Source: Haloarcula hispanica ATCC 33960
Lineage (GTDB): Archaea; Halobacteriota; Halobacteria; Halobacteriales; Haloarculaceae
Assembly: GCF_000223905.1 (NCBI RefSeq)
Contig: NC_015948.1
Coordinates: forward strand, 744,001 to 808,000
Reading direction: 5' to 3'
DNA: 64,000 nt
This document shows positions 1-64,000 of the stretch, piece after piece. Both the position numbers and the translations under genes were made by a program. Within the stretch, counting starts at the first letter, position 1. Every line of letters begins with the position of its first letter. The notes below the pieces were generated by a model. That model had not been told where the DNA came from. It worked only from the letters and a program-made list of their open reading frames with translations, and ran no database searches.

Positions 1-70
1 GTACAATAGCGTTCGAACCGCCCCAAACCTGCCACGATAGCTGTCCCCATCCAGCACCATACCAATCAAA

Positions 71-490
71 ATGAATACGAAACAAACTGAGATCCCCGAC
101 TCGCTTCCGCTGGACGACCGACTGTCGCTCCTGTCGTCGCACTACCGGCGGTACCTCCTGTACGGGCTTTCACAGTACACGACGCCGGTTTCACTAGCCG
201 TACTCACGGATACGGTGACCGAATTCGAACACGGGACACCGGCCGAACAGCACCGCGACGAGCGACTCAAGATTTACACGGCCCTCTATCACAACCACCT
301 TCCGCGGCTGGTCGATGCCGGTGTCGTCCAGTACAACCAGTCGGAAGATATGGTCGATATCGGGCCGAACGCGCCGGCCCTCGTCCCGCTGCTCGAGTCG
401 ACGATCGAACACGACCTGTCCGCGAGCGGTAATGGCCTGTCATCGAACGCCGTCGATATCGACTCTTTACGCCCCGAACGGAGCAATTAA
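71..490 (+). CDS. Winged-helix-like haloarchaeal protein (DUF7344 type)
   Basis: 139 residues. The segment from about residue 20 to 95 (an LLSSHYRRYLL helix, then TALYHNHLPRL, then DAGVVQYN) looks like the small winged-helix domain of haloarchaeal DUF7344 proteins, probably a DNA-binding regulator; the target is unknown. The C-terminal 40 residues are polar and probably disordered. The ATG follows an A-rich stretch and no Shine-Dalgarno site is visible. The stop codon overlaps the gatE stop by four bases on the opposite strand, so the two genes converge. The family call rests on recalled resemblance, not on a search. Confidence 0.75.
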   Translation: MNTKQTEIPDSLPLDDRLSLLSSHYRRYLLYGLSQYTTPVSLAVLTDTVTEFEHGTPAEQHRDERLKIYTALYHNHLPRLVDAGVVQYNQSEDMVDIGPNAPALVPLLESTIEHDLSASGNGLSSNAVDIDSLRPERSN

Positions 491-2358
491 GCCCGCTTCT
501 GTATCTCCGAGCGCAACACGTCGCTAACTGTATCGCCGTCAGCTTTGCCACGGAGTGCGCCCATGCACTCGCCCATCAGCGCCGAGAACGCCCCCATCCC
601 CTCTTCGGCGATCTGGTCCTCGTGGCGCTCGACGACCTCGACAACGGCGTCCCGGACCTCCGACTCGTCGACGCCGCCCAGTCCTTCCTGCTCGACGGCT
701 TCCTGGGCCGTCAGCGACGGCTTCTCTGCGAGGGCTGTCAGGAGGTCCTCGATCCCCTCACGCGGCACGTCTCCGCCATCGACCAGCAGGATTGCGCCCC
801 ACAGGTGCTCGTCGGTGAGGTTCCCGACGGGCACGTCGTCGCGGCGGAGTTCGGTCAGCGTCGACTCCAGCGTCCCGGCGGCCAGCGTCGGGTCGACGCC
901 CTCGCCTTCCACAAGCGCCTCGAACAGCGGCCACCGCTGGCCGTAGGCGACCTGTTCGGCGAGGCCGGAGCCGAGGTCGAACTCGCTCTCGTACCGGTCG
1001 ACCTTCTGGGTGAGTAGCTCCGGAGTCTCGACTTCGGTCACGTCGGGTTCGACCGGTGGCACGTCCGTCTCGGGGTACATCCGGGCCGCGCCGGGGAGCG
1101 GTCGGAGGTACCGCGACGTGGCGTCCTCGTTCGCGTCCCGCGTCTCCTCGGGGACGCCTTCGAGCGCGGTCTCGGCCCGTTCGGCAACGGCGTCGATAGC
1201 CAGTTCGGCGGTCTCCGGGTCGTCGGCGACGATGGCGACAGCGTCCTCGGGACCTGCGCCGACAGCGTCCCGAAGTGCCTCGACTTCCGCCTCGGTGACG
1301 CCGTAGGCCGGGAGTTCGTCGGTGTGGAAGATGCCGCCCGCGCCGTGGCGCTTGGCGTGGTCGGACAGCTCCGTCCCGAGCCGGCGGTCGGGCTGAATCT
1401 CGCGGCCGACCAGGCCGTCGAAGCCCGAAAGCAGGAGGCCCTGTACCTCGCCGCCCGAGGAGAGCGCGCCTTCGATGACGCCCGACTCCGTGTCTTCGAA
1501 CACCCCGGTCACGTCCTGTGGCTCGCCGACGGCGGCGTCGCGTCCGGCGAGTTCGTCGGCGATGTCCAGCAGTTCGACCTGCCGGCGGACCTCGTTGCGG
1601 ACGAGGTCGTCGATGTCGTCGAGGCTCTGGACGCCCTTCAGTTCGATTCGTGCGCCCTCCTCGATGGAGACGTTCACGTCCTGTCGGATGGTCCCGAGGC
1701 CGCGCTTGACCTTCCCGGTCGAACGGAGGAGCATCCCGATTCGCTCGGCGGCCTCGCGGGCCTGCTCGGGCGAACTGATGTCCGGCTTCGTGCCGATTTC
1801 GACCAGCGGGATGCCGAGCCGGTCGAGCGAGAACCGGACACCGTCGGCGGTCTCCTCGACGCGCTGGCAGGACTCCTCCTCCAGTAGCATGTCCTCGATA
1901 CCGACCGGGCCGGCGCTCGTCTCGATGGCCCCGTCGTTAGCGACCAGCATCGACCGCTGGAACCCCGTGGTGTTCGACCCGTCGACGACGATTTTTCGCA
2001 TGACGTTCACCTGGTCGACGACGGACATATCCAGTAGCTGGGCGATTTCCAGCGTCGTCTCCATCGCCTCGCGGTCGACGCGGTGGGGTGGCTCGTCGTC
2101 CTCCTCGACGAGGCAGGTCGTGTCGTAGGCCAGGTACTCGAACTCCCGGTCGACCATGCTCTCCTCTAAGGCCGCCTGGTCGATCTCCCCGAGCTCGCTC
2201 TTTGTCGGGTGCAGATAGCGGGTAAAGGAGCGCTCGCTCTCCTCGGGTTCGCGGATCGTCGTCGGACAGTCACAGAACAGCTTCGTCGCGGTGTCGAGTT
2301 GCTGGTGGATCTCCAGCCCGGCGACGAGCCCCAGCTCCTCGTAGTCGTACTCGGTCAT
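487..2358 (-). CDS. gatE: Glu-tRNA(Gln) amidotransferase subunit E
   Basis: 623 residues. GatE activates misacylated Glu-tRNA(Gln) with ATP in the archaeal GatDE complex and converts it to Gln-tRNA(Gln) with ammonia from GatD. The N-terminal cradle begins GLVAGLEIHQQLDT, the GatB/GatE signature, and runs to about residue 270. An AspRS-like insertion follows to about 405, which separates GatE from GatB. A helical tail ends the protein. The ATG giving MTEYDYEELG was chosen because an in-frame upstream start would add 27 residues unlike the family. GatD is not in the window. The glutamyl-tRNA synthetase that supplies the substrate is encoded at 47.5-49.2 kb. Confidence 0.97.
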   Translation of the reverse strand: MTEYDYEELGLVAGLEIHQQLDTATKLFCDCPTTIREPEESERSFTRYLHPTKSELGEIDQAALEESMVDREFEYLAYDTTCLVEEDDEPPHRVDREAMETTLEIAQLLDMSVVDQVNVMRKIVVDGSNTTGFQRSMLVANDGAIETSAGPVGIEDMLLEEESCQRVEETADGVRFSLDRLGIPLVEIGTKPDISSPEQAREAAERIGMLLRSTGKVKRGLGTIRQDVNVSIEEGARIELKGVQSLDDIDDLVRNEVRRQVELLDIADELAGRDAAVGEPQDVTGVFEDTESGVIEGALSSGGEVQGLLLSGFDGLVGREIQPDRRLGTELSDHAKRHGAGGIFHTDELPAYGVTEAEVEALRDAVGAGPEDAVAIVADDPETAELAIDAVAERAETALEGVPEETRDANEDATSRYLRPLPGAARMYPETDVPPVEPDVTEVETPELLTQKVDRYESEFDLGSGLAEQVAYGQRWPLFEALVEGEGVDPTLAAGTLESTLTELRRDDVPVGNLTDEHLWGAILLVDGGDVPREGIEDLLTALAEKPSLTAQEAVEQEGLGGVDESEVRDAVVEVVERHEDQIAEEGMGAFSALMGECMGALRGKADGDTVSDVLRSEIQKRA

Positions 2359-2446
2359 TGTCGAGGTGTCCGGGACCGGGGGCCAAAAAACGCACCCTTC
2401 CCGCGCTCGCCGCCGTGCTTTTGACGCTCTCTCCCTCACTGTCAGT

Positions 2447-3241
2447 ATGCGCTGGCTGTCGACAGCCGCGGTGGCCGTCCTGCTCCTGACAGCCGGCTGT
2501 AACGCCTTCGTCGGCGCTGAGGCCGCAAATCAGGGTACCGTCACGCCGGCCCCGGTCCCGACAGCAGCGGAGTCGGACACGGCAACGACGCTGGACTCGC
2601 CGCCCGGCGTTACCACGGAGCGCCTCGAAAACGTCGCGCTCCTGTCCGCCGCCCACCGGCAGGCACTCAACGGCACTACCTACACTCTGAACGAACGCTA
2701 CACCGAGCTCACAATCGGGAACGACAGCAGCTCCGTCCGGCGCACCGAGACTGTCGCCGTCGAATCACCGACGCGGTATCGCGACGAGATGGTCAGAGTG
2801 ACGACTGACTCGAACGGGACCGTCGAGCGGTACGAGCAGTCGACCTACGCCGACGGCACCAACTGGTACGAACGACGGGACGACGGCACCGTCGAGCGCC
2901 AGCGCGGCGAGGTCCGCTTCAGCCGCGACAAGTACGCTTACCGGACGGCGTTCTACCTGAATCGCTACGCCGTGGTCAACCAGAGTTCTACGACCGTCGT
3001 CACCAGTGACGGCAGCCAGGCCTACCGGATTCGCGGTTCCGGCGGTGAGATTCCGACTACAGAACGGCTGGAGGAACTCCGAATTGAACTGCTGGTCGAA
3101 CCCGCGGGCCTCGTCCGCCGATTCAGCTTTTGGTATCGCACCGAAGACCGCATCGTCGAATACAGCTTCTGGTACGAGGACATCGGCGAGACGACGGCGG
3201 AGCGGCCGGCGTGGCTCAACGAATCAACGCCGATGAACTGA
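2447..3241 (+). CDS. Predicted haloarchaeal lipoprotein
   Basis: 264 residues. The N-terminus MRWLSTAAVAVLLL leads into a lipobox LTAGC, so Cys19 is the likely lipidated residue and the protein should be anchored outside the membrane. A Thr/Pro-rich linker follows, then a beta-rich domain with repeated Tyr/Thr/Arg segments resembling haloarchaeal lipoproteins of the DUF7537 kind. An in-frame start 27 codons upstream was rejected because it would bury the signal sequence. It is divergent from gatE with about 90 bases between starts. No function is assigned. Confidence 0.85.
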   Translation: MRWLSTAAVAVLLLTAGCNAFVGAEAANQGTVTPAPVPTAAESDTATTLDSPPGVTTERLENVALLSAAHRQALNGTTYTLNERYTELTIGNDSSSVRRTETVAVESPTRYRDEMVRVTTDSNGTVERYEQSTYADGTNWYERRDDGTVERQRGEVRFSRDKYAYRTAFYLNRYAVVNQSSTTVVTSDGSQAYRIRGSGGEIPTTERLEELRIELLVEPAGLVRRFSFWYRTEDRIVEYSFWYEDIGETTAERPAWLNESTPMN

Positions 3242-3275
3242 GTCGGGCCAGCACGCGGCACCGCGCATCCAGCGG

Positions 3276-3572
3276 CTAGAGACGGTCCGTTTCCGTTCGA
3301 ACTTCGTCGGTTCCGGACGTGCTCCCGGCCCGGTCGTCGTAGTACTTCCGGCCGATGAAATCGTCGTCGAGGTTCCCGACGAGGGAGTTATACAGCCCCT
3401 CTGCGGACTGGTACGTGGCTTCGCTGGTCCGAGCCAGCACCTCACTCATTTCGACGGAGTCGCCGTTCTGGGCGACCAGCTCGACGTCGCCGAGCTGGTG
3501 GACGATAGTGGTGTGGTCGGCGGGGAACTCACAGGCCTGGTCGAACAACTGCAACGTTTCCGAGTAACGCAT
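3276..3572 (-). CDS. DUF5789-like small haloarchaeal protein
   Basis: 98 residues, acidic. The pattern FPADHTTIVHQLGDVELVAQNG, then SEVLAR and DFIGRKYYDDR matches the layout of haloarchaeal DUF5789 proteins, whose role is not known. The start MRYSETLQLF was chosen; an in-frame start six codons upstream is possible. A TATA-like AT tract lies 27-33 bases upstream inside an inverted repeat (3591-3614), so a leaderless transcript under operator control is plausible. The gene is divergent from the acetyltransferase gene that starts at 3730. Confidence 0.75.
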   Translation of the reverse strand: MRYSETLQLFDQACEFPADHTTIVHQLGDVELVAQNGDSVEMSEVLARTSEATYQSAEGLYNSLVGNLDDDFIGRKYYDDRAGSTSGTDEVRTETDRL

Positions 3573-3590
3573 CTGTATCACATACCCCAT

Positions 3591-3614
3591 TTCATAATTA
3601 AAAAACATTATGAA
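3591..3614. promoter_or_regulatory. Inverted repeat overlapping TATA box
   Basis: TTCATAAT (3591-3598) and ATTATGAA (3607-3614) are perfect 8-base inverted repeats around an A-rich spacer. On the minus strand the spacer reads as a TATA-like T/A tract 27-33 bases before the start at 3572, the usual haloarchaeal position for a leaderless gene. Operator function is inferred. Confidence 0.5.
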
Positions 3615-3729
3615 TTTGGATTGTCCGGTGATCATCCTCGCCGACCAGATCCGGTTGTTGAGGCGAGACCTGATATTTCGATCCACTTGCGCGGGAAAAC
3701 ATATCACACACCGTGACATACGTTTCCAT

Positions 3730-4230
3730 ATGACAGTCAGACCGGCAACTCCGGATGATGTGACGGCAATCAACCAGGTTGCGACGGCTGCCTGGGAGAC
3801 GGATTACCCGTTGCTCACCCAGGAAACAGTCGAAGACGGCGTTGGCGACTGGTATTCGCCCGAGCAGATCGAATCGGAACTGGTCGAATCGCAGACGCTC
3901 TTGTTCGTCGCCGAGCGCGAGGGACGCGTTGTCGGGTTCGCACACGCGACGTGGCACGAAACCGACCGCGTGGGGTACATTCTCCGGCTGTACGTCCATC
4001 CCGACTACAGGCGCGAGGGCATCGGCCGGACCCTGCTAGAACGGACCTGCGAGGAACTGTTCGAGCACGACATCGACCGGATCAACGCGATGGTCCTTTC
4101 GGCGAACGAGCCCGGAGCCGAGTTCTACAATGGGTTCGGGTTCGAGTTCGCCGACGAGAGCGAAACCGAAATCGGCGGCGAGCGCTACCCCGAGAGCCGC
4201 TACGTCCTTGCGGACGAGTCGCGGGTCTAG
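3730..4230 (+). CDS. GNAT family N-acetyltransferase
   Basis: 166 residues, one GNAT domain. Beta-strand/turn LFVAEREGRVVGFAHA is followed by the acetyl-CoA loop YRREGIGRTLL (R/Q-x-x-G-x-G/A) and by NEPGAEFYNGFGF, all in family order. The substrate cannot be told from sequence; related enzymes acetylate small amines or protein N-termini. The ATG giving MTVRPATPDD was chosen over an in-frame start 40 codons upstream, because GNAT proteins normally begin with this strand. It is monocistronic. Confidence 0.9.
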   Translation: MTVRPATPDDVTAINQVATAAWETDYPLLTQETVEDGVGDWYSPEQIESELVESQTLLFVAEREGRVVGFAHATWHETDRVGYILRLYVHPDYRREGIGRTLLERTCEELFEHDIDRINAMVLSANEPGAEFYNGFGFEFADESETEIGGERYPESRYVLADESRV

Positions 4231-4363
4231 AAGCATCAGCCGTGGTGGCCCAATGCTGTTTCCCGCGGTGACGGCTGTCCGTCGGCACAGAACCGACCAG
4301 AAAACAGAGACACAACAGGGGACACTGCTGTTCGCGGCTCCCGCTGTCGTCGCTCGCATTTCC

Positions 4364-4383
4364 GAAGGCTTCGCTCAGCCTTC
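4364..4383. repeat. Small inverted repeat in convergent gap
   Basis: GAAGGCT (4364-4370) and AGCCTTC (4377-4383) pair perfectly around TCGCTC. It lies between the converging acetyltransferase and fumC genes. The surrounding 150 bases repeat CGCT/CGCTAC motifs, so this may be either a terminator hairpin or part of a low-complexity intergenic sequence. Confidence 0.4.
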
Positions 4384-4452
4384 GCTACTCCATCACGGCT
4401 CCTCACGTCGCCGTTCCGGTACGAGGGCCGCTCACTCCGTTCGCGCCCCTCG

Positions 4453-5859
4453 CTACTCGTCGCCGAGGATACCACGCTTCGTCATCTTCTCGGGGTCGAG
4501 CACGTCGTCGACCTCGTCCTCGTCGAGGTAGCCCTCTTCGAGGACCACCTCGCGGATGGTCTTCTCCTCGGCGAGCGCCTTCTTCGCGACCTTGCTCGCC
4601 TTGTCGTAGCCGATGGCGGGGTTGAGCGCCGTCGCCAGCGCCATGCTCTGCTCGACGCGTTCGGCGCAGTGCTCGGCGTCGGCCTCCAGTTTGGCGACGA
4701 ACTTCTCGCCGAACACCGCGCTGCTGTTGGCGATGAGTTTGGCCGACTGCAGGAAGTTCGAGGCCAGCACGGGCTTGTAGAGGTTCAGGTCGATCTGGCC
4801 CTCGGCAGCGCCGGCCGAGACGGCGGCGTCGTTGCCGACGACCTGCTTGTGGACCTGATTGACCGCCTCGGCGACGACGGGGTTGATCTTCCCGGGCATG
4901 ATCGAGGAGCCGGGCTGGTTCTCCGGCTGGTCGATCTCTCCGAGGCCGTTGCGGGGCCCGGACGCAAGCAGTCGGAGGTCGTTTGCGATCTTGTTCAGCG
5001 AGCCGGCGACCGTCCGGAGCGCACCGTGGGCCTCGGACATCGCGTCGTGGGCGGCCTGGGCCTCGAAGTGGTTGTCGGCCTCGCGGAACTCCAGGCCGGT
5101 TTCCTCGCTGATGTACGCCGCCGCTTTCGCCGGGAACTCGGGATGAGTGTTCAGGCCGGTCCCGACCGCGGTTCCGCCGAGGGCGAGTTCGGCGAGGCGA
5201 CCGTGCGTGTCCTGCACCCGGGAGATTCCCTTCTCGACCTGCGTGCGGTAGCCGCCGAACTCCTGGCCCAGCGTCACCGGGGTCGCGTCCTGGAGGTGGG
5301 TTCGACCGGTCTTGACGACGTTCTCGAACTCGTCTTCCTTGGCTTCGAGTTCGTCGCGAAGCGTCTTCAGGCCGGGAATCACGTCCTTCTCGACGGCCTC
5401 CAGCGAGGCGACGTGCATCGCCGTCGGAATCACGTCGTTGCTGGACTGACCGAAGTTGACGTGGTCGTTCGGGTGGATCTCGCGGGTCCCGATGTCACCG
5501 CCGTACAGCTCCGTGGCGCGGTTGGAGATGACCTCGTTGGCGTTCATGTTCGAGGACGTGCCTGACCCGGTCTGGAACACGTCGACGGGGAACTGGTCGT
5601 CGTGTTCGCCAGCGATGACCTCGTCGGCGGCCTCGACGATACAGTCCGCCTTATCTTCCGGTATCGTTCCGAGGTCGCGGTTCGCCTGCGCGGCCGCCTT
5701 CTTGACCACGCCGAGCGCTCGGATGAACCGCCGCCCGAAAGTCACGTCGCTGATCGGGAAGTTCTCGACGGCGCGTTGCGTCTGTGCGCCCCAGTACGCG
5801 TCGGCTGGCACCTGCATTTCACCCAGACTGTCCTGCTCTGTCCGGTACTCGTCGGTCAT
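4453..5859 (-). CDS. fumC: Fumarate hydratase, class II
   Basis: 468 residues, usual length for the homotetrameric iron-independent enzyme that interconverts fumarate and malate in the TCA cycle. The superfamily signature GSSIMPGKIN is at residues 317-326; the catalytic loop serine is Ser318. TGRTHLQDATP carries His188, and FGQSSND is near 136-142. The ATG giving MTDEYRTEQD was chosen; 35 further in-frame codons upstream are Arg/Pro-rich and unlike the family. A TTTTAC box 27-32 bases before the ATG suggests a leaderless transcript. No other TCA gene is adjacent. Confidence 0.97.
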   Translation of the reverse strand: MTDEYRTEQDSLGEMQVPADAYWGAQTQRAVENFPISDVTFGRRFIRALGVVKKAAAQANRDLGTIPEDKADCIVEAADEVIAGEHDDQFPVDVFQTGSGTSSNMNANEVISNRATELYGGDIGTREIHPNDHVNFGQSSNDVIPTAMHVASLEAVEKDVIPGLKTLRDELEAKEDEFENVVKTGRTHLQDATPVTLGQEFGGYRTQVEKGISRVQDTHGRLAELALGGTAVGTGLNTHPEFPAKAAAYISEETGLEFREADNHFEAQAAHDAMSEAHGALRTVAGSLNKIANDLRLLASGPRNGLGEIDQPENQPGSSIMPGKINPVVAEAVNQVHKQVVGNDAAVSAGAAEGQIDLNLYKPVLASNFLQSAKLIANSSAVFGEKFVAKLEADAEHCAERVEQSMALATALNPAIGYDKASKVAKKALAEEKTIREVVLEEGYLDEDEVDDVLDPEKMTKRGILGDE

Positions 5860-5885
5860 ACGTCCGGGGGGTGGTCCGCCCGGTC

Positions 5886-5891
5886 GTAAAA
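5886..5891 (-). promoter_or_regulatory. TATA-like box of fumC
   Basis: TTTTAC on the minus strand, 27-32 bases before the fumC ATG, the normal spacing for leaderless haloarchaeal transcripts. It is a position-based call only. Confidence 0.45.
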
Positions 5892-6290
5892 CCCACCGGT
5901 ACGAGTCGGGACACCACTCGGCACAGGCCTGGGGCTGCCGGGACAGTCGCTCACTGCGCACCACGGGTCCCCGGTCGGACAGCGGAGACCGTAGGGCTCA
6001 GAACCCGTGACCTGGATAAACGTGTATTATCATTCGGAAATATTAAGTAGAATCTCTCTCCACTTACCATGAGTTCGACGCCACAGAGACGTTCATGACT
6101 GATGCCCCCACAATGTCCGGTGACGGCGGTGTGTCGCTGCCGTCGTCGGCTGTCGGGGCCCGATGGGACACCGACGGACGTGACACATCGCGAACGCTCG
6201 CAGCCGGTGTACCCGCCGCGTTGCAACCGCTCGCCCGCTCGGCACGACGACGGGATGGCACACCCGTCACCGTGCGTTCCCACGCCGCCT

Positions 6291-6319
6291 GCCAGCCTGT
6301 GTTGGTGCGACAGGCTGGC
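6291..6319. repeat. Perfect 10-base inverted repeat upstream of ABC operon
   Basis: GCCAGCCTGT (6291-6300) and ACAGGCTGGC (6310-6319) pair perfectly around a 9-base loop, 106 bases before the first permease gene. A further TGGCTGGC copy lies at about 6345. It could form a stable RNA stem; a processing or attenuator role is inferred only. Confidence 0.5.
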
Positions 6320-6425
6320 CGGGTCGCGTGGTTACGCGCGTGCTGGCTGGCGAGACTGTGTGACTGACGACACATCCGTCGGGACGATGGACGGCGAACT
6401 CACGTCGGCGAACCACTGAACAACC

Positions 6426-7490
6426 ATGCGCGAGATACTCAGTAGACTCCTCGCCACCGGGGGTAGGCTCCGGTCGGCGGTATCGAGAGACGAATCGGAC
6501 GGCGACCAACTGGCAACAGACGGGGGGGCGACCGTGAAGACGACCCGGGGCGACTCGCTCCGGAACTCACTGCCGGTCGAGTGGGAACTCGTCGAATCCG
6601 CCCCGTTCTGGCTCCCACCAGTCCTGTTTGCGGGCTTTTTCGTCTACGGCGCTATCGCCTGGAACTTCCTCCTGTCGCTGACCGATTACAACGGCCTCGG
6701 CGGTGCACAGTACGAGACCTTCGACCTCAGTATGTACAGCCGTATGCTGAACGACGGGGCGTTCTGGCAGGCAGCACAGAACACGGTGGTGTTACTCGTC
6801 GTGTTCACCGTTCTCTGTCTGGCGCTTGGCCTGTTCGTGGCCATCCTCATCGACCAGCAGATACGCTTCGAGAACACGTTCCGAACGATATACCTGCTCC
6901 CAATGAGCCTCTCGTTCGTCGTCACAGCGACGATGTGGGCGTGGGTGTACAACGCCCGCAACGGCGTGCTCAATCAGCTCCTCCGAGTGTTCAATCTCGA
7001 AGGTGCCATCGTGGGACTACTCCGCCCGGCCGGGGTCAACGCCGAGGTCATTCAGTGGCTCTCCTGGAACACGACCGCCTTGGCGGCGGTCATCTTCGCG
7101 CTCATCTGGCAGTTCAGCGGCTACGCGATGGTCGTCTTCCTCGCCGGCCTTCGAGCAATTCCGACCGAACACTACGAGGCCGCGCGGGTCGACGGTGCGT
7201 CGACGGTTCGGATGTATGCGCGGGTAATCATCCCGCAACTCCGTGCCTCCGCGGTGTCCGCGTCGGTGGTGCTGATGGTGTTCGCGCTGAAGGCGTTCGA
7301 CTTCATCTACGCGCTCCGTGGCTCACAGCCGGGGGCGAACATGGACATTCTGGCGACGATGATGTATCGGGTCGCGTTCGACAGCCTCCAGTGGGCGTAC
7401 GGGTCAGCCGTCGCTATCGTGCTGTTTGCCCTCGCGCTGCTGGTCATCGGCCCGTACCTCTACAGCGAATACCGACGGGGTGAACTATGA
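6426..7490 (+). CDS. ABC sugar transporter permease (MalF type)
   Basis: 354 residues. An N-terminal cytoplasmic tail of about 55 polar residues precedes roughly six membrane segments. The EAA loop EHYEAARVDGASTVRMYARVI, near residues 255-275, is the contact for the ATPase in carbohydrate uptake class 1 importers. Its stop overlaps the next permease start by four bases (ATGA). The neighbours are the partner permease and the ATPase, so this is half of a heterodimeric channel for a sugar or polyol. The substrate is unknown, and the binding-protein gene expected upstream is absent. Confidence 0.93.
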   Translation: MREILSRLLATGGRLRSAVSRDESDGDQLATDGGATVKTTRGDSLRNSLPVEWELVESAPFWLPPVLFAGFFVYGAIAWNFLLSLTDYNGLGGAQYETFDLSMYSRMLNDGAFWQAAQNTVVLLVVFTVLCLALGLFVAILIDQQIRFENTFRTIYLLPMSLSFVVTATMWAWVYNARNGVLNQLLRVFNLEGAIVGLLRPAGVNAEVIQWLSWNTTALAAVIFALIWQFSGYAMVVFLAGLRAIPTEHYEAARVDGASTVRMYARVIIPQLRASAVSASVVLMVFALKAFDFIYALRGSQPGANMDILATMMYRVAFDSLQWAYGSAVAIVLFALALLVIGPYLYSEYRRGEL

Positions 7491-8416
7491 GTATCAGAGG
7501 CGGCAATTTCATCGACGAACTCCGCAGTACAGAGAACAGTCGTATCGGCCTGTATGCCCTCCTGCTGGCGGGTATCGCCTTCTACCTCTTCCCGGTAGAG
7601 ACGGCCGTGATGACGATGTTCAAGACCGAGAGCGCGTTCGCCCGGACGCTCCCGTTCGCGCCGCCGGGCACTGACGGCTTCACGCTTGAAGCGCTCAGCA
7701 CCGCCTGGAACACGCTCCGGCCGGGACTTATAAACTCGCTGTTGATGGCGATCCCGGCGACGATTATGTCTGCGCTGCTTGGAAGCCTGACCGCGTACGG
7801 ACTGACGACGATTAGCTGGCGCGGCCAGGTCGGCGTGGTCGTTCTCATCATCGCGGGCATCTTCATCCCCTACCAGGCCGTGCTGGTCCCGCTAGCACAG
7901 TTCTGGTTCCAGGTGTTCCCCGGACTAGTCGAGGGTTTCGTCAACACTCTCTTCGGCTTTATTACGGGCGGCAGTTGGCAGTATCCGAGCCGTAACGGCT
8001 ACGTGCAGTTGCTGCAGCTGTCGGTGACCCACGCTGCGTACGGGATTCCGATCTGTACGTTGCTGTTCCGGTCGTACTACCAGAGCATCTCCGAGGAGAT
8101 GATCGAGGCCGCTCGCCTCGACGGCGCGAGCGCGTTCAGCATCTACCGCAACATCATCCTCCCGCTGTCGCTGCCGATGTTCGCGGTGACGCTCATCTAC
8201 CAGTTCACGCAGGTGTACAACGACCTGCTGTTTGCGCTGGTGCTCATCAACGAGCCGGCCTCGCAGGTGGCGACCCAGCGCCTCGCGGCGCTCACTGGCG
8301 GGGTCGTCCAGTCGTTCAACACCACGATGGCGGGCGCCATCGTCGCAGCACTGCCGACGCTGCTCGTCTACATCGTGTTCGGCGAACAGTTCGCGAAAGG
8401 CGTCGCTGGAGAGTAA
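7487..8416 (+). CDS. ABC sugar transporter permease (MalG type)
   Basis: 309 residues, about six membrane segments. The EAA motif EEMIEAARLDGASAFSIYRN precedes IILPLSLP, as in MalG/UgpE-type subunits. It begins inside the stop of the first permease gene and is followed 17 bases later by the ATPase gene, so the three are one operon. The protein should pair with the upstream permease to form the membrane channel. Sequence alone does not reveal the sugar. Confidence 0.93.
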   Translation: MSIRGGNFIDELRSTENSRIGLYALLLAGIAFYLFPVETAVMTMFKTESAFARTLPFAPPGTDGFTLEALSTAWNTLRPGLINSLLMAIPATIMSALLGSLTAYGLTTISWRGQVGVVVLIIAGIFIPYQAVLVPLAQFWFQVFPGLVEGFVNTLFGFITGGSWQYPSRNGYVQLLQLSVTHAAYGIPICTLLFRSYYQSISEEMIEAARLDGASAFSIYRNIILPLSLPMFAVTLIYQFTQVYNDLLFALVLINEPASQVATQRLAALTGGVVQSFNTTMAGAIVAALPTLLVYIVFGEQFAKGVAGE

Positions 8417-8420
8417 TTAC

Positions 8421-8426
8421 GGAGGT
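8421..8426 (+). promoter_or_regulatory. Shine-Dalgarno site of the ABC ATPase gene
   Basis: GGAGGT lies 7 bases before the ATG at 8434. A strong site inside an operon fits translation of an internal cistron and supports the chosen start. Confidence 0.7.
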
Positions 8427-8433
8427 ATTCACA

Positions 8434-9573
8434 ATGGCACAACTCACACTGGACGAGGTAACGAAGACGTTCCAAGACGACGACGGCGAAATCATCGCAG
8501 TTGACGAGGTATCGGTCGACATCGAGGACGGCGAGTTCCTCTGTGTCGTCGGCCCATCGGGCTGTGGGAAATCGACGACCCTGCGGATGATCGCTGGGCT
8601 CGAAGACATTACGCGCGGCGAGATCCGGCTGGACGGCCAGATAATCAACGACCAGCCGCCGGCCCGCCGGAACGTGGCGATGGTGTTCCAGTCCTACGCC
8701 CTGTACCCGCACATGACCGTGCGGGAGAACATGGCGTTCGGGCTGGAGGAATCGACGGACATGCCCGACGACGAGATCAACGAGCGCGTCGAGAAGGCGT
8801 GCAAGGACATGGACATCTTCGAACTCATCGACCGCAAGCCCGGCGAACTCTCCGGCGGCCAGCAACAGCGCGTGGCGCTCGGCCGCGCTATCGTCCGGGA
8901 CCCCGAAGTGTTCCTGATGGACGAGCCGCTGGCGAACCTCGACGCGAAGCTCAAAGCGGAGATGCGGACGGAACTCCAGGAGCTCCAGCAGGATCTCGAC
9001 GTCACCACTGTCTACGTCACCCACGACCAGACGGAGGCGATGACGATGAGCGACCGTATCGCCATTCTCAACGACGGCGTCCTCCAGCAGTGTGCGACGC
9101 CGCTCGAGTGTTACCACGAGCCGAACAACCTCTTCGTCGCCGGCTTCATCGGCGAGCCGTCGATGAACTTCTTCCCGACGACTCTGGAGGGGTCGACGCT
9201 ACGGGGCGAGTGGTTCGAGTACGAACTCAGCGACGAGACGGTCGCCGAAGTCGAGGGGACGACCGACATCACGCTCGGCATCAGACCCGAAGACATCGAG
9301 TTCGTCCAGACTGACACCGGCCCGAACGTGTTCGATTCCACGGTCAACGTCGTCGAGCCACGCGGGAACGAGAACACGGCCCACCTGCAGTTCGACGAGC
9401 CGATGGACGACCAGTTCATCGCGACGGTCGGCGGCATGAAACAGCTCAAGGCCGGACAGCGCGTCAAAGTCCGGTTCCCCGAGAACGCGATTCACCTCTT
9501 CGACACGGCCAGCGGTGAAGCCATCCGGAACCGCACGCTCGACGAGATCGAAACGGTCGAGTCGGTCGTCTGA
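8434..9573 (+). CDS. ABC sugar transporter ATP-binding protein (MsmK/UgpC type)
   Basis: 379 residues. It hydrolyses ATP to drive sugar import with the two permeases just upstream. Walker A GPSGCGKST is at residues 40-48, the Q-loop in VFQSYALYPHMTV, signature LSGGQQQR at 139-146, Walker B VFLMDEP at 159-165, and the H-loop in THDQTEA. A C-terminal TOBE-like domain from about residue 240 (LGIRPEDIEFV) is typical of carbohydrate importers. A strong Shine-Dalgarno site precedes the start, and a T5 tract follows 20 bases after the stop, so it is probably the last gene of the operon. Confidence 0.95.
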   Translation: MAQLTLDEVTKTFQDDDGEIIAVDEVSVDIEDGEFLCVVGPSGCGKSTTLRMIAGLEDITRGEIRLDGQIINDQPPARRNVAMVFQSYALYPHMTVRENMAFGLEESTDMPDDEINERVEKACKDMDIFELIDRKPGELSGGQQQRVALGRAIVRDPEVFLMDEPLANLDAKLKAEMRTELQELQQDLDVTTVYVTHDQTEAMTMSDRIAILNDGVLQQCATPLECYHEPNNLFVAGFIGEPSMNFFPTTLEGSTLRGEWFEYELSDETVAEVEGTTDITLGIRPEDIEFVQTDTGPNVFDSTVNVVEPRGNENTAHLQFDEPMDDQFIATVGGMKQLKAGQRVKVRFPENAIHLFDTASGEAIRNRTLDEIETVESVV

Positions 9574-9593
9574 GCTGAAATCGTCCGCGGTCG

Positions 9594-9598
9594 TTTTT
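9594..9598 (+). terminator. T-tract terminator after sugar ABC operon
   Basis: Five T residues follow the ATPase stop codon by about 20 bases in a GC-rich setting; archaeal termination commonly uses such tracts without a hairpin. The gene on the other side converges, so it may stop transcription from the plus strand. Confidence 0.45.
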
Positions 9599-9631
9599 AG
9601 TGCGCTATTGGTCAGTCGTGGGTTTTCGCTG

Positions 9632-10612
9632 TCACGCCCAGCGGTCTAGCCCCGTCTGGACGACCGACTCGTCGATGCGCTCGAACCCGCGAGCGACCTC
9701 GTCGGCGTCGACCTCCCACTTATCGGTGACGAACGCGCGGGCGGCGTCGACGTCCGGCTCGATGCTGTCCGGAATCTCGTAGTCGTCGGTGACTTCGGGG
9801 TCGAGAAACAGGTTCCGGATGCGGTCGGCGTGGTCGATGTGTTCGTCCCGGGCTTCGAGAACGGCGTAGAGGTCGCCATGCTCGTGGAGTTCCGTAACGG
9901 CGGTCTTGGGACCGATACCGGAGATCCCTTCGTTGAAGTCCGTCCCCATCAGGATGGCGGCGTCGACCAGTTGCTCCCAGGTGAGGTCGTGCTGTTCGAG
10001 TGTCGCCTCGAAGTCCATCAGCTCGGGGTCGCCCTTCGACGTAATCTGGCGGAGCGTCATCGGCGCACCGAACAGGAGCGCGTCATAGTCCTCCGTCCCG
10101 ACGTAGTCCACGTCGCCCCGCCGGGCCATCACCGACGCCTGCCCTTCGCCTTCAGCGGGGGCGTCGACGATAGGCACGTCGAGCAGTTCCAGCAGGTCCC
10201 GCGTCGTGTCGACGATGGTATCGGTCAGCCGCTGCGTGCGGGAGTCAAGCTTGGCGACGCGGGTGCTGTCACCCGCTTCCCGGGCTGCCTCCAGTTCGGA
10301 CTCGTACTTCTCGCGTTGCTCGCGGCGTTTCTCGACCTCGTCGTCTTTGAGGTCCGTGACCGCGCCGTCGAAGACGAACACCGGCGTGAGGTCGTGTTCA
10401 AAGAACTTCGGTAGCCCCTGGATGACGCCGATGAGGTTCGCCACTTCCTCGCCGTCACTGGTGGTGTACTTCGACTCGCTGGTGAACTTCACCGTCGTCG
10501 TCAGATAGCGATAGAGCCAGTTGTGGGCGTCTACGGCGACGACGCTCCCGCCGAGGTCGCCGAACGACACGTCCGACAGCGCCGCGAGCGACCGTAAATC
10601 AGCGTTTCCCAT
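9632..10612 (-). CDS. fen: Flap endonuclease 1
   Basis: 326 residues. It cleaves 5' flaps during Okazaki fragment maturation and base excision repair. Metal ligands fall in family positions: Asp28 (VAVDAHN), Asp82 (VFDG), Glu154 and Glu156 (AEGEGQA), Asp175 and Asp177 (TEDYDAL), and the later GTDFN. The helix-hairpin-helix motif [10 protein letters not shown] follows. The C-terminus QTGLDRWA is a PCNA-binding box of the QxxLxxW kind, so recruitment to the sliding clamp is expected. Length fits archaeal FEN-1. It stands alone, converging with the sugar ABC operon. Confidence 0.97.
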
Positions 10613-10692
10613 TGGCAGGCCTTTGGCCGACAGCCGCTTGAATCTCTCGGAGATGGGACGACTCTACAGGCCAGTCGACTCGATCGGGCCGA

Positions 10693-11250
10693 TCAGCCTG
10701 ATGTGGTTGTCCGTCCGGACGGCGGTTCGGCCCAGTCGTCGAGGACCGACGGCGGGTCGGCGTCGGCCTTCGCCGCGAGAAACGACTCTTCCTCTGGCGA
10801 GAGATCGCGCTCCCGAAACAGGTCCAGACCGGCCTGATACCGTTCGGTACTGCGGTCGCCCGGCCAGACGAGGTCGAGTTCGGCCATCCCCGACTCCGCG
10901 CCGCTGAAGCAAAACCCGGCCCGGTAGGCGGCCTGGTAGGAAAACGGATTGTTGACACCGATGGACACGCGCTCGAAGCCCCGCTCCGTAGCGCGGTCCC
11001 GAACGAACCGGAGGAGGCGGGCACCGAGCCGGTCGCCCTGCCGGTCCTGCCGAACGGTGATATACCGGACACAGAGCGTGTCGGGGTCGGTCCGGTCGGC
11101 GTCGAACGCGGCCGCGGCCACCACGCCATCGTCCCCGACGACGGCCTTCCCGGTCGAGGTCATCACGAACTTGCCCGCGTACGCGAACTGCTCGTGATCT
11201 AGCCGGAGCCGGTGGCCGTCCTCGGGCCAGCCGAGCAGCGTGAACTCCAT
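10693..11250 (-). CDS. GNAT family N-acetyltransferase
   Basis: 185 residues. The central part fits a GNAT fold: LCVRYITVRQDRQGDRLGARLL contains the acetyl-CoA loop (RQGDRLG), followed by FERVSIGVNNPFSYQAAYRAGF. The C-terminal 50 residues are acidic, with an SPEEESFLA segment that is not part of the standard domain. The substrate is unknown. It lies 80 bases from the fen start on the same strand and could be transcribed ahead of fen. Confidence 0.85.
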   Translation of the reverse strand: MEFTLLGWPEDGHRLRLDHEQFAYAGKFVMTSTGKAVVGDDGVVAAAAFDADRTDPDTLCVRYITVRQDRQGDRLGARLLRFVRDRATERGFERVSIGVNNPFSYQAAYRAGFCFSGAESGMAELDLVWPGDRSTERYQAGLDLFRERDLSPEEESFLAAKADADPPSVLDDWAEPPSGRTTTSG

Positions 11251-11360
11251 ACACCGACACTGGGGCCGCCCACTGTAATCAGTGCTGGTCCCTGTTCTAA
11301 GGCACCAACCGCCGTCGTCGAATCCGGGAGAGCGAAGTGGCCGGAGCCGGAACTACCTGT

Positions 11361-11774
11361 ATGAGCGTCTCGACGGTGGGGAACGGTCGTATCGAACTGT
11401 CCGCCCGGACGGCGCTGGTGGCCGTCGGCGACCTGCTGGCGATTGCCCTGTTCGTCGGTATCGGTGAGCTGACCCACGGCATCAATCCGATACTGAGCCC
11501 GGCTCGATTCGCTGGGACGCTGACGCCATTTTACGTCGGCTGGCTCCTCGTCGCCGGACTCGGGGGGCTGTACACCGCCGCGGCGACCGGAACGGTGCGG
11601 GCGGCTCTCGGCCGCACTATCGTGGGGTGGGTACTGGCAGTCGGTATCGCGCAGGGGCTCCGTTCGACGTCGATGTTCCCCGGCAATGCGGCAGTGACGT
11701 TCGCGCTCGTCTCCGTGCTCGTCGGTGGCACACTGTTGCTGTGCTGGCGCGGTGCGATTGCAGTCGCAAAATAA
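11361..11774 (+). CDS. DUF3054-like membrane protein
   Basis: 137 residues with four probable membrane helices (near residues 15-35, 50-72, 82-102 and 108-130). The segment ARTALVAVGDLLAIALFVGIGELTHG resembles DUF3054 proteins, which are of unknown function. The ATG giving MSVSTVGNGR was preferred to an in-frame start eight codons upstream. It is followed by a converging small acidic gene. Confidence 0.78.
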   Translation: MSVSTVGNGRIELSARTALVAVGDLLAIALFVGIGELTHGINPILSPARFAGTLTPFYVGWLLVAGLGGLYTAAATGTVRAALGRTIVGWVLAVGIAQGLRSTSMFPGNAAVTFALVSVLVGGTLLLCWRGAIAVAK

Positions 11775-11809
11775 GCGGCCTGTAACAGAGCTGCGGTGTC
11801 GCTGACGGA

Positions 11810-11977
11810 CTATCGCAGGTCGGCGACTTCGAGCGATTCTGTCGACTGAATCCATGCCTGGTGGTTCTCCCGGTCGTAGATTACGAACTCTTCGTCGCCG
11901 ATATTCAGTTCTGCGTATCGTCGTTCTTGCTCGTCGGTCGCGGCGTCTGTCGTGTTGTCCGTTGCGTTCGTGCTCAT
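11810..11977 (-). CDS. Small acidic haloarchaeal protein (DUF7331-like)
   Basis: 55 residues. A Thr/Asp-rich leader is followed by YAELNIGDEEFVIYDRENHQ and AWIQS, the compact pattern of a small haloarchaeal family I recall as DUF7331. The ATG giving MSTNATDN was chosen; an in-frame ATG 14 codons earlier encodes a basic leader (MNRRKTERRF) that does not fit. The function is unknown, and the family number is from memory. Confidence 0.6.
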   Translation of the reverse strand: MSTNATDNTTDAATDEQERRYAELNIGDEEFVIYDRENHQAWIQSTESLEVADLR

Positions 11978-12455
11978 TGTCTCGTTTGGGAATCGGCGTT
12001 CCGTTTTTCTCCGATTCAACGTATCTTGGCGTACCTAATAAGCACATGGACCCAGTTATCATCGGAGAAAATAGGGGGCATTACCACACCATGAATCACC
12101 TAATCCAGTTCTCAAATTCTGAAAACAGGTGAGTCGGTGGGCTCTATCCCGAGAAACAGATAACCGTCACAGCAGACATCGCATCCCGGCCGGCAAACAC
12201 CGCATTCCAGCTTTGGGGTGAAATATCATATCCTGCGTACGGCTGCGGGCCAGCAACAACAGGTCGTCCCCGCCCTTATATTGTGAACCGTCCACAAGAA
12301 TAGGCATATATTAATCTTTCCCCAAAATCCAACTCATAACTTATGAGTTTGTTACTCAGCGGGTACTGAATAAATTCTCAGGGGCCATTGAGTGTATTAT
12401 CCCGTATTTTAGGGAAACATTCATATACTCCGCTATCGTAGATTGATTCATACTT
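11978..12455. other. 478-base AT-rich intergenic region with palindrome
   Basis: It is unusually AT-rich for this chromosome, with short frames only. It includes the promoter of the small acidic gene, a perfect 9+1+9 palindrome at 12331-12349, a TATA-like CATATATTAA at 12305-12314 and a second TATA-like box about 30 bases before the gene at 12456. No tRNA or recognisable RNA family was seen. A small non-coding transcript starting near the palindrome is possible. Confidence 0.55.
12305..12349. promoter_or_regulatory. TATA-like box and 19-base palindrome
   Basis: CATATATTAA (12305-12314) lies about 25 bases before AACTCATAA-C-TTATGAGTT (12331-12349), a perfect 9-base inverted repeat with one central base. 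Transcription from this TATA box would begin inside the palindrome, an operator-like arrangement. The role is inferred. Confidence 0.5.
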
Positions 12456-12689
12456 ATGACGGGATATTACGACATCATTCTTGGACTCATTCCGCTCGCC
12501 ATGGCCGGCATCACCGCCTCTCTGTTCGTTGTCGGCTTCGAACTGACGACGGCGATTCCGCTGGCCTCTGTCGTAACAGTCGGCCTCATCGGCCACGCGA
12601 TGTTCGTCCGTGCCCCCGTCGACCCGGTTCCAAACGACACGTCGACCCAACAGAGCCCGCAGTCGGACCCGCTACAGACTGCGGACTAG
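12456..12689 (+). CDS. Small membrane protein, haloarchaeal
   Basis: 77 residues. Two hydrophobic helices (about 6-28 and 31-52) are followed by a polar 25-residue tail rich in Pro, Gln, Ser and Asp. I recognise it only as the type of short conserved membrane protein common in haloarchaea, with no known role. A TATA-like ATATAC box lies about 30 bases upstream. The following gene has its own promoter. Confidence 0.7.
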   Translation: MTGYYDIILGLIPLAMAGITASLFVVGFELTTAIPLASVVTVGLIGHAMFVRAPVDPVPNDTSTQQSPQSDPLQTAD

Positions 12690-12766
12690 GCGCTTTCCTG
12701 TCCGTCTACTCTCCCGTTTTCGATAGATATCCGTAACCGGTCGTACAGATTGGCACCGCCGGGCAG

Positions 12767-12772
12767 TATAAG
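12767..12772 (+). promoter_or_regulatory. TATA box of the cyclodeaminase-like gene
   Basis: TATAAG lies 25-30 bases before the ATG at 12797, consistent with a leaderless transcript. Confidence 0.5.
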
Positions 12773-12796
12773 AGTCGGTCGCCCAAACGACGGAGT

Positions 12797-13804
12797 ATGA
12801 CGACAGATGCGACAGCGCTGTTCCTGCAGAGCGACGAAGTAGCTGACCTCGCTGAACCCACCGAGTACGTCGACGCCGTCAGAGAGGGGTATCGCCAGCG
12901 TGGCGAAGGTGCCCCGGCGACTCCCAGAACAACGCTGTTCTCGGACGAGCCCGCGGGAATGTTGACGGGCTATCTCGCGATTCTCCCCGACACCGGTGCG
13001 ATGGGCGGGTACACCTACGCAGCCGGTTTCAGCGGGCAAGATGCACACTTCACGCTCCCGATTTTCGACGCCGACAGCGGTGACCCGCTTGCTGTCCTCG
13101 ACGGTGCGAGCATGAACCCCCACAAGACTGGCGCGGCCGGGGCGGTCGGTGTCGACGCACTGGCCCGTCGGGACGCCAGCGACCTCGCAGTCATCGGCAG
13201 TGGCGCACAGGCTCGCGGCCAGGTCCGTGCGACGGCGACAGTCCGAGATTTCGACCGCATCGAGGTGTACTCCCCGACGGCCAGTAGCCGCGAGTCCTTC
13301 GCCGCGGAGATGAACGACGCGCTGGACCCGACAGTGGCTGCTGTCGCGTCCCCGGCCGCAGCAATCGAGGGGGCCGATGTCGTTATCACGGCGACCAGCG
13401 CGAGCGAACCGGTGTTCGACGGCGATCTACTCGAGCCGGGAACTCACGTAACCGCGATGGGCCAGTACCACCCCGAGAAGAACGAACTGGACGCGACGAC
13501 GATCGAACGCGCCACGTACGTTCCGGACTTGCGCGAGCGGGTGACACAGGACGCCGGGTCGTTCATTAACGCCCTCGATGCGGGCGTCATTGACGAGGAC
13601 CACGTCCACGCCGAGCTAGGTGATATCGTCGCCGGCAACGCGCCCGGGCGGCAGTCACCCGAGGAGATTACAGTCTTCGACTCCGGCGGCACAGCCATCG
13701 AAACCGTCGCCGCGGGCCACATGCTGTACGAGCGGGCGAAGGCAGAAGGCCGGGGTGAGGAGATCGATTTCGCGCCCGCGAGCAAGGCCCTGACCGGACG
13801 GTAG
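12797..13804 (+). CDS. Ornithine cyclodeaminase / alanine dehydrogenase family protein
   Basis: 335 residues of the mu-crystallin superfamily, NAD(P)-dependent enzymes acting on amino acids or imino acids. GYTYAAGFSG and the MNPHKTGAAGAVGVDALAR segment form the substrate side, and the Rossmann motif is LAVIGSGAQARGQ near residues 130-142. Members include ornithine cyclodeaminase, archaeal alanine dehydrogenase and ketimine reductases; the motifs do not decide which. Length is normal. It is monocistronic and converges with the presenilin-type protease gene. Confidence 0.9.
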   Translation: MTTDATALFLQSDEVADLAEPTEYVDAVREGYRQRGEGAPATPRTTLFSDEPAGMLTGYLAILPDTGAMGGYTYAAGFSGQDAHFTLPIFDADSGDPLAVLDGASMNPHKTGAAGAVGVDALARRDASDLAVIGSGAQARGQVRATATVRDFDRIEVYSPTASSRESFAAEMNDALDPTVAAVASPAAAIEGADVVITATSASEPVFDGDLLEPGTHVTAMGQYHPEKNELDATTIERATYVPDLRERVTQDAGSFINALDAGVIDEDHVHAELGDIVAGNAPGRQSPEEITVFDSGGTAIETVAAGHMLYERAKAEGRGEEIDFAPASKALTGR

Positions 13805-13818
13805 CGGCTGCAGGAGAA

Positions 13819-14931
13819 TTAGAGGTACGGGCCGAGACCGAGGGCGTCTATCAGACTAATACCGGCGGCGAGTGCGCCGACGATGTAGCCGGCGATGGTT
13901 CCACCGTTCAAGAGCGGGAGTCCTGCGTGTGCGCGCCCCTTCAGCACCATCCACAGCAGTATCGCCAGGCCGACGTAGGACCCGAGCATCGCGGTCAGCG
14001 CCGGCAACGGGACGCCGAACACTGACAGTACGTCCGACGAGGCGAAAAAGGCGGCGCTGGCGACGAGTATCGACGGGATGATGGCGTCACCGAGACCGAT
14101 AAACAGCGCGTCGCGCTCTAGCGGGTCGGCGTGAACGTCAGCAGTTCCGTCTGCTTTGCCAGTCTCTGTCGCGTCGTCGGGACGCTCCGCCGGCTGGCTC
14201 CCATCCGCAACCGCCGGACCGTCCGCGTCGGCTCCGTGTTCTGTGGTCGCCGGCTCCTCGGCCGCGTCGTCCGCCGCCGTTGCGTCGTCGTCAGTCTCGT
14301 CTTCTGCTACCGAATCCGCCGCCGTTGCGTCGAGATAGGAGTACGACAGCGTCATCGGGATCACGAGGACGACGGGGACCTTGAGGTCCATGACGCCCGA
14401 GGCCAGCGTGAGCATGTGCTCAGTCCCGTAGACGCTGATCGCATCGTACACGGCGAGTACAGTCAGCAGGACGAGCGCTGGCAACACCCCGAAACTGATG
14501 CCAAACAGGCCGGCTGCGGCAGCACCCATCACCGCACCGGCGGCGTCGATGACGTACCACTCGGGATAGACCAGCAGTGCCGTCCCCAGGCCCAGCGCCA
14601 ACAGGACGGCAACGACGTTGAGGCCGGCGTACGTGAGCACCGGCGGGACCAGCACCTGAAACACGTACAGGGAGAGCCAGGCCGACGAGAAGACGATGAG
14701 CCCGCGAATGAGCTGGTCAACGTCGTAGCGGAAGGCAAGCAACATAACTGCCGTTGCGACCAGAATCGCCCCGACGTACATGAGGCTGTTCGTGGGGTCA
14801 GACGGGTCTTCGACGGCCTGGTACCCAGCCGATTCGAAGGGCTGGACCAGCGCCAGCGCGCCGAGTTGGACGAACAGGAAGATACCAGCGATAAGGCCAC
14901 AACCGCCGAGGATTCGCCACCGTCGCTCCAT
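13819..14931 (-). CDS. Presenilin family intramembrane aspartyl protease
   Basis: 370 residues, about nine membrane helices. It should cleave substrates within the membrane. The catalytic pair is Asp163 in YD (AVYDAISVYG) and Asp282 in GLGD (FIGLGDAIIP), and the PAL motif is at residues 310-312 (PLPAL). This matches the PSH group of archaeal presenilin/signal-peptide-peptidase homologs. Residues 201-273, between the two catalytic helices, form an acidic Ala/Asp/Glu-rich loop that is probably disordered and is longer than in compact archaeal homologs. The ATG giving MERRWRILGG was chosen over a GTG two codons upstream. Confidence 0.92.
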   Translation of the reverse strand: MERRWRILGGCGLIAGIFLFVQLGALALVQPFESAGYQAVEDPSDPTNSLMYVGAILVATAVMLLAFRYDVDQLIRGLIVFSSAWLSLYVFQVLVPPVLTYAGLNVVAVLLALGLGTALLVYPEWYVIDAAGAVMGAAAAGLFGISFGVLPALVLLTVLAVYDAISVYGTEHMLTLASGVMDLKVPVVLVIPMTLSYSYLDATAADSVAEDETDDDATAADDAAEEPATTEHGADADGPAVADGSQPAERPDDATETGKADGTADVHADPLERDALFIGLGDAIIPSILVASAAFFASSDVLSVFGVPLPALTAMLGSYVGLAILLWMVLKGRAHAGLPLLNGGTIAGYIVGALAAGISLIDALGLGPYL

Positions 14932-15006
14932 GCACACACGTCCTGCAGGAACCGGTTTGAGCGTTACGAAGCAGATGTTGACAGACGTCGGCGGTTCGGA
15001 GGGCTC

Positions 15007-15234
15007 TTACCGCGCGTACAGGACTGTGCCGACCAGCGCTGGGAGATGCACGCTGTCGTTCGGCGAGACAGCGAGATACGGGCGCTCGACCGGACCGAAC
15101 ACGTCGACGACGGAGCCAACCGTCTGGAGTTCTTCGTCGACCACGTCGGTTCCCACGGACGCGTACTCGTCGTCGGGTGCCCGGACGACGGCCAGTCCCT
15201 GTGCGACCCGCGAGACAGTGCCGATGCGTTTCAT
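15007..15234 (-). CDS. gar1: H/ACA RNA-protein component Gar1
   Basis: 75 residues. Gar1 is the small beta-barrel subunit of the H/ACA pseudouridylation particle (Cbf5, Nop10, L7Ae, Gar1). The pattern [20 protein letters not shown], then [18 protein letters not shown] with the barrel-closing G-P-V segment, is characteristic. Its start overlaps the srp19 stop by four bases, an archaeal pairing seen in other haloarchaea. A few C-terminal residues replace the Gly/Arg tail of eukaryotic Gar1. Confidence 0.88.
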
Positions 15235-15509
15235 TCACGTAGCGCCTGCATGTAGGCCGCCACAGCCCCGAGCAGGTCGCTTTTCGTCGCGTCGTCCGCG
15301 TCCTTGACGACGACTCGCCCGCGGCCTTCGTACTCGCGTGGATACGTCTTGTCCCGCTCGATGACCGCGTCGTAACCGACCTGCTGGACGGCTTTAGCGA
15401 TCTCGTCGACAGTCGGGTCCTCGACGGCCAGATCCAGTGACACGCGACGCCCGTCGCTGCGCGAACGGTTGGCGTCGAGTGCCGCCGGCCAGATAACGTT
15501 CTCGACCAT
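15231..15509 (-). CDS. srp19: Signal recognition particle 19 kDa protein
   Basis: 92 residues. SRP19 binds the tips of SRP RNA helices 6 and 8 and helps SRP54 assemble. The sequence [19 protein letters not shown] is the family hallmark, followed by [31 protein letters not shown]. The start MVENVIWP fits family length; 30 upstream in-frame codons were rejected. It overlaps gar1 by four bases and lies head to head with the CAP-domain gene. Confidence 0.95.
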
Positions 15510-15631
15510 ACCGGCAGTGGCCGCCCGTGGCATATATGGGTTATCGTCACCGGCGACAGTAGACGAAATGAAAATCAGATGAAGTATATGAAGAATCAAG
15601 CTTACATACCTCTGTAATCTATCCGTCGTAT

Positions 15632-16402
15632 ATGGTAAAGAAAGGGTTACTCGCTATCGCCGCCGTGGTGCTCCTCGTGGTCTTGGGGACGGGAGTGCTT
15701 GTCGGAGCACAGTTTGCGGGCGGGACAGCGGATACGACGACACAGACAACTGACTCACAGAGCGACGACGGTAGCGGTGGCTCAACGACGACGGCGACGG
15801 CGGGCAATAGTACTACGCCAACACCGACGCCAGGAGCAAACGGGACGGCGACACCGGCCGAGACTGCGACCCCGAAACAGGAGTCGATCCCGGCACGGAA
15901 GTTCAATGAACAGAACGTCTCCGACTACGTCCGGCAGTTCCTCAACGAGGAACGCAAGGCTGCAGGTGTCCCAGCGTTCGAGTCGGGACTCCGGACTGAA
16001 GAGGATCTGAACGAGATGGCAAAGGGCCACAGCGAGCAGATGGCCGTCGAAGGGCAGGCGATCCACAAGATCGACGGTGTCTCCAGCAAAGACCGATACG
16101 AAAACACCGGGCTCTATGACCGGTGTACGTTCGACTCTGCGGAGGGTGAGTACATAGAGCAACCGGACCGAAACCGGTTCGAGGCGGTTGAGCAGACAGT
16201 CGCCGGACAAACGTACGAAGAGGACGGCAAAGAGCGGTTCCACGCCACCGACAAGGAAGTCGCCAGAAAGATCGTCGACGACTGGATGGCGTGGCCGGAC
16301 TACCGCGAACGGCTCACGCTCCGCAACGCTAATCTCGTCGGCATCGGCGTGGAGATAACCGATACCGGCAACGTGTACGCGACTGCCAACATCTGCGGAT
16401 AG
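15632..16402 (+). CDS. Membrane-anchored CAP/SCP-domain protein
   Basis: 256 residues. An N-terminal helix (about residues 5-30) should anchor the protein outside the cell, followed by a Thr/Ser/Pro/Gly linker to about residue 85 and a CAP (SCP/PR-1) domain from about 95 to 256. Characteristic pieces are [15 protein letters not shown], the helix with AKGHSEQMA, and the C-terminal [26 protein letters not shown] proteins are extracellular with varied or unknown activities. The ATG at 15632 is followed directly by a Lys-Lys start typical of signal anchors. Confidence 0.85.
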
Positions 16403-16690
16403 CGGTCGGACTGGACGACCGACGCGGCAATTGTTCTGACCACCGGGCTGCTCGTGAGTGCTGTCTTGCTGCCACCGTCCTCTCTCTGTTCAGATTCTAC
16501 GCTTTTCGTCCAAATGCAAGCAGCGCCGTCGCTGTCTCGTTGTTCTCTGTGGTCGGGGAATCGCTGGTGGCAGTACTCAATCCGTCTATAGCGTTCCCCG
16601 GCATGCTGCTGCCCCTCATAGCGTGGCTAAACCAGTGGCTGTTCTCCTGCCCCTCACAAGACCCTTACACAACCGGTCTCACCAGCTATC
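16403..16690. other. Intergenic region with an open hydrophobic frame
   Basis: The frame beginning at 16405 stays open through the gap to 16752 and encodes hydrophobic stretches (for example around FPGMLLPLIAWLNQWLF), but has no good start and no family resemblance, and it overlaps the next gene. It may be a decayed membrane-protein fragment or chance. The last 30 bases hold a TTACAC-like box ahead of the lipoprotein gene at 16691. Confidence 0.4.
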
Positions 16691-17149
16691 ATGCATCGCC
16701 GACAGTTCCTCTCAATCTCAGCACTTTCCAGCTCTCTCTCCGGTTGTGTTGAGTGGAATTTTGACGGTACTACCGAAAACAACTCTTCAGCACCGAAGGC
16801 GACAGAAACGCCGAACGACACTGCCACTGAAACCGGGACGCCGCCTTCCGATGTATCGACACCGGAATGTTGGCCATCGATGTGTGCCGGATCGAAACTC
16901 GTGGCAGTCCAAGTCGCAGGTGATTTTTCGGGCGACGTTGTGCTAACTGCCACCTGTCAGAACAAGGAGTTTTCAGTTCAACCAGGCGAATCAGCCCGAA
17001 TCAACCGCGAGGCGGACGCTGAGGTCTGTGGAATCAGATTATATATCGACGGCAAGCACGCATTCAGTGATAGGGTTAGCAGCCACCAAAGCCTGAACCT
17101 GACCGTTGATTCGAGTGGCGAAGTGACTGAAAGATGGGTCGTTCAGTAA
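16691..17149 (+). CDS. Predicted Tat-exported lipoprotein, unknown function
   Basis: 152 residues. The N-terminus MHRRQFLSISALSS has a twin-arginine pair and leads into a lipobox LSGC, so Cys19 is probably lipidated after Tat export, as is common in haloarchaea. A Thr/Asn/Glu-rich linker follows to about residue 55, then a beta-rich domain with three further Cys (in PECWPSMC and EVCGIRL). The GC content is lower than in its neighbours. No family was recognised. Confidence 0.75.
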   Translation: MHRRQFLSISALSSSLSGCVEWNFDGTTENNSSAPKATETPNDTATETGTPPSDVSTPECWPSMCAGSKLVAVQVAGDFSGDVVLTATCQNKEFSVQPGESARINREADAEVCGIRLYIDGKHAFSDRVSSHQSLNLTVDSSGEVTERWVVQ

Positions 17150-17291
17150 CGGACTGACAGGCCGCTTCAGCGCGGTACTTCAATCTGATCGTGACTCCCA
17201 TTCACCCTGCCGGAAATTCGTGATCTGCTGGCTGAGAATAATCTTCCGTAACCCGGCAGTTCTCGAAGGGAAAAGACGCCCAGTTACCGCG

Positions 17292-18056
17292 CTACTCGTC
17301 GCTGCCTTCGGAGTCGTCGCCGCCGCTCTTTTGCTCTGCCAGCCAGTCCTCGTACTCGTCCTGCGGGACGACCTCAACGGTCCCGAGCATCTGTGAGTGA
17401 CCAGAGCCACAGTACTCGGCACAGTAGAGCTGGTACGTGCCGGTGTTACCCGCGTTGGTTCGGAGACGGTTGTACTGGCCGGGGAACGCGTCGGATTTCA
17501 GTCCAAGTCCGGGAACGTGGAACGCGTGTAGCCAGTCAGTCGATGTAACCCGCAAGGATACGTCCTGATTAGCCGGTATCTTCAGGTCTGTCGTGGTGGT
17601 CACCTCCGCCTCGCCATCCCAACTCGATTCGTTGTAGTAGAACGTCCAGCCGTACCGCTGTGCTTCGACGGTAATGAGTTCAGTGTCCTGTTCCTGCAGT
17701 GCAGCCTGATCGCCGGCCTCGGCGGTGACGTACGGGCTTGCCATCACTTGGTAGGAGGCGACACCGACGAACAGGAGAATGATCGCCGTCGCGATGGTCC
17801 AGGTGACTTCGAGTCGGCGGTTCTCCTGCGTGGGAAGCGCCTCTTCCTGATTACGGAACCGCCAGACAGTGTAGATCAGAATCCCTTCGACGAGGACCGT
17901 AATCGGGAGAGCGACGTACAGGAGGTTCATGTTCAGCCCCCAGATGAGGCTATCCGTCGTCGAGTCCTGAATCTGTGCGGCGGCGGCCGGCTCGGCGGCG
18001 AGCGCGAGCAACGCAGCACCGAACAGAGCGACCAGACCGGCGCGTTTCCGGGTCAT
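17292..18056 (-). CDS. coxB: Cytochrome c oxidase subunit II
   Basis: 254 residues. A signal peptide and two membrane helices (about 42-65 and 87-107) precede a cupredoxin domain. The CuA site is complete: His177 (DWLHAFHVP), Cys212, Glu214, Cys216, His220 and Met223 in CAEYCGSGHSQM. It passes electrons from a copper protein or cytochrome to the heme-copper subunit I, which is not in this window. An acidic 20-residue tail ends the protein. It is divergent from the heme O/A synthesis gene, and a TATA box (18080-18088) lies 24-32 bases before the ATG. Confidence 0.96.
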   Translation of the reverse strand: MTRKRAGLVALFGAALLALAAEPAAAAQIQDSTTDSLIWGLNMNLLYVALPITVLVEGILIYTVWRFRNQEEALPTQENRRLEVTWTIATAIILLFVGVASYQVMASPYVTAEAGDQAALQEQDTELITVEAQRYGWTFYYNESSWDGEAEVTTTTDLKIPANQDVSLRVTSTDWLHAFHVPGLGLKSDAFPGQYNRLRTNAGNTGTYQLYCAEYCGSGHSQMLGTVEVVPQDEYEDWLAEQKSGGDDSEGSDE

Positions 18057-18079
18057 GGATGCGGCTTAGGATTTCGGGG

Positions 18080-18088
18080 ATAAATAAC
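18080..18088 (-). promoter_or_regulatory. TATA box of coxB
   Basis: The minus strand reads TTATTTATC 24-32 bases before the coxB ATG, the expected spacing for a leaderless transcript. The divergent gene at 18199 starts 111 bases further on. Confidence 0.55.
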
Positions 18089-18198
18089 TGCTGTCTTCGC
18101 CGCAGGCTCCCGATTTGTAGCGATAGGGCAGCGGAACGGCTCCGGACGGAGACAGCGGAATCGCGAGGTCTAAGTGGCCAGCATCGAAGGATACAATA

Positions 18199-19587
18199 AT
18201 GGCAGAGAGCCGGACCTTCACCGGGCTGCTCGCCGCGACCGCCGTCGGCGTGTACTTGCTAGTTCTCGCCGGCGCGACGACAACGCTCACCGATGCGGCA
18301 GCAGCCTGTACTACATGGCCGCTGTGTGACGGACCGGTCGACGTGACGAACACGGCCCTGCTGGTCGCCTGGGGACACCGACTCGTCGCAGCCGCCGTCG
18401 GACTCTTCGTGGTGGCTGTGGCCGTTATCGGGCTCCGATCCAGCTGTCGCGGCCGCGTCAAGGCAGCTATCCTCCTCGGCACCGCGCTGTACCCGGTCCA
18501 GATAGCGCTCGGTGCCGTCGTCGCGACGAGCACCGAGACGGCGCTCCCCGGCGCCCACCTCGCTCTGGGGATGGGCATCTTCGGCTCGTTCGTGCTGGCT
18601 CTGGCGTGGCACCTCGAAGCTGAGACGGGCAGTGATGACGAGACCCCCGTGAAGAACCCGACACTCGCGCCGGAGCCAGCCGACGACGGTCCGGCACGGT
18701 CGCCGACGCTTTCCACCCGCGAGCGCATCGTCGAGACCGCATCAGCGTACTTCCGCCTGATGAAGCCCCGGCTGATGTGGCTCCTGTGTCTGGTCGCCGC
18801 GGCCGGGATGGCACTCGCCGCCGGGCAGACGCTCGCCGTTCGGACGGTGCTGCTCACGCTCGGGGGCGGCGTCCTCTCTATCGGCGCGTCGGGGACGTTC
18901 AACCACGTCCTCGAACGGGACATCGACAAGCGGATGGACCGGACCTCGGACCGCCCCATCGCGACCCACCAGATTCCGGTCCGGAATGCGCTGGCCTTCG
19001 GCCTGCTGCTTTCGTTTGCGTCACTGGGGCTGTTCTGGCAGGTGAACGCGCTCGTGGCGCTGCTCGGGCTGACTGCGATTGTGTTCTACAGCGTCATCTA
19101 CACGCTCGTATTGAAGCCCAACACCGTCCAGAACACCGTCATCGGCGGGGCCGCCGGCGCGCTGCCGGCGCTCATCGGCTGGGTCGCCGCCGACGGGTCG
19201 ATCGGCCTCCCCGGCGTCGTCCTCGCGGTGGTCATCTTCCTCTGGACGCCGGCGCATTTCTACAATCTCGCGCTCGCGTACAAGGACGACTACGAGGCGG
19301 GCGGCTTCCCGATGATGCCGGTCGTCCGCGGCGAGACCGAGACGCGCAAGCACATCGTCTACTACCTCGGCGCGACACTCATCGCCTCAGGCGTGCTGGG
19401 CGTGCTCACGTCGCTTGGCTGGCTGTACGCCGTCACGTCGGTGCTGCTGGGCGCAGTGTTCCTCTGGGCCGTCGTCCAACTCCACCACGAGCAGACCGAA
19501 GCGGCGGCGTTCCGGGCGTTCCACGCGTCGAACGCCTACCTCGGGGCGGTCCTCGTCGCCATCGTTATCGACGCTCTCGCACTATGA
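18199..19587 (+). CDS. Fused half heme A synthase (CtaA) and protoheme IX farnesyltransferase (CtaB)
   Basis: 462 residues. Residues 1-135 form one four-helix half of CtaA, with conserved His in AWGHRLVAA and GAHLALGM. Full CtaA has two such halves. A polar linker (about 140-180) leads into CtaB, which farnesylates heme b to heme O: LMKPRLMWLL near 187, the acidic prenyl-diphosphate motif NHVLERDIDKRMDR, and a second site in YKDDYEAGGFPM. Its stop overlaps the next start (ATGA), and it is divergent from coxB, so it serves heme-copper oxidase assembly. Whether the half domain makes heme A or only binds heme cannot be told. Confidence 0.93.
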   Translation: MAESRTFTGLLAATAVGVYLLVLAGATTTLTDAAAACTTWPLCDGPVDVTNTALLVAWGHRLVAAAVGLFVVAVAVIGLRSSCRGRVKAAILLGTALYPVQIALGAVVATSTETALPGAHLALGMGIFGSFVLALAWHLEAETGSDDETPVKNPTLAPEPADDGPARSPTLSTRERIVETASAYFRLMKPRLMWLLCLVAAAGMALAAGQTLAVRTVLLTLGGGVLSIGASGTFNHVLERDIDKRMDRTSDRPIATHQIPVRNALAFGLLLSFASLGLFWQVNALVALLGLTAIVFYSVIYTLVLKPNTVQNTVIGGAAGALPALIGWVAADGSIGLPGVVLAVVIFLWTPAHFYNLALAYKDDYEAGGFPMMPVVRGETETRKHIVYYLGATLIASGVLGVLTSLGWLYAVTSVLLGAVFLWAVVQLHHEQTEAAAFRAFHASNAYLGAVLVAIVIDALAL

Positions 19588-20285
19588 GCACCACGACAGC
19601 GACCCTCAGAGATGCAATCCCGGACACGCGCTCGCTGGTAACCTGGGCAGCCGTGTTGAACGCGGAGTTCATCCTCATTCTGGGCTACGTCGTCAACACG
19701 GCCCAACCCGCGACGGATCCGTTTCTGCTGTTGTTCCCGTTCATCTGGCTCAACGTCGCCGGTCTCGTTGTCCTGCGAGTGCGCCCGGAACTGACCAGTC
19801 GCCGGCGGACGCTCGGCAGTGCGGTCGTCGCCCTGGGCTACCTGCTCGTACTGGGATACGTCGGCGGCGTGTACGGCACAGGCGGCCAGGGGACCGGCCT
19901 CCGCCTGGTCACGCAGGCCCCGCCTGGATTCTCGCCGACGGTCGTGTTCAGCGGCGCGACCCTCAGCGTGGTGCTCATCCCGTGGAAGGTCGCCGGCTAC
20001 CTGACCCTCTCGTATCTGGTGTTCGTGACAGCTATCGACGCGAGTGGCGGCGCGGTGGGCGGCATCGTCGGCCTGTTCTCCTGTGTCTCCTGTGTCCTTC
20101 CGATTATCGCGTCGATACTGGGCGGGTTCGTCGGTGTCGGGGCGACGCTGTCCCAGGCGGCCCTCTCCCAGTCGTACGGTCTCTCGACGGTGGTGTTCCT
20201 CGTCTCCGTTGGACTGCTCTACGGCGTCCACCGCTTCGACGTGACGGTCATCGGCCGTCTCCGAACGTTAGTCGGTCGGCCATAG
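19584..20285 (+). CDS. Membrane protein with intramembrane CxxC (DUF7546 type)
   Basis: 233 residues, about six membrane helices. The stretch GLFSCVSCVLPIIASILGG places a CxxC followed by Val-Leu-Pro in a glycine-rich membrane segment, recalling the reactive cysteine helices of CcdA/DsbD proteins. It is translationally coupled to the CtaA-CtaB fusion and faces coxB, so a role in copper or thiol handling for oxidase assembly is a reasonable inference. The family name (DUF7546) is recalled. Three glycine-rich turns around 100-115 (GGVYGTGGQGTG) are also notable. Confidence 0.82.
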   Translation: MSTTTATLRDAIPDTRSLVTWAAVLNAEFILILGYVVNTAQPATDPFLLLFPFIWLNVAGLVVLRVRPELTSRRRTLGSAVVALGYLLVLGYVGGVYGTGGQGTGLRLVTQAPPGFSPTVVFSGATLSVVLIPWKVAGYLTLSYLVFVTAIDASGGAVGGIVGLFSCVSCVLPIIASILGGFVGVGATLSQAALSQSYGLSTVVFLVSVGLLYGVHRFDVTVIGRLRTLVGRP

Positions 20286-20316
20286 AGCTTTCAGGCTGAC
20301 AGGCGTGAACACCGGT

Positions 20317-20556
20317 ATGAGCACTGTCGAAATCGAATACTGTGTCCCGTGTGGGTTCCGCGAACGGGCATTACACGTTCAGCAGGCGATTCTGTCCGGA
20401 CTTGAGCAGGAACTCGACAGCGTCCGACTGGTCATGGGTGACCACGGCGTGTTCAGGATTAGCGTGGACGACGAGACGATCTACGACAAAGCCGAGGCCA
20501 GCGACGAGTTCGACGTGGACGCTATAGTCCGTGCGGTCCGTTCACACGTCATGTAA
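20317..20556 (+). CDS. SelT/SelW/SelH-like (Rdx) protein
   Basis: 79 residues. VEIEYCVPCGFRERALHVQQAIL is the Rdx family start: a thioredoxin-like strand, then CxxC at Cys9/Cys12 in the place where animal SelW has Cys-x-x-Sec. The acidic second half has GVFRISVDDETIYDK, matching the strand-turn of the fold. Rdx proteins are thought to be thiol redox factors. The ATG giving MSTVEIEY was chosen over a GTG four codons earlier. It follows the oxidase-assembly genes by 31 bases and may belong to that unit. Confidence 0.85.
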   Translation: MSTVEIEYCVPCGFRERALHVQQAILSGLEQELDSVRLVMGDHGVFRISVDDETIYDKAEASDEFDVDAIVRAVRSHVM

Positions 20557-20633
20557 CGGGACATCGCGATGCTATCAGTGGAATCCCGTGCCGACGCTGC
20601 CATCGGTTTGAGACGGTATACCGCACAACAAAC

Positions 20634-20642
20634 TATTTATTG
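20634..20642 (+). promoter_or_regulatory. TATA box of the 35-residue zinc-finger gene
   Basis: TATTTATTG lies 24-32 bases before the ATG at 20666, the standard haloarchaeal spacing. Its presence supports the very short gene being real. Confidence 0.5.
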
Positions 20643-20665
20643 TTTTGCTGTGACATTTTCCGTAA

Positions 20666-20773
20666 ATGGCGACGAAAACCGAATTCTGTGACCACTGCGA
20701 AGACACTCAGCCAGTTGTCACGGACAAGCCGTGGCTTCCGGCCGTCTGTCTGAGATGTGGCCGCAACGTGTAG
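20666..20773 (+). CDS. 35-residue zinc-finger microprotein
   Basis: The frame starts ATG GCG ACG and ends TAG, giving 35 residues with two CxxC pairs: FCDHCED near the start and VCLRCGRNV at the end, about 17 residues apart. Four cysteines in this spacing should bind one zinc ion. Such one-domain zinc-finger microproteins are frequent in haloarchaea, and some affect motility or biofilm formation; the role here is unknown. A TATA box sits 24-32 bases upstream and the gene ends 56 bases before the ABC exporter gene. Confidence 0.75.
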   Translation: MATKTEFCDHCEDTQPVVTDKPWLPAVCLRCGRNV

Positions 20774-20829
20774 GCCGCTGACCGCACGAGAACGGAACTG
20801 CTTTCGGCGACCCGACCGGACGAGGGCGC

Positions 20830-21771
20830 ATGGACGAGGTACTGGTCGCGTCGGATGTCGGGCGGCGGTACGGCGATACGGTCGCACTCGACGGCGTTTC
20901 GCTGACCGCGACCGCCGGAGAGGTACTCGCGCTGGTCGGTCCCAACGGGGCTGGCAAGACCACGTTGGTACGGGCGTTGACCGGAACGACAGACGCGACC
21001 GGCGAGGTTCGGCTGTTCAGCCAGTCGCCCAGAACGGTCGCCCGCGACCGAATCGGTCTACTGCCACAGTCGTTTTCGCCCCACGAGCGGCTGACGGCGC
21101 GGGAGCTGCTGGAATACTACGCCGGCCTGTACGACGACACTCGCGATGTCGAAGCCGTGCTTGACGACGTCGGTCTGACCGACACTGCCAGCACGACATA
21201 CGAGAACCTCTCGGGCGGCCAGCAGCGACGGGCCTGCGTCGCGACGGCGCTCATCAACGACCCGGACCTACTTGTGCTGGACGAACCGACCACCGGCATC
21301 GACCCGGCCGGTCGGCGTGACCTCTGGCGACTGTTGGAGGGGCTTGCCGACCGCGGCGTGACGATACTCGTCACGACCCACTACATGGAGGAGGCCCAGC
21401 GGCTCGCGGACCGCGTCGGCCTCCTCGCCGACGGGACACTCATCGCACTCGACTCGCCGGACCAGCTCGTGGTCGAACACGGCGGCGACAGCCAACTCAT
21501 CGTCGACGGAACCTTCGACGAGGCCGCCGTTTCAGCCATCGACTACCCGGCGGAGACAGCGATCCGGAACGGCCGGCTGGTCGTCTACGGCATCCGCCCG
21601 GAGTCCATCGGCAACATCACCGAGCAACTGGGCCAGGCGGGCATCGAGTACGACAGCCTCACCTGGAAACAGCCTGACTTAGAGGACGTGTACCTCGAAC
21701 TCACCGGAACGGCTGTCGGCCAGCGCGGTGAACCGCGCCGGACAGAGCCGGCGGCAGGTGGTGTCCAATGA
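20830..21771 (+). CDS. ABC exporter ATP-binding protein
   Basis: 313 residues. Walker A GPNGAGKTT is at about 37-45, signature LSGGQQRR near 131-138, Walker B LLVLDEP followed by TTGIDP, and H-loop TTHYMEEAQ. This DrrA/NatA/CcmA pattern goes with ABC-2 type exporters. The C-terminal region (about 220-300) is a regulatory extension. It overlaps the permease gene by four bases (ATGA), so the two proteins form one transporter. The position after oxidase-assembly genes may mean copper, heme or drug export, but the substrate is not evident. Confidence 0.93.
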   Translation: MDEVLVASDVGRRYGDTVALDGVSLTATAGEVLALVGPNGAGKTTLVRALTGTTDATGEVRLFSQSPRTVARDRIGLLPQSFSPHERLTARELLEYYAGLYDDTRDVEAVLDDVGLTDTASTTYENLSGGQQRRACVATALINDPDLLVLDEPTTGIDPAGRRDLWRLLEGLADRGVTILVTTHYMEEAQRLADRVGLLADGTLIALDSPDQLVVEHGGDSQLIVDGTFDEAAVSAIDYPAETAIRNGRLVVYGIRPESIGNITEQLGQAGIEYDSLTWKQPDLEDVYLELTGTAVGQRGEPRRTEPAAGGVQ

Positions 21772-22508
21772 GCCGACTGGGGCGACTCGCATCGGAGACG
21801 CGCGCGGCGTCGCTGGCTTTCCTCCGGCGACGGACGGCCGTCTTCTTCACGTTCTTTTTCCCGGTCATCATCGTCGTCATCTTCGGTGTGCTGGTCCAGA
21901 CCCAGCCTGGCGGCGGCGGCCTGTTCACGGAACCGCCGAGCTTCTACGCGCCGGGCTATCTGGCCGTCGTCGTCCTGTTTACGCCACTCTCCCGCGTCGG
22001 TAGCGAGGTGGCGCGGCATCGGGACGGCAACCGCTTCGAGAAACTGGCGACGACGCCGCTGACCCGGACTGAGTGGCTACTGGCGCAGACGCTCGTCAAC
22101 GTCGTCATCATCGGCATCGCCGGCCTCATCATACTCGGCATGATGGTGTGGCTGACCGGCGCGACCATCCGCCCCTCTGTGCTCCTACTCCCCTTTGTCG
22201 GCCTCGGCGTCGCGCTGTTCTGTGCCGTCGGTGCGATGCTGGGCAGCCTTGCGGACTCACAGGACGGCGTCATCGCGGCGAGCAACGGCCTCGCGCTCCC
22301 GCTGCTCTTCCTCTCGGAGACGTTCGTCCCACAGACCCTCCTGCCCGCGTGGCTCCCGACCTGGCTCTCGCCGCTGACGTACTTCTCGCGTGGCGTCCGT
22401 GCGGCGACAACCGGAACCGGTGAAGCACTCGCCCCACTCGCCGTTCTCACAGTCTGTGCCGTCGTCGGCTTTGCCGTCGGTGCGCGGCTCCTCCCGCGGA
22501 CGGACTGA
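21768..22508 (+). CDS. ABC-2 type exporter permease
   Basis: 246 residues, about six membrane helices. RTAVFFTFFFPVIIVVIFGVLVQ at the start and REGNRFEKLATTPLTRTEWLLAQ-like sequence (RDGNRFEKLATTPL) after the second helix are standard ABC-2 features, as is the late LLPAWLPTWLSPLTYFSRGVR. It is translationally coupled to the ATPase gene and faces the phosphatase gene across 16 bases. Confidence 0.93.
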   Translation: MSRLGRLASETRAASLAFLRRRTAVFFTFFFPVIIVVIFGVLVQTQPGGGGLFTEPPSFYAPGYLAVVVLFTPLSRVGSEVARHRDGNRFEKLATTPLTRTEWLLAQTLVNVVIIGIAGLIILGMMVWLTGATIRPSVLLLPFVGLGVALFCAVGAMLGSLADSQDGVIAASNGLALPLLFLSETFVPQTLLPAWLPTWLSPLTYFSRGVRAATTGTGEALAPLAVLTVCAVVGFAVGARLLPRTD

Positions 22509-22524
22509 GCACCGACGGGGCCTT

Positions 22525-23064
22525 TTACAAGCGTGCGACCGACGACAGCAGACTGGACAGCTCCGCTTCAGTCGCGTTCCCCGATTCGATAGCGTCTTGC
22601 GGGTCACGGCCCATCTCTTGGACAGTTTCGATGGCGCGGTCGGGGCCGTAGTCGTAATGATACACCAGCCACGCGGCGAGTACCTGTCCGGTGCGGCCGA
22701 TGCCGGCCAGGCAATGAACGACGACCCGCTCTTCTGTCTCACAGGCGTCAACCAGGAACGGCAGAATATCGTCGTGGAGGCGGTCTTGGGGGATGAGTTG
22801 GTGGTCGGGAACCGGTACGTGGCGGACTGATGACGCTCCGAAGGCCTCCCGATAGCGCTGGATGTTGGCCCCAGCGTCGTCGAGCTGTTGTCCGGGAAGC
22901 AGACAGCAGACCCGCTCGATGTCGTGTGCCTGCATGTGTGCGATCCAATCGTCGAGCGCGTCCTGGTGCGTGGCGGCCGAATGCCAGCCCGGCGCACAGG
23001 ACCCGTAGACGTACTCTTCGTTGGAGGCTGCAGGCGCGAAGCGGTGTGGATTCACGATGGGCAT
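22525..23064 (-). CDS. Dual-specificity / tyrosine phosphatase-like protein
   Basis: 179 residues. The catalytic loop HCLAGIGRTGQ fits C-x5-R-T: Cys118 is the nucleophile and Arg124 binds phosphate. The segment ending DDILPFLVD precedes it in the order of compact dual-specificity phosphatases. Substrates could be phosphoproteins, phosphoinositol-like lipids or nucleotides. The ATG giving MPIVNPHRFAPA was chosen because further upstream the frame is Arg-rich and unlike the family. It is divergent from the cofD operon. Confidence 0.85.
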   Translation of the reverse strand: MPIVNPHRFAPAASNEEYVYGSCAPGWHSAATHQDALDDWIAHMQAHDIERVCCLLPGQQLDDAGANIQRYREAFGASSVRHVPVPDHQLIPQDRLHDDILPFLVDACETEERVVVHCLAGIGRTGQVLAAWLVYHYDYGPDRAIETVQEMGRDPQDAIESGNATEAELSSLLSSVARL

Positions 23065-23193
23065 AGCACCCGTTACCCTGCCTATCCTACCGATACCCTT
23101 CACTCTACCCACCCAATTCTCAGCTGTGATTCTCTGAATAGAACACTGTCTCCGCCAGACTGCTTTCCAGCTCCGACCAGTTTCAGTGGCCAC

Positions 23194-23201
23194 GTTTATA
23201 C
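23194..23201 (+). promoter_or_regulatory. TATA box of the cofD operon
   Basis: GTTTATAC lies 25-32 bases before the cofD ATG at 23226, consistent with a leaderless first gene. Confidence 0.5.
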
Positions 23202-23225
23202 TGTCAGTTCCCCCTACGTCGAGAC

Positions 23226-24218
23226 ATGGTGACGTTTCTTGCCGGCGGGACGGGAACGCCGAAGCTCCTCGCCGGTGCCGACGACGTGTTTTGGCCGGCG
23301 GCGACGACTGTCGTCGCCAACACCGGCGACGATATCGAACTGGGAGGCCATCTCGTGTGCCCGGACCTCGATACCGTCCTGTTTCTCGACGGTGAGGTCC
23401 TCGACCGGGAGACCTGGTGGGGTATCGCCGACGACACCGCCGAGACACACAGTGAACTGACGCGGCTCGCCGACGCCGCCGGGCTCGATGGCGGCCCACG
23501 ATACCTCCCCGACGACGCGCAGACTGAGGGCCGAAGTATTGCCCGCTGGCGCCGCTTCTCCGGCGTTGCGGAGTTCATGCACATCGGCGACCGGGACCGC
23601 GCGGTCCACGTCACGCGCACCTCGCTCCTAGACGAGGGCCAATCACTCACAGCCGTGACGCGGACGCTCGCCGACGCGTTCGGGTTGGACCGGACACTGT
23701 TACCGATGAGCGACGACCCGGTCGCTTCCATCATCCACACGCCGAGCGGTCCGATGCACTTTCAGGAGTGGTGGGTCGGTCGGAACGGGGTGCCGCCGGT
23801 CGAAGATGTTGAGTTCAGGGGCGCAGAACGGGCCAGCGCGACGGATGCCGTCCTGACCGCACTTGACGATACGGTTGTCATCGGCCCGTCGAACCCCGTG
23901 ACCTCGCTCGGGCCGATGCTCGCCATCGATGAGTTCGAGCAGGCGCTACACGAGACAACGGTCGTCGCCGTCTCGCCGTTTATCGAGGACACGGTGTTTT
24001 CCGGGCCGGCGGCGGACCTGATGGCCGGCGTCGGGCTGGAGCCCAGCACTGGCGGCGTGGCCGAGGCGTACCCCTTCGCTGACGCGTTCGTACTGGACGA
24101 CGACGATTCCACGCTGCTCGACGTGCCGGTCGTCAGAACCGATACGACCCTCGACGACGCGGCCGACGCTGAACGGGTGAACCGTGCCGTCGAAACAGCT
24201 CTCTCGGAGGTGGCCTGA
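23226..24218 (+). CDS. cofD: 2-phospho-L-lactate transferase (F420 biosynthesis)
   Basis: 330 residues. CofD joins the lactyl-2-phospho group to the deazaflavin Fo, giving F420-0. The N-terminal nucleotide-binding turn [11 protein letters not shown] and [13 protein letters not shown] are family signatures, and [17 protein letters not shown] lies near residue 215. Length is typical. It is the first of four genes joined by one- or four-base overlaps. A TATA box lies 25-32 bases upstream. A probable F420 user, the luciferase-like oxidoreductase at 59.5-60.5 kb, is also in the window. Confidence 0.95.
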
Positions 24219-24964
24219 TGTTCGAGCCGCGACTCGCCCTCGCGAGTCTGAGCGGCGAGGCCGACGCGTCGTGGGCCCGCACGGTCGAGTCCCACGTCGG
24301 GTGTGCGTTCCTCGGCGGTATCGCGCTCGACGACCGGACCCGCGAGGCCGCCCGAGCGATGACGGACCGCGACCGCTCCGAGTTCCTGCCCGATGACCCG
24401 GTCGCGTTCGTCGACGACCAGCTCGGCGCGCTTGCGGACACACCACTGCGCCCGGCGTTCAACGTCCGGAGCGCGACGCTTGGCCCCGTCGAGCGTGTCG
24501 CCGCCGTCTGTCAGCGCCACGACGCCATCATCGAGATCAACGCCCACTGTCGGCAGGACGAGATGTGCGCCGCGGGTGCCGGCGAGGCGCTGCTCCGGGA
24601 GCCGGAACGACTGGCGGCGTTCGTGGAAACAGCAGCGTCGACAGGGGCGACGGTGTCGGTGAAGGGCCGTGCCGAACTTGATGGCGTCTCGCTCCCAGCT
24701 GTCGCTCAAGCCATCGAAGACGCTGGTGGAGACCTGTTCCACGTCGACGCGATGGACTCCGAGTCGGTCGTCGCCGACGTGGCCGACGCCACCGACCTGT
24801 TCGTCGTCGCGAACAACGGCGTTCGAGGGAGAGAGACGGCACGGGAGTACCTTTCGTACGGCGCTGACGCCGTCAGCGTCGGTCGCGCGAGCGACAAGCC
24901 GGAGACGCTCGACGAGATCCGAGCGACGACAGCGGAGTGGTTCGCGTTGGAGGTGCCACTGTGA
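24218..24964 (+). CDS. TIM-barrel protein related to tRNA-dihydrouridine synthase / dihydroorotate dehydrogenase
   Basis: 248 residues. It looks like an FMN-dependent barrel: FNVRSATL, IIEINAHCRQDEMC, TVSVKGR, LFVVANNGVRG and GADAVSVGRAS occupy the usual strand ends, the last being the phosphate-binding loop. NAHCRQDEMC stands where dihydrouridine synthases carry the N-x-x-C catalytic segment, but the rest is short, so true tRNA activity is uncertain. It overlaps cofD by one base and the next gene by four. The family occurs with the same neighbours in other archaea, by recollection. Confidence 0.75.
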   Translation: MFEPRLALASLSGEADASWARTVESHVGCAFLGGIALDDRTREAARAMTDRDRSEFLPDDPVAFVDDQLGALADTPLRPAFNVRSATLGPVERVAAVCQRHDAIIEINAHCRQDEMCAAGAGEALLREPERLAAFVETAASTGATVSVKGRAELDGVSLPAVAQAIEDAGGDLFHVDAMDSESVVADVADATDLFVVANNGVRGRETAREYLSYGADAVSVGRASDKPETLDEIRATTAEWFALEVPL

Positions 24965-25800
24965 GCGAACGGTCGGTTGCACAGAACGCCCAGCTTGCAC
25001 TGCTGCTGGAGGTCTCCGGGACGCCGAAGCCCGGCAACGTCGACCGCGAGCGGGAGTACGACGACCTGCGGTTCGAGCATTTCATGGCCGGGGCTGTGGG
25101 GGCGCGTCCGGGGCTTGACCGCGCGGCTGCGGGCGACCCGGTTGGTCCCGCGTTCGAGGCCGCCGTCGACGGGATGGCGGACCAGTCCGGCGGGAACACC
25201 CAGTTCGGGGCCCTGCTGGTACTCACGCCCCTTGCCGCCGCGGCCGCGGACGGGCGACTGTCACCATCCGATGTCGATGCTGTGGTTCATGAGACGACCG
25301 TCGAGGACGCGGCGGCGTTCTACCGCGCCTTCGAACATGTCGACGTGGCCGTCGACGACCCGCCCGACGGGCTGGAGCCGCTCGACGTTCGCCGCGGACG
25401 CGACGCGATTCCGGAACTCCGCGCGCGTGAGATGACGCTGTTCGACGTGATGCAGTCCAGCGTGGATGTCGATGGCGTGGCCGCCGAGTGGGTGTCTGGT
25501 TTCGAGCGCGTGTTCGAGGCCAGCGAGTGGCTACTGGACGGATCCGGTCCGGTCGCCGACCGCGCATCGGACGTGTTCATCGAACTGCTCGCGGCGGAAC
25601 CGGACACCTTCATCGTCACGCGGCAGGACCGCGAAACCGCTGAGGAGGTCCAGCGACGGGCACAGGCTGTCCTCGAGGGTGCGGAAACCGCGACCGGCCT
25701 CGCCGAGGAGTTCGTCGAGCGGGACATCAACCCCGGAACGACTGCTGATCTCGTTGCGGGCGCGCTGTTCGTCGCGCTCGAACGGGGGCTCGAAGTGTGA
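24961..25800 (+). CDS. Triphosphoribosyl-dephospho-CoA synthase family protein (CitG-like)
   Basis: 279 residues starting at GTG, which overlaps the preceding TGA by four bases. The family signature TPKPGNVDRERE..D near residue 20-32 is present, followed by HFMAGAVG and GGNTQFGALLVLTPL. CitG makes the prosthetic group of citrate lyase, but no citrate or malonate decarboxylase acyl carrier is nearby, so archaeal members are likely to transfer a ribosyl-type group in another cofactor pathway. An in-frame start eight codons upstream exists but breaks the overlap. Confidence 0.85.
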   Translation: MSERSVAQNAQLALLLEVSGTPKPGNVDREREYDDLRFEHFMAGAVGARPGLDRAAAGDPVGPAFEAAVDGMADQSGGNTQFGALLVLTPLAAAAADGRLSPSDVDAVVHETTVEDAAAFYRAFEHVDVAVDDPPDGLEPLDVRRGRDAIPELRAREMTLFDVMQSSVDVDGVAAEWVSGFERVFEASEWLLDGSGPVADRASDVFIELLAAEPDTFIVTRQDRETAEEVQRRAQAVLEGAETATGLAEEFVERDINPGTTADLVAGALFVALERGLEV

Positions 25801-26423
25801 CCAGGGATTCCTCTGGAGATGGCGGCCCGGACTCCGGTGGCTCCGGGACGGAGTGGCCGGTCGCCCTTTCCGGCGTCTCCGAGACCGTCGTCACTACGCT
25901 TGGACCAAACGACCGCTGGAACGTCGCCGCACTGGGTGTCCATGCGCCGGACGGCGACGGACCAGCCACGGCGACGACGTGGGGCCGGACCCGGACCTGG
26001 CGGAACTTCCGGGAGCGTGGGGGCGGCTACGTCCAGTTCACGCGCGACCCGGTCGACTTCGCCGAGGCGGCGCTGTCGGTCCGCGAGGAAGACGTCCCTG
26101 TCCTCGATAGCGTGGACGCGTGGGTCGAAGTCGATGTGGAGCGGCGTGACTCTGGCTCGAAGGGGGACACCCAGTGGGTCGAATGGGCGCTACACCCCGT
26201 CGACAGCGCCGTCACGCGGCGGGTCGTGCCGACGACGAACCGCGGCCACGCCGCCGTCGTCGAGGCGACCGTCGCGGCCTCGCGACTTGACGTGCCCAGC
26301 TACGACAGCGAGACGCTGCTAGACCGTCTCGCGTACTTCGAGTCCGTGGTCGAAACGGCCGGCGGCGAACGCGAGCGAGCGGCTTTCGAGCGCGTACGCG
26401 ACCTGATCGATGCCGAGTGGTAG
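25797..26423 (+). CDS. DUF447 family protein
   Basis: 208 residues, GTG start overlapping the CitG-like stop (GTGA). Archaeal DUF447 proteins resemble flavin-reductase-like beta-barrels; the pieces SETVVTTLGPNDRWNVAALGVHAP, TWGRTRTWRNF and YVQFTRDPVDFAEAAL fit. A Gly/Ser-rich leader of about 22 residues precedes the domain. The chemistry is unknown. Conserved linkage to CofD-, barrel- and CitG-type enzymes hints at a cofactor pathway. It is the last gene of the operon. Confidence 0.82.
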   Translation: MTRDSSGDGGPDSGGSGTEWPVALSGVSETVVTTLGPNDRWNVAALGVHAPDGDGPATATTWGRTRTWRNFRERGGGYVQFTRDPVDFAEAALSVREEDVPVLDSVDAWVEVDVERRDSGSKGDTQWVEWALHPVDSAVTRRVVPTTNRGHAAVVEATVAASRLDVPSYDSETLLDRLAYFESVVETAGGERERAAFERVRDLIDAEW

Positions 26424-26583
26424 GGACGCCGCACGGAATGAGGGGCACACAGGCGACACACGACGACCCGTGACAGACTGTGTCGCACTCTCGCGGACCC
26501 TGCCACGGCGACGTTCAGCGCACGGTAACGGATCGTTCCACCCCTACTGATAAACGTTCGCGTGCGTGGTCCGTTCCGAACCC

Positions 26584-26590
26584 TTTTTGA
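26584..26590 (+). promoter_or_regulatory. TATA-like box of rps17e
   Basis: TTTTTGA lies 24-30 bases before the ATG at 26614, spacing typical of a leaderless gene. Confidence 0.4.
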
Positions 26591-26613
26591 GTGCGACCAA
26601 GCAAGTAGCGCGC

Positions 26614-26805
26614 ATGGCAATCAAACCCGCCTACGTCAAGAAGACCGGGACGCTCCTCATGGAGCGATACCCTGACGCCTTCGGTGCAGACTTCGAACAC
26701 AACAAAGACGTCGTCGAGGAACTGACCAACATCGAGTCCAAGGGTGTCCGCAACCGCATCGCCGGCTACGTCACCCGGAAGATGAACAACCCGGTCGAAG
26801 CGTAA
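26614..26805 (+). CDS. rps17e: 30S ribosomal protein S17e
   Basis: 63 residues, the short archaeal form. [21 protein letters not shown] and [25 protein letters not shown] are diagnostic. The ATG giving MAIKPAYV was chosen over a start 16 codons upstream on conservation and TATA spacing. It is monocistronic; a pyrimidine-rich tract follows the stop. Confidence 0.96.
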
Positions 26806-26810
26806 TTCGG

Positions 26811-26829
26811 TTCTTTCTCTCTGTTTCTT
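26811..26829 (+). terminator. Pyrimidine-rich terminator after rps17e
   Basis: A T/C-rich stretch with several TTT runs begins 6 bases after the stop. Archaeal termination at T-rich tracts makes it the likely end of the transcript. The Mrp gene converges from the other side. Confidence 0.45.
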
Positions 26830-26867
26830 GCCGGTGACTGAGCCGCTGCTGTATCGGCTCTGAACCC

Positions 26868-27929
26868 TTACTGCTCTGGCTGGGCGCGCTGGCTGTCGCT
26901 CTGTCGCTTTCGGTGGATAATGCCCTGCATGTTGGCGGTGCGGGCGGCGATGTCGCGGAACGACTCGCCGACGTCGCTGTCCTCATCAAGGACGAGCGGT
27001 TCCCCGGTCGCGCCCCCTTCCCTGACTTCGGGGTTGAGCGGGATCTCCCCGAGGAACGGCATCTCCGTCTCGTCGGCGAACTCGCGGCCGCCGCCGCTGC
27101 CGAAGATGTCGTGCGTGCCGCCACAGTCGGGACAGACGAACGACGACATATTTTCGACGATGCCAAGCACTGGCGTCTCGTGGCGACCGAACATCCGGAG
27201 CCCCTTCCGGGCGTCATCGAGGGCGACTTCCTCCGGCGTGGTGACGATGACAGCCCCGGAGACGGGCACTTGCTGGAGCATCGTCAACTGCGTGTCGCCG
27301 GTCCCCGGCGGCAGGTCGACGACCATGTAGTCGAGTTCGCCCCAGAGCACGTCGTCCCAGAGCTGCGTGAGGACGTTGTCGACCATCGGTCCGCGGAAGA
27401 TGACCGGGTCGTCCTTGCCGACGAGGAAGTCCATGCTCATCAGCTTCATCCCGTGTTTCTCGACGGGGATGATCTCCTCGTCCTCGGTTGCGCGGGGCGA
27501 TTCGTCGGCGTCGAGCATCCGCGGGACGTTCGGCCCGTACACGTCGGCGTCGAACAGGCCGACGCGGGCGCCGAGCCGCGAGAGGCCGGCGGCGAGGTTC
27601 ACCGCGACGGTGGACTTGCCGACCCCGCCCTTCCCCGAGGCGACCGCGATGACGTTCTTGACCTTCGGCAGTGGGTCTTCGGCCTCCGGGACACCGCGGT
27701 CGACGCTCGCGGAGAGGTCTATCTCACGGTCGATGTCGCCCATCGCCTCGCGGACCTCGTTCGCGATGCTCGTCTCCGTCGGCGAGTACGGCGCACCGAG
27801 CGCCAGGTCGATGCTGACCTCGTCGTCAGTCACGTCGATGCTGTTGATCAGCCCGAGTGAGACGATGTCGGCTCCCAGATCCGGGTCCTCGACCGTTCGC
27901 AGGCGCTCGCGTACGTCGTCTGTATTCAT
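26868..27929 (-). CDS. Mrp/Nbp35 family Fe-S cluster carrier ATPase (ApbC)
   Basis: 353 residues. An N-terminal MIP18/DUF59 domain (about 1-80, with TVEDPDLGADIVSLGLI) is fused to the P-loop ATPase: deviant Walker A SGKGGVGKST near 96-105, VGLFDADVYGPNVPRML, and the Fe-S ligands in FVCPDCGGTHDIFG. Mrp proteins hold and deliver [4Fe-4S] clusters. Window clients could include the ferredoxin and FixCX. The start MNTDDVRERL was chosen; 26 upstream codons were rejected as unlike the family. Confidence 0.95.
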   Translation of the reverse strand: MNTDDVRERLRTVEDPDLGADIVSLGLINSIDVTDDEVSIDLALGAPYSPTETSIANEVREAMGDIDREIDLSASVDRGVPEAEDPLPKVKNVIAVASGKGGVGKSTVAVNLAAGLSRLGARVGLFDADVYGPNVPRMLDADESPRATEDEEIIPVEKHGMKLMSMDFLVGKDDPVIFRGPMVDNVLTQLWDDVLWGELDYMVVDLPPGTGDTQLTMLQQVPVSGAVIVTTPEEVALDDARKGLRMFGRHETPVLGIVENMSSFVCPDCGGTHDIFGSGGGREFADETEMPFLGEIPLNPEVREGGATGEPLVLDEDSDVGESFRDIAARTANMQGIIHRKRQSDSQRAQPEQ

Positions 27930-28057
27930 GCACAGGAGTAGGTCCCGGAGGTGCGATAAGGATTGTGACCCGTCGAATGCGGGCAGTCCGCTGCCCCGGC
28001 CCCGCAACAGCGGATAAGTTCTAAGGTCACTCTCGCGTGCGCGAAGAACGCATCTCT

Positions 28058-28357
28058 CTATGGATGTCGAAACACATAGACGTTCTCTCCGTCCAGTTCG
28101 GCGCGCAACTCGCCGCTGTCGTGGTCGAACACGAGCCGCTCCGGCGTCCCGGCAAACGAGTGGAGCGGCATCCCGGTGTCTATCGTACCATCGGGAGCCA
28201 CTGCGACGTGGGTTCGGCCGCTGAAGTCGGCCCGGAGCGTGCCGTCGTCCGTTTCGGTAACCGTGCCGGACCCTGCGAACCGTTCCAGGTGGTCACGGAC
28301 CGCTGTTCGGTCGGTCGGGTCGACGCTGTTGCCGCCGTCAGTGATGCACCGACGCAT
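28058..28357 (-). CDS. Conserved haloarchaeal protein, unknown function
   Basis: 99 residues, acidic and beta-rich. DPTDRTAVRDHLERFAGSG looks like an N-terminal helix; the rest (ADFSGRTHVAVAPDG, LVFDHDSGELRAELDGENVYVF) suggests a small barrel or sandwich. Recurrent Asp/Gly turns and the third-position GC pattern favour real coding. No family was recognised. It sits 128 bases upstream of the Mrp gene on the same strand, with its start about 125 bases from the tRNA-Ser promoter region. Confidence 0.6.
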   Translation of the reverse strand: MRRCITDGGNSVDPTDRTAVRDHLERFAGSGTVTETDDGTLRADFSGRTHVAVAPDGTIDTGMPLHSFAGTPERLVFDHDSGELRAELDGENVYVFRHP

Positions 28358-28480
28358 ACGCCGACATGGGCGCCTAGCGACGAATGTGTTGTGCTGGCAC
28401 CTGACAAGTGCAGCGATGCTTGCGATTCCATGTCTCTGTGGGTATGTCCCGAAGTCACGCTGTCGGGCCCCTTCGTTGCG

Positions 28481-28488
28481 TTTAAATA
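28481..28488 (+). promoter_or_regulatory. Promoter of the tRNA-Ser/S13 transcript
   Basis: TTTAAATA is a strong TATA box. Transcription would start near 28511, at the foot of the hairpin at 28512-28541. No closer TATA element to the tRNA was found. Confidence 0.6.
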
Positions 28489-28511
28489 CAACCCCGGAAT
28501 AGAATCGGATA

Positions 28512-28541
28512 GACTCGTGTAGGGGGACCGGCCCCCGAGTC
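28512..28541 (+). promoter_or_regulatory. Hairpin at predicted 5' end of the tRNA-Ser/S13 transcript
   Basis: GACTC (28512-28516) pairs with GAGTC (28537-28541), and GGGGG (28522-28526) pairs with CCCCC (28532-28536) around ACCGG; five bases (GTGTA) bulge on the 5' side. It begins where the TATA box predicts transcription to start and ends 34 bases before the tRNA. Confidence 0.55.
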
Positions 28542-28575
28542 CGCGTGCTGCGGGCGCGAGTGTCATAGAACGCGT

Positions 28576-28660
28576 GTCGTGGTAGCCAAGCCTGGCCCAA
28601 GGCGCAGGGTTGCTAACTCTGTGGCGTACAGCCTCCGGGGTTCGAATCCCCGCCACGACG
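28576..28660 (+). tRNA. tRNA-Ser (anticodon GCT)
   Basis: 85 bases with a complete cloverleaf. The acceptor GTCGTGG pairs with CCACGAC over 7 bases, discriminator G. The D arm is closed by GCC/GGC. Anticodon stem CAGGG/CTCTG encloses loop TTGCTAA, anticodon GCT at 28612-28614, reading AGC/AGU. The long variable arm of a class II tRNA is present, and the T loop is TTCGAAT. CCA is not encoded. rps13 begins 21 bases later, so the tRNA is probably cut from the ribosomal mRNA. Confidence 0.96.
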
Positions 28661-28681
28661 CTCACCCATCAGTACCTACAT

Positions 28682-29215
28682 ATGAGTGCAGAAGACCCCA
28701 ACGCGGGCGAGGACGCGGATGCCGAAGAGGAGGAGGACATCCGCTATTTCGTCCGTATCGGACAGACAGACCTCGACGGGACGAAATCCGTCGAGCGAGC
28801 ACTGACAGAACTGAACGGTATCGGCCACCGGGCCGCCCGAATCATCACCCAGAAGGCGGACGTGGACCGGCGCGCGGTCTTCGGCAAGCTCGACGACGAC
28901 GTCATCGAGCGCGTCGTCGACCACGTCGAGAACTTCGCCGACGAGGTGCCCGAATGGATGGCCAACCACCAGAAGGACTACTTCACTGGTGAGACCACCC
29001 ACGAGACTGGCAACGACCTCCAGCTCACCCGCCGGCAGGACATCAACCGCATGAAGATGATCGACTCCTACCGCGGTGTCCGCCACAAGCGCGGCCAGAA
29101 GGTCCGTGGACAGCGTACCAAGTCCACCGGCCGGACGGAGGGGACCATCGGCGTCAACGTCGAGGCGATCAAAGAGGAGCAGGCTGAGGAAGCCGCCGCG
29201 GAGGATGACGAATAA
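28682..29215 (+). CDS. rps13: 30S ribosomal protein S13
   Basis: 177 residues. S13 sits in the head of the small subunit and contacts the P-site tRNA and the intersubunit bridge. An acidic 18-residue leader (halophile-type) precedes IRYFVRIGQTDLDGTKSVERALTELNGIGHRAA, with the helix-two-turn-helix, and SYRGVRHKRGQKVRGQRTKSTGRT. The ATG giving MSAEDPNAGE follows the tRNA by 21 bases. It starts the S13-S4-S11-RpoD operon; the stop overlaps the next start by one base. Confidence 0.97.
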   Translation: MSAEDPNAGEDADAEEEEDIRYFVRIGQTDLDGTKSVERALTELNGIGHRAARIITQKADVDRRAVFGKLDDDVIERVVDHVENFADEVPEWMANHQKDYFTGETTHETGNDLQLTRRQDINRMKMIDSYRGVRHKRGQKVRGQRTKSTGRTEGTIGVNVEAIKEEQAEEAAAEDDE

Positions 29216-29730
29216 TGGCGCTTGGTTCGAACACGAAGTTCTACGAGACGCCGAATCATCCCTTCCAGGGCGAGCGAATCGCCGACGAGGCCAACCTCAT
29301 CGGCCGCTACGGCCTGAAGAACAAAGAAGAGCTCTGGCGCGCACAGTCCGAGCTTCGTGGCTACCGCCGTGAGGCCCGGAAGCTGCTGGGCAGCGCCGGC
29401 GAGCACGAGACCGAGTCCGAGGAGTTCCTCGCTCGGCTCAAGCGCTACGGCATCCTCAACGAGCAGGACCAGCTCGACGACGTGCTGTCGCTCGACGTGA
29501 CCGACGTGCTGGAACGTCGCCTGCAGACGGTCGTCTACCGCAAGGGCTACGCGAACACGCCCGAGCAGGCCCGCCAGTTCATCGTCCACGGCCACATCGT
29601 GCTGGACGACGCTCGTGTCACCCGACCCGGCATGACGGTCGAGACCGCCGTCGAGAGCTCGGTCGGCTTCGACGAGCACAGCTCGCTGTCGGACGAACTC
29701 CATCCTGAGCGCGCGGAGGCCCAAGAATGA
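29215..29730 (+). CDS. rps4: 30S ribosomal protein S4
   Basis: 171 residues, archaeal length. S4 starts assembly of the 16S 5' domain. The S4 RNA-binding domain is at about 100-150: [35 protein letters not shown]-terminal [36 protein letters not shown] is conserved. It overlaps rps13 by one base and rps11 by four, so translation is coupled in the operon. Confidence 0.97.
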
Positions 29731-30116
29731 GCGAAGAAACCGAAGACATCTGGGGCATCGCCCACGTGCACGCATCGTTCAACAACACGATCATCACCAT
29801 CACCGACCAGACCGGCGCGGAAACGCTCGCAAAGAGCTCCGGCGGGACGGTTGTCAAGCAGAACCGCGACGAAGCGTCGCCGTACGCGGCGATGCAGATG
29901 GCCGAGGTCGTTGCGGAGAAAGCCCTCGACCGCGGCGTCGAGGGCGTCGACGTTCGGGTCCGCGGTCCCGGCGGCAACCTCCAGACCTCGCCCGGTCCGG
30001 GTGCGCAGGCGACGATCCGCGCACTCGCCCGAGCGGGCCTGGAGATCGGTCGCATCGAGGACGTCACGCCGACCCCGCACGACGGCACTCGTGCACCCAA
30101 GAACTCCGGATTCTAA
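29727..30116 (+). CDS. rps11: 30S ribosomal protein S11
   Basis: 129 residues. S11 lies on the platform, next to the Shine-Dalgarno/anti-Shine-Dalgarno helix. [22 protein letters not shown] and the C-terminal [40 protein letters not shown]-type segment with [12 protein letters not shown] match the family. It overlaps rps4 by four bases and is followed three bases later by rpoD. Confidence 0.97.
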
Positions 30117-30119
30117 CCA

Positions 30120-30899
30120 ATGACACAGGACTACGAGGTTGAGTTCGTCGAACGCGGCGAGCGCGAGGCCCGCATCCTCGTGCGCGGCATCACGCCGGCG
30201 TTTGCCAACGGCATCCGGCGAGCGATGGTCGCGGACGTGCCGACGTTCAGTATCGACACCGTCCGCGTCATCGAGAACACCAGCGTGATGTTCAACGAGC
30301 AGATCGGTCTCCGACTGGGACTGGTCCCGCTGACGACCGACCTCGACGACTTCGAGATCGGCGACGAGGTGACGCTGTCGCTGTCCGTCGACGGGCCGAG
30401 CACGGCCTACTCCAGCGACCTCGTCTCCTCGGACCCGATGGTCGAGGCGGCCGACGACAACATCCCGATCATCGATCTCAAGGAGGGCCAACGTCTCGAA
30501 GTCGAGGCCGACGCCGTCCTCGACACCGGTCGGGAACACGCCAAACATCAGGGCGGCGTGGCCGTCGGCTACCGACACCTCCAGCAGGTGGAGGTCGTCG
30601 GCGACCTCGGCGAGTTCGAGGACGACGACCCGAACATCCTGCGTGGCGTCATCGAAGAGCAGGCGGCCGAACACGCCGCCGGCGACGCCACCAACGGCGA
30701 ACTCGTCGCGACAGACGAGTTCGACAACGACCTCCGGAACCGCTACCCCGGCAAAGACGTCGAGGTCTCGGACGTGCCGAACGCGTTCGTGTTCCACGTC
30801 GAGACGGACGGGTCGTTCACCACCGAGGAACTGGTCCTGCGCGCGGTCGAGACGCTGCGTGACCGCGCGACCGAACTGAAAGACGCAGTCCAACTGTAA
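30120..30899 (+). CDS. rpoD: DNA-directed RNA polymerase subunit D (Rpo3)
   Basis: 259 residues. Archaeal Rpo3 pairs with Rpo11 as the counterpart of the bacterial alpha dimer and begins polymerase assembly. [44 protein letters not shown] is the dimerisation signature. The central domain (about 120-190), which in Sulfolobus and many archaea carries Fe-S cluster cysteines, contains no cysteine here, and neither does the rest of the protein. It is the last gene of the S13 operon; the tRNA-Leu promoter follows. Confidence 0.97.
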
Positions 30900-30971
30900 C
30901 GACACAATGCCCCGACACACCCCACCACTACCGATGACCGCCCGCTCCCCGAGCGCGAGGACCGAAAGGGG

Positions 30972-30977
30972 TTTTAC
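30972..30977 (+). promoter_or_regulatory. TATA-like box of tRNA-Leu / S9 operon
   Basis: TTTTAC sits 27-32 bases before the tRNA-Leu 5' end, the position expected for a transcript that starts at or just before the tRNA. Confidence 0.5.
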
Positions 30978-31003
30978 GGGGCACGCAAAACGAACAATCG
31001 CAC

Positions 31004-31088
31004 GCAGGGATAGCCAAGTTTGGCCAACGGCGCAGCGTTCAGGGCGCTGTCCCGTAGGGGTCCGCAGGTTCAAATCCTGCTCCCTGCA
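31004..31088 (+). tRNA. tRNA-Leu (anticodon CAG)
   Basis: 85 bases. Acceptor GCAGGGA pairs with TCCCTGC, discriminator A. Anticodon stem CAGCG/CGCTG encloses TTCAGGG with anticodon CAG at 31040-31042, reading CUG. A class II variable arm and T loop TTCAAAT are present. CCA is not encoded. rpl18e begins 24 bases later, the arrangement of the S9 operon known from Haloarcula marismortui. Confidence 0.96.
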
Positions 31089-31101
31089 CTTTTCCCACAA
31101 C

Positions 31102-31106
31102 GGAGG
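31102..31106 (+). promoter_or_regulatory. Shine-Dalgarno site of rpl18e
   Basis: GGAGG, 6 bases before the ATG at 31113. It fixes the start just after the tRNA and fits translation from a processed, leadered mRNA. Confidence 0.7.
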
Positions 31107-31112
31107 AATCAT

Positions 31113-31463
31113 ATGAGTAAGACGAACCCGAGACTCAGTAGTCTCATCGCCGACCTGAAGTCAGCCGCCCGCAGTTCGGGCGGTGCTGTCTGGGGCGACG
31201 TCGCCGAGCGCTTAGAAAAGCCACGGCGCACACACGCGGAAGTCAACCTCGGCCGTATCGAACGATACGCCCAGGAAGACGAAACCGTCGTTGTGCCCGG
31301 CAAGGTGCTTGGCTCCGGTGTCCTGCAGAAGGACGTCACCGTCGCCGCTGTCGACTTCTCCGGAACCGCCGAGACGAAGATCGACCAGGTTGGAGAGGCT
31401 GTATCACTCGAACAGGCAATCGAAAACAACCCAGAAGGCTCCCACGTCCGGGTGATCCGATGA
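31113..31463 (+). CDS. rpl18e: 50S ribosomal protein L18e
   Basis: 116 residues, archaeal/eukaryotic relative of bacterial L15. [37 protein letters not shown] is diagnostic, with [23 protein letters not shown] in the second half. A GGAGG site 6 bases upstream fixes the start. It is the first protein gene of the S9 operon and overlaps rpl13 by four bases. Confidence 0.97.
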
Positions 31464-31897
31464 GCGTCGCAGAATTCGACGCGGATGTCATCGTTGACGC
31501 CCGCGACTGTATCATGGGCCGCGTCGCATCACAGGTCGCCGAACAGGCTCTCGATGGCGAGACGGTCGCCGTCGTCAACGCCGAGCGCGCTGTGATCACC
31601 GGCCGAGAGGAGCAGATCACAGAGAAGTACAAGAAACGTGTCGACATCGGTAACGACAACGGGTACTTCTACCCCAAGCGACCGGACGGCATCTTCAAGC
31701 GCACCATCCGTGGCATGCTGCCCCACAAGAAGCAGCGTGGCCGCGAGGCGTTCGAGAACGTCCGTGTCTACCTCGGCAACCCGTACGACGAGGACGGCGA
31801 GGTCCTAGACGGCACGTCGCTTGACCGACTGTCGAACATCAAGTTCGTCACGCTGGGCGAGATCAGCGAAACGCTTGGAGCGAACAAGACATGGTAA
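31460..31897 (+). CDS. rpl13: 50S ribosomal protein L13
   Basis: 145 residues. [39 protein letters not shown] is the archaeal L13 start, and [22 protein letters not shown] is the central signature. The gene overlaps rpl18e by four and rps9 by seven bases, consistent with coupled translation. Confidence 0.97.
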
Positions 31898-32289
31898 CGA
31901 ACACGTCTGGCAAGAAGAAGACCGCCGTCGCCCGCGCGACCGTTCGCGAGGGCGAGGGCCGCGTGCGTATCGACTCGCAGCCGGTCGAACTCGTCGACCC
32001 CGAGCTGGCGCAGCTCAAGATGCTGGAACCGTTCCGCATCGCCGAGGACGACCTCCGCGGCGAGGTCGACGTCGAAGTGTCCGTCGAAGGTGGCGGCGTC
32101 ATGGGGCAGGCAGACGCCGCCCGAACCGCCATCGCTCGCGGGCTCGTCGACCACACCAACGACGCCGAACTCCGTGACGCGTTCATGGAGTTCGACCGCT
32201 CGCTGCTGGTCAACGACGTTCGCCAGTCCGAACCCAAGAAGTGGGGCGGCCCCGGTGCGCGGGCCCGCTACCAGAAATCGTACCGCTAA
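31891..32289 (+). CDS. rps9: 30S ribosomal protein S9
   Basis: 132 residues. S9 reaches its C-terminal tail toward the P-site t[26 protein letters not shown] and the end [17 protein letters not shown], with the terminal Tyr-Arg, are universal. Overlap of seven bases with rpl13; rpoN begins 12 bases later. Confidence 0.97.
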
Positions 32290-32301
32290 GGTGATACAGG
32301 T

Positions 32302-32502
32302 ATGATGGTACCGGTTCGGTGTTTCACGTGCGGTAACGTCGTCGGCGAGCACTGGGAAGAGTTCAAAGCACGCACCCGCGAGGCCGAGGAGCCCGAGAAC
32401 CCGGAGAAGGTCCTCGATGAACTCGGCGTCGAGCGGCACTGCTGTCGCCGGATGCTCGTCTCACATAAAGACCTCGTCGACATCGTCTCACCATACCAAT
32501 GA
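32302..32502 (+). CDS. rpoN: DNA-directed RNA polymerase subunit N (Rpo10)
   Basis: 66 residues. Rpo10 is a zinc-binding assembly subunit that joins the Rpo3-Rpo11 platform. Zinc ligands are Cys7/Cys10 in RCFTCG and Cys47/Cys48 in RHCCRRM. The start MMVPVRC agrees with the name OrfMMV used for this gene in the Haloarcula marismortui S9 operon. Its last four bases overlap the rpoK start. Confidence 0.97.
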
Positions 32503-32672
32503 ACGCACAGGAAAGCCGCTACGAGAAGGCCCGCAAACTCGGCGCACGAGCGCTGCAGTTGGCTCACGGTGCTCCCGTGCTCATCGAGACGGAACACACC
32601 CAGCCGATACTCATCGCCGCCGAGGAGTACGACGCTGGCGTCCTACCGTTTACGGTCAACAGGAGTGATTAA
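32499..32672 (+). CDS. rpoK: DNA-directed RNA polymerase subunit K (Rpo6)
   Basis: 57 residues, short but complete. [21 protein letters not shown]-type sequence (here [16 protein letters not shown]) and [20 protein letters not shown] are the omega/Rpb6 fold, which clamps the largest subunit. The start MNAQESRYE matches the name OrfMNA from the H. marismortui S9 operon. The ATG overlaps the rpoN stop by four bases and enolase begins two bases after its stop. Confidence 0.95.
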
Positions 32673-32674
32673 CG

Positions 32675-33880
32675 ATGACGCTCATCACTGACATCCGACT
32701 CCGCCGCGTCCTCGACTCCCGCGGGAACGCGACTGTCGAGGCCGACGTTCTCACCGAGAGTGGGGGCTTCGGTCGTGGCAAGGCACCGAGCGGCGCAAGC
32801 ACGGGCGAGTACGAGGCCATCGAACTCCCCGCCAACGAGGCCATCGCCAAGGCCCGCGAGGAGGCACTCCCGCGACTCATCGGTGAGGTCCACGCCGGGA
32901 ACCAGCGTGACGTCGACGCGGCGCTGCACGCCGCCGACGGCACCGACGACTTCTCCGGCATCGGAGCCAACAGCGCCGTCGCCATCTCGATGGCGGCCGC
33001 AAAGGCCGGTGCCGACGTGCTGGGCGCACCGCTGTACCAGCATCTCGGCGGTACGTTCCGGGGCAACGAGTACCCAACGCCGCTGGGCAATATCATCGGC
33101 GGCGGCGAGCACGCCGCGGATGCAACCAATATCCAAGAGTTCCTCGCAGCCCCCGTCGGCGCACCGAGCGTCGAAGAGGCTGTCTTCGCCAACGCCGCGG
33201 TCCACCAGGAGGTCCACGACATCCTGGCCGACCGCGACCTGCCAGCGGGCAAGGGCGACGAAGGAGCCTGGGCACCGTCCGTTTCGGACGACGAAGCGTT
33301 CGAGATTATGGACGAGGCTGTTGAGACCGTCGCCGACGACTTCGGCTTCGCTATCTCGTTCGGCCTCGACGTCGCCGGCGCGGAACTCTACGATGCCGAC
33401 GAGGACGGGTACGTCTACGACGACGGCGTCAAGTCCACCCAAGAGCAGATAGAGTACATCGCCGGGAAGGTCGAGGAGTACGACCTCGTCTACGTTGAGG
33501 ACCCACTCGACGAGAACGACTACGAGGCATTCGCCGACCTGACCGCACAGGTCGGTGACCAGACGCTCGTCTGTGGCGACGACCTGTTCGTCACGAACGT
33601 CGAGCGCCTGCAGGCCGGTATCAACGCCGACGCCGGGAACTCCATCCTGATCAAGCCGAACCAGATCGGGACGCTCACCGACGCTGTCGACGCCATCGAA
33701 CTGGCGACGGCAAGCGGCTATGAGTCCGTCGTCTCCCACCGCAGCGGCGAGACGGAAGACACGACGATTGCACACCTCGCTGTCGCCACTGACGCACCGT
33801 TCATCAAAACCGGCGCGGTCGGCGGCGAGCGCACAGCCAAGCTGAACGAACTAATCCGTATCGAGGACAACGCAGTATGA
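32675..33880 (+). CDS. eno: Enolase
   Basis: 401 residues. It interconverts 2-phosphoglycerate and phosphoenolpyruvate. [15 protein letters not shown] is the N-terminal lid region; the metal ligands fall in [22 protein letters not shown] and [10 protein letters not shown]; the active-site Lys is in [11 protein letters not shown], and [18 protein letters not shown] is the family signature. It lies inside the S9 operon between rpoK and rps2 and overlaps rps2 by four bases, an arrangement already known in Haloarcula. Confidence 0.97.
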
Positions 33881-34698
33881 GCGGCAACGAAAAAGAAGGT
33901 CTCGACGCGTCCGATTCCGACTTCGACCCGTCCGACGAGGACGACGAAGCGGTCGACGCGGAGACCGAAACGGAAGCCGAACAGCCCGCCGACGACGCCG
34001 CAGAGGCGACAGAGGCCGAACCAACCGATGCCGACACGGAGGCCGACGAAGCGGCCGACGCCGACGAGGCCGCCGGCCCACAGCTGGACGAGGACGTCAT
34101 GCCCGACGAGCAGTCGGAGGCCGACCTCCTCATCCCCGTCGAGGACTACCTCGGCGCCGGTGTCCACATCGGGACCCAGCAGAAGACCCAGGACATGGAG
34201 CGGTTCATCCACCGCGTCCGGACTGACGGGCTCTACGTGCTGGACGTCTCGATGACCGACGAGCGCATCCGCACAGCCGCGGACTTCCTGTCCAACTACG
34301 AACCGGAGCAGATTCTGGCCGCGTCGTCGCGCCAGTACGGCCGGTTCCCGGCCGAGAAGTTCGCCGAAGCGATCGGCGCGCGCGTCCGCACCGGCCGGTT
34401 CATCCCCGGCACGCTGACCAACCCCGACTACGACGGCTACATCGAGCCTGACATCGTGGTCGTCACCGACCCGATCGGTGATGCCCAGGCTGTCAAGGAG
34501 GCCATCACGGTCGGCATCCCGGTCATCGCGATGTGTGACTCCAACAACACCACGTCGAACGTCGACCTGGTCGTCCCGACGAACAACAAGGGGCGCAAGG
34601 CGCTGTCGGTCGTCTACTGGCTGCTGGCCAACGAGACGCTCGACCGCCGCGGTGCCGAGCCGACGTACGGACTCGACGACTTCGAGTCCGACATCTAA
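33877..34698 (+). CDS. rps2: 30S ribosomal protein S2
   Basis: 273 residues. The ribosomal domain starts at about residue 80 ([21 protein letters not shown]) and continues with [31 protein letters not shown] and [22 protein letters not shown]. The first 75 residues are an Asp/Glu/Ala-rich tail, probably disordered and a haloadaptation. It is the last gene of the S9 operon; a T-rich tract follows. Confidence 0.97.
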
Positions 34699-34711
34699 CG
34701 TCGCTGAACTG

Positions 34712-34721
34712 TTTCGTTTTC
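34712..34721 (+). terminator. T-rich terminator after rps2
   Basis: GTTTCGTTTT-type T-rich tract 13-23 bases after the rps2 stop, the probable end of the S9 operon transcript. Confidence 0.45.
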
Positions 34722-34798
34722 TCGCTGTCGAAGTGCGAGTGGCGATGCCAGTATCGCCAACACAAGACCTACCACAAGCCCCGGAGTAGGGCTGGCAA

Positions 34799-35182
34799 AT
34801 GGCAGAGGGAGACACACTCGTTAACGCGATTATCGGTGCCGTCGCAACCGCTCTGCTGAGTGGATTCGTCCCGCTTGCGCCGCTACTCGGTGGTGGCATC
34901 GCCGGCTATCTCGAAGGCGGCGAGCGAGACGACGGCGTCCGTGTCGGATTGCTGTCCGGCGCCGTCGGGCTGGCGATATCGCTGGTCTTCTTCGTGGTCG
35001 TGTTCGTCTTTCTGGCCGCATTTCTGGCATTTGTGCCCGAAGCACTGGGCGTGTTCGGCGCGGTGGGACTGCTCGTGCTCGTCCTCGGAACAGTCATGAC
35101 GGCCGCGTATTTCCTCGGCTTGAGCGCGCTCGGCGGCTGGCTGGGTAACTACGTCAAGCACGACACGACCATCGGCGACTGA
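34799..35182 (+). CDS. DUF5518-like membrane protein, copy 1
   Basis: 127 residues with four probable membrane helices. The start LVNAIIGAVATALLSGFVPLAPLLGGGIAGYLEGG, with the glycine-rich GGGIAGYL turn, and the late ALGGWLGNYV repeat the layout of haloarchaeal DUF5518 proteins, of unknown role. The neighbour at 35241 has the same layout, so the two are probably tandem paralogs. Nothing indicates a substrate. Confidence 0.75.
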   Translation: MAEGDTLVNAIIGAVATALLSGFVPLAPLLGGGIAGYLEGGERDDGVRVGLLSGAVGLAISLVFFVVVFVFLAAFLAFVPEALGVFGAVGLLVLVLGTVMTAAYFLGLSALGGWLGNYVKHDTTIGD

Positions 35183-35240
35183 CTGGCCAGCCGCGCTGTC
35201 GGTAACTACATCACGGGGGACGCCACTACCGAGAACGCAT

Positions 35241-35621
35241 ATGCGTGAGTCGGTGACCAACGCCGGTATCGGGGCGCTCGTCACGGTTGCGCTGTCGTTC
35301 GTTCCCTTTTCGTCGGTGGCTGGGGGTGCCGTGGCCGCGGCGAACCACGGCGGCAGCTACCGGACGGGGCTCTGGCTGGGAACGCTGGCCGGCGTCTGCG
35401 CGATGGTTCCCTTGCTTGCCCTCTTTCTCCCAGCGCTGTACATCGCCGGCCTCCTCGGGTTCGGGATTCCGCCCGGCGCACCGGGGTACGACTTGTTTCT
35501 GGCGCTCGTGTTCACGTTCTTTCTGCTATACACGGTCGGTCTCAGCGCTCTCGGTGGTCTCGGCGGCGTCTGGATATCGGCACACACCGACTGGGACCTA
35601 GACGCCAACCGCTGGCTCTGA
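35241..35621 (+). CDS. DUF5518-like membrane protein, copy 2
   Basis: 126 residues, four predicted membrane helices. VTNAGIGALVTVALSFVPFSSVAGGAVAAANHGGSY corresponds to the start of copy 1, and LSALGGLGGVWISAH to its end; about 60 bases separate the two genes. The divergence between the copies suggests an old duplication. Function unknown. Confidence 0.75.
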   Translation: MRESVTNAGIGALVTVALSFVPFSSVAGGAVAAANHGGSYRTGLWLGTLAGVCAMVPLLALFLPALYIAGLLGFGIPPGAPGYDLFLALVFTFFLLYTVGLSALGGLGGVWISAHTDWDLDANRWL

Positions 35622-35691
35622 ATGCACGTGAACCGCCCGCTGCCCGACATTTGGCATGCCATTCAAGCGTGTCCGACACTAACGTCAGCCG

Positions 35692-37029
35692 ATGTCAAAG
35701 ACGCCGCCCGGACCGAAGGGCGAACCGCTGTTCGGCAGTAGCCGCACGTACGCTCGGGACCCGTTCCGGTTCATCTCGGCGCTGGAGCGAGCATACGGCG
35801 ATGTCGCCCGCTTCGACATGGGGCCGATGGATACGGTCATGCTGTGTGATCCGACGGCAATCGAGCGCGTACTGGTCTCGGAGGCCGACCAGTTCCGCAA
35901 GCCCGACTTCCAGGGCGACGCGCTGGGGGACCTGCTAGGTGACGGACTGCTGTTGAGCGAAGGGGAGACGTGGGAGCAGCAGCGAAAGCTCGCCAACCCC
36001 GCGTTCTCGATGGCTCGGTTGTCGGGGATGGCCGACCGCATCACCGACCACGCGGAGGACCGGATCGCCGACTGGTCCCACGGCGACGTCATCGACGCCG
36101 AGCAGTCGATGACCCGGGTCACGCTGGACGTAATTCTGGACCTGATGATGGGCGTCGAGCTTTCCGAGCAGCGAGTCCGGACCATCGAGGAACAACTGTT
36201 GCCGCTTGGCCAGCGGTTCGAGCCGGACCCTATCCGGTTCGCCATGCCGCAGTGGATGCCGATGCCCGACGACGCCGAGTTCGACCGCGCCGTGCGGACG
36301 CTGGACGAGGTGCTGGACGACATCATCGCGGTCCGTGAAGAATCGCTTGGGACGGCTGAGGACGGCCCGATGGATTTCCTGTCGGTGCTCTTGCGTGCAC
36401 GCGACGAGGGGAACCAGTCGCCCGAGCAACTGCGCGACGAGATGATGACCATGCTGCTTGCCGGTCACGACACGACGGCGCTGACGCTGACCTACACCTG
36501 GTTCCTGCTGTCGGAACACCCCGAAGTCGAACAGCGGGTCCACGAGGAACTCGACGACGTCATCGGCGACGACCGGCCGGGGATGGAGCACGTCCGCGAA
36601 CTGGACTACCTCGAATGGGTGATTCAGGAAGCGATGCGGCTCTACCCACCGGTGTACACCATATTCCGGGAGCCGACCGAGGACGTGACGCTGTCGGGCT
36701 ACGAGGTCGAGCCGGGGACGACGCTGATGGTCCCTCAGTGGGGCGTCCACCGCTCCGAGCGGTTCTACGACGACCCAGAGACGTTCGACCCGGAGCGCTG
36801 GAAGCCCGAACGAGCGGGCGAGCGCCCGCGGTTCGCCTACTTCCCGTTCGGTGGTGGCCCGCGCCACTGTATCGGGAAGCATCTCGCCATGCTCGAAGCG
36901 CAACTCATCACCGCGACGACGGCTAGCCAGTACCGACTGGAGTTTCAGGGGGAGACGCCTCTGGAGTTGTTGCCGTCGCTGACCGCCCATCCTCGGCAGG
37001 AAATGTCGATGCGCGTGCAGGAACGGTAG
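35692..37029 (+). CDS. Cytochrome P450
   Basis: 445 residues. The heme-thiolate loop FPFGGGPRHCIGK places the axial ligand at Cys393. The I-helix oxygen-activation motif AGHDTT is at residues 257-262, the K-helix ExxR is in EAMRLYPP, and the PERF-like DPERW precedes the heme loop. No membrane anchor, so it is a soluble bacterial/archaeal-type P450 needing a separate ferredoxin and reductase. The substrate is not evident. Haloarchaeal P450s such as CYP174 are the nearest kind I can name. It is monocistronic. Confidence 0.95.
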   Translation: MSKTPPGPKGEPLFGSSRTYARDPFRFISALERAYGDVARFDMGPMDTVMLCDPTAIERVLVSEADQFRKPDFQGDALGDLLGDGLLLSEGETWEQQRKLANPAFSMARLSGMADRITDHAEDRIADWSHGDVIDAEQSMTRVTLDVILDLMMGVELSEQRVRTIEEQLLPLGQRFEPDPIRFAMPQWMPMPDDAEFDRAVRTLDEVLDDIIAVREESLGTAEDGPMDFLSVLLRARDEGNQSPEQLRDEMMTMLLAGHDTTALTLTYTWFLLSEHPEVEQRVHEELDDVIGDDRPGMEHVRELDYLEWVIQEAMRLYPPVYTIFREPTEDVTLSGYEVEPGTTLMVPQWGVHRSERFYDDPETFDPERWKPERAGERPRFAYFPFGGGPRHCIGKHLAMLEAQLITATTASQYRLEFQGETPLELLPSLTAHPRQEMSMRVQER

Positions 37030-37398
37030 CGCGGACTCCGATGTGACCCCTCCGGTGTCGTCGTCGCCTCACAGTGCGGGTTCGACGTGACTGGGACTTG
37101 GTCATCAGCTATTTACTGCAGAGCCCCGTGTAAGCGTACAAGAACAGCGGACCTGAACGTCTCCCGATGACCGATTTCAGCCACGGTCACTGTGGGAGGT
37201 CCCCGTTCACAGCCGACTACTCGACCATCATGACACTGCTGCAGAACACCACTGGCGGCACTCGTCCCGCGCCGTTTGCAGTTGTCCTGCGACCGGACCT
37301 GTCCCGAGACAGTTCCCAGAGCCATATCACTCCGACTGCTCTTGAGCAGGGAACGATATCTATCCCGGCGCAATGGCCAGACTCGAACGGGATACCGA
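37030..37398. other. 369-base intergenic region before the LOV kinase
   Basis: Short frames of 70-100 codons exist on both strands, but their products lack haloarchaeal composition and have no family look; one would overlap the kinase start. The region holds a TATA-like GCTATTTACTG near 37109 and an AT-rich tract. It probably contains the kinase promoter and a leader, but the position of the start of transcription is not clear. Confidence 0.5.
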
Positions 37399-39579
37399 AT
37401 GACGTCTGAGACCGCTGTCAACGGGGACGACAGGGTTCAGGTCCTCTACGTCGGCACCGATTCGGACGACGCCGAAACGCTGTCGACGGCGCTCGAACGC
37501 GAGAACGGCCGTTTCACGGTCGAAACGGTGCGCACTGCTCCCGAGGCTGTGGCGAGGCTGGCTGACGATACCGTAGACTGTCTCGTCTCCGACTACGACC
37601 TGCCCGAACGGAACGGTGTCGAGCTTCTGGAAACGGTCCGTGACGAGCATCCGGCCCTCCCGTTTATTATCTACACTGCCCGGGGGAGCGAGGCGGTCGC
37701 CAGCGAGGCGATTTCGGCCGGTGTCACGGACTACCTCAGGAAAGAGCCGGGCACCGAACAGCATGTGGAGTTGACGAACCGAATCTTTGACGCCGTCGAG
37801 CATCACCGCTCACAGCAGGCGACCACCGAGCGGAACCGAGCGCTCCGGAGCTACGAGCGGATGGTCAACTCCATGCAGGAGGCAGCCTGTATTTACGATG
37901 CGGAGGGGCGGTTCGAAATCGTCAACGAGACCATAGCAGAGTGGTACGACACGACGCGCGCTGCGCTCGAAGGACAGACCAGTAGACTCGTTCCGCGTAT
38001 TCGAACCGAGGGTGAGAGAGACCGCTACCAGGAACTGCTCGACGGAACGCGGGAGCAGCTTAGCGGCGAAATCGAAGCGGAGTTCCCCGGCCACGGACAC
38101 GCGGTGGTCGCGTACCAGCTAACGCCGCTGGTCGTCGATGGTGTTATCGACGGCATCGTCGGCGTCGCTCGGGACGTCACCGACCGGAAAGAGCGCGAAC
38201 AGAAGCTACTCCGGAACAAACGCGCGATAGACGAGGCCCCGGTCGGTGTCGTTATCACCGACCCTGGCCAGACGGACAATCCGCTGATCTACGCCAACGA
38301 CCACTACCGCGACCTGACTGGCTATTCGCTTCCGGAGTTACTCGGGAAGAACTGCCGAATGCTACAGGGCGAGAACACCGATCCGGAGTCCGTCGCTACA
38401 ATGCGGGACGCGATTGACGCAGAGGAGCGGGTGACGGTCGAACTCAGGAACTACCGGAAGAACGGGACCGAGTTCTGGAACAGGGTTCGGATCGCGCCGG
38501 TTCGCGATGACGACGGGGCAGTCGTCAACTATGTCGGGTTCCAGCAGGACATCACGGAGCGGAAACGACGCGAGAAACGGTTAGAGGAAACGTCGTCGCG
38601 GCTGGAAGCCCTCTTCGAGAACTCACCGGACATGATCGACGTGCTCGACGCCGATGGGACGATCCGCGACGTGAACCAGCGGTTCTGTGCGGAACTGGGG
38701 TACGACGAGAGCGAGGTGCTCGGGCGGTCGATCTGGGAGTTCGACCTGACGTTCGACGCCGAGGACGTGCAGACACAGCTTTCGGGGTTCAGTGTCAACG
38801 AGCGCCGCAAGTTCGAGGGCCTGTACGAACGCCGCGACGGGTCGACGATGCCGGTCGAAGTACATCTGCTCCGACTCAGCCTCGACGGCGAGGACCGGTT
38901 CCTGGCGATCAGCCGTGATCTCACGGAGCGCAAGGAGCGCGAGCAGGAACTCGAACAGCAAAACGAACAGCTCGAACAGTTCGCCAGCGTCGTCAGTCAC
39001 GACCTCCGGAACCCGTTGACTGTCGCCCGCGGACGCCTCGAACTATTGCGTGAGGAGTCCGATAGCGAGCACATCGACGCTATCGACGGCGCACACCAGC
39101 GAATGGATACGCTCATCGACGACCTGCTCACGCTCGCACGCGACGGTACGTCACCCGCGTCGCCCGTCGTAGTTGACCTCGAACCGTTCGTCCAGACGTG
39201 CTGGCAAAACGTCGACACGAAAGCCGCGACGCTCCGCACTGACATAGACCGGCCCATCCGCGCCGACGAGAGCCGCCTCAGACAACTGTTCGAGAATCTC
39301 GTCCGCAACGCGGTTGAGCACGGCGGTGACGGCGTGACTGTGACCGTGGGCGAACTGGCCGACGGCTTCTACGTCGCGGACGACGGTCCCGGTATCCCTG
39401 TGGCCGACCGCGGGGACGTGTTCGATGCCGGCTACTCGACGGCGGTCGAAGGGACCGGCTTCGGCCTGAGCATCGTGAAACAGGTCGCTGACGCCCACAG
39501 CTGGGCGGTCCGCGTCGGCAGCGGCAGCGACGGCGGAGCCCGGTTTGAGTTCACCGACGTCGACACTGTCTCTGAGTAG
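37399..39579 (+). CDS. Hybrid sensor histidine kinase with receiver, PAS and LOV domains
   Basis: 726 residues, no membrane helix. Order: receiver-like domain (about 12-125, Asp65 in SDYDLP and Lys115), PAS (about 150-265), a LOV-type PAS (about 275-390), PAS (about 395-520), HisKA with His534 in VVSHDLRNPL, then the ATPase domain (ENLVRNAVEHGG, DDGPGIP, GTGFGLSIVKQ). The LOV segment has GKNCRMLQG with Cys319, NYRKNG, FWN and the late FQQD glutamine, the FMN-binding and photoadduct set. It should be a soluble blue-light-responsive kinase. The start MTSETAVNG follows 41 rejected codons. It stands 67 bases before mvk. Confidence 0.93.
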   Translation: MTSETAVNGDDRVQVLYVGTDSDDAETLSTALERENGRFTVETVRTAPEAVARLADDTVDCLVSDYDLPERNGVELLETVRDEHPALPFIIYTARGSEAVASEAISAGVTDYLRKEPGTEQHVELTNRIFDAVEHHRSQQATTERNRALRSYERMVNSMQEAACIYDAEGRFEIVNETIAEWYDTTRAALEGQTSRLVPRIRTEGERDRYQELLDGTREQLSGEIEAEFPGHGHAVVAYQLTPLVVDGVIDGIVGVARDVTDRKEREQKLLRNKRAIDEAPVGVVITDPGQTDNPLIYANDHYRDLTGYSLPELLGKNCRMLQGENTDPESVATMRDAIDAEERVTVELRNYRKNGTEFWNRVRIAPVRDDDGAVVNYVGFQQDITERKRREKRLEETSSRLEALFENSPDMIDVLDADGTIRDVNQRFCAELGYDESEVLGRSIWEFDLTFDAEDVQTQLSGFSVNERRKFEGLYERRDGSTMPVEVHLLRLSLDGEDRFLAISRDLTERKEREQELEQQNEQLEQFASVVSHDLRNPLTVARGRLELLREESDSEHIDAIDGAHQRMDTLIDDLLTLARDGTSPASPVVVDLEPFVQTCWQNVDTKAATLRTDIDRPIRADESRLRQLFENLVRNAVEHGGDGVTVTVGELADGFYVADDGPGIPVADRGDVFDAGYSTAVEGTGFGLSIVKQVADAHSWAVRVGSGSDGGARFEFTDVDTVSE

Positions 39580-39646
39580 TATCCCGAGGGTCGTCCTGAC
39601 CATCGACTCCGAAAACGCCTAACGCCCTGGGTGCACACGAGCGGGT

Positions 39647-40630
39647 ATGGTCACGTCGAGCGCTCCCGGGAAGGTGTACCTGTTCGGGGAGCACGCGGTC
39701 GTCTACGGTGAGCCGGCGGTGCCCTGCGCCATCGAGCGGCGAGTGCATGTGACGGCAACCGAGATCGACGAGGGGTTGCGAATCCACGCGAACGACTTGC
39801 AACTGGACGGCTTTACCGTCGAGTACACCGGCGACGGGGAGAGCCATCCGGACGTGGACGTCGCCGAATCGCTCGTCGAAGCCGGCATGGGGTACGTCAA
39901 CGAGGCAGTGGCACAGGCCCGTGACGCGGCCGACGCGCCGGAAGCGGGCTTCGAGATATCTGTCGAGGGCGACATCCCGCTCGGGGCGGGGCTGGGGTCG
40001 TCTGCCGCGCTCGTCGTCGCGGCGATAGACGCGGCGACCCGGGAACTCGGCGTCGAACTGCCGGCGAGCGAAATCGCCGACCGCGCCTATCAGGTCGAAC
40101 ACGAGGTACAGGACGGGCAGGCCTCGCGGGCGGACACGTTCTGCTCGGCGATGGGCGGGGCGGTCCGCGTGGAGGGCAACGACTGCCGGCGGCTGGACGG
40201 CATCGACACCCTCCCCTTCGTCATCGGCTACGACGGCGGGGCCGGCGACACCGGCGCACTGGTCGCCGGCGTCCGGACCCTCCGCGATGAATACGACTTC
40301 GCTGCCGACACCGTCGCGGCAATCGGCGATATCGTCCGCGAGGGCGAAGCGGTGCTGGAAACGGGCGATTACGAGCGGCTCGGGGAACTGATGGACTTCA
40401 ACCACGGACTGCTCTCGGCGCTGGGCGTCTCCTCGCGGTCGCTGGACTCGATGGTGTGGGCGGCCCGCGACGCCGACGCACATGGCGCGAAACTCACCGG
40501 AGCCGGTGGCGGTGGCTGTATCGTCGCGCTGGACGAGACGGACGACGCGCTCACGGCGCTGAAGTACACGCCGGGGTGTGAGGACGTCTTCCGGGCCGAA
40601 CTGGACACCGACGGGGTCCGGCAGGAATGA
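39647..40630 (+). CDS. mvk: Mevalonate kinase
   Basis: 327 residues of the GHMP kinase family. It phosphorylates mevalonate for isoprenoid and archaeal lipid synthesis. PGKVYLFGEHAVVYGEPA begins the protein, the ATP loop is PLGAGLGSSAALVVA near residues 108-122, and the C-terminal GAKLTGAGGGGCIVAL is the third GHMP motif. It starts a compact isoprenoid cluster and overlaps ipk by four bases. Confidence 0.97.
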   Translation: MVTSSAPGKVYLFGEHAVVYGEPAVPCAIERRVHVTATEIDEGLRIHANDLQLDGFTVEYTGDGESHPDVDVAESLVEAGMGYVNEAVAQARDAADAPEAGFEISVEGDIPLGAGLGSSAALVVAAIDAATRELGVELPASEIADRAYQVEHEVQDGQASRADTFCSAMGGAVRVEGNDCRRLDGIDTLPFVIGYDGGAGDTGALVAGVRTLRDEYDFAADTVAAIGDIVREGEAVLETGDYERLGELMDFNHGLLSALGVSSRSLDSMVWAARDADAHGAKLTGAGGGGCIVALDETDDALTALKYTPGCEDVFRAELDTDGVRQE

Positions 40631-41382
40631 CGGCCGTCCTCAAACTCGGTGGGAGTGTCATCACGGAGAAAGACGAACCCGAGACGGTCGATACGGCCGC
40701 TCTGTCGGCGGCGGCGTCGGCTATCGCCGAATCGGCAGTCGGGGAGGATATCGTCGTCGTTCACGGCGGCGGGAGCTTCGGCCACCACCACGCCGCCGAT
40801 TACGGTGTCAGCACGACCGCGGGGACCCACGACGTGGACGGCGTACAGGCCATCCACGGCGCGATGTGTCGGCTCAACGCCGCTGTCGTCGATGAACTCA
40901 CTGGGCAGGGAGTTCCGGCTGTCCCGATCCACCCGTTCTCGGCGGCCACACGCGACGCCGACAGTGACCTTTCGCTGCCGACGGCGCAGGTCACGACGCT
41001 GCTCGACGAGGGGTTTGTCCCGGTCCTCCACGGCGACCTCGTCGCACACGCCGGTGCGGGCGCGACGGTTCTGAGCGGCGACGAACTGGTCGTCGAACTC
41101 GCGCCCGCCGTCGACGCGGACCGCGTCGGCGTCTGCTCGACTGTTCCCGGCGTCCTCGACGAAGACGGGACCGTCATCGACCGCATCGAGACATTCGAGG
41201 CCGTCGCATCGGCACTGGGCGGGAGCGACGCGACGGACGTGTCGGGTGGGATGGCCGGCAAGGTCCGTGCGCTGCTCGCCCTCTCGGCCCCCGCCGTCGT
41301 GTTCGGGCCCGACGCACTCCCCGCGTTTCTCGCCGGTGAGAGCCCGGGAACGACTATCGCTGGTGATGACGACGACTGGTGA
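40627..41382 (+). CDS. ipk: Isopentenyl phosphate kinase
   Basis: 251 residues. IPK makes isopentenyl diphosphate in the archaeal variant of the mevalonate pathway. LKLGGSVITEKDE is the amino-acid-kinase lysine loop, and HGGGSFGHHHA carries the family's catalytic His. DVSGGMAGKV is the late nucleotide loop. It is translationally coupled to mvk; the gene at 41553 follows after 170 bases. Confidence 0.96.
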   Translation: MTAVLKLGGSVITEKDEPETVDTAALSAAASAIAESAVGEDIVVVHGGGSFGHHHAADYGVSTTAGTHDVDGVQAIHGAMCRLNAAVVDELTGQGVPAVPIHPFSAATRDADSDLSLPTAQVTTLLDEGFVPVLHGDLVAHAGAGATVLSGDELVVELAPAVDADRVGVCSTVPGVLDEDGTVIDRIETFEAVASALGGSDATDVSGGMAGKVRALLALSAPAVVFGPDALPAFLAGESPGTTIAGDDDDW

Positions 41383-41552
41383 GACTGCTACTACTGTCGT
41401 CGACTGGCCCGTCCCAGAAAGCGATTTAGTCCATAGTGTGCCCAGGCTGGCTGATGCAGGGTATCTCTGCCCAGGTCTGGCAGACTGGTAGCTTAAATAT
41501 CACTTCTTCGGCTGTCGTAACATATTTGTCCTCTGTTATCAATTATGCGACT

Positions 41553-43037
41553 ATGTCTGCAGTAGGTCTGACCGACGTCTATCGATACGGAACGAGGTTT
41601 CTCGGGACATTGCTTGTCGTCGCCGGCGTCGGTGGCGGCCTCATCGCTGCAGGGTACGTGCTGATACAGAACGGCTCTCTCGACTCGTTCTCGGGGACGC
41701 AAGGCTATCGCGCGGTACTCGGCGTCGTTGTCGGTGCGCTCGGTGGGCTCCTGTTGCTCTCCGGCCTGCTCGGCCTGAGCCACAAGCTCATCGCCGACGC
41801 GACGATGGCGGGCACGCTCGCGGCCCAGACAGCACAGCGTGGTGCGAGCGATGTGGCAGCCGCCAGTCCTCCAGCGAGCGACCAGGCAGCAACTGAAACT
41901 GCCGATGATAGCGCCGCAGCGGCGACCGAATCGGCCACGGAATCGGAAGAACCGACGCCGGAGCCGGTCGGGACTGAACCGGCGGTTTCTCAGGAGACGG
42001 AACCGGCCGCCGACTCAGCGGCTGTCGAGCCGGCAACGGCCGAACCCGAGGTATCGGAGCCGGTCGCTGACTCCGAGCCGGACGCGGACTCGTCCGGAGA
42101 CTCGGAGATCCATGCGTCCGCACAGGAACCCTCCGACCCATCCGACGGGACAGTGGCGTCCGCTACGTCCGACGCTTCGGCGGCCGGGACTGATGACGCA
42201 CCGGCGACGGCAGCCGACGAAGATCCGCTGGCGGATGCTGACCCGGCGACAGCTGATGACCCGGTGGCAGGCGATGTCCCAGTGACAGACAAGGACCTTC
42301 TGGACACCGACGACACTTCAGAACCACCGTCGACCGACGACACGATGGCCGCGGCGACGGACGGAGACGCAGTGGAGACGGCCCAGAACGAACAGCTATC
42401 GAACCAACAGCCGGCGGAAAACGTTGCTGGACCGGAATCCGAAGCAGTGGACGACACTACTGCGGAGCCATCCCCGACGAATCTCGCCGGTGAGCCGGAA
42501 ACGATGGAACCCCAGTCCGAAGCCAGCGAGCAGTCGGACCGCGACCTGCTCGCTGAGGACGCCGCCGAGGAACCAGAATCGAGCACGGAACCACAGGAGT
42601 GGACTCCGCCGGACCCCGCGGAGTTCGACACGCAGAGCGAGGAACCCGCTGCGGCTGACGACTGGGGAGCGGACGAACCAGCACCAGCCGACGACTGGGA
42701 AACCGAACCTGAAGCCGACACCGAACCCACTGCTGTCGGCTCACCAGATGCCGCCGAGGCGGACCAGCACGACGCCGTAACCGAGGACACCCGACTACTT
42801 GACGAATCCGGTAGGCCAGACACGTCCAGTGGCCCGCGGACGACGGACGACCTGTTCGGTGGTGCTGACGATGACTCACCCGAGGCCGAGGATGACGAGA
42901 GCGTGCAGAGCGAGGCGGAGTCTCAGGACGCGGACGCGACTGACGACGAGGACGCAACGCTCGCGGACGACGGTGTCACTGGTTTCGACGTCTCCAGTGA
43001 CGACGACCCGCTCTCGGACCCCTTAGACGACGAGTAG
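41553..43037 (+). CDS. Membrane-anchored acidic low-complexity protein
   Basis: 494 residues. Two membrane helices (about 15-38 and 52-77) are followed by roughly 410 residues of Glu/Asp/Ala/Pro/Ser/Thr-rich, probably disordered sequence. The tail repeats short motifs: KDLLDTDD, RDLLAEDA, TRLLDES and DDLFGGAD, and the Trp motifs QEWTPP, DDWGAD and DDWETE. No enzyme domain is visible. It sits between ipk and the RNase J gene; a scaffold role is only suggested. The ATG giving MSAVGLTDVY was chosen over an upstream GTG because it begins just before the first helix. Confidence 0.8.
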   Translation: MSAVGLTDVYRYGTRFLGTLLVVAGVGGGLIAAGYVLIQNGSLDSFSGTQGYRAVLGVVVGALGGLLLLSGLLGLSHKLIADATMAGTLAAQTAQRGASDVAAASPPASDQAATETADDSAAAATESATESEEPTPEPVGTEPAVSQETEPAADSAAVEPATAEPEVSEPVADSEPDADSSGDSEIHASAQEPSDPSDGTVASATSDASAAGTDDAPATAADEDPLADADPATADDPVAGDVPVTDKDLLDTDDTSEPPSTDDTMAAATDGDAVETAQNEQLSNQQPAENVAGPESEAVDDTTAEPSPTNLAGEPETMEPQSEASEQSDRDLLAEDAAEEPESSTEPQEWTPPDPAEFDTQSEEPAAADDWGADEPAPADDWETEPEADTEPTAVGSPDAAEADQHDAVTEDTRLLDESGRPDTSSGPRTTDDLFGGADDDSPEAEDDESVQSEAESQDADATDDEDATLADDGVTGFDVSSDDDPLSDPLDDE

Positions 43038-43053
43038 CGACGAACCCACACCG

Positions 43054-43060
43054 TTTTAAG
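43054..43060 (+). promoter_or_regulatory. TATA-like box ahead of the rnj leader
   Basis: TTTTAAG could start transcription near 43085, giving a leader of about 217 bases before the RNase J ATG. Such long leaders are rare in haloarchaea. The box is short and not proven. Confidence 0.4.
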
Positions 43061-43084
43061 AAGCGCCGTTGTAGTCCGGAGTAA

Positions 43085-43301
43085 CCGAGCGCACGGCCGC
43101 CCGCGGACCGCGGTTCGGCGGCCGGCAGACGGCGGATGTAAGTTGCGGGACGGAAGTCCCTCTCACTGCGGTTGCCCAGGCTACGGGCGTACCCGACTGG
43201 CCTGGAGCGCCGACGCGGACGAAGTCGCCTACATTGCAGATACCGTCGTTGCCGTGCCCCACCGGATGCCCGCGGCCGGCTTTCCACTCGGAGCTACAAC
43301 T
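43085..43301 (+). ncRNA. Candidate structured leader RNA upstream of rnj
   Basis: Three stems follow one another: GGCCGCC (43095-43101) with GGCGGCC (43117-43123); GGGAC (43147-43151) with GTCCC (43156-43160) around a GGAA tetraloop; and CCAGG (43176-43180) with CCTGG (43201-43205) enclosing CGGG-CGTA-CCCG (43184-43195). Coding here is unlikely: the frame open into rnj is Cys/Arg-rich and RNase J starts clearly at [10 protein letters not shown]. It is not an RNase P or SRP RNA, whose core motifs are missing. It may be a leader, a stable small RNA, or both. Confidence 0.5.
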
Positions 43302-44648
43302 ATGGAAGTCGAAATTGCGACAATTGGCGGTTACGAGGCTGTAGGCCGACAGATGACGGCCGTCCGTGCAGGGGACGACGTCGTCATCTTCGACATGGGC
43401 CTGAACCTCTCGAAGGTACTGATTCACGACAACGTCGAGACGGAACGGATGCACTCGCTGGACCTCATCGACATGGGTGCCATCCCGGACGACCGGGTCA
43501 TGTCCGACCTGGAAGGCGACGTGAAGGCTATCGTGCCGACACACGGTCACCTCGACCACATCGGCGCGATTTCCAAGCTCGCCCACCGCTACGACGCACC
43601 CATCGTCGCGACGCCGTTCACCATCGAACTCGTCAAACAGCAGATCAAGAGCGAGGAGAAGTTCGGCGTCCAGAACGACCTCGTCAAGATGGACGCCGGC
43701 GAGACGATGTCCATCGGCGAGCGCAACGAACTGGAGTTCGTCAACGTCACACACTCCATCATCGACGCCATCAACCCCGTGCTTCACACGCCGGAAGGCG
43801 CAGTCGTCTACGGGCTCGACAAGCGGATGGACCACACGCCGGTCATCGGCGACCCCATCGACATGAAGCGGTTCCGCGAGATCGGCCGCGAGGGCGAGGG
43901 TGTCCTCTGTTATATCGAGGACTGTACGAACGCGGGCAAGAAGGGCCGCACGCCCTCCGAATCCGTCGCGCGTCGCCACCTCAAAGACGTGATGGACAGC
44001 GTCGCCGACTACGACGGCGGCATCGTCGCCACGACGTTCTCCTCACACATCGCTCGTGTCAAGAGCCTCGTCGAGTTCGCTGACGACATCGGCCGCCAGC
44101 CGGTGCTGCTCGGTCGCTCGATGGAGAAGTACTCCGGCACCGCCGAACGACTCGACTTCGTCGACTTCCCGGAGGACCTGGGCATGTACGGCCACCGGAA
44201 ATCCGTCGACCGGACGTTCAAGCGGATCATGAACGAAGGCAAGGAGAACTTCCTCCCCATCGTCACCGGCCATCAGGGCGAGCCCCGCGCGATGCTCACC
44301 CGTATGGGCCGCGGCGAGACGCCATACGAGCTAGACGACGGCGACAAAGTCATCTTCTCGGCCCGGGTCATTCCGGAGCCGACCAACGAGGGCCAGCGCT
44401 ACCAGTCCGAGAAGCTCCTGGGCATGCAGGGCGCGCGCATCTACGACGACATCCACGTTTCGGGCCACCTCCGCGAGGAGGGCCACTACGAGATGCTCGA
44501 CGCGCTCCAGCCGAAGAACGTCATTCCGGCCCACCAGAGCCTCGAAGGGTTCGCACCGTACGTCGACCTCGCGGAAAACATGGGCTACAAAGCCGGGCGG
44601 GACCTCCACATCACCCGCAACGGCAACATGATCCAGCTCACCGAGTAA
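43302..44648 (+). CDS. rnj: RNase J family ribonuclease
   Basis: 448 residues, the euryarchaeal RNase J length. Beta-CASP metallo-lactamase that degrades RNA 5' to 3' and sometimes cuts internally. Zinc motif THGHLDH has His81, His83, Asp85 and His86; the beta-CASP part carries [30 protein letters not shown] and the late [15 protein letters not shown] and VIPAHQ. The protein begins cleanly at [15 protein letters not shown]. It precedes idsA by 4 bases and follows a probable structured leader, so it may be regulated through its 5' end. Confidence 0.95.
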
Positions 44649-44652
44649 ATCG

Positions 44653-45693
44653 ATGTCCGAACGCCATCAGCAGGTCGAAGACGCGATTGTCGCCCGACGA
44701 GACCGGGTCAACGACGCCCTCCCCGAGGACCTTCCGGTGCAGAAGCCGGACCACCTCTACGAGGCGTCGCGTTACCTGCTGGACGCGGGCGGGAAACGGC
44801 TCCGCCCGACGGTCCTGCTGCTGGTCGCGGAGTCGCTGCTCGACGTCGACCCGCTGACGGCAGACTACCGTGACTTCCCGACGCTCGAGGGCGGGCAGGC
44901 CGATATGATGTCGGCCGCCCTCGCTATCGAGGTCATCCAGACGTTCACGCTTATCCACGACGACATCATGGACGACGACGCGCTCCGACGCGGGGTGCCC
45001 GCCGTCCACAAGGAGTACGACCTCTCGACGGCGATTCTCGCCGGCGACACGCTGTACTCGAAGGCGTTCGAGTTCCTGCTCGATACGGGCGCGGCCCCCG
45101 AGCGGACCGTCGAGGCGAACAAGCGACTCGCGACGACGTGTACCCGCATCTGCGAGGGCCAGTCCCTCGACATCGAGTTCGAGCAACGCGACGTCGTCAC
45201 GCCCGAGGAGTACCTGGAGATGGTCGAACTCAAGACGGCCGTGCTGTACGGCGCGGCCGCCTCGATCCCGGCCACGCTGCTCGGGGCCGACGCGGAGACC
45301 GTCGACGCCCTGTACAACTATGGGCTCGACGTGGGGCGTGCGTTCCAGATTCAGGACGACCTGCTGGACCTGACGACGCCCTCTGAGAAACTCGGCAAGC
45401 AGCGCGGGTCCGACCTCGTCGAGAACAAGCAGACGCTGGTGACGCTGCACGCTCGCCAGCAGGGCGTCGACGTGGGCGACCTCGTCGACACGGACTCTGT
45501 CGAGGCCGTTTCGGAAGCCGAAATCGACGACGCCGTCGAGCGTCTGCGAGAGGTAGGGTCAATCGAGTACGCCCGCCAGACCGGGCAGGACCTCATCGCG
45601 AGCGGCAAGCAGAACCTCGAAGTCCTGCCGGACAACGAGTCCCGGTATCTGCTCGAAGGCATCGCGAACTACCTCGTCGAGCGCGACTACTGA
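44653..45693 (+). CDS. idsA: Geranylgeranyl/farnesyl diphosphate synthase
   Basis: 346 residues, all-alpha prenyl transferase. First Asp-rich motif DDIMD at 103-107, second in FQIQDDLLDL near 232. Lys/Arg residues in GGKRLRP bind the diphosphate. Phe98, five residues before the first Asp motif, is the position that in archaeal type I GGPP synthases limits chain length to C20, so GGPP is the likely main product. It follows rnj by 4 bases and completes the isoprenoid cluster. A T5 tract lies 16 bases after the stop. Confidence 0.95.
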   Translation: MSERHQQVEDAIVARRDRVNDALPEDLPVQKPDHLYEASRYLLDAGGKRLRPTVLLLVAESLLDVDPLTADYRDFPTLEGGQADMMSAALAIEVIQTFTLIHDDIMDDDALRRGVPAVHKEYDLSTAILAGDTLYSKAFEFLLDTGAAPERTVEANKRLATTCTRICEGQSLDIEFEQRDVVTPEEYLEMVELKTAVLYGAAASIPATLLGADAETVDALYNYGLDVGRAFQIQDDLLDLTTPSEKLGKQRGSDLVENKQTLVTLHARQQGVDVGDLVDTDSVEAVSEAEIDDAVERLREVGSIEYARQTGQDLIASGKQNLEVLPDNESRYLLEGIANYLVERDY

Positions 45694-45709
45694 GCGCTCC
45701 GACAGTCCG

Positions 45710-45714
45710 TTTTT
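45710..45714 (+). terminator. T-tract terminator after idsA
   Basis: Five T residues 16 bases after the idsA stop, a plausible transcription end of the rnj-idsA unit. Confidence 0.45.
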
Positions 45715-45780
45715 CCCGCGTCCTTCGACCCTGAACAGTGCTGGTCAGCAACTAAGACCGGTCAGCCCCTAGGCAGTCGT

Positions 45781-46716
45781 GTGACTCGGTTCCTCCTCTA
45801 CGGCGGCAAGGGCGGCGTGGGCAAGACCACAGTTGCGGCGGCGACCGGTCACCGGCTGGCAACAGCGGGCCACGAGACACTGGTCGTCTCCACCGACCCC
45901 GCACACTCGCTGGCCGACGCCGTCGAAACCGACGTCGGCGGCGACCCGACGGAAATCAAGTCGGGGCTATGGGGTGTCGAGATCGACCCACAGACCGGTA
46001 TCGACCGCTACCGGTCGCTGTTCGAGGCGCTGGCGTCGGAGTTTGCTGACGCCGGCATTCGGATGGACGAGGACGAAATCGCCGACCTGTTCACGACCGG
46101 CGTGATGCCCGGCAGCGACGAACTGGCGGCCATCGAGGGCATGGCGACGTACATCGAGAGCGACCGCTGGGACCGCGTGGTGTTCGACACTGCGCCGACC
46201 GGCCACACGCTCCGCCTGCTCGACCTCCCGTCCGTGATGGACCGCGGCGTCGCGACGGCGATGGACCTCCGGGATCAGGTCCGCCGGAAGGTCAACACCG
46301 CCCGGACCATGATGTTCGGCCCGATGGCGAACCGGCGCGACGACGGCCCGGACGACTTCACCGCGATGCGCGAGCGGATGGAGCGGGTCGGGATGGTCCT
46401 GCGGGACCCCGAACAGACGGCGTTCCGGGTCGTCACGATTCCGGAGACGATGGCCGTCCGCGAGACGGAGCGCTTGGTCGGGAAGCTCCGGGAGTTCGAG
46501 GTGCCGGTGACGACGCTGGTCGTGAACAAGGTCATCGAGGACGCCGGCGACTGCCAGCGCTGTCAGGGCAAACAGGCGGTGCAGGAGGAGGCGATAGCAC
46601 AACTCCGGGAGTCGCTGCCCGACCTTGACGTGTGGACGATTCCCGACCAGTCCGGCGAGGTGACTGGTCTTAGCGCGCTGGAACGGGTCGCGGGCTCGTT
46701 AAGTGCTGTGGAGTGA
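45781..46716 (+). CDS. ArsA/Get3 family ATPase
   Basis: 311 residues, GTG start. The deviant Walker A is GGKGGVGKTT at 8-17, followed by VVSTDPAHSLADAV and VVFDTAPTGHTLRLL. CxxC in DCQRCQGKQ near residue 262 resembles the zinc site that stabilises the Get3 dimer. Archaeal Get3 proteins handle tail-anchored membrane proteins; ArsA members drive arsenite export. Only one ATPase domain is present and no arsenite gene is near, which favours Get3-type targeting. Confidence 0.9.
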   Translation: MTRFLLYGGKGGVGKTTVAAATGHRLATAGHETLVVSTDPAHSLADAVETDVGGDPTEIKSGLWGVEIDPQTGIDRYRSLFEALASEFADAGIRMDEDEIADLFTTGVMPGSDELAAIEGMATYIESDRWDRVVFDTAPTGHTLRLLDLPSVMDRGVATAMDLRDQVRRKVNTARTMMFGPMANRRDDGPDDFTAMRERMERVGMVLRDPEQTAFRVVTIPETMAVRETERLVGKLREFEVPVTTLVVNKVIEDAGDCQRCQGKQAVQEEAIAQLRESLPDLDVWTIPDQSGEVTGLSALERVAGSLSAVE

Positions 46717-46819
46717 CCACTCTCCGTTTGCGGGTGACCCGTCGTGCGTAGAATACACGATTCGTCTGCAAACTTAACAACCGGAAAACACATACCGCCA
46801 TAGATGAGTTGCTTGCGTG

Positions 46820-47335
46820 ATGAATATTCGTCCGTTTCTTGCGGTGTTTCTCATCATCACTGTCGGTATCGTAGCTTCACTACTCCTGTTTCCCACCCTC
46901 TCTGCCCACAGCGGCCCGCCCGATGTAACGACGACTGACAAGCCGACGCTTGATCCATCTGTTCCAGCCCCATACCAAGGAACAAAAGCCGAACCCTCTG
47001 TCATCATCCAGGTCGGTGAAACTGGGAATGGCTTGCCGATTCAGGTTTGGAATGCTAGCCCGATGAATCGAACCGTATCCGTCGAGATAATACACAATGA
47101 CAGTGATTCCTCAGTCGTAACCCGGACAGAAACACTCCCACCGAACGGGACACTTTGGTTGGAAATCCCGTCTCCAGGGTACCTCCTCACAGTGACGGAC
47201 GAATCAACACAGACGACTGGAACGTACCCAGTAACAACTGACCATTTCGACTGTAATTCCCGGTTTGCAGAAGTCCGTATCGATAGCAACGGAACAGTTG
47301 GTTCTCGGACTGTCTCCACAAGTATGGGCTGTTGA
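46820..47335 (+). CDS. Membrane-anchored surface protein, unknown function
   Basis: 171 residues. An N-terminal helix (about 5-26) is followed by a predicted beta-sandwich outside the cell, with NRT, NDS and NGT sequons consistent with N-glycosylation. PNGTLWLEIPSPGYLLTV and the two Cys (Cys in FDCNS and SMGC, possibly a disulfide) are the only marked features. The GC content is lower than in its neighbours. No family was recognised. Confidence 0.7.
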   Translation: MNIRPFLAVFLIITVGIVASLLLFPTLSAHSGPPDVTTTDKPTLDPSVPAPYQGTKAEPSVIIQVGETGNGLPIQVWNASPMNRTVSVEIIHNDSDSSVVTRTETLPPNGTLWLEIPSPGYLLTVTDESTQTTGTYPVTTDHFDCNSRFAEVRIDSNGTVGSRTVSTSMGC

Positions 47336-47491
47336 CGGTGCTCGCTGTACTAATCAGTGTGTCTGCACCCTGTACTGAATGAAGCGAATCGTTGCAGACC
47401 AAGGAGCTATGTGAACCGTTTGCTGACACCCTGCCCCAATAGCTAGCCGAACCCGACGGCGTTTTGACCCTCCCAGTCGCAGGTCCCGGTA

Positions 47492-49231
47492 ATGGACGAC
47501 GAGCTGCGAGACCGAATCACGGAGGCGGCGGAGACGAACGCGCTCCTCAACGCGGTCAAACACGACAGCGAGGCACAGGTCGGGGCGATCATGGGGCCAC
47601 TCATGGGCGAGAACCCGGAGTTCCGCGAGTACGGCGACGAGATTCCGGGCGTTATCGCCCCGGTCGTCGAGCGGGTCAACGGCATGGATGCCGAGGAACG
47701 CCGTGAGCGGCTGGCGGAGTTAGCGCCGGACAAACTCGAAGAACTGGAGAGCGAGGACGAGGGCGAGGACCACCCGCTGCCGGACCTGCCCAACGCCGAC
47801 GAGTACGATACCGTCCGGATGCGGGTCGCACCGAACCCCAACGGCCCGTGGCACATCGGCCACGCGCGGATGGCCGCCGTCGTGGGGACGTACAAGGAGC
47901 GCTACGACGGGGAGTTCATCTGCCGCTTCGACGACACCGACCCCGAGACCAAGCGGCCGGATCTGGACGCCTATGACGCGATTCTGGACGCCATTGACTA
48001 TCTGGGCTTTGAGCCCGACGACGTAGTCAACGCCAGTGACCGGGTCGAGACGTACTATGAGTACGCCCGCGAACTCATCGACAGAGGCGGGGCCTACACC
48101 TGCTCGTGCCCGCAGGGTGAGTTCTCCGATCTGAAAAACAGCGGCGAAGCCTGCCCGCACCGCGAGAAGGACGCCGAGACCACGCGCTCGGAGTTCGAGG
48201 CGATGGTCGACGGCGAGTACGACAGCGGCGAGATGGTGCTGCGGGTCCGGACCGACATCACGCACAAGAACCCCGCGCTGCGGGACTTCGTCGCCTTCCG
48301 GATGGTCGACACCCCACACCCGCGTGCGGCGGCCGAGGAGTACCGCTGCTGGCCGATGCTGGACTTCCAGAGCGGGCTGGACGACCACCTGCTTGGCGTC
48401 ACGCACATCATCCGCGGCATCGACCTGCAGGATTCCGCGAAACGCCAGCAGTTCGTCTACGACTACTTCGACTGGGAGTACCCCGAGGTCATCCACTGGG
48501 GCCACGTCCAGGTCGACGAGTACGACGTGCCGCTGTCCACGTCGAGCATCGCCGAACTCATCGCGGACGGCGAACTCGCGGGCTGGGACGACCCCCGCGC
48601 GCCGACCGTCGCCAGCCTCGAACGGCGCGGCATCCGCGGCGAGGCCGTCGTCGACGCGATGATTCAACTGGGCACGTCCACCTCCAACGTCGATCTGGCG
48701 ATGTCGTCGATCTACTCGAACAACCGCGACCTCATCGACGACGACTCGGACCGGGCGTTCTTCGTCCGGGACAGCGACGACCATGGCGGCCTCGTCGAGC
48801 GCCAGGTCGTCGGCGGTCCGGACGCCGGCGAACCGCCCCTGCATCCGGACTTCGAGGAGCGTGGCCGCCGTGAGATTCCAGTGACCAGTGGCGTCGTGGT
48901 CGAGGGCGACGACCTGCCGGACCACGGCGCTCGCATCTGGCTCAAGGGGTACGGCTGTGTCCGCCACACCCGCGACGCTTTCGAGTACACCGGCGACGAC
49001 ATCGACGCCGTCCGCGAGGAGGGCGTCGACGTGATTCACTGGGCACCGGCTGATGGGCCACAGGTCCGCCTCCGGACGATGGACGGCGACGTGTCAGGCG
49101 TGGCCGAACCGGGACTGCGCCACTACGACGCCGACGAGGTGGTTCAGTTCGAACGCATCGGCTTCGCCCGCCTCGACGAGGTCGCGGACGACCCGGACAC
49201 GGAGTCCGTCGCGTACTTCACCCATCCCTGA
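47492..49231 (+). CDS. gltX: Glutamyl-tRNA synthetase
   Basis: 579 residues, archaeal class Ib enzyme of the GlnRS-like type. It charges tRNA-Glu and, lacking GlnRS, tRNA-Gln for GatDE. HIGH is at 121-124 (GPWHIGHAR). The catalytic second motif, normally KMSKS or SxSK, reads VPLSTSS here. A 90-residue helical N-terminal extension and a beta-barrel anticodon domain at the end fit archaeal forms. It precedes the membrane kinase in converging orientation. Confidence 0.95.
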   Translation: MDDELRDRITEAAETNALLNAVKHDSEAQVGAIMGPLMGENPEFREYGDEIPGVIAPVVERVNGMDAEERRERLAELAPDKLEELESEDEGEDHPLPDLPNADEYDTVRMRVAPNPNGPWHIGHARMAAVVGTYKERYDGEFICRFDDTDPETKRPDLDAYDAILDAIDYLGFEPDDVVNASDRVETYYEYARELIDRGGAYTCSCPQGEFSDLKNSGEACPHREKDAETTRSEFEAMVDGEYDSGEMVLRVRTDITHKNPALRDFVAFRMVDTPHPRAAAEEYRCWPMLDFQSGLDDHLLGVTHIIRGIDLQDSAKRQQFVYDYFDWEYPEVIHWGHVQVDEYDVPLSTSSIAELIADGELAGWDDPRAPTVASLERRGIRGEAVVDAMIQLGTSTSNVDLAMSSIYSNNRDLIDDDSDRAFFVRDSDDHGGLVERQVVGGPDAGEPPLHPDFEERGRREIPVTSGVVVEGDDLPDHGARIWLKGYGCVRHTRDAFEYTGDDIDAVREEGVDVIHWAPADGPQVRLRTMDGDVSGVAEPGLRHYDADEVVQFERIGFARLDEVADDPDTESVAYFTHP

Positions 49232-49239
49232 GGCCGCCG

Positions 49240-51681
49240 TCACGACGACTCTGCGGTCGGTTCTTCGCCCTGTGTCTCGATCTCGACGCCGCTGAACTCG
49301 AACTGGGCGCCGCCGTCCTCGCTGTCGGTAATTTTCAGTTCCCAGCCGTGGGCCTCGGCAATCGTCTCGACTATCGACAGGCCGAACCCGGTGCCGTCAT
49401 CGTTCGTACTGTAGCCCGATTCGAGAACGGCGTCGCGCTGGTCCGGCGGAATCCCCGGGCCGTCGTCGGCGACGTAGAAGCCGTCCGGCGTGGCTCCGAG
49501 CGTTATGGTGACCGCCCCTGCCCCGTCGGCCGCTGGCCCGGATTCGGGAGTAGCACCGTCTCTGCCGTGTTCCACAGCGTTTCGTACGAGGTTCTGGAAC
49601 AGTTCGACGAGACGGTCGGGGTCGGCCAGTACGCGCTCCGGCGGGTCCCGAATCCGGCGCTCGGCCGCGCTCGTTGGCGCGGCGTCCCACGCTCGAGCGA
49701 ACGTGTCTCGGAGCGACACCGGTTCGGGGTCGCCGATGTCACGCCCCTCGCGGGCCAGCGTCAGGGTGTGGTCGATGAGCGTCTCCATCCGATTGAGGGC
49801 GTCCGTTGCGGCCGTTATCGACTCGCGTACGTCCGCCGAAGCGTCCTGTGACGCCAGTTCCAGATGGCCGCTGGCGACCTGCAAGGGGTTCCGGAGGTCG
49901 TGGCTGACGAGGCTGGCGAACTCGTCCAGCCGCTCGTTCTGGAGTTGGAGTTGTCGCTCCCGCCGCTTCTGGTCGGTGATGTCCGTGATGACGGAGACGC
50001 TACCGACCACAGAACCACTGAGGCCGCGAATCGGGGCGGCGGCAAGACTCACGTCGACACGGCTCCCGTCTTTTCGCTGGAGTTCCGTTTCGTGGCCCGC
50101 CAGACGCTCGCCCTCGAGTACCTGCGCGTGAAGTTCGGCGGTCTGCCGTCGGTTCTCGGCCGGGATGACGGGGACTGTTTCGCCCAGAACCTCGTCGGCA
50201 GACCAGCCGAACAGCTCTGTCGCGGCGGGGTTCCAGACTTCGACGACCCCGTCGGTGTCCGTCGCAATAATCGCAAGCGGGGCAGCCTCGACGAGCGTCT
50301 CCAGACGCTCGGTCGTCACTGCGAGTTCGGACTCGATTTCCTTTCGCTGTGAGATGTCACGGACGATGCCGACTCGGCCGGACTCACCGCTGGCCAGTTC
50401 GATGTCCGCCGCATCGACTTCACAGGGGACCTGTTCGCCGGACGCGGTCCGGATCAGGAACTCTCCCGGCTCGTCGTCCATCGGTTCGGTTTCCATCTGT
50501 CCCAGCACCGTCTCGAAGCGTTCGCCGACGAGACTGTCCTCGACGGTACCGACCAGTTCGGCGAACGGGTCGTTGTACGTGACGAACCGGTCGTGCTCGT
50601 CGAGGACGTAGACGGGTTCGCTGACGCCCTCGAAAATCGTCTTGTACTGCGCCAGCCGCTGTTCGCGCTGTTTCCGCTCCGTGACATCCCGGAGGACGAC
50701 GAGCCGGCCAACGAGTCCATCGAACCGGTCGGTAAACGGTGACACTTCTAGTTCGACGAACCGCTGCTGGCCGTCCACGGAGAGCGCGAGTTCCGACCAG
50801 TCTGACTGTCCGTCGTCGTCGACCGTGACTTTGTCCCAGGTCGGGATGACGGCGTCTACTTGCTGGCCCACGAGCGTTTCCTCGGGGCCAGCGAGGAGGG
50901 TCTCGGCCGCTGGGTTCGCGTGGCTGATACAACCGTCGACGTCCAGAACGAGCGTTCCATCGCCCATCTGCTCGACGATGGTCTCCTGGGCGGCTGGCAC
51001 CGGGTCGAGTGTCTTGAACGTGTAGAGCCCGGTCGTCATCGCTATCCCGGAGACCCCCCAGGCGAAAATCGTGGCGTCTTCGGGTATCTGTAGGAAGTAC
51101 TGCTGGGTCAGCGCAATGGTCCAGGGAGCCAGCGCCGCGACGAGGACGGCAGCGGCCTGTGTTCGGTACAGGTGTCGCGAGCGGACGAACAACTGAACGA
51201 GAACGATTGTCCCGGCGAGCGCCGCAATCAGAATCGTCGCCATGTGGGCGACGAACACCGCTGTGAGGCCGGTCCCGGGCGTCACCACCAGCGACCCCAC
51301 GGAGCCGCTGGGCGGGAGGTCGAACAGCGATACGCCCGGAAAGACGAACACGGCCATCAGCATCAGTAGATCAAGCGACAGTAGCCCGACGGCCCGGCGC
51401 GTCACCGCCCGGTCGAAGTCGGCGTACTGCAACGCGGCGTGCAGCCAGGAGATGGCGACTGCACCCTGCGCGATGGTCGCGACCTGTCGGGCGAGCAACT
51501 GGGTCGACAGCGTCGTCGCGGTGATGTCGACGGCGTAGCTGGCAGCACCGACTGACAGAGCGAGGTGAAACACCACCATCGGCGTCCCGCCAGGGTCCTC
51601 CCGCTTGCGCCACGCGAGCAGTGAAAACACCGCGGAAAGGCCCGTCAGGACCCACAGGGCCGTCACGAAGCGGCCGTACAT
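49240..51681 (-). CDS. Membrane PAS sensor histidine kinase
   Basis: 813 residues. About seven membrane helices (1-220) of the histidine-kinase N-terminal 7TM type are followed by three PAS domains (about 225-335, 345-455 and 460-570), HisKA with His594 in LVSHDLRNPL, and an ATPase domain with ENLVRNAVEHG, DDGPGIP and GTGFGLSIVET. The first PAS has no LOV cysteine motif. No receiver domain is present, so a separate response regulator is expected; none is adjacent. It converges on gltX with 8 bases between. Confidence 0.93.
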   Translation of the reverse strand: MYGRFVTALWVLTGLSAVFSLLAWRKREDPGGTPMVVFHLALSVGAASYAVDITATTLSTQLLARQVATIAQGAVAISWLHAALQYADFDRAVTRRAVGLLSLDLLMLMAVFVFPGVSLFDLPPSGSVGSLVVTPGTGLTAVFVAHMATILIAALAGTIVLVQLFVRSRHLYRTQAAAVLVAALAPWTIALTQQYFLQIPEDATIFAWGVSGIAMTTGLYTFKTLDPVPAAQETIVEQMGDGTLVLDVDGCISHANPAAETLLAGPEETLVGQQVDAVIPTWDKVTVDDDGQSDWSELALSVDGQQRFVELEVSPFTDRFDGLVGRLVVLRDVTERKQREQRLAQYKTIFEGVSEPVYVLDEHDRFVTYNDPFAELVGTVEDSLVGERFETVLGQMETEPMDDEPGEFLIRTASGEQVPCEVDAADIELASGESGRVGIVRDISQRKEIESELAVTTERLETLVEAAPLAIIATDTDGVVEVWNPAATELFGWSADEVLGETVPVIPAENRRQTAELHAQVLEGERLAGHETELQRKDGSRVDVSLAAAPIRGLSGSVVGSVSVITDITDQKRRERQLQLQNERLDEFASLVSHDLRNPLQVASGHLELASQDASADVRESITAATDALNRMETLIDHTLTLAREGRDIGDPEPVSLRDTFARAWDAAPTSAAERRIRDPPERVLADPDRLVELFQNLVRNAVEHGRDGATPESGPAADGAGAVTITLGATPDGFYVADDGPGIPPDQRDAVLESGYSTNDDGTGFGLSIVETIAEAHGWELKITDSEDGGAQFEFSGVEIETQGEEPTAESS

Positions 51682-51884
51682 CGTTCCAGTAACGATACTC
51701 CTATTCCCACTTCATCTTATCGATAGATGGGTATTATTAGTAAAAAAAAATACGCTTGCCTGTAGTCGGTCTCCTCATTACCCGAATCATGCCTTCTAAC
51801 TCGACTGGGGCTACTTGCAGTGGTTATTTTAAACTCTCGATGAGCTGAATTACTGTTTGTTGTCATATACCATGGTTAGTAAGA

Positions 51885-51910
51885 CTTTTTACGAACTGCA
51901 ACACTAGTGT
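51885..51910 (+). promoter_or_regulatory. hsp20 TATA box and 10-base palindrome
   Basis: CTTTTTACG (51885-51893) is the likely TATA box, and ACACTAGTGT (51901-51910) is a perfect 10-base palindrome just downstream, ending 24 bases before the hsp20 ATG. It lies close to where transcription would start, a position suited to a repressor. Confidence 0.45.
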
Positions 51911-51921
51911 CAAATGGTCAC

Positions 51922-51929
51922 GAGGTGAT
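51922..51929 (+). promoter_or_regulatory. Strong Shine-Dalgarno site of hsp20
   Basis: GAGGTGAT matches 8 bases of the anti-Shine-Dalgarno end of 16S rRNA and is 5 bases before the ATG, one of the strongest sites in this window. Confidence 0.7.
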
Positions 51930-51934
51930 GGCCA

Positions 51935-52306
51935 ATGGCACTGCCAACAACCACACCGAGTTCCTGGATGCGCGGTCTTGACCTCCCGTCCCGCCTACTC
52001 GAAACCGGTAGCGACGACTACGAACTATATGAAGAGGACGACGAGTTCGTCCTCAACGTCGAGCTCCCGGGCTTTGACGTCGAGGACATCGACGTCTCCT
52101 GGGACGACGGCATGTTGAACATCGCCGCCGAACGTGAGGACGAACAGCGCGGCGAGCGTCGGACGTACCACCGACGCTTCCGGTTCCCGAAGCGGGTCGA
52201 CGACGAGGGTATCGCCGCGAACTACACCAACGGTATCCTCAAGGTGCGCCTGCCCGTCGAGGTAGGCGCGACGGCCCGCGGCAAGCAGATCGAGGTCGAA
52301 GGCTGA
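51935..52306 (+). CDS. Hsp20/alpha-crystallin small heat-shock protein
   Basis: 123 residues. The alpha-crystallin domain runs from about 28 to 115: FVLNVELPGFDVEDIDVSWDDGMLNIAAEREDE, HRRFRFPKRV and YTNGILKVRLPV with the terminal strand. It forms oligomers that hold unfolding proteins. A GAGGTGAT Shine-Dalgarno site and a palindrome near the TATA box suggest regulated, strong expression. A T5 tract 36 bases after the stop probably ends the transcript. Confidence 0.93.
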   Translation: MALPTTTPSSWMRGLDLPSRLLETGSDDYELYEEDDEFVLNVELPGFDVEDIDVSWDDGMLNIAAEREDEQRGERRTYHRRFRFPKRVDDEGIAANYTNGILKVRLPVEVGATARGKQIEVEG

Positions 52307-52342
52307 CCGTCGGGCCACAGGCGTACCGCCCGAGAACCGAGC

Positions 52343-52347
52343 TTTTT
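52343..52347 (+). terminator. T-tract terminator after hsp20
   Basis: Five T residues 36 bases after the hsp20 stop. Confidence 0.4.
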
Positions 52348-52411
52348 CGCTTCGTTCAGAACGATGCAACTGACTGTCAGGCCACTCAAGAACAGAGAGC
52401 CGGGGAGTGGG

Positions 52412-52519
52412 ATGGCAGTCATCGACCGGCAGGCTCCGGCGGACAGCGAGTTCAGCAGCGGTGACTTCGTTCGCCTGCAGGAACGCAGCAGTGACCAGTC
52501 GGCTATCGCGACCGTGTGA
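52412..52519 (+). CDS. Possible 35-residue microprotein
   Basis: ATG GCA GTC to TGA gives 35 residues beginning MAVIDRQAPADSEFSSGDFV and ending SAIATV. The composition (Asp, Glu, Ser) and GC at third positions resemble haloarchaeal coding sequence better than the alternative frames. No Shine-Dalgarno site or clear TATA box supports it, and no family was recognised. Confidence 0.25.
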   Translation: MAVIDRQAPADSEFSSGDFVRLQERSSDQSAIATV

Positions 52520-52650
52520 TCCAGCGACTGTGGTGGCACTGGTCGGTGCTGAGGCGTCGTTGGACGCCCGCGATGCCGACGCCTCGCTCGACCACGGCGT
52601 CGAGAGCGAATAGCGTCGGGCTTATGTCCGCGACGGCCCGACTGTAGCCC

Positions 52651-53607
52651 GTGACAGATACCGCTCCCGAGTCGGTAACCGTCCAGCGGGATATCCCGTT
52701 CCACGAGATGGACGGCGTGACGCTGACGCTTGACCTGTACGACTCGCCAGCGGCCAGCGGCCCGAAACCGGTTGCCGTGCTTGTCCGCGGTGGCGCGTTC
52801 AGGTCCGGCGACAAGGGCGAGTTCGCACGGCACGCACTCGACCTCGCGGCGGACGGCTTCCTCGTCATTGAGCCCCAGTACCGCCTCGCGCCGGAGTGGA
52901 CGTTCCCGGCGGCGTTGGTCGACGTGAAAGCCGCTATCGAGTGGGCCAGAACGGAGGGCGAGAGCTACGGCGCGGACACTGACCACATCGTCGGCGTTGG
53001 CCACTCGGCGGGCGCGAATCTCGTTGTCTTGGCAGCTCTGACGGCGGATGAACCCGGTTTTGAACCCGAGCTGTACCCCGGCGCGTCCTCGGGACTGTCG
53101 GCTGTCGTCGGCTACGCCGGCATCTACGACTTCCACGCACTCGATAACGCCGCTGACGACGAAGCCGACGCGCCCCACCGCGCGTATCTCACCGGCGGAC
53201 CCGACGACGAACCCGCGGCCTACGACCTCGCCTCGCCGGTCGGGCAGGTGAACACCGACGCCCCGCCGACGCTGTTGCTCCACGGGACCAACGACGACGT
53301 CGTCCCGCCAGCCCAGTCCGAGCTACTGGCCGACGCGCTCGGGCCGATGACCGATGTCGTCCACGAGACGGTGCCGTCGGATCACGGCTTCCCCTTCCAC
53401 GGGGCGAACTACGATGACGTGTACGAACGGACCGTCGAGTTCATCCGGCGGGTCGGAGTCGGCGGTCCGGATACCGGTGACGCGGCCGGTGCAGGCGAGA
53501 GAACCGGCTTGCCCGGCGGCAACCTGCCGGGACCGGCCGACCGTATCGATGATCTCGGACCGGGGGACACTCGGGGCCCGGATCGCCGCGACGGCCCCGG
53601 ATTCTGA
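52651..53607 (+). CDS. Alpha/beta hydrolase, esterase-like
   Basis: 318 residues from a GTG start. The nucleophile elbow GHSAG carries the catalytic Ser near residue 116; the acid is in HGTNDDVVPP and the base in SDHGFPFHG. The oxyanion turn reads VRGGAF rather than HGGG, in the carboxylesterase/kynurenine-formamidase style of the family. The last 55 residues are Gly/Pro-rich low complexity. The substrate is unknown. The zinc ferredoxin gene follows after 49 bases. Confidence 0.88.
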   Translation: MTDTAPESVTVQRDIPFHEMDGVTLTLDLYDSPAASGPKPVAVLVRGGAFRSGDKGEFARHALDLAADGFLVIEPQYRLAPEWTFPAALVDVKAAIEWARTEGESYGADTDHIVGVGHSAGANLVVLAALTADEPGFEPELYPGASSGLSAVVGYAGIYDFHALDNAADDEADAPHRAYLTGGPDDEPAAYDLASPVGQVNTDAPPTLLLHGTNDDVVPPAQSELLADALGPMTDVVHETVPSDHGFPFHGANYDDVYERTVEFIRRVGVGGPDTGDAAGAGERTGLPGGNLPGPADRIDDLGPGDTRGPDRRDGPGF

Positions 53608-53644
53608 CGGTCAGGTCGAAAAGTTAAGTAGCTCCCAAAAGTGA

Positions 53645-53986
<342 letters not shown>

Positions 53987-54142
53987 GCTATCGGACCCCC
54001 TGTTTCCGCGGGATTACAGCATTCCACACCCTAAATATAAACGCCCCATAGCTGTCAGGCTGTCGTCATACAGCGTGTTACCTGGATTCTACAACCCCTG
54101 AGACAGATACGCCTACCTGTCATACAGATTTGTAAACATACA

Positions 54143-54186
54143 TTTATTATAGATTCTTGTGTGAGATACACTCACGAGGGTCGTGA
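54143..54186 (+). promoter_or_regulatory. fixA promoter with overlapping inverted repeat
   Basis: TTTATTATAG (54143-54152) is TATA-like. TCACGA (54172-54177) and TCGTGA (54181-54186) form a perfect 6-base inverted repeat around GGG, ending 4 bases before the fixA ATG, and GTGAG/CTCAC (54161-54175) overlaps it. GTCATACAG occurs twice upstream (54065-54073 and 54119-54127). This is a good candidate operator. Confidence 0.5.
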
Positions 54187-54190
54187 TACC

Positions 54191-55045
54191 ATGCACACAG
54201 TCGTTATGACGAAAGGCGTTCCGGACTTCCGCGAGGGACAGGTATCGTTCGACGAGGATGGCCATCTCGAACGCGGGAAGACACCGACGGTGATGAACCC
54301 CAACGACAAGCACGCGCTTCGGGCGGCGTTCCAGACGAAAGTCCGCAACGGGGGGCACGTCTCGCTGATGAGCATGGGGCCGCCGGGATACAAAGAGGTC
54401 TTACAGGAGGGGATGCGGGACGTGTACGCTGACGACCTGTACCTCCTCTCGGACCGCGAGATGGGGGCCGCGGACACCTGGGCCACGGCGATGACCGTCG
54501 CCACCGGCCTGCAGAAACTAGCGGAGCAGCCCGACCTGGTGTTTGCCGGGTTCAAAACTGCTGACGGCGAGACGGGTCACACCGGCCCACAGACCTGCTG
54601 GTGTCTGGACTGGCCGATGATTACCCACGTCGTCTCGCTCGACATCGACGAGGACGCCGGTACCGTCCGGGCCAAGCGGCTGGTCGATGGCGACATCTCC
54701 GAGATCGAGACGGTCGAAGCGCCGATGCCGTGTTTCATCGTCGCTGACCCCGAGTTCGAACCGACCTACCGGAAGGCGAGCCACCGGCTGAACCACAAGG
54801 ACCTCCGCGAGGAGACCCAGAAGCGGGCCGAAGAGTACGAGGACTATCTCACGGTCTGGGACCACGAGGACCTCAATCTCGACCCGGACTACATCGGTCT
54901 CGACGGGTCCCCGACCATCGTCTCCGGCGTCGACCCGATTCCGAAGGCTCCCTCCGAGCGTGAGGCGACGATTATTGAAGCCGACGACAGCGAGGCGCTG
55001 GAGCCGATACTGGACGAACTTACGCCGTACGCGGTAGGTGACTGA
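54191..55045 (+). CDS. fixA: Electron transfer flavoprotein beta subunit (FixA type)
   Basis: 284 residues. ETF takes electrons from acyl-CoA or similar dehydrogenases. The beta subunit carries the AMP/FAD-binding core: VVMTKGVPDF start, PNDKHALRAAFQ, DLVFAGFKTADGETGHTGPQ near 120-140 and a C-terminal arm. FixA-type subunits take part in bifurcating complexes, and fixB, fixCX follow. The ATG giving MHTVVMTKG was preferred over a start ten codons upstream. The next gene begins two bases after its stop. Confidence 0.93.
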   Translation: MHTVVMTKGVPDFREGQVSFDEDGHLERGKTPTVMNPNDKHALRAAFQTKVRNGGHVSLMSMGPPGYKEVLQEGMRDVYADDLYLLSDREMGAADTWATAMTVATGLQKLAEQPDLVFAGFKTADGETGHTGPQTCWCLDWPMITHVVSLDIDEDAGTVRAKRLVDGDISEIETVEAPMPCFIVADPEFEPTYRKASHRLNHKDLREETQKRAEEYEDYLTVWDHEDLNLDPDYIGLDGSPTIVSGVDPIPKAPSEREATIIEADDSEALEPILDELTPYAVGD

Positions 55046-55047
55046 CC

Positions 55048-56712
55048 ATGCCTGACATCGACCCCACGGAACACGAGATCGCCGAGCTAGGCCCGAAAAT
55101 CAAGGACGTCGACGACGCGGACGAACTGCGGGCGATGCTGGCGCTGGAGGAAGACGGCGAGGATCGAGTCCCGGTCAAGACGCTCATCGAGGACCGCATC
55201 GACAAGGTCGAATCAGAAGACGACGGCGAACTCGATCCGGAGAGCGTCGACCTCTCTGCTCTCACTGTCGCCGACGTGGCGAACATGGTTCGAGAGGTCG
55301 ACGACGGCGACGTGCTCAGAGACCTGCTCGAACGCGAGAAAGCGGGCCAGGACCGCAAGACGGCGAAGTCCCAGATAGAGAGCCGCATCGAGTCCGTCGA
55401 GGGGACCGAGGAAACCGAAGGTGAGGAGACGGCGGAAGTCGAGTACGTTCCGCCGGAGGAGAAGTATCCCGAACTCGACCACCCGACCAACGACAAACAG
55501 TGGGTCGAAGGGACCGTCGGGGCAGAGTACCGCGACATGTGGGTGTACTGCGAGACCCAGGCCGGCGAACTCGTCGACGTCTCGAAGGAGATGCTCGGGA
55601 AGGCCCGGGAACTGATGGACACCTACAACGAGGACTACGATGAGGACGAGCGCGTGGTCGCCGTGCTCATCGGGTCCGACGCGAGCGACCACGTCGAGGA
55701 CGTCATCGCCTACGGCGCGGACCTCGTCGTCTACCACGAGGACCCCCGTCTAGAACGGTTCCGTCACCAGCCATACACCGAAATCTTCTGTGACATGGCC
55801 CGGTCCGGTGGAGAACTGGCTGCGGAGGGCCGCGAAGAGGTGGCGTGGAAGGACTACCACGAGCCGCGCTACACCGTCTTCCCGGCGACGAACAACGGCC
55901 GGGACCTCTCCGCGCTCGTCCAGGGCGAACTGGACTCCGGGCTGGCGTCGGACTGCTCGGGGCTGTACATCGAGAGCGCGATGATCTCCAACCCCGCGAA
56001 AGTCGGCACCGCCGGTGACAAGAAGGAGTTCGAACGGGTGTTGCACATGAAGCGCCCGGACTTCTCCGGGTTCGAGTACTCGACGATTCTCTGTATCGAC
56101 AAGCCCAACCGGGACTTCCACCCGCAAGGGGCGTCGGTGATTCCGGGGAGCTTCGAGATGCCCGACCCAGAGTACGAACGCGACGGCGAGGTCGTCGACT
56201 ACGAGATGGACCTCGACGAGGAGTGGTTCACAGTCGAGGTCGAGGAGTACGACCGCCTCTCCGGCGGCGTCGACCTCACCGGCAACGACGTCGTCGTCGC
56301 CGTCGGCCGGGGCATCGGCGACGACCCGACGCGGGGCATCGAGCAGGCGCTGGACCTCGTGGACGCCTTCGAGGACGCCGACCTGGGGCTCTCGCGGGGC
56401 GTCATCACCTCGTCGTACTCCTTCGACGGTCACGTCGAGCAGTACGTTACGGAAGAGCGCCAGATCGGCGAATCCGGACAGGAAGTCGAACCCGACGTGT
56501 ACATCGCGGCGGGCATCTCCGGCGCGATCCAGCACAAGGTGGGCTGTGACGAGTCCGATACAATCATCGCCGTCAACACCGATCCGGATGCCGACATCCG
56601 GGACTTCTCGGACTACCTCATCGAGGGCGACCTGTTCGAGGTGCTCCCGCGGTTGACCGAGGCCGTCGAAGCCGGTGAACTCGGTGCGATGATGGAGGCC
56701 AGCGATGACTGA
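55048..56712 (+). CDS. fixB: ETF alpha subunit (FixB type) with N-terminal duplicated extension
   Basis: 554 residues against the usual 310-340. Residues 1-150 are an extension of two similar helical units (8-56 and 70-118), each with a DVDDADELRAML-like helix followed by IEDRIDKVES or IESRIESVEG. The ETF alpha fold starts at about 152. The FAD domain carries GRGIGDD, SYSFDGHVEQYVTEERQIGESGQ and YIAAGISGAIQHKVGC, ending with EGDLFEVLPRL. The extension may bind a partner. It overlaps fixCX by 8 bases. Confidence 0.92.
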   Translation: MPDIDPTEHEIAELGPKIKDVDDADELRAMLALEEDGEDRVPVKTLIEDRIDKVESEDDGELDPESVDLSALTVADVANMVREVDDGDVLRDLLEREKAGQDRKTAKSQIESRIESVEGTEETEGEETAEVEYVPPEEKYPELDHPTNDKQWVEGTVGAEYRDMWVYCETQAGELVDVSKEMLGKARELMDTYNEDYDEDERVVAVLIGSDASDHVEDVIAYGADLVVYHEDPRLERFRHQPYTEIFCDMARSGGELAAEGREEVAWKDYHEPRYTVFPATNNGRDLSALVQGELDSGLASDCSGLYIESAMISNPAKVGTAGDKKEFERVLHMKRPDFSGFEYSTILCIDKPNRDFHPQGASVIPGSFEMPDPEYERDGEVVDYEMDLDEEWFTVEVEEYDRLSGGVDLTGNDVVVAVGRGIGDDPTRGIEQALDLVDAFEDADLGLSRGVITSSYSFDGHVEQYVTEERQIGESGQEVEPDVYIAAGISGAIQHKVGCDESDTIIAVNTDPDADIRDFSDYLIEGDLFEVLPRLTEAVEAGELGAMMEASDD

Positions 56713-58366
56713 CGCCTACGAGGAGTACGAGGCGGTCGTCGTCGGTTGCGGACCGGGCGGAGCGGCCGCGGCGGCGACCCTCGCGCGGAACGGCGTGGAG
56801 ACGCTGGTGCTCGAACGCGGCGTCGACGCCGGCTCGAAGAACGTCTCGGGCGGGCTCATCTACGCCGAGGAGTCGGCCCCCTACACCATCGACGGGCTGT
56901 TCCCGGACTTCCGCGAGGAAGCGACGGAGCGGCCGGTGACGGAGAACCTCATCCACAACATCGCCGGCGACAAGGTGAAATCCTTCGACATCGGCGACCT
57001 GCACCACCACGACACGGCGTGGGCCGACGCCGTGCTCCGCCGGAAGATGGACTCGTGGCTCGCCCAGCAGGTCCACGAGCGCACCCGCGAGACCGGCGGC
57101 GGCCTGCTGACCGAGGTCCACGTCACCGGCCTGCTCCGCGAGCGGGGCGAAATCGTCGGCGTGACGACCGAGGAACTAGACCCAATCAAAGCCGACCTCG
57201 TGGTGGCGGCCGACGGCGTCAACTCCGAACTCGCCCGGGACGCCGGGCTGATGGACTGGGAAGAGCCCGAGGAGTGGTTCCAGGGCGTGAAGGCGGTCGT
57301 CGACATGGAGCCCGAGGTCATCAACGACCGGTTCGACGTGGCTCCCGACGACGGCGCGGCCCACCTGTTCTCGGGCGACCTGTTCGACGGCGTCCGTGGT
57401 GGCGGCTTCCTCTACACCAATGAGTCCTCGCTGTCTATCGGCACCGTGTTCCACCTCGATTCTATCGCTGAGGAACGGGCGGAGCCCCACGAACTGCTCG
57501 ACAGCCTGCTCACGCATCCGCTCATGGCCCAGTGGCTCGGCGACGAGTACGACGAGCGCGAGTACAGTGCGAAACTGGTTCCGGACTCGAAGAAGGCGGC
57601 CCATCCCTCCCCGCACAAGGACCGCCTCGTGCTGGTCGGCGACGCCGCCGGTCAGATGCAGGCTCAGGGCCCCATCATCAAGGGGATGAACCACGCGGTC
57701 ACCGCCGGAGCGCTGGCCGCCGAGGCGTTCGCCGACGCGAGGGCACGCGGGGACACGTCTCAGGCCGGCAAACTGTACGAAAAGAAACTCCACGACGAGG
57801 GCGTGATGGACAAGCTCCGGCCAACCGGATACAAGGTGTTCGGACAGCTCGGCGAACTCGGCCCCGTCGACGACCTCTCGAACGCTATCGCCGAGTCCGC
57901 CGTCGGCCGGTTCGGGGTCCGCGCGGCAGGCGGACTGCTCGAACGGGCCTACTCGTCGCCGCGCATGGTGTCGATGATCCCAGACACGAAACTGCCCTAC
58001 GTGACGCTCCCGACGATTATCGCCGAGGAACTGGGCGAGCCCGTGACCGACGAGAACACCGTCTCGCCGCCGGACCTGGCCGACCGTATCGGCGACCTGA
58101 CCTACGACGTGGGCGACCCCCACATCGAACTGGTCGACAAGTCGTTCGAGGCGTCCGGCACCGCCGTCACGGCCTGCCCGGTCAGCGCCGAGGACTTCGG
58201 CGGTGGCTGTTACCGCGACGAGATGGTCCAGACCAACGGGACCAAGGAACACCTCGTGAGCCTCGATACCCAGCCCTGCGTCGAGTGTGGCACCTGTGCC
58301 ATCGTCGCCGATACCGAGTGGGAACACCCCGCCGGCGGCAAGGGCGTCGAGTTCAAGCAGGGGTGA
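56705..58366 (+). CDS. ETF-quinone oxidoreductase: FixC fused to FixX
   Basis: 553 residues. It carries electrons from ETF to membrane quinone. Residues 1-about 470 are the FixC flavoprotein: GxGxxG in VVGCGPGGAAAAATLARNG, LVLVGDAAGQMQ, and the ubiquinone-side region HLFSGDLFDGV. The C-terminal 80 residues are a FixX-type ferredoxin, Cys491 (TACP) and Cys525, 528, 531 (CVECGTC), one [4Fe-4S] cluster. In bacteria these are two genes. Its stop overlaps the next GTG start by four bases. Confidence 0.93.
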   Translation: MTDAYEEYEAVVVGCGPGGAAAAATLARNGVETLVLERGVDAGSKNVSGGLIYAEESAPYTIDGLFPDFREEATERPVTENLIHNIAGDKVKSFDIGDLHHHDTAWADAVLRRKMDSWLAQQVHERTRETGGGLLTEVHVTGLLRERGEIVGVTTEELDPIKADLVVAADGVNSELARDAGLMDWEEPEEWFQGVKAVVDMEPEVINDRFDVAPDDGAAHLFSGDLFDGVRGGGFLYTNESSLSIGTVFHLDSIAEERAEPHELLDSLLTHPLMAQWLGDEYDEREYSAKLVPDSKKAAHPSPHKDRLVLVGDAAGQMQAQGPIIKGMNHAVTAGALAAEAFADARARGDTSQAGKLYEKKLHDEGVMDKLRPTGYKVFGQLGELGPVDDLSNAIAESAVGRFGVRAAGGLLERAYSSPRMVSMIPDTKLPYVTLPTIIAEELGEPVTDENTVSPPDLADRIGDLTYDVGDPHIELVDKSFEASGTAVTACPVSAEDFGGGCYRDEMVQTNGTKEHLVSLDTQPCVECGTCAIVADTEWEHPAGGKGVEFKQG

Positions 58367-58737
58367 CCTGTTCGGTGATGAGCGGCCAGTACGACGACCG
58401 GATTCGGGCGCTCTCCCGCCGGGCCGAGCAGGTCCACGAGTCGCTGGACCCCGACCCGCCGGACGAGGAGCGAGCGATGGAACTGTTGCGTGAGGGGTTC
58501 GGTCCAACGGTGGCTCTGTACTGCGAGGCCCGGACCGGCGGGTCGTGGGTCCGGTTCTCCGAAGCGGAGTTTGAGCGGCTCGAACGGACGATGAACGACT
58601 GGCTGGACTGCTACGCCGCCTGCTACGGCGTGGAGTTAGCCGGCACCTACAGCGTCAGAGCGGCCGCAGAACTGCTCGTCGACACGCATAACGCCCGTGA
58701 CGTGGCAGTCCTTCTGACCGGCGTTCCGGAGCAGTAG
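58363..58737 (+). CDS. Small helical protein coupled to fixCX, unknown function
   Basis: 124 residues from a GTG that overlaps the fixCX stop (GTGA); an alternative ATG at 58378 gives 119 residues. The sequence is helical: IRALSRRAEQVHESL, ERAMELLREGFGPTVALYCEA and FERLERTMNDWLDCYAACYGVEL. Three cysteines cluster in YCEA and DCYAACYG. The link to the ETF operon suggests an accessory role, but no family was recognised. Confidence 0.65.
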   Translation: MTCSVMSGQYDDRIRALSRRAEQVHESLDPDPPDEERAMELLREGFGPTVALYCEARTGGSWVRFSEAEFERLERTMNDWLDCYAACYGVELAGTYSVRAAAELLVDTHNARDVAVLLTGVPEQ

Positions 58738-58805
58738 CGACCGTTTACTGAGAAGTACATGGTTTTTGATAAAGGATTAAGTACTGTCTCGTGGTAGCAG
58801 ATACC

Positions 58806-59537
58806 ATGGAGTTAACAGAGCCACTGCAGTTCGACCACGAGGACCGACGGGACATCTACGAGTACATCGAATCGCACGGGTCAGTTGAGCCACGAGCCGC
58901 ACGGACGTCGCTGCAGATGGACCCGCGCCCGTTCGGCCATCACGTCGCGATACTCAAACGGGACGGCGTGCTGGCAGAAATCGACGGGGAACTCCGCATC
59001 GCGTACAACGACACCGTCGAGGAGGAGTTCGAGGCCGACGACATCGAGTTCACCATTCGGCAGGCCCGTCAGGAGGACCTGACCGGCCTTGTCGGGGCCA
59101 TCCGAGCCGCTATCGGCGGCGGCGAGTACGTCGACGCGGAGACCGTCGCCGACGTGGTGGACAGCGAGGGCGTGCTGCTCCGGCACAACGAACTGGAGTC
59201 GCGCATCTTCTTCGTCGCCTGCATCGACGACGACGTTGTCGGGTGGGTCCACCTCAAACACCCTGAAGTGGAGAAACTCAGCCACACCGCAGAGCTAACG
59301 CTGGGCGTGCTTGACCGCTATCGGGGTCACGGCATCGGCTCCCAGCTGCTCGCCCGGGGCACCGAGTGGGCGGCGTCGAACGGCTACGAGAAGCTGTACA
59401 ACTCTGTCCCATCGACGAACGAAGACGCGATCGAGTTCCTCGAAGGCCACGGCTGGGACACCGAAGCCGTCCGTGAAGACCACTACAAGTTCGGCGACGA
59501 GTACGCCGATGAGGTGATGATGGAGATCGACCTGTAG
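58806..59537 (+). CDS. HTH-fused GNAT N-acetyltransferase
   Basis: 243 residues. The first 75 residues fold like a winged helix (DRRDIYEYIESHGSVEPRAARTSLQMDPRPFGHHVAILKRDGVL). The remainder is a GNAT domain: DVVGWVHLKHPEVEK, ELTLGVLDRYRGHGIGSQLLARGTEW with RGHGIG, then NSVPSTNEDAIEFLEGHGW. Archaeal Pat-like enzymes that acetylate CoA ligases have related designs; the acyl-CoA ligase gene at 60.6-62.2 kb is a possible target. A TTAAGTA-like box lies about 30 bases upstream. The ATG giving MELTEPLQF was preferred to a GTG five codons earlier. Confidence 0.82.
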   Translation: MELTEPLQFDHEDRRDIYEYIESHGSVEPRAARTSLQMDPRPFGHHVAILKRDGVLAEIDGELRIAYNDTVEEEFEADDIEFTIRQARQEDLTGLVGAIRAAIGGGEYVDAETVADVVDSEGVLLRHNELESRIFFVACIDDDVVGWVHLKHPEVEKLSHTAELTLGVLDRYRGHGIGSQLLARGTEWAASNGYEKLYNSVPSTNEDAIEFLEGHGWDTEAVREDHYKFGDEYADEVMMEIDL

Positions 59538-59541
59538 CGCG

Positions 59542-60516
59542 CTACGTCCGCCCCAGCGCCCGAATCGCCGTTCGAGCAAGCTCCCCGTCGACCTGCTGTG
59601 GCACAGTTAGCAGAAGCCGGTCGATGACAGCCCTGTCCGCAATTCTATCCCGTTTCTCCTGTGCCTGTTCCGGCGTCCCGGCGATGCCGAGGTCAGCCGT
59701 CATCTCGTCAGTGACGAGCTCCGTCGCCTCCCCGCGGTCACCCGCTTGCCAGGCGTCGGCGATGCGCTCCGCCCGGTCCGGATACGTCTCCGCGACAGCC
59801 CGGCGATACCCCTCGCCGCTGCCGACGTAGTAGGCGATGTGCTGACGGAGTTCCTCGGTCGCCCGCTCGGAATCCTCGTGGACCACCGCCGGCACGTACG
59901 GTGCGACGGTAATCTCGCTCGGGTCGCGGTCGGCATCGCGTGCCGTCTCCACGATGTAGTCGAACGCCGACTCCAGTTCGGAGAACGGGATCATGTGTGG
60001 GAGCCAGCCGTCGGCGAGTCTGGCGACGACTCGCCTGTTCGCCGGCCCGAGCGCGGCGTGGTACACCGGCACGTCGCGGTCTAGCGGCGGAACCCCCCTC
60101 ACCGACGCAACCTCGCCGTCGTGGGTCACCCGCTCGTCGCTCGTCATGAGCTGTTTGACGATGTCGATGGTTTCGTGGGCGCGACGGACCGGTCGCTCGA
60201 ACTCCATGCTGTGCATGTTCTCGATGGACCGGGCTGTACTCGTTCCCAGGCCCAGCACCGCTCGCCCGTCTGAGACCCTGTCGAGGGTCGTCGCTGTCAT
60301 CGCCAGCACGGCCGGCGACCGCGAAAAGACGTTGAGTATCGCGCTGCCGATTTCGATGTCCTCTGTCCGTGTCGCAATGTCTGTGAGTTCGACGACGGAG
60401 CTGGCACCCCACAGTTCGTTCAGCCAGACCGAGTCGTAGCCCCAGTTTTCGGCCTCGACAGCCAGGTCGATTGTGCTGTGGTCCTCGACGCGTGGCACGA
60501 CGACTCCCAGATGCAT
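59542..60516 (-). CDS. Luciferase-like F420-dependent oxidoreductase
   Basis: 324 residues of the LLM family. HLGVVVPRVEDH, GYDSVWLNELWGASS and AVLGLGTSTARSIENM mark the TIM barrel with cofactor-binding loops. Archaeal members usually use F420 to reduce C=N or activated C=C bonds; Mer-like enzymes are the best-known members. The precise substrate is unclear. A TTTATT box 25-31 bases upstream gives its own promoter, despite the same-strand acyl-CoA ligase gene 76 bases before it. Confidence 0.88.
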   Translation of the reverse strand: MHLGVVVPRVEDHSTIDLAVEAENWGYDSVWLNELWGASSVVELTDIATRTEDIEIGSAILNVFSRSPAVLAMTATTLDRVSDGRAVLGLGTSTARSIENMHSMEFERPVRRAHETIDIVKQLMTSDERVTHDGEVASVRGVPPLDRDVPVYHAALGPANRRVVARLADGWLPHMIPFSELESAFDYIVETARDADRDPSEITVAPYVPAVVHEDSERATEELRQHIAYYVGSGEGYRRAVAETYPDRAERIADAWQAGDRGEATELVTDEMTADLGIAGTPEQAQEKRDRIADRAVIDRLLLTVPQQVDGELARTAIRALGRT

Positions 60517-60539
60517 GGTGTAACCGACCGCTGGAACCC

Positions 60540-60547
60540 TAATAAAG
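60540..60547 (-). promoter_or_regulatory. TATA box of the LLM oxidoreductase gene
   Basis: CTTTATTA on the minus strand, 24-31 bases before the ATG at 60516. Confidence 0.5.
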
Positions 60548-60592
60548 AATCGTGTTGATAACTCGAAGCTGTTCTTCTCTACTCCGGCAGGC

Positions 60593-62194
60593 TCACTCCT
60601 GGCCGATCATGCGCTCCTGTTCCTGCCAGTACTCCTCGCGGAGTTCGTACTTCTGGATTTTACCGGTCGCCGTTTCAGGGAGCGAGTCCCGGAAGTCGAT
60701 GCCTGCGGGGACCTTGTAGCTCGCGACGCGTTCCCTGAGAAATTCGAGAATATCCTGTTCGGTCACGTCGCTGTCGGCCGTCGGAACGACAATTGCCATC
60801 GGCGTCTCGCCCCAGTCTTCGCTCGGAGCCGGAATGACTGCGGCTTTCAGGACATCGGGGTGATCGTACAGTTCGTCTTCCAGTTCGATAGAGGAGATGT
60901 TCTCGCCGCCGGAGATGATGATGTCCTTCCGGCGGTCCATGATCTGTATCATCCCGTCCTCGTCCCACGTCGCGAGGTCGCCGGTGTGGAAGTACCCCTC
61001 GACGCGGTCGTTGAACGCCTCCTCGGTAATCTCGGGCTTGTTGAGATAGCGGTCCATCACCTGGTTGCCCTGCACCACGACCTCGCCGATGGCCGTCCCA
61101 TCGTGTGGCACGTCGGTGCCGTCCTCGTCGACGACCCTGATGTCGGTACACAGCGCCTCGGACCCCTGCTTGACCTTGAGTTCACGGCCCCGTTCGGCGA
61201 TACGCCGCGGGGAGTTGCTGGTCGTGATGATCGGGGCCGTCTCGGTCAGGCCGTAGATGTGGATGATGCGCCAGCCGAACTCGTCTTCGACGCGTTCGAT
61301 AGTCGCCGTCGCCGGCGCGCTCCCGGCTGTCGCGATCCGCACGTCGCGGTCGCCCTGTGTCACGACGTCGCCGTCGTTAGCCCGGTAGTGCTGGATGAGT
61401 TTGTTCAGCACCGTCGGCGCGCCGCACATGAACGACACGTCGTACTCACGGACCCGGCGGAAGGTGTCCGCGGCGTCGAAGGTCCGCTGACAGACGTGGG
61501 TGCCGCCGGTCCCGGTGATGGCGTAGGTGTGGCCCCAGCCGTTGCAGTGGAACATCGGGAGCGTCCAGAGGTACGTGTCGTCGTCGCGTATCTCCATGTG
61601 CTGATTGAGCACCAGCGCGTGCCAACTCTCGGTCCGATGGGTTCTGACCACGCCCTTCGGGTCCCCCGTCGTGCCGGACGTGTAGTTGATGCTGGCGTCG
61701 TCGTCCTCGGCCATGTCCGGCCGGTCCGGTTCGGCTGTCGGCTGCCCGTCGAGGATACCGCTGTAGGCTTCCCATTCCCCGTCGATACGGTCGGGCTCGT
61801 AGCCGATGAACGTCTCCGCAGGAATGTCGTCCCGTACCGGCTGGACCTTTTCCGCGAAGTCGTAGTCGGCGATGACTGTCGCGGCTTCACAGTCGTTCAG
61901 AATATACTCGATTTTCGCGGGATCGAGCCGGTAGTTCAGCGGGACGAACACCGCGCCGAGTTTGTTCGTCGCGTACAGCGTCTCGATGAAGTAGTGTGTG
62001 TTCGGCGCGAGGACGGCCACGCGACTTCCCTTCGAGACGCCCCGGTCCGACAGCGCGTGTGCCAGTCGATTGACCCGCTTGTTTACCTCCGCGTACGTGT
62101 ACTCGGTACCGTCATGGGCGACAATACCGGTTACGTCGTCGTAGATGTCCGCTGCACGGTCGATGAAGTCGGTGGTGAGCATCTCGCGTTTCAT
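60593..62194 (-). CDS. AMP-forming acyl-CoA ligase
   Basis: 533 residues. It adenylates a carboxylate and transfers it to CoA. Core motifs: YTSGTTGDPKGV (phosphate loop), GLTETAP, the hinge YFHTGDLATWDEDG and C-terminal DRRKDIIISGGENISS and TATGKIQKYELRE with the catalytic Lys. It resembles medium- or long-chain fatty-acid ligases. Nearby ETF genes suggest feeding of beta-oxidation, though no acyl-CoA dehydrogenase is in the window. The ATG giving MKREMLTTDF was chosen over a start five codons earlier. Confidence 0.93.
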   Translation of the reverse strand: MKREMLTTDFIDRAADIYDDVTGIVAHDGTEYTYAEVNKRVNRLAHALSDRGVSKGSRVAVLAPNTHYFIETLYATNKLGAVFVPLNYRLDPAKIEYILNDCEAATVIADYDFAEKVQPVRDDIPAETFIGYEPDRIDGEWEAYSGILDGQPTAEPDRPDMAEDDDASINYTSGTTGDPKGVVRTHRTESWHALVLNQHMEIRDDDTYLWTLPMFHCNGWGHTYAITGTGGTHVCQRTFDAADTFRRVREYDVSFMCGAPTVLNKLIQHYRANDGDVVTQGDRDVRIATAGSAPATATIERVEDEFGWRIIHIYGLTETAPIITTSNSPRRIAERGRELKVKQGSEALCTDIRVVDEDGTDVPHDGTAIGEVVVQGNQVMDRYLNKPEITEEAFNDRVEGYFHTGDLATWDEDGMIQIMDRRKDIIISGGENISSIELEDELYDHPDVLKAAVIPAPSEDWGETPMAIVVPTADSDVTEQDILEFLRERVASYKVPAGIDFRDSLPETATGKIQKYELREEYWQEQERMIGQE

Positions 62195-62233
62195 GATAAC
62201 ACGCCTCACTTGTCGTATTCAATCCCAATTATT

Positions 62234-62243
62234 ATTATATTTT
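62234..62243 (-). promoter_or_regulatory. TATA-like region of the acyl-CoA ligase gene
   Basis: AT-rich AAATATAATA on the minus strand, about 40-49 bases before the ATG, leaving room for a short leader. Confidence 0.45.
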
Positions 62244-62317
62244 CTTCGTGAACGGTTGACAGCCGCCCGAATCGATACCTTCGTGTGAACTAATATGCCT
62301 CTCTGGAGAACAACGGC

Positions 62318-62482
62318 CTACGGCCACTCGTCCTCGTGGCCGTCCATCGGCGCGGGGACGACGCCGTCCTTCTGCGCCCAGACGCGGGCGTGGTCCGGAC
62401 ACACGTCCCGGTTCGCGTCCCAGGGGATGTGGAGTTCGACCGCGGCCTCGTTTTCGCAGCCGTCCTCCGCACACTGTGTCAT
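62318..62482 (-). CDS. 54-residue putative zinc-binding protein
   Basis: 54 residues starting MTQCAEDGCENEA, with Cys4 and Cys9, a later DVCPDH pair and a tail rich in acidic residues. The CxxxxC...CxxH arrangement would bind one zinc ion, as in many haloarchaeal microproteins. It is translationally coupled to the DUF456 gene (four-base overlap), so it probably belongs to the tmcA transcript. Function unknown. Confidence 0.78.
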   Translation of the reverse strand: MTQCAEDGCENEAAVELHIPWDANRDVCPDHARVWAQKDGVVPAPMDGHEDEWP

Positions 62483-62976
62483 AGGAGCGCGACGGCAATC
62501 ATAGTGACCAGTATCGACGCGGTCAGCAAGGCCTGGACGACGCCGGAGGCCAGCATTCCGACGGTGGTTACCAGCGCGGCCTTCGCGCTCCCTCTGGCGT
62601 CCTCCTGCCGATAGAACTCGACGACGAACACCGTCCCGGCGACGCCCAGCAGGATGCCGAGCGGGCCGGTGACGAAAAAGAGAACGAGCGCTACGACGCC
62701 GGCGAGGGCCGCCGTCCAGTTCGACGCCCCGCCAACGCGTGCAGCAACGGCTCCGCCCGCGATATCGACGGCCCACGTCAGCAGGCCAACCAGCGTCAAC
62801 AGGGCCAGCAAGAGCGTCCCGGGGTCGGTCATGCCGCTGGCGACCCAGTAGAGATAGACGCCGGCGAGCGAGACGAGCGCGCCGGGGACTTGGGGCGTGA
62901 GGCTGCCGATGACACCGCCGATCAGGAGCGCAAACGCGAGTACAAACAACAGCGCTTCGAGGCCAAGCAGGCTCAT
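62479..62976 (-). CDS. DUF456 family membrane protein
   Basis: 165 residues, about five membrane helices. GVIGSLTPQVPGALVSLAGVYLYWVASG and GGAVAARVGGASNWTAALAGVVALVLFFVTGPLGILLG are the DUF456 pattern: glycine-rich hairpins that in bacteria occur as a single small protein. The role is unknown. It overlaps tmcA by four bases upstream and the zinc-finger gene by four bases downstream. The ATG giving MSLLGLEAL was preferred over a start 29 codons earlier, which is Arg-rich and unlike the family. Confidence 0.85.
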   Translation of the reverse strand: MSLLGLEALLFVLAFALLIGGVIGSLTPQVPGALVSLAGVYLYWVASGMTDPGTLLLALLTLVGLLTWAVDIAGGAVAARVGGASNWTAALAGVVALVLFFVTGPLGILLGVAGTVFVVEFYRQEDARGSAKAALVTTVGMLASGVVQALLTASILVTMIAVALL

Positions 62977-64000
62977 AGGTGTCTGTCGAGTTCCTCCTGT
63001 ACCCAAGGGTCGCCGTACAGACGCGTCAACCTTTCGACTATTCCGCCGAGGGTACGCATGCACTCACGCTCAGAGACGAACGCCAGTTCCTCGGTGACAG
63101 TTGACCATGGATGTGCCTGCAAGACCTTTCGGACAAGCAGGCGTTCCTCCCGCGGCGAGAGCGCGGTCGCGTCGGCTGGGTGCGACAGGTGTCGGCGGGT
63201 GAGGTCACGGAACGGCTTCGGGTTCGTGTCGAGAACCGACGCGCCGCCGGGGACGCCGGCGACCAGCCGCCATTCCCACTCCGAGAGCGATACCGGCCGC
63301 TCGCCGTCGGTCGCTCGAAGCACGGCCCGAACCACGTCGGGGTCACAGTCGTCGAGTGGGTCCGACAGCACCGCCGCGATTCGGTCCTGAAACCACTCCC
63401 TGTGGCGCGCCGCGAGCGCCGCCCCGTCGTCGGAACAGGGGTCGAGCATCACGACGGAGTACTCGCCGCTGGTCGCGTTCCGTGAGGTTGCGAGGTGGAC
63501 GGTGTTGTAGCCGTTATCCGCCCAGAAGCGGACGAGTTCCGGCGTTGCACCGTAGCTGACCCCAACCCAGTCCACATGGTCGGCGAACTCCGTCTTGATT
63601 TCTGAGAGGAGTTCGGAGCCGAGCCCGCGGGACCGGACCGCGGCGTGGGTCGCGATGCGGAGGACTCGCTGGCCGACCGGAACCCCGGCGGCTTCGTCCC
63701 GGAGTTGTGTCGATAGCACGTCTGGGAGCATATTCCCGCGAACGCGTCCACCTTCGTACATCGTGGCCCGGGTCGACGCCGAGAGCCCGCCTTCCTGTGC
63801 CAGCAACGCCACTGCAACGACGTGGCCTTCGTGGGTCAGCGCCCGGACGGTGAGGTTCGGTGCATCAAGCAGTCGGGCCAGGTCCGAGGGTTCCGTCCGG
63901 TAATGCGCCAGCACGAGCAGGCCAAACACCTCCCGGAGCAGGTGCGTGTCGGCGAGCAGGTCAGCCGCCGACAGCTGTCGGTACTCCACGGTCTCCGGCG
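62973..64000 (-). CDS. tmcA: tRNA(Met) cytidine acetyltransferase, C-terminal part
   Basis: The gene continues past the window edge; about 341 C-terminal residues are seen. TmcA makes N4-acetylcytidine in the anticodon of elongator tRNA-Met using ATP and acetyl-CoA. LLADTHLLREVFGLLVLAHYRTEPSDL and ALTHEGHVVAVALLAQEGGL mark the junction and GNAT core, with VRSRGLGSELL as the acetyl-CoA loop. The helicase-like N-terminal half, with Walker motifs, is outside. The end codons are shared with DUF456 (ATGA overlap). The final codons at the window edge read on in frame. Confidence 0.9.
   Translation of the reverse strand, partial: PETVEYRQLSAADLLADTHLLREVFGLLVLAHYRTEPSDLARLLDAPNLTVRALTHEGHVVAVALLAQEGGLSASTRATMYEGGRVRGNMLPDVLSTQLRDEAAGVPVGQRVLRIATHAAVRSRGLGSELLSEIKTEFADHVDWVGVSYGATPELVRFWADNGYNTVHLATSRNATSGEYSVVMLDPCSDDGAALAARHREWFQDRIAAVLSDPLDDCDPDVVRAVLRATDGERPVSLSEWEWRLVAGVPGGASVLDTNPKPFRDLTRRHLSHPADATALSPREERLLVRKVLQAHPWSTVTEELAFVSERECMRTLGGIVERLTRLYGDPWVQEELDRHL

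Follow-up and report, generated by a model that had tools for sequence, protein, structure and literature searches.

Organisation of the locus

The window analysed here, the whole stretch of DNA under study, comprises 64 kb of the Haloarcula hispanica ATCC 33960 genome. It contains a stop-free open reading frame of 726 aa, which encodes a predicted histidine kinase with a LOV domain and lies 67 bp upstream of the mevalonate kinase gene on the same strand. The following features were assigned, with their basis in brackets:

37106..37118, + strand: CAGCTATTTACTG, probable TATA promoter element of the kinase gene (identical in 10/10 orthologous leaders)
37399..39579, + strand: LOV histidine kinase gene, 726 aa (translation, Pfam, same-site orthologues with 81-96% identity)
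37435..37788, + strand: N-terminal pseudo-receiver, aa 13-130 (Pfam Response_reg, active-site table, alignment, definition from PMC12632262)
37837..38193, + strand: PAS domain 1, aa 147-265, without the LOV cysteine (Pfam, alignment)
38221..38574, + strand: LOV domain, aa 275-392 (YtvA alignment, AlphaFold model, structure comparison)
38353..38355, + strand: codon of Cys319, predicted photo-adduct cysteine (aligns with YtvA C62)
38596..38943, + strand: PAS domain 3, aa 400-515 (Pfam; lowest dN/dS in the protein)
38971..39144, + strand: HisKA dimerisation and phospho-acceptor domain, aa 525-582 (Pfam HisKA)
38998..39000, + strand: codon of His534, predicted autophosphorylation site in SHDLRNP (sequence)
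39265..39555, + strand: HATPase_c domain, aa 623-719, with N box NLVRNAVEH, G1 box DDGPGIP and G2 box GTGFGLS (Pfam, translation)
39647..40630, + strand: mevalonate kinase, a neighbour in a genus-wide operon and not part of the sensor (GHMP kinase domains)

Orthologues of the kinase were found at the same site in ten genomes including H. hispanica. The other nine match it along the full length, orthologues share the start of the protein (MTSE/MTPE) in the alignment, and the LOV domain is 98% identical to that of H. amylolytica. Pfam searches located Response_reg (aa 16-120), PAS (156-267), PAS_9/PAS (282-387, corresponding to the LOV domain), PAS_4 (406-513), HisKA (525-582) and HATPase_c (623-719), the last two above the Pfam cut-off, and the H, N, G1 and G2 boxes are all present. 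No transmembrane segment was detected in the protein (19-residue hydropathy maximum 1.5), and 146 acidic residues stand against 81 basic ones; both the acidic excess and the missing membrane anchor fit the expectation for a cytoplasmic haloarchaeal protein. The order receiver-PAS-LOV-PAS-kinase without a membrane anchor, as read in the first-pass annotation, is confirmed by these data. Two NCBIfam equivalogs for blue-light proteins were considered and rejected, since the kinase scored below their curated cut-offs (BluLightHisKinLov: 165.7 against 450 bits; YtvA_fam: 185.1 against 250 bits); the best stretch in these matches was the LOV part. A full-length AlphaFold model had low inter-domain confidence (pTM 0.33) and was set aside for the arrangement of the domains.

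The dN/dS ratio of the whole gene is 0.18, with 0.15 for the LOV domain, 0.09 for PAS domain 3, 0.13 for the kinase part and a median of 0.30 for the receiver. As judged from these ratios, the LOV and kinase parts remain under purifying selection.

The putative promoter element CAGCTATTTACTG precedes the start codon by about 0.28 kb. Farther down, most of the ten leaders carry a TGACCG/CGGTCA inverted repeat. An RNA structure in the 369-base leader received no support from covariation (covariation term +0.51). Elsewhere in the window, a second histidine kinase is encoded on the reverse strand (49240-51681), with a HisKA_7TM membrane region, PAS domains, HisKA and HATPase.

The LOV domain and its flavin pocket

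Alignment of the LOV sequence with Bacillus subtilis YtvA gave an E-value of 1e-34 and 59 identical residues out of 119 (~50%). YtvA, aureochromes, Brucella LOV-HK and oat LOV2 were the best relatives of solved structure by sequence. T287, N294, N318, C319, R320, L322, Q323, R336, N351, N361 and Q382 correspond to YtvA T30, N37, N61, C62, R63, L65, Q66, R79, N94, N104 and Q123, respectively, and include the polar FMN-contact residues N318, R320, Q323, R336, N351, N361 and Q382. The residues named in the first-pass annotation, C319 in GKNCRMLQG, N351 in NYRKNG, N361 in FWN and Q382 in GFQQD, are all there and were called correctly.

The structure prediction which that annotation had proposed as a check returned a LOV fold: the AlphaFold2 model of the domain reached a pLDDT of 95.7, displays the PAS/LOV fold with A'alpha and Jalpha helices, and superposed on Meiothermus LOV (9vf7) with an rmsd of 0.8 Å over 127 residues (Z 22.9), followed by Brucella LOV-HK (Z 22.5). 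The top matches among solved structures were all LOV domains, YF1 included. With such values for both sequence and model, the match is not due to chance.

The adduct cysteine is kept in 10/10 orthologues. Both asparagines and the glutamine are invariant across 60 aligned haloarchaeal LOV domains; these were preselected for the NC motif, so that invariance of the cysteine among them is by choice. Two departures from the usual pocket were seen. The motif reads GxNCRMLQ and not GxNCRFLQ, with Met321 in place of Phe (orthologues have Ile or Val here), and Tyr378, two residues ahead of Gly380 of the last strand, stands for the usual Phe. For archaeal LOV domains, the Diamante paper (PMC12202551) records Tyr or Trp at a pocket position of this kind. 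Both departures may change kinetics or fluorescence. Judged by sequence and fold the LOV domain appears complete, and homology, including that to one haloarchaeal LOV domain that has been measured, suggests that it binds FMN and undergoes a photocycle. The initial description of a soluble histidine kinase with a complete LOV domain was thus borne out by sequence, predicted structure and conservation.

The N-terminal domain is a putative pseudo-receiver

The receiver of the H. hispanica kinase has G19-T20 where a DD pair is expected, and retains D65, T93 and K115. It therefore lacks part of the five-residue set of a phosphorylatable receiver (DD, D, T, K). In the active-site table the acidic, Mg-binding pair is replaced by G-T or G-I in all ten sequences at the locus, and two orthologues (G013 and G010) additionally carry D65E and K115R, so that the phospho-acceptor Asp is lost. 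Among the receivers of other LOV kinases, outside the clade, DD or ED, D, T and K are kept in 59 entries and not in 6. By the definition in PMC12632262 the active-site residues make the domain a pseudo-receiver. The earlier label 'receiver-like' stands as far as family membership is concerned (Pfam Response_reg) and fails if a phosphorylatable receiver is meant.

With a degenerate active site, phosphorelay input via this domain is unlikely. The domain may still dock, and D21, beside the lost acidic pair, might partly replace it. The pseudo-receiver could also be kept as an N-terminal docking or gating element that answers a further regulator; the kinase would then integrate light with a protein partner and need no phosphorelay. 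We regard this as a doubtful proposal.

Distribution and relatives of the kinase

LOV-profile matches at E 1e-30 or better were found in 347 of 391 Halobacteria genomes and 82 of 86 genera, a census that counts profile matches; the cysteine motif was sought in the 109 loci that were read, and was missing from the chosen ORF at 6 of these. REC-PAS-LOV-PAS-HK was the commonest architecture among the 109 loci (38), followed by REC-PAS-LOV-HK (14) and REC-PAS-LOV-GAF-HK (10), with domain labels assigned by phmmer with Haloarcula segments, which left some distant PAS, GAF and kinase domains unlabelled. This gene and its orthologues account for fourteen of the 38 entries, some of them entered from two collections; the rest belong to Halorubrum, Haloferax, Halobacterium and Natrinema, among others. 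A 2014 review (Losi et al., PMC4844311) already gave a list of 167 archaeal LOV proteins, with kinases assembled from RR, GAF and PAS units. The present protein combines LOV, such units and a kinase output in a member of the Halobacteria and falls within that scheme. The domain order, called unusual in the first-pass annotation, is therefore common among related haloarchaeal LOV loci, and an unusual architecture was rejected.

The H. hispanica kinase shares class, domain vocabulary, LOV consensus and soluble kinase output with the haloarchaeal RR/PAS/GAF-LOV kinases of PMC4844311, but the receiver of its clade lacks the acidic pair, and a location next to mevalonate kinase is a peculiarity of a single Haloarcula clade. 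According to PMC12202551, ALovD-1, a Halonotius LOV domain purified in 2025, binds FMN, shows a 446 to 390 nm photocycle with slow recovery and is functional at 3 M KCl; its parent kinase (WP_120100563, a full-length homologue of 726 aa) likewise has LOV as the second of three PAS domains, and its motif is GxNCRYLQ as against GKNCRMLQ in H. hispanica. Brucella abortus LOV-HK (PDB: 6PH4, 6PPS) is likewise a soluble LOV-PAS-kinase (LOV model Z about 22), but has no N-terminal receiver or extra PAS domain, and its LOV identity is 37-38%. B. subtilis YtvA and YF1 (PDB: 2MWG, 2PR5, 4GCZ) provide the closest solved LOV domain by sequence, at about 50%; YF1 joins such a LOV domain to a HisKA kinase but is engineered, and the output of YtvA is a STAS domain.

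Sequence searches of the H. hispanica genome, on which all genome-wide statements here are based, found just one further close LOV kinase that is intact. This paralogue (G000:C3:1423210; loci L002 and L055) has the order REC-PAS-LOV-GAF-HK and a LOV domain with 69% identity; it differs by a GAF domain in place of PAS domain 3 and by an intact receiver (DD, D, T, K). The GAF domain at the position of PAS domain 3 represents a domain swap within the genus, and the kinase cores of the two proteins form sister groups (SH-aLRT 91). A frame-broken LOV-like fragment with Leu for the adduct Cys lies on the 406 kb replicon (L003, G000:C2:29444-29766) and was left out of the LOV count.

Insertion and loss of the kinase gene

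Nearly all of the 30 genus members that were compared share one gene order: rpsB, two small membrane proteins, a P450, mevalonate kinase (mvk), ipk, a variable acidic protein and RNase J. The order is rearranged in G014, and other inserts between P450 and mvk occur in some members. In the window, RNase J is followed by a polyprenyl synthase. Mevalonate kinase itself was found in 32/32 genus genomes. The acidic protein between ipk and RNase J (41436-43037, 533 aa) is Ala-rich, has no Pfam match and is conserved in position, with a very variable sequence (55-89% within the clade).

Insertion of the kinase between P450 and mvk is confined to one clade of 14 Haloarcula species, ten of which have the LOV kinase, one a LOV-less kinase (G017) and three an empty site (G025, G035, G036). 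The empty sites (L056, L057, L058) keep 39-52 bases of the 3' end of the kinase gene, in frame and followed by its 3' spacer; these scars read RFEFSDVSSVSQ, ARFEFSDIGTASE and GGIRLDFADVDTVSA. More distant genus members are mostly alignable only from about 40 bases ahead of mvk. The in-frame scars imply that the ancestor of these species had the kinase gene and that deletion followed, so that we rejected the idea that the empty sites never contained it. Deletion probably occurred at least twice. Read from these alignments, the kinase is a clade-specific insertion between P450 and mevalonate kinase, and its place there is recent. The G017 kinase at the same site (L049, 8060-10255) combines an intact receiver with ordinary PAS domains where the others have LOV. 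By its kinase core it groups as sister to the site's LOV kinases, whereas G017 as a species branches within the clade that carries them.

Proposed function and alternatives

In our firm though not final judgement, the Haloarcula gene encodes a histidine kinase that is soluble, homodimeric and regulated by blue light; its identity as a blue-light histidine kinase is very likely. In the proposed mechanism, FMN in the LOV domain would be excited by blue light (about 446 nm) and form a covalent adduct with Cys319, after which Gln382 in the Ibeta strand would switch its hydrogen bonds. The signal would pass from LOV via its C-terminal helix to the third PAS domain. An invariant coiled-coil linker of 27 residues would carry it on to the HisKA helix and so change either the autophosphorylation of His534 or the phosphatase activity directed at one or more response regulators encoded elsewhere. 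The N-terminal receiver would take no part as a phospho-switch and probably has a structural role or a role in docking. In this scheme we infer that the protein dimerises and acts as a kinase, and likewise its partner and the sign of the response. No response regulator gene was recognised adjoining the kinase, and a search of the two-component literature yielded no partner.

The spacing of the domains bears on this scheme. The LOV DIT motif and the kinase His are 150 residues apart in 40 relatives, and the last PAS domain and the His 27 residues in 39 relatives; in 15 proteins with LOV directly before the kinase the distance to the His is also 27. Sensor modules thus appear exchangeable on one fixed linker. 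YF1 signals through a continuous coiled coil, and a fixed linker in the haloarchaeal LOV kinases fits signalling of this kind.

The same domain might photocycle and nevertheless report mainly the redox or oxygen state through flavin reduction, with light as a secondary signal. Flavin-binding redox PAS proteins are known, e.g. NifL, and the several PAS domains within one kinase hint at mixed inputs. LOV proteins can also signal via flavin radical states without the Cys (PMC4682037). Against this, the adduct Cys is not needed for redox sensing but is kept in every orthologue, as it is in the 60 aligned haloarchaeal domains (a set filtered for the NC motif), and we consider a redox sensor improbable. 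The degenerate receiver active site in 10/10 orthologues and the loss of the gene from three sister species could likewise point to a gene that is decaying, with LOV and kinase already non-functional. A frame that is intact in ten species, intact catalytic motifs and the dN/dS values (0.18 for the gene, 0.09-0.15 for LOV, PAS domain 3 and kinase) make such decay scarcely credible.

A role in controlling the adjoining mevalonate and isoprenoid genes, and hence carotenoid pigment, had seemed tempting in the first-pass annotation, with mevalonate kinase directly downstream on the same strand and the LOV kinase at this spot in ten species. The mevalonate operon is the housekeeping route to all archaeal lipids. 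It occurs genus-wide without the kinase, and deletion of the kinase with scars in three clade members, with a LOV-less form in a fourth, is not as expected of a required regulator of mevalonate genes. Moreover, distances of 1.2 and 1.7 Mb separate the kinase from two crtB-like genes. At a recent site that was lost in sister species the isoprenoid neighbourhood is no evidence for pigment control, and we rejected the link, which now seems very improbable, on this insertion and deletion history and the distance of the phytoene-synthase-type genes. One of these phytoene synthase family genes lies 0.3 kb from a 526-aa HTH_10 (Bat-type) regulator (G000:C3:2483037-2484291), and this regulator is a better candidate for pigment control than the LOV kinase.

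Significance

The 2014 survey stated that no archaeal LOV protein had been investigated for its cellular role (PMC4844311); the literature found reports none since, and the 2025 work, as far as its accessible part goes, concerns photophysics (PMC12202551). The blue-light kinase described here is itself an ordinary protein of a known haloarchaeal type. What is new is local, namely the pseudo-receiver and the series of present, LOV-less and deleted forms at one site. H. hispanica ATCC 33960 is genetically tractable. Since its genome yielded a single further intact LOV kinase of close kinship and related species have lost the gene naturally, a clean genetic test of what blue light does in a haloarchaeon would be possible. 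The LOV, LOV-less and deleted alleles of the sister species form a natural series with which the purpose of the light input could be tested.
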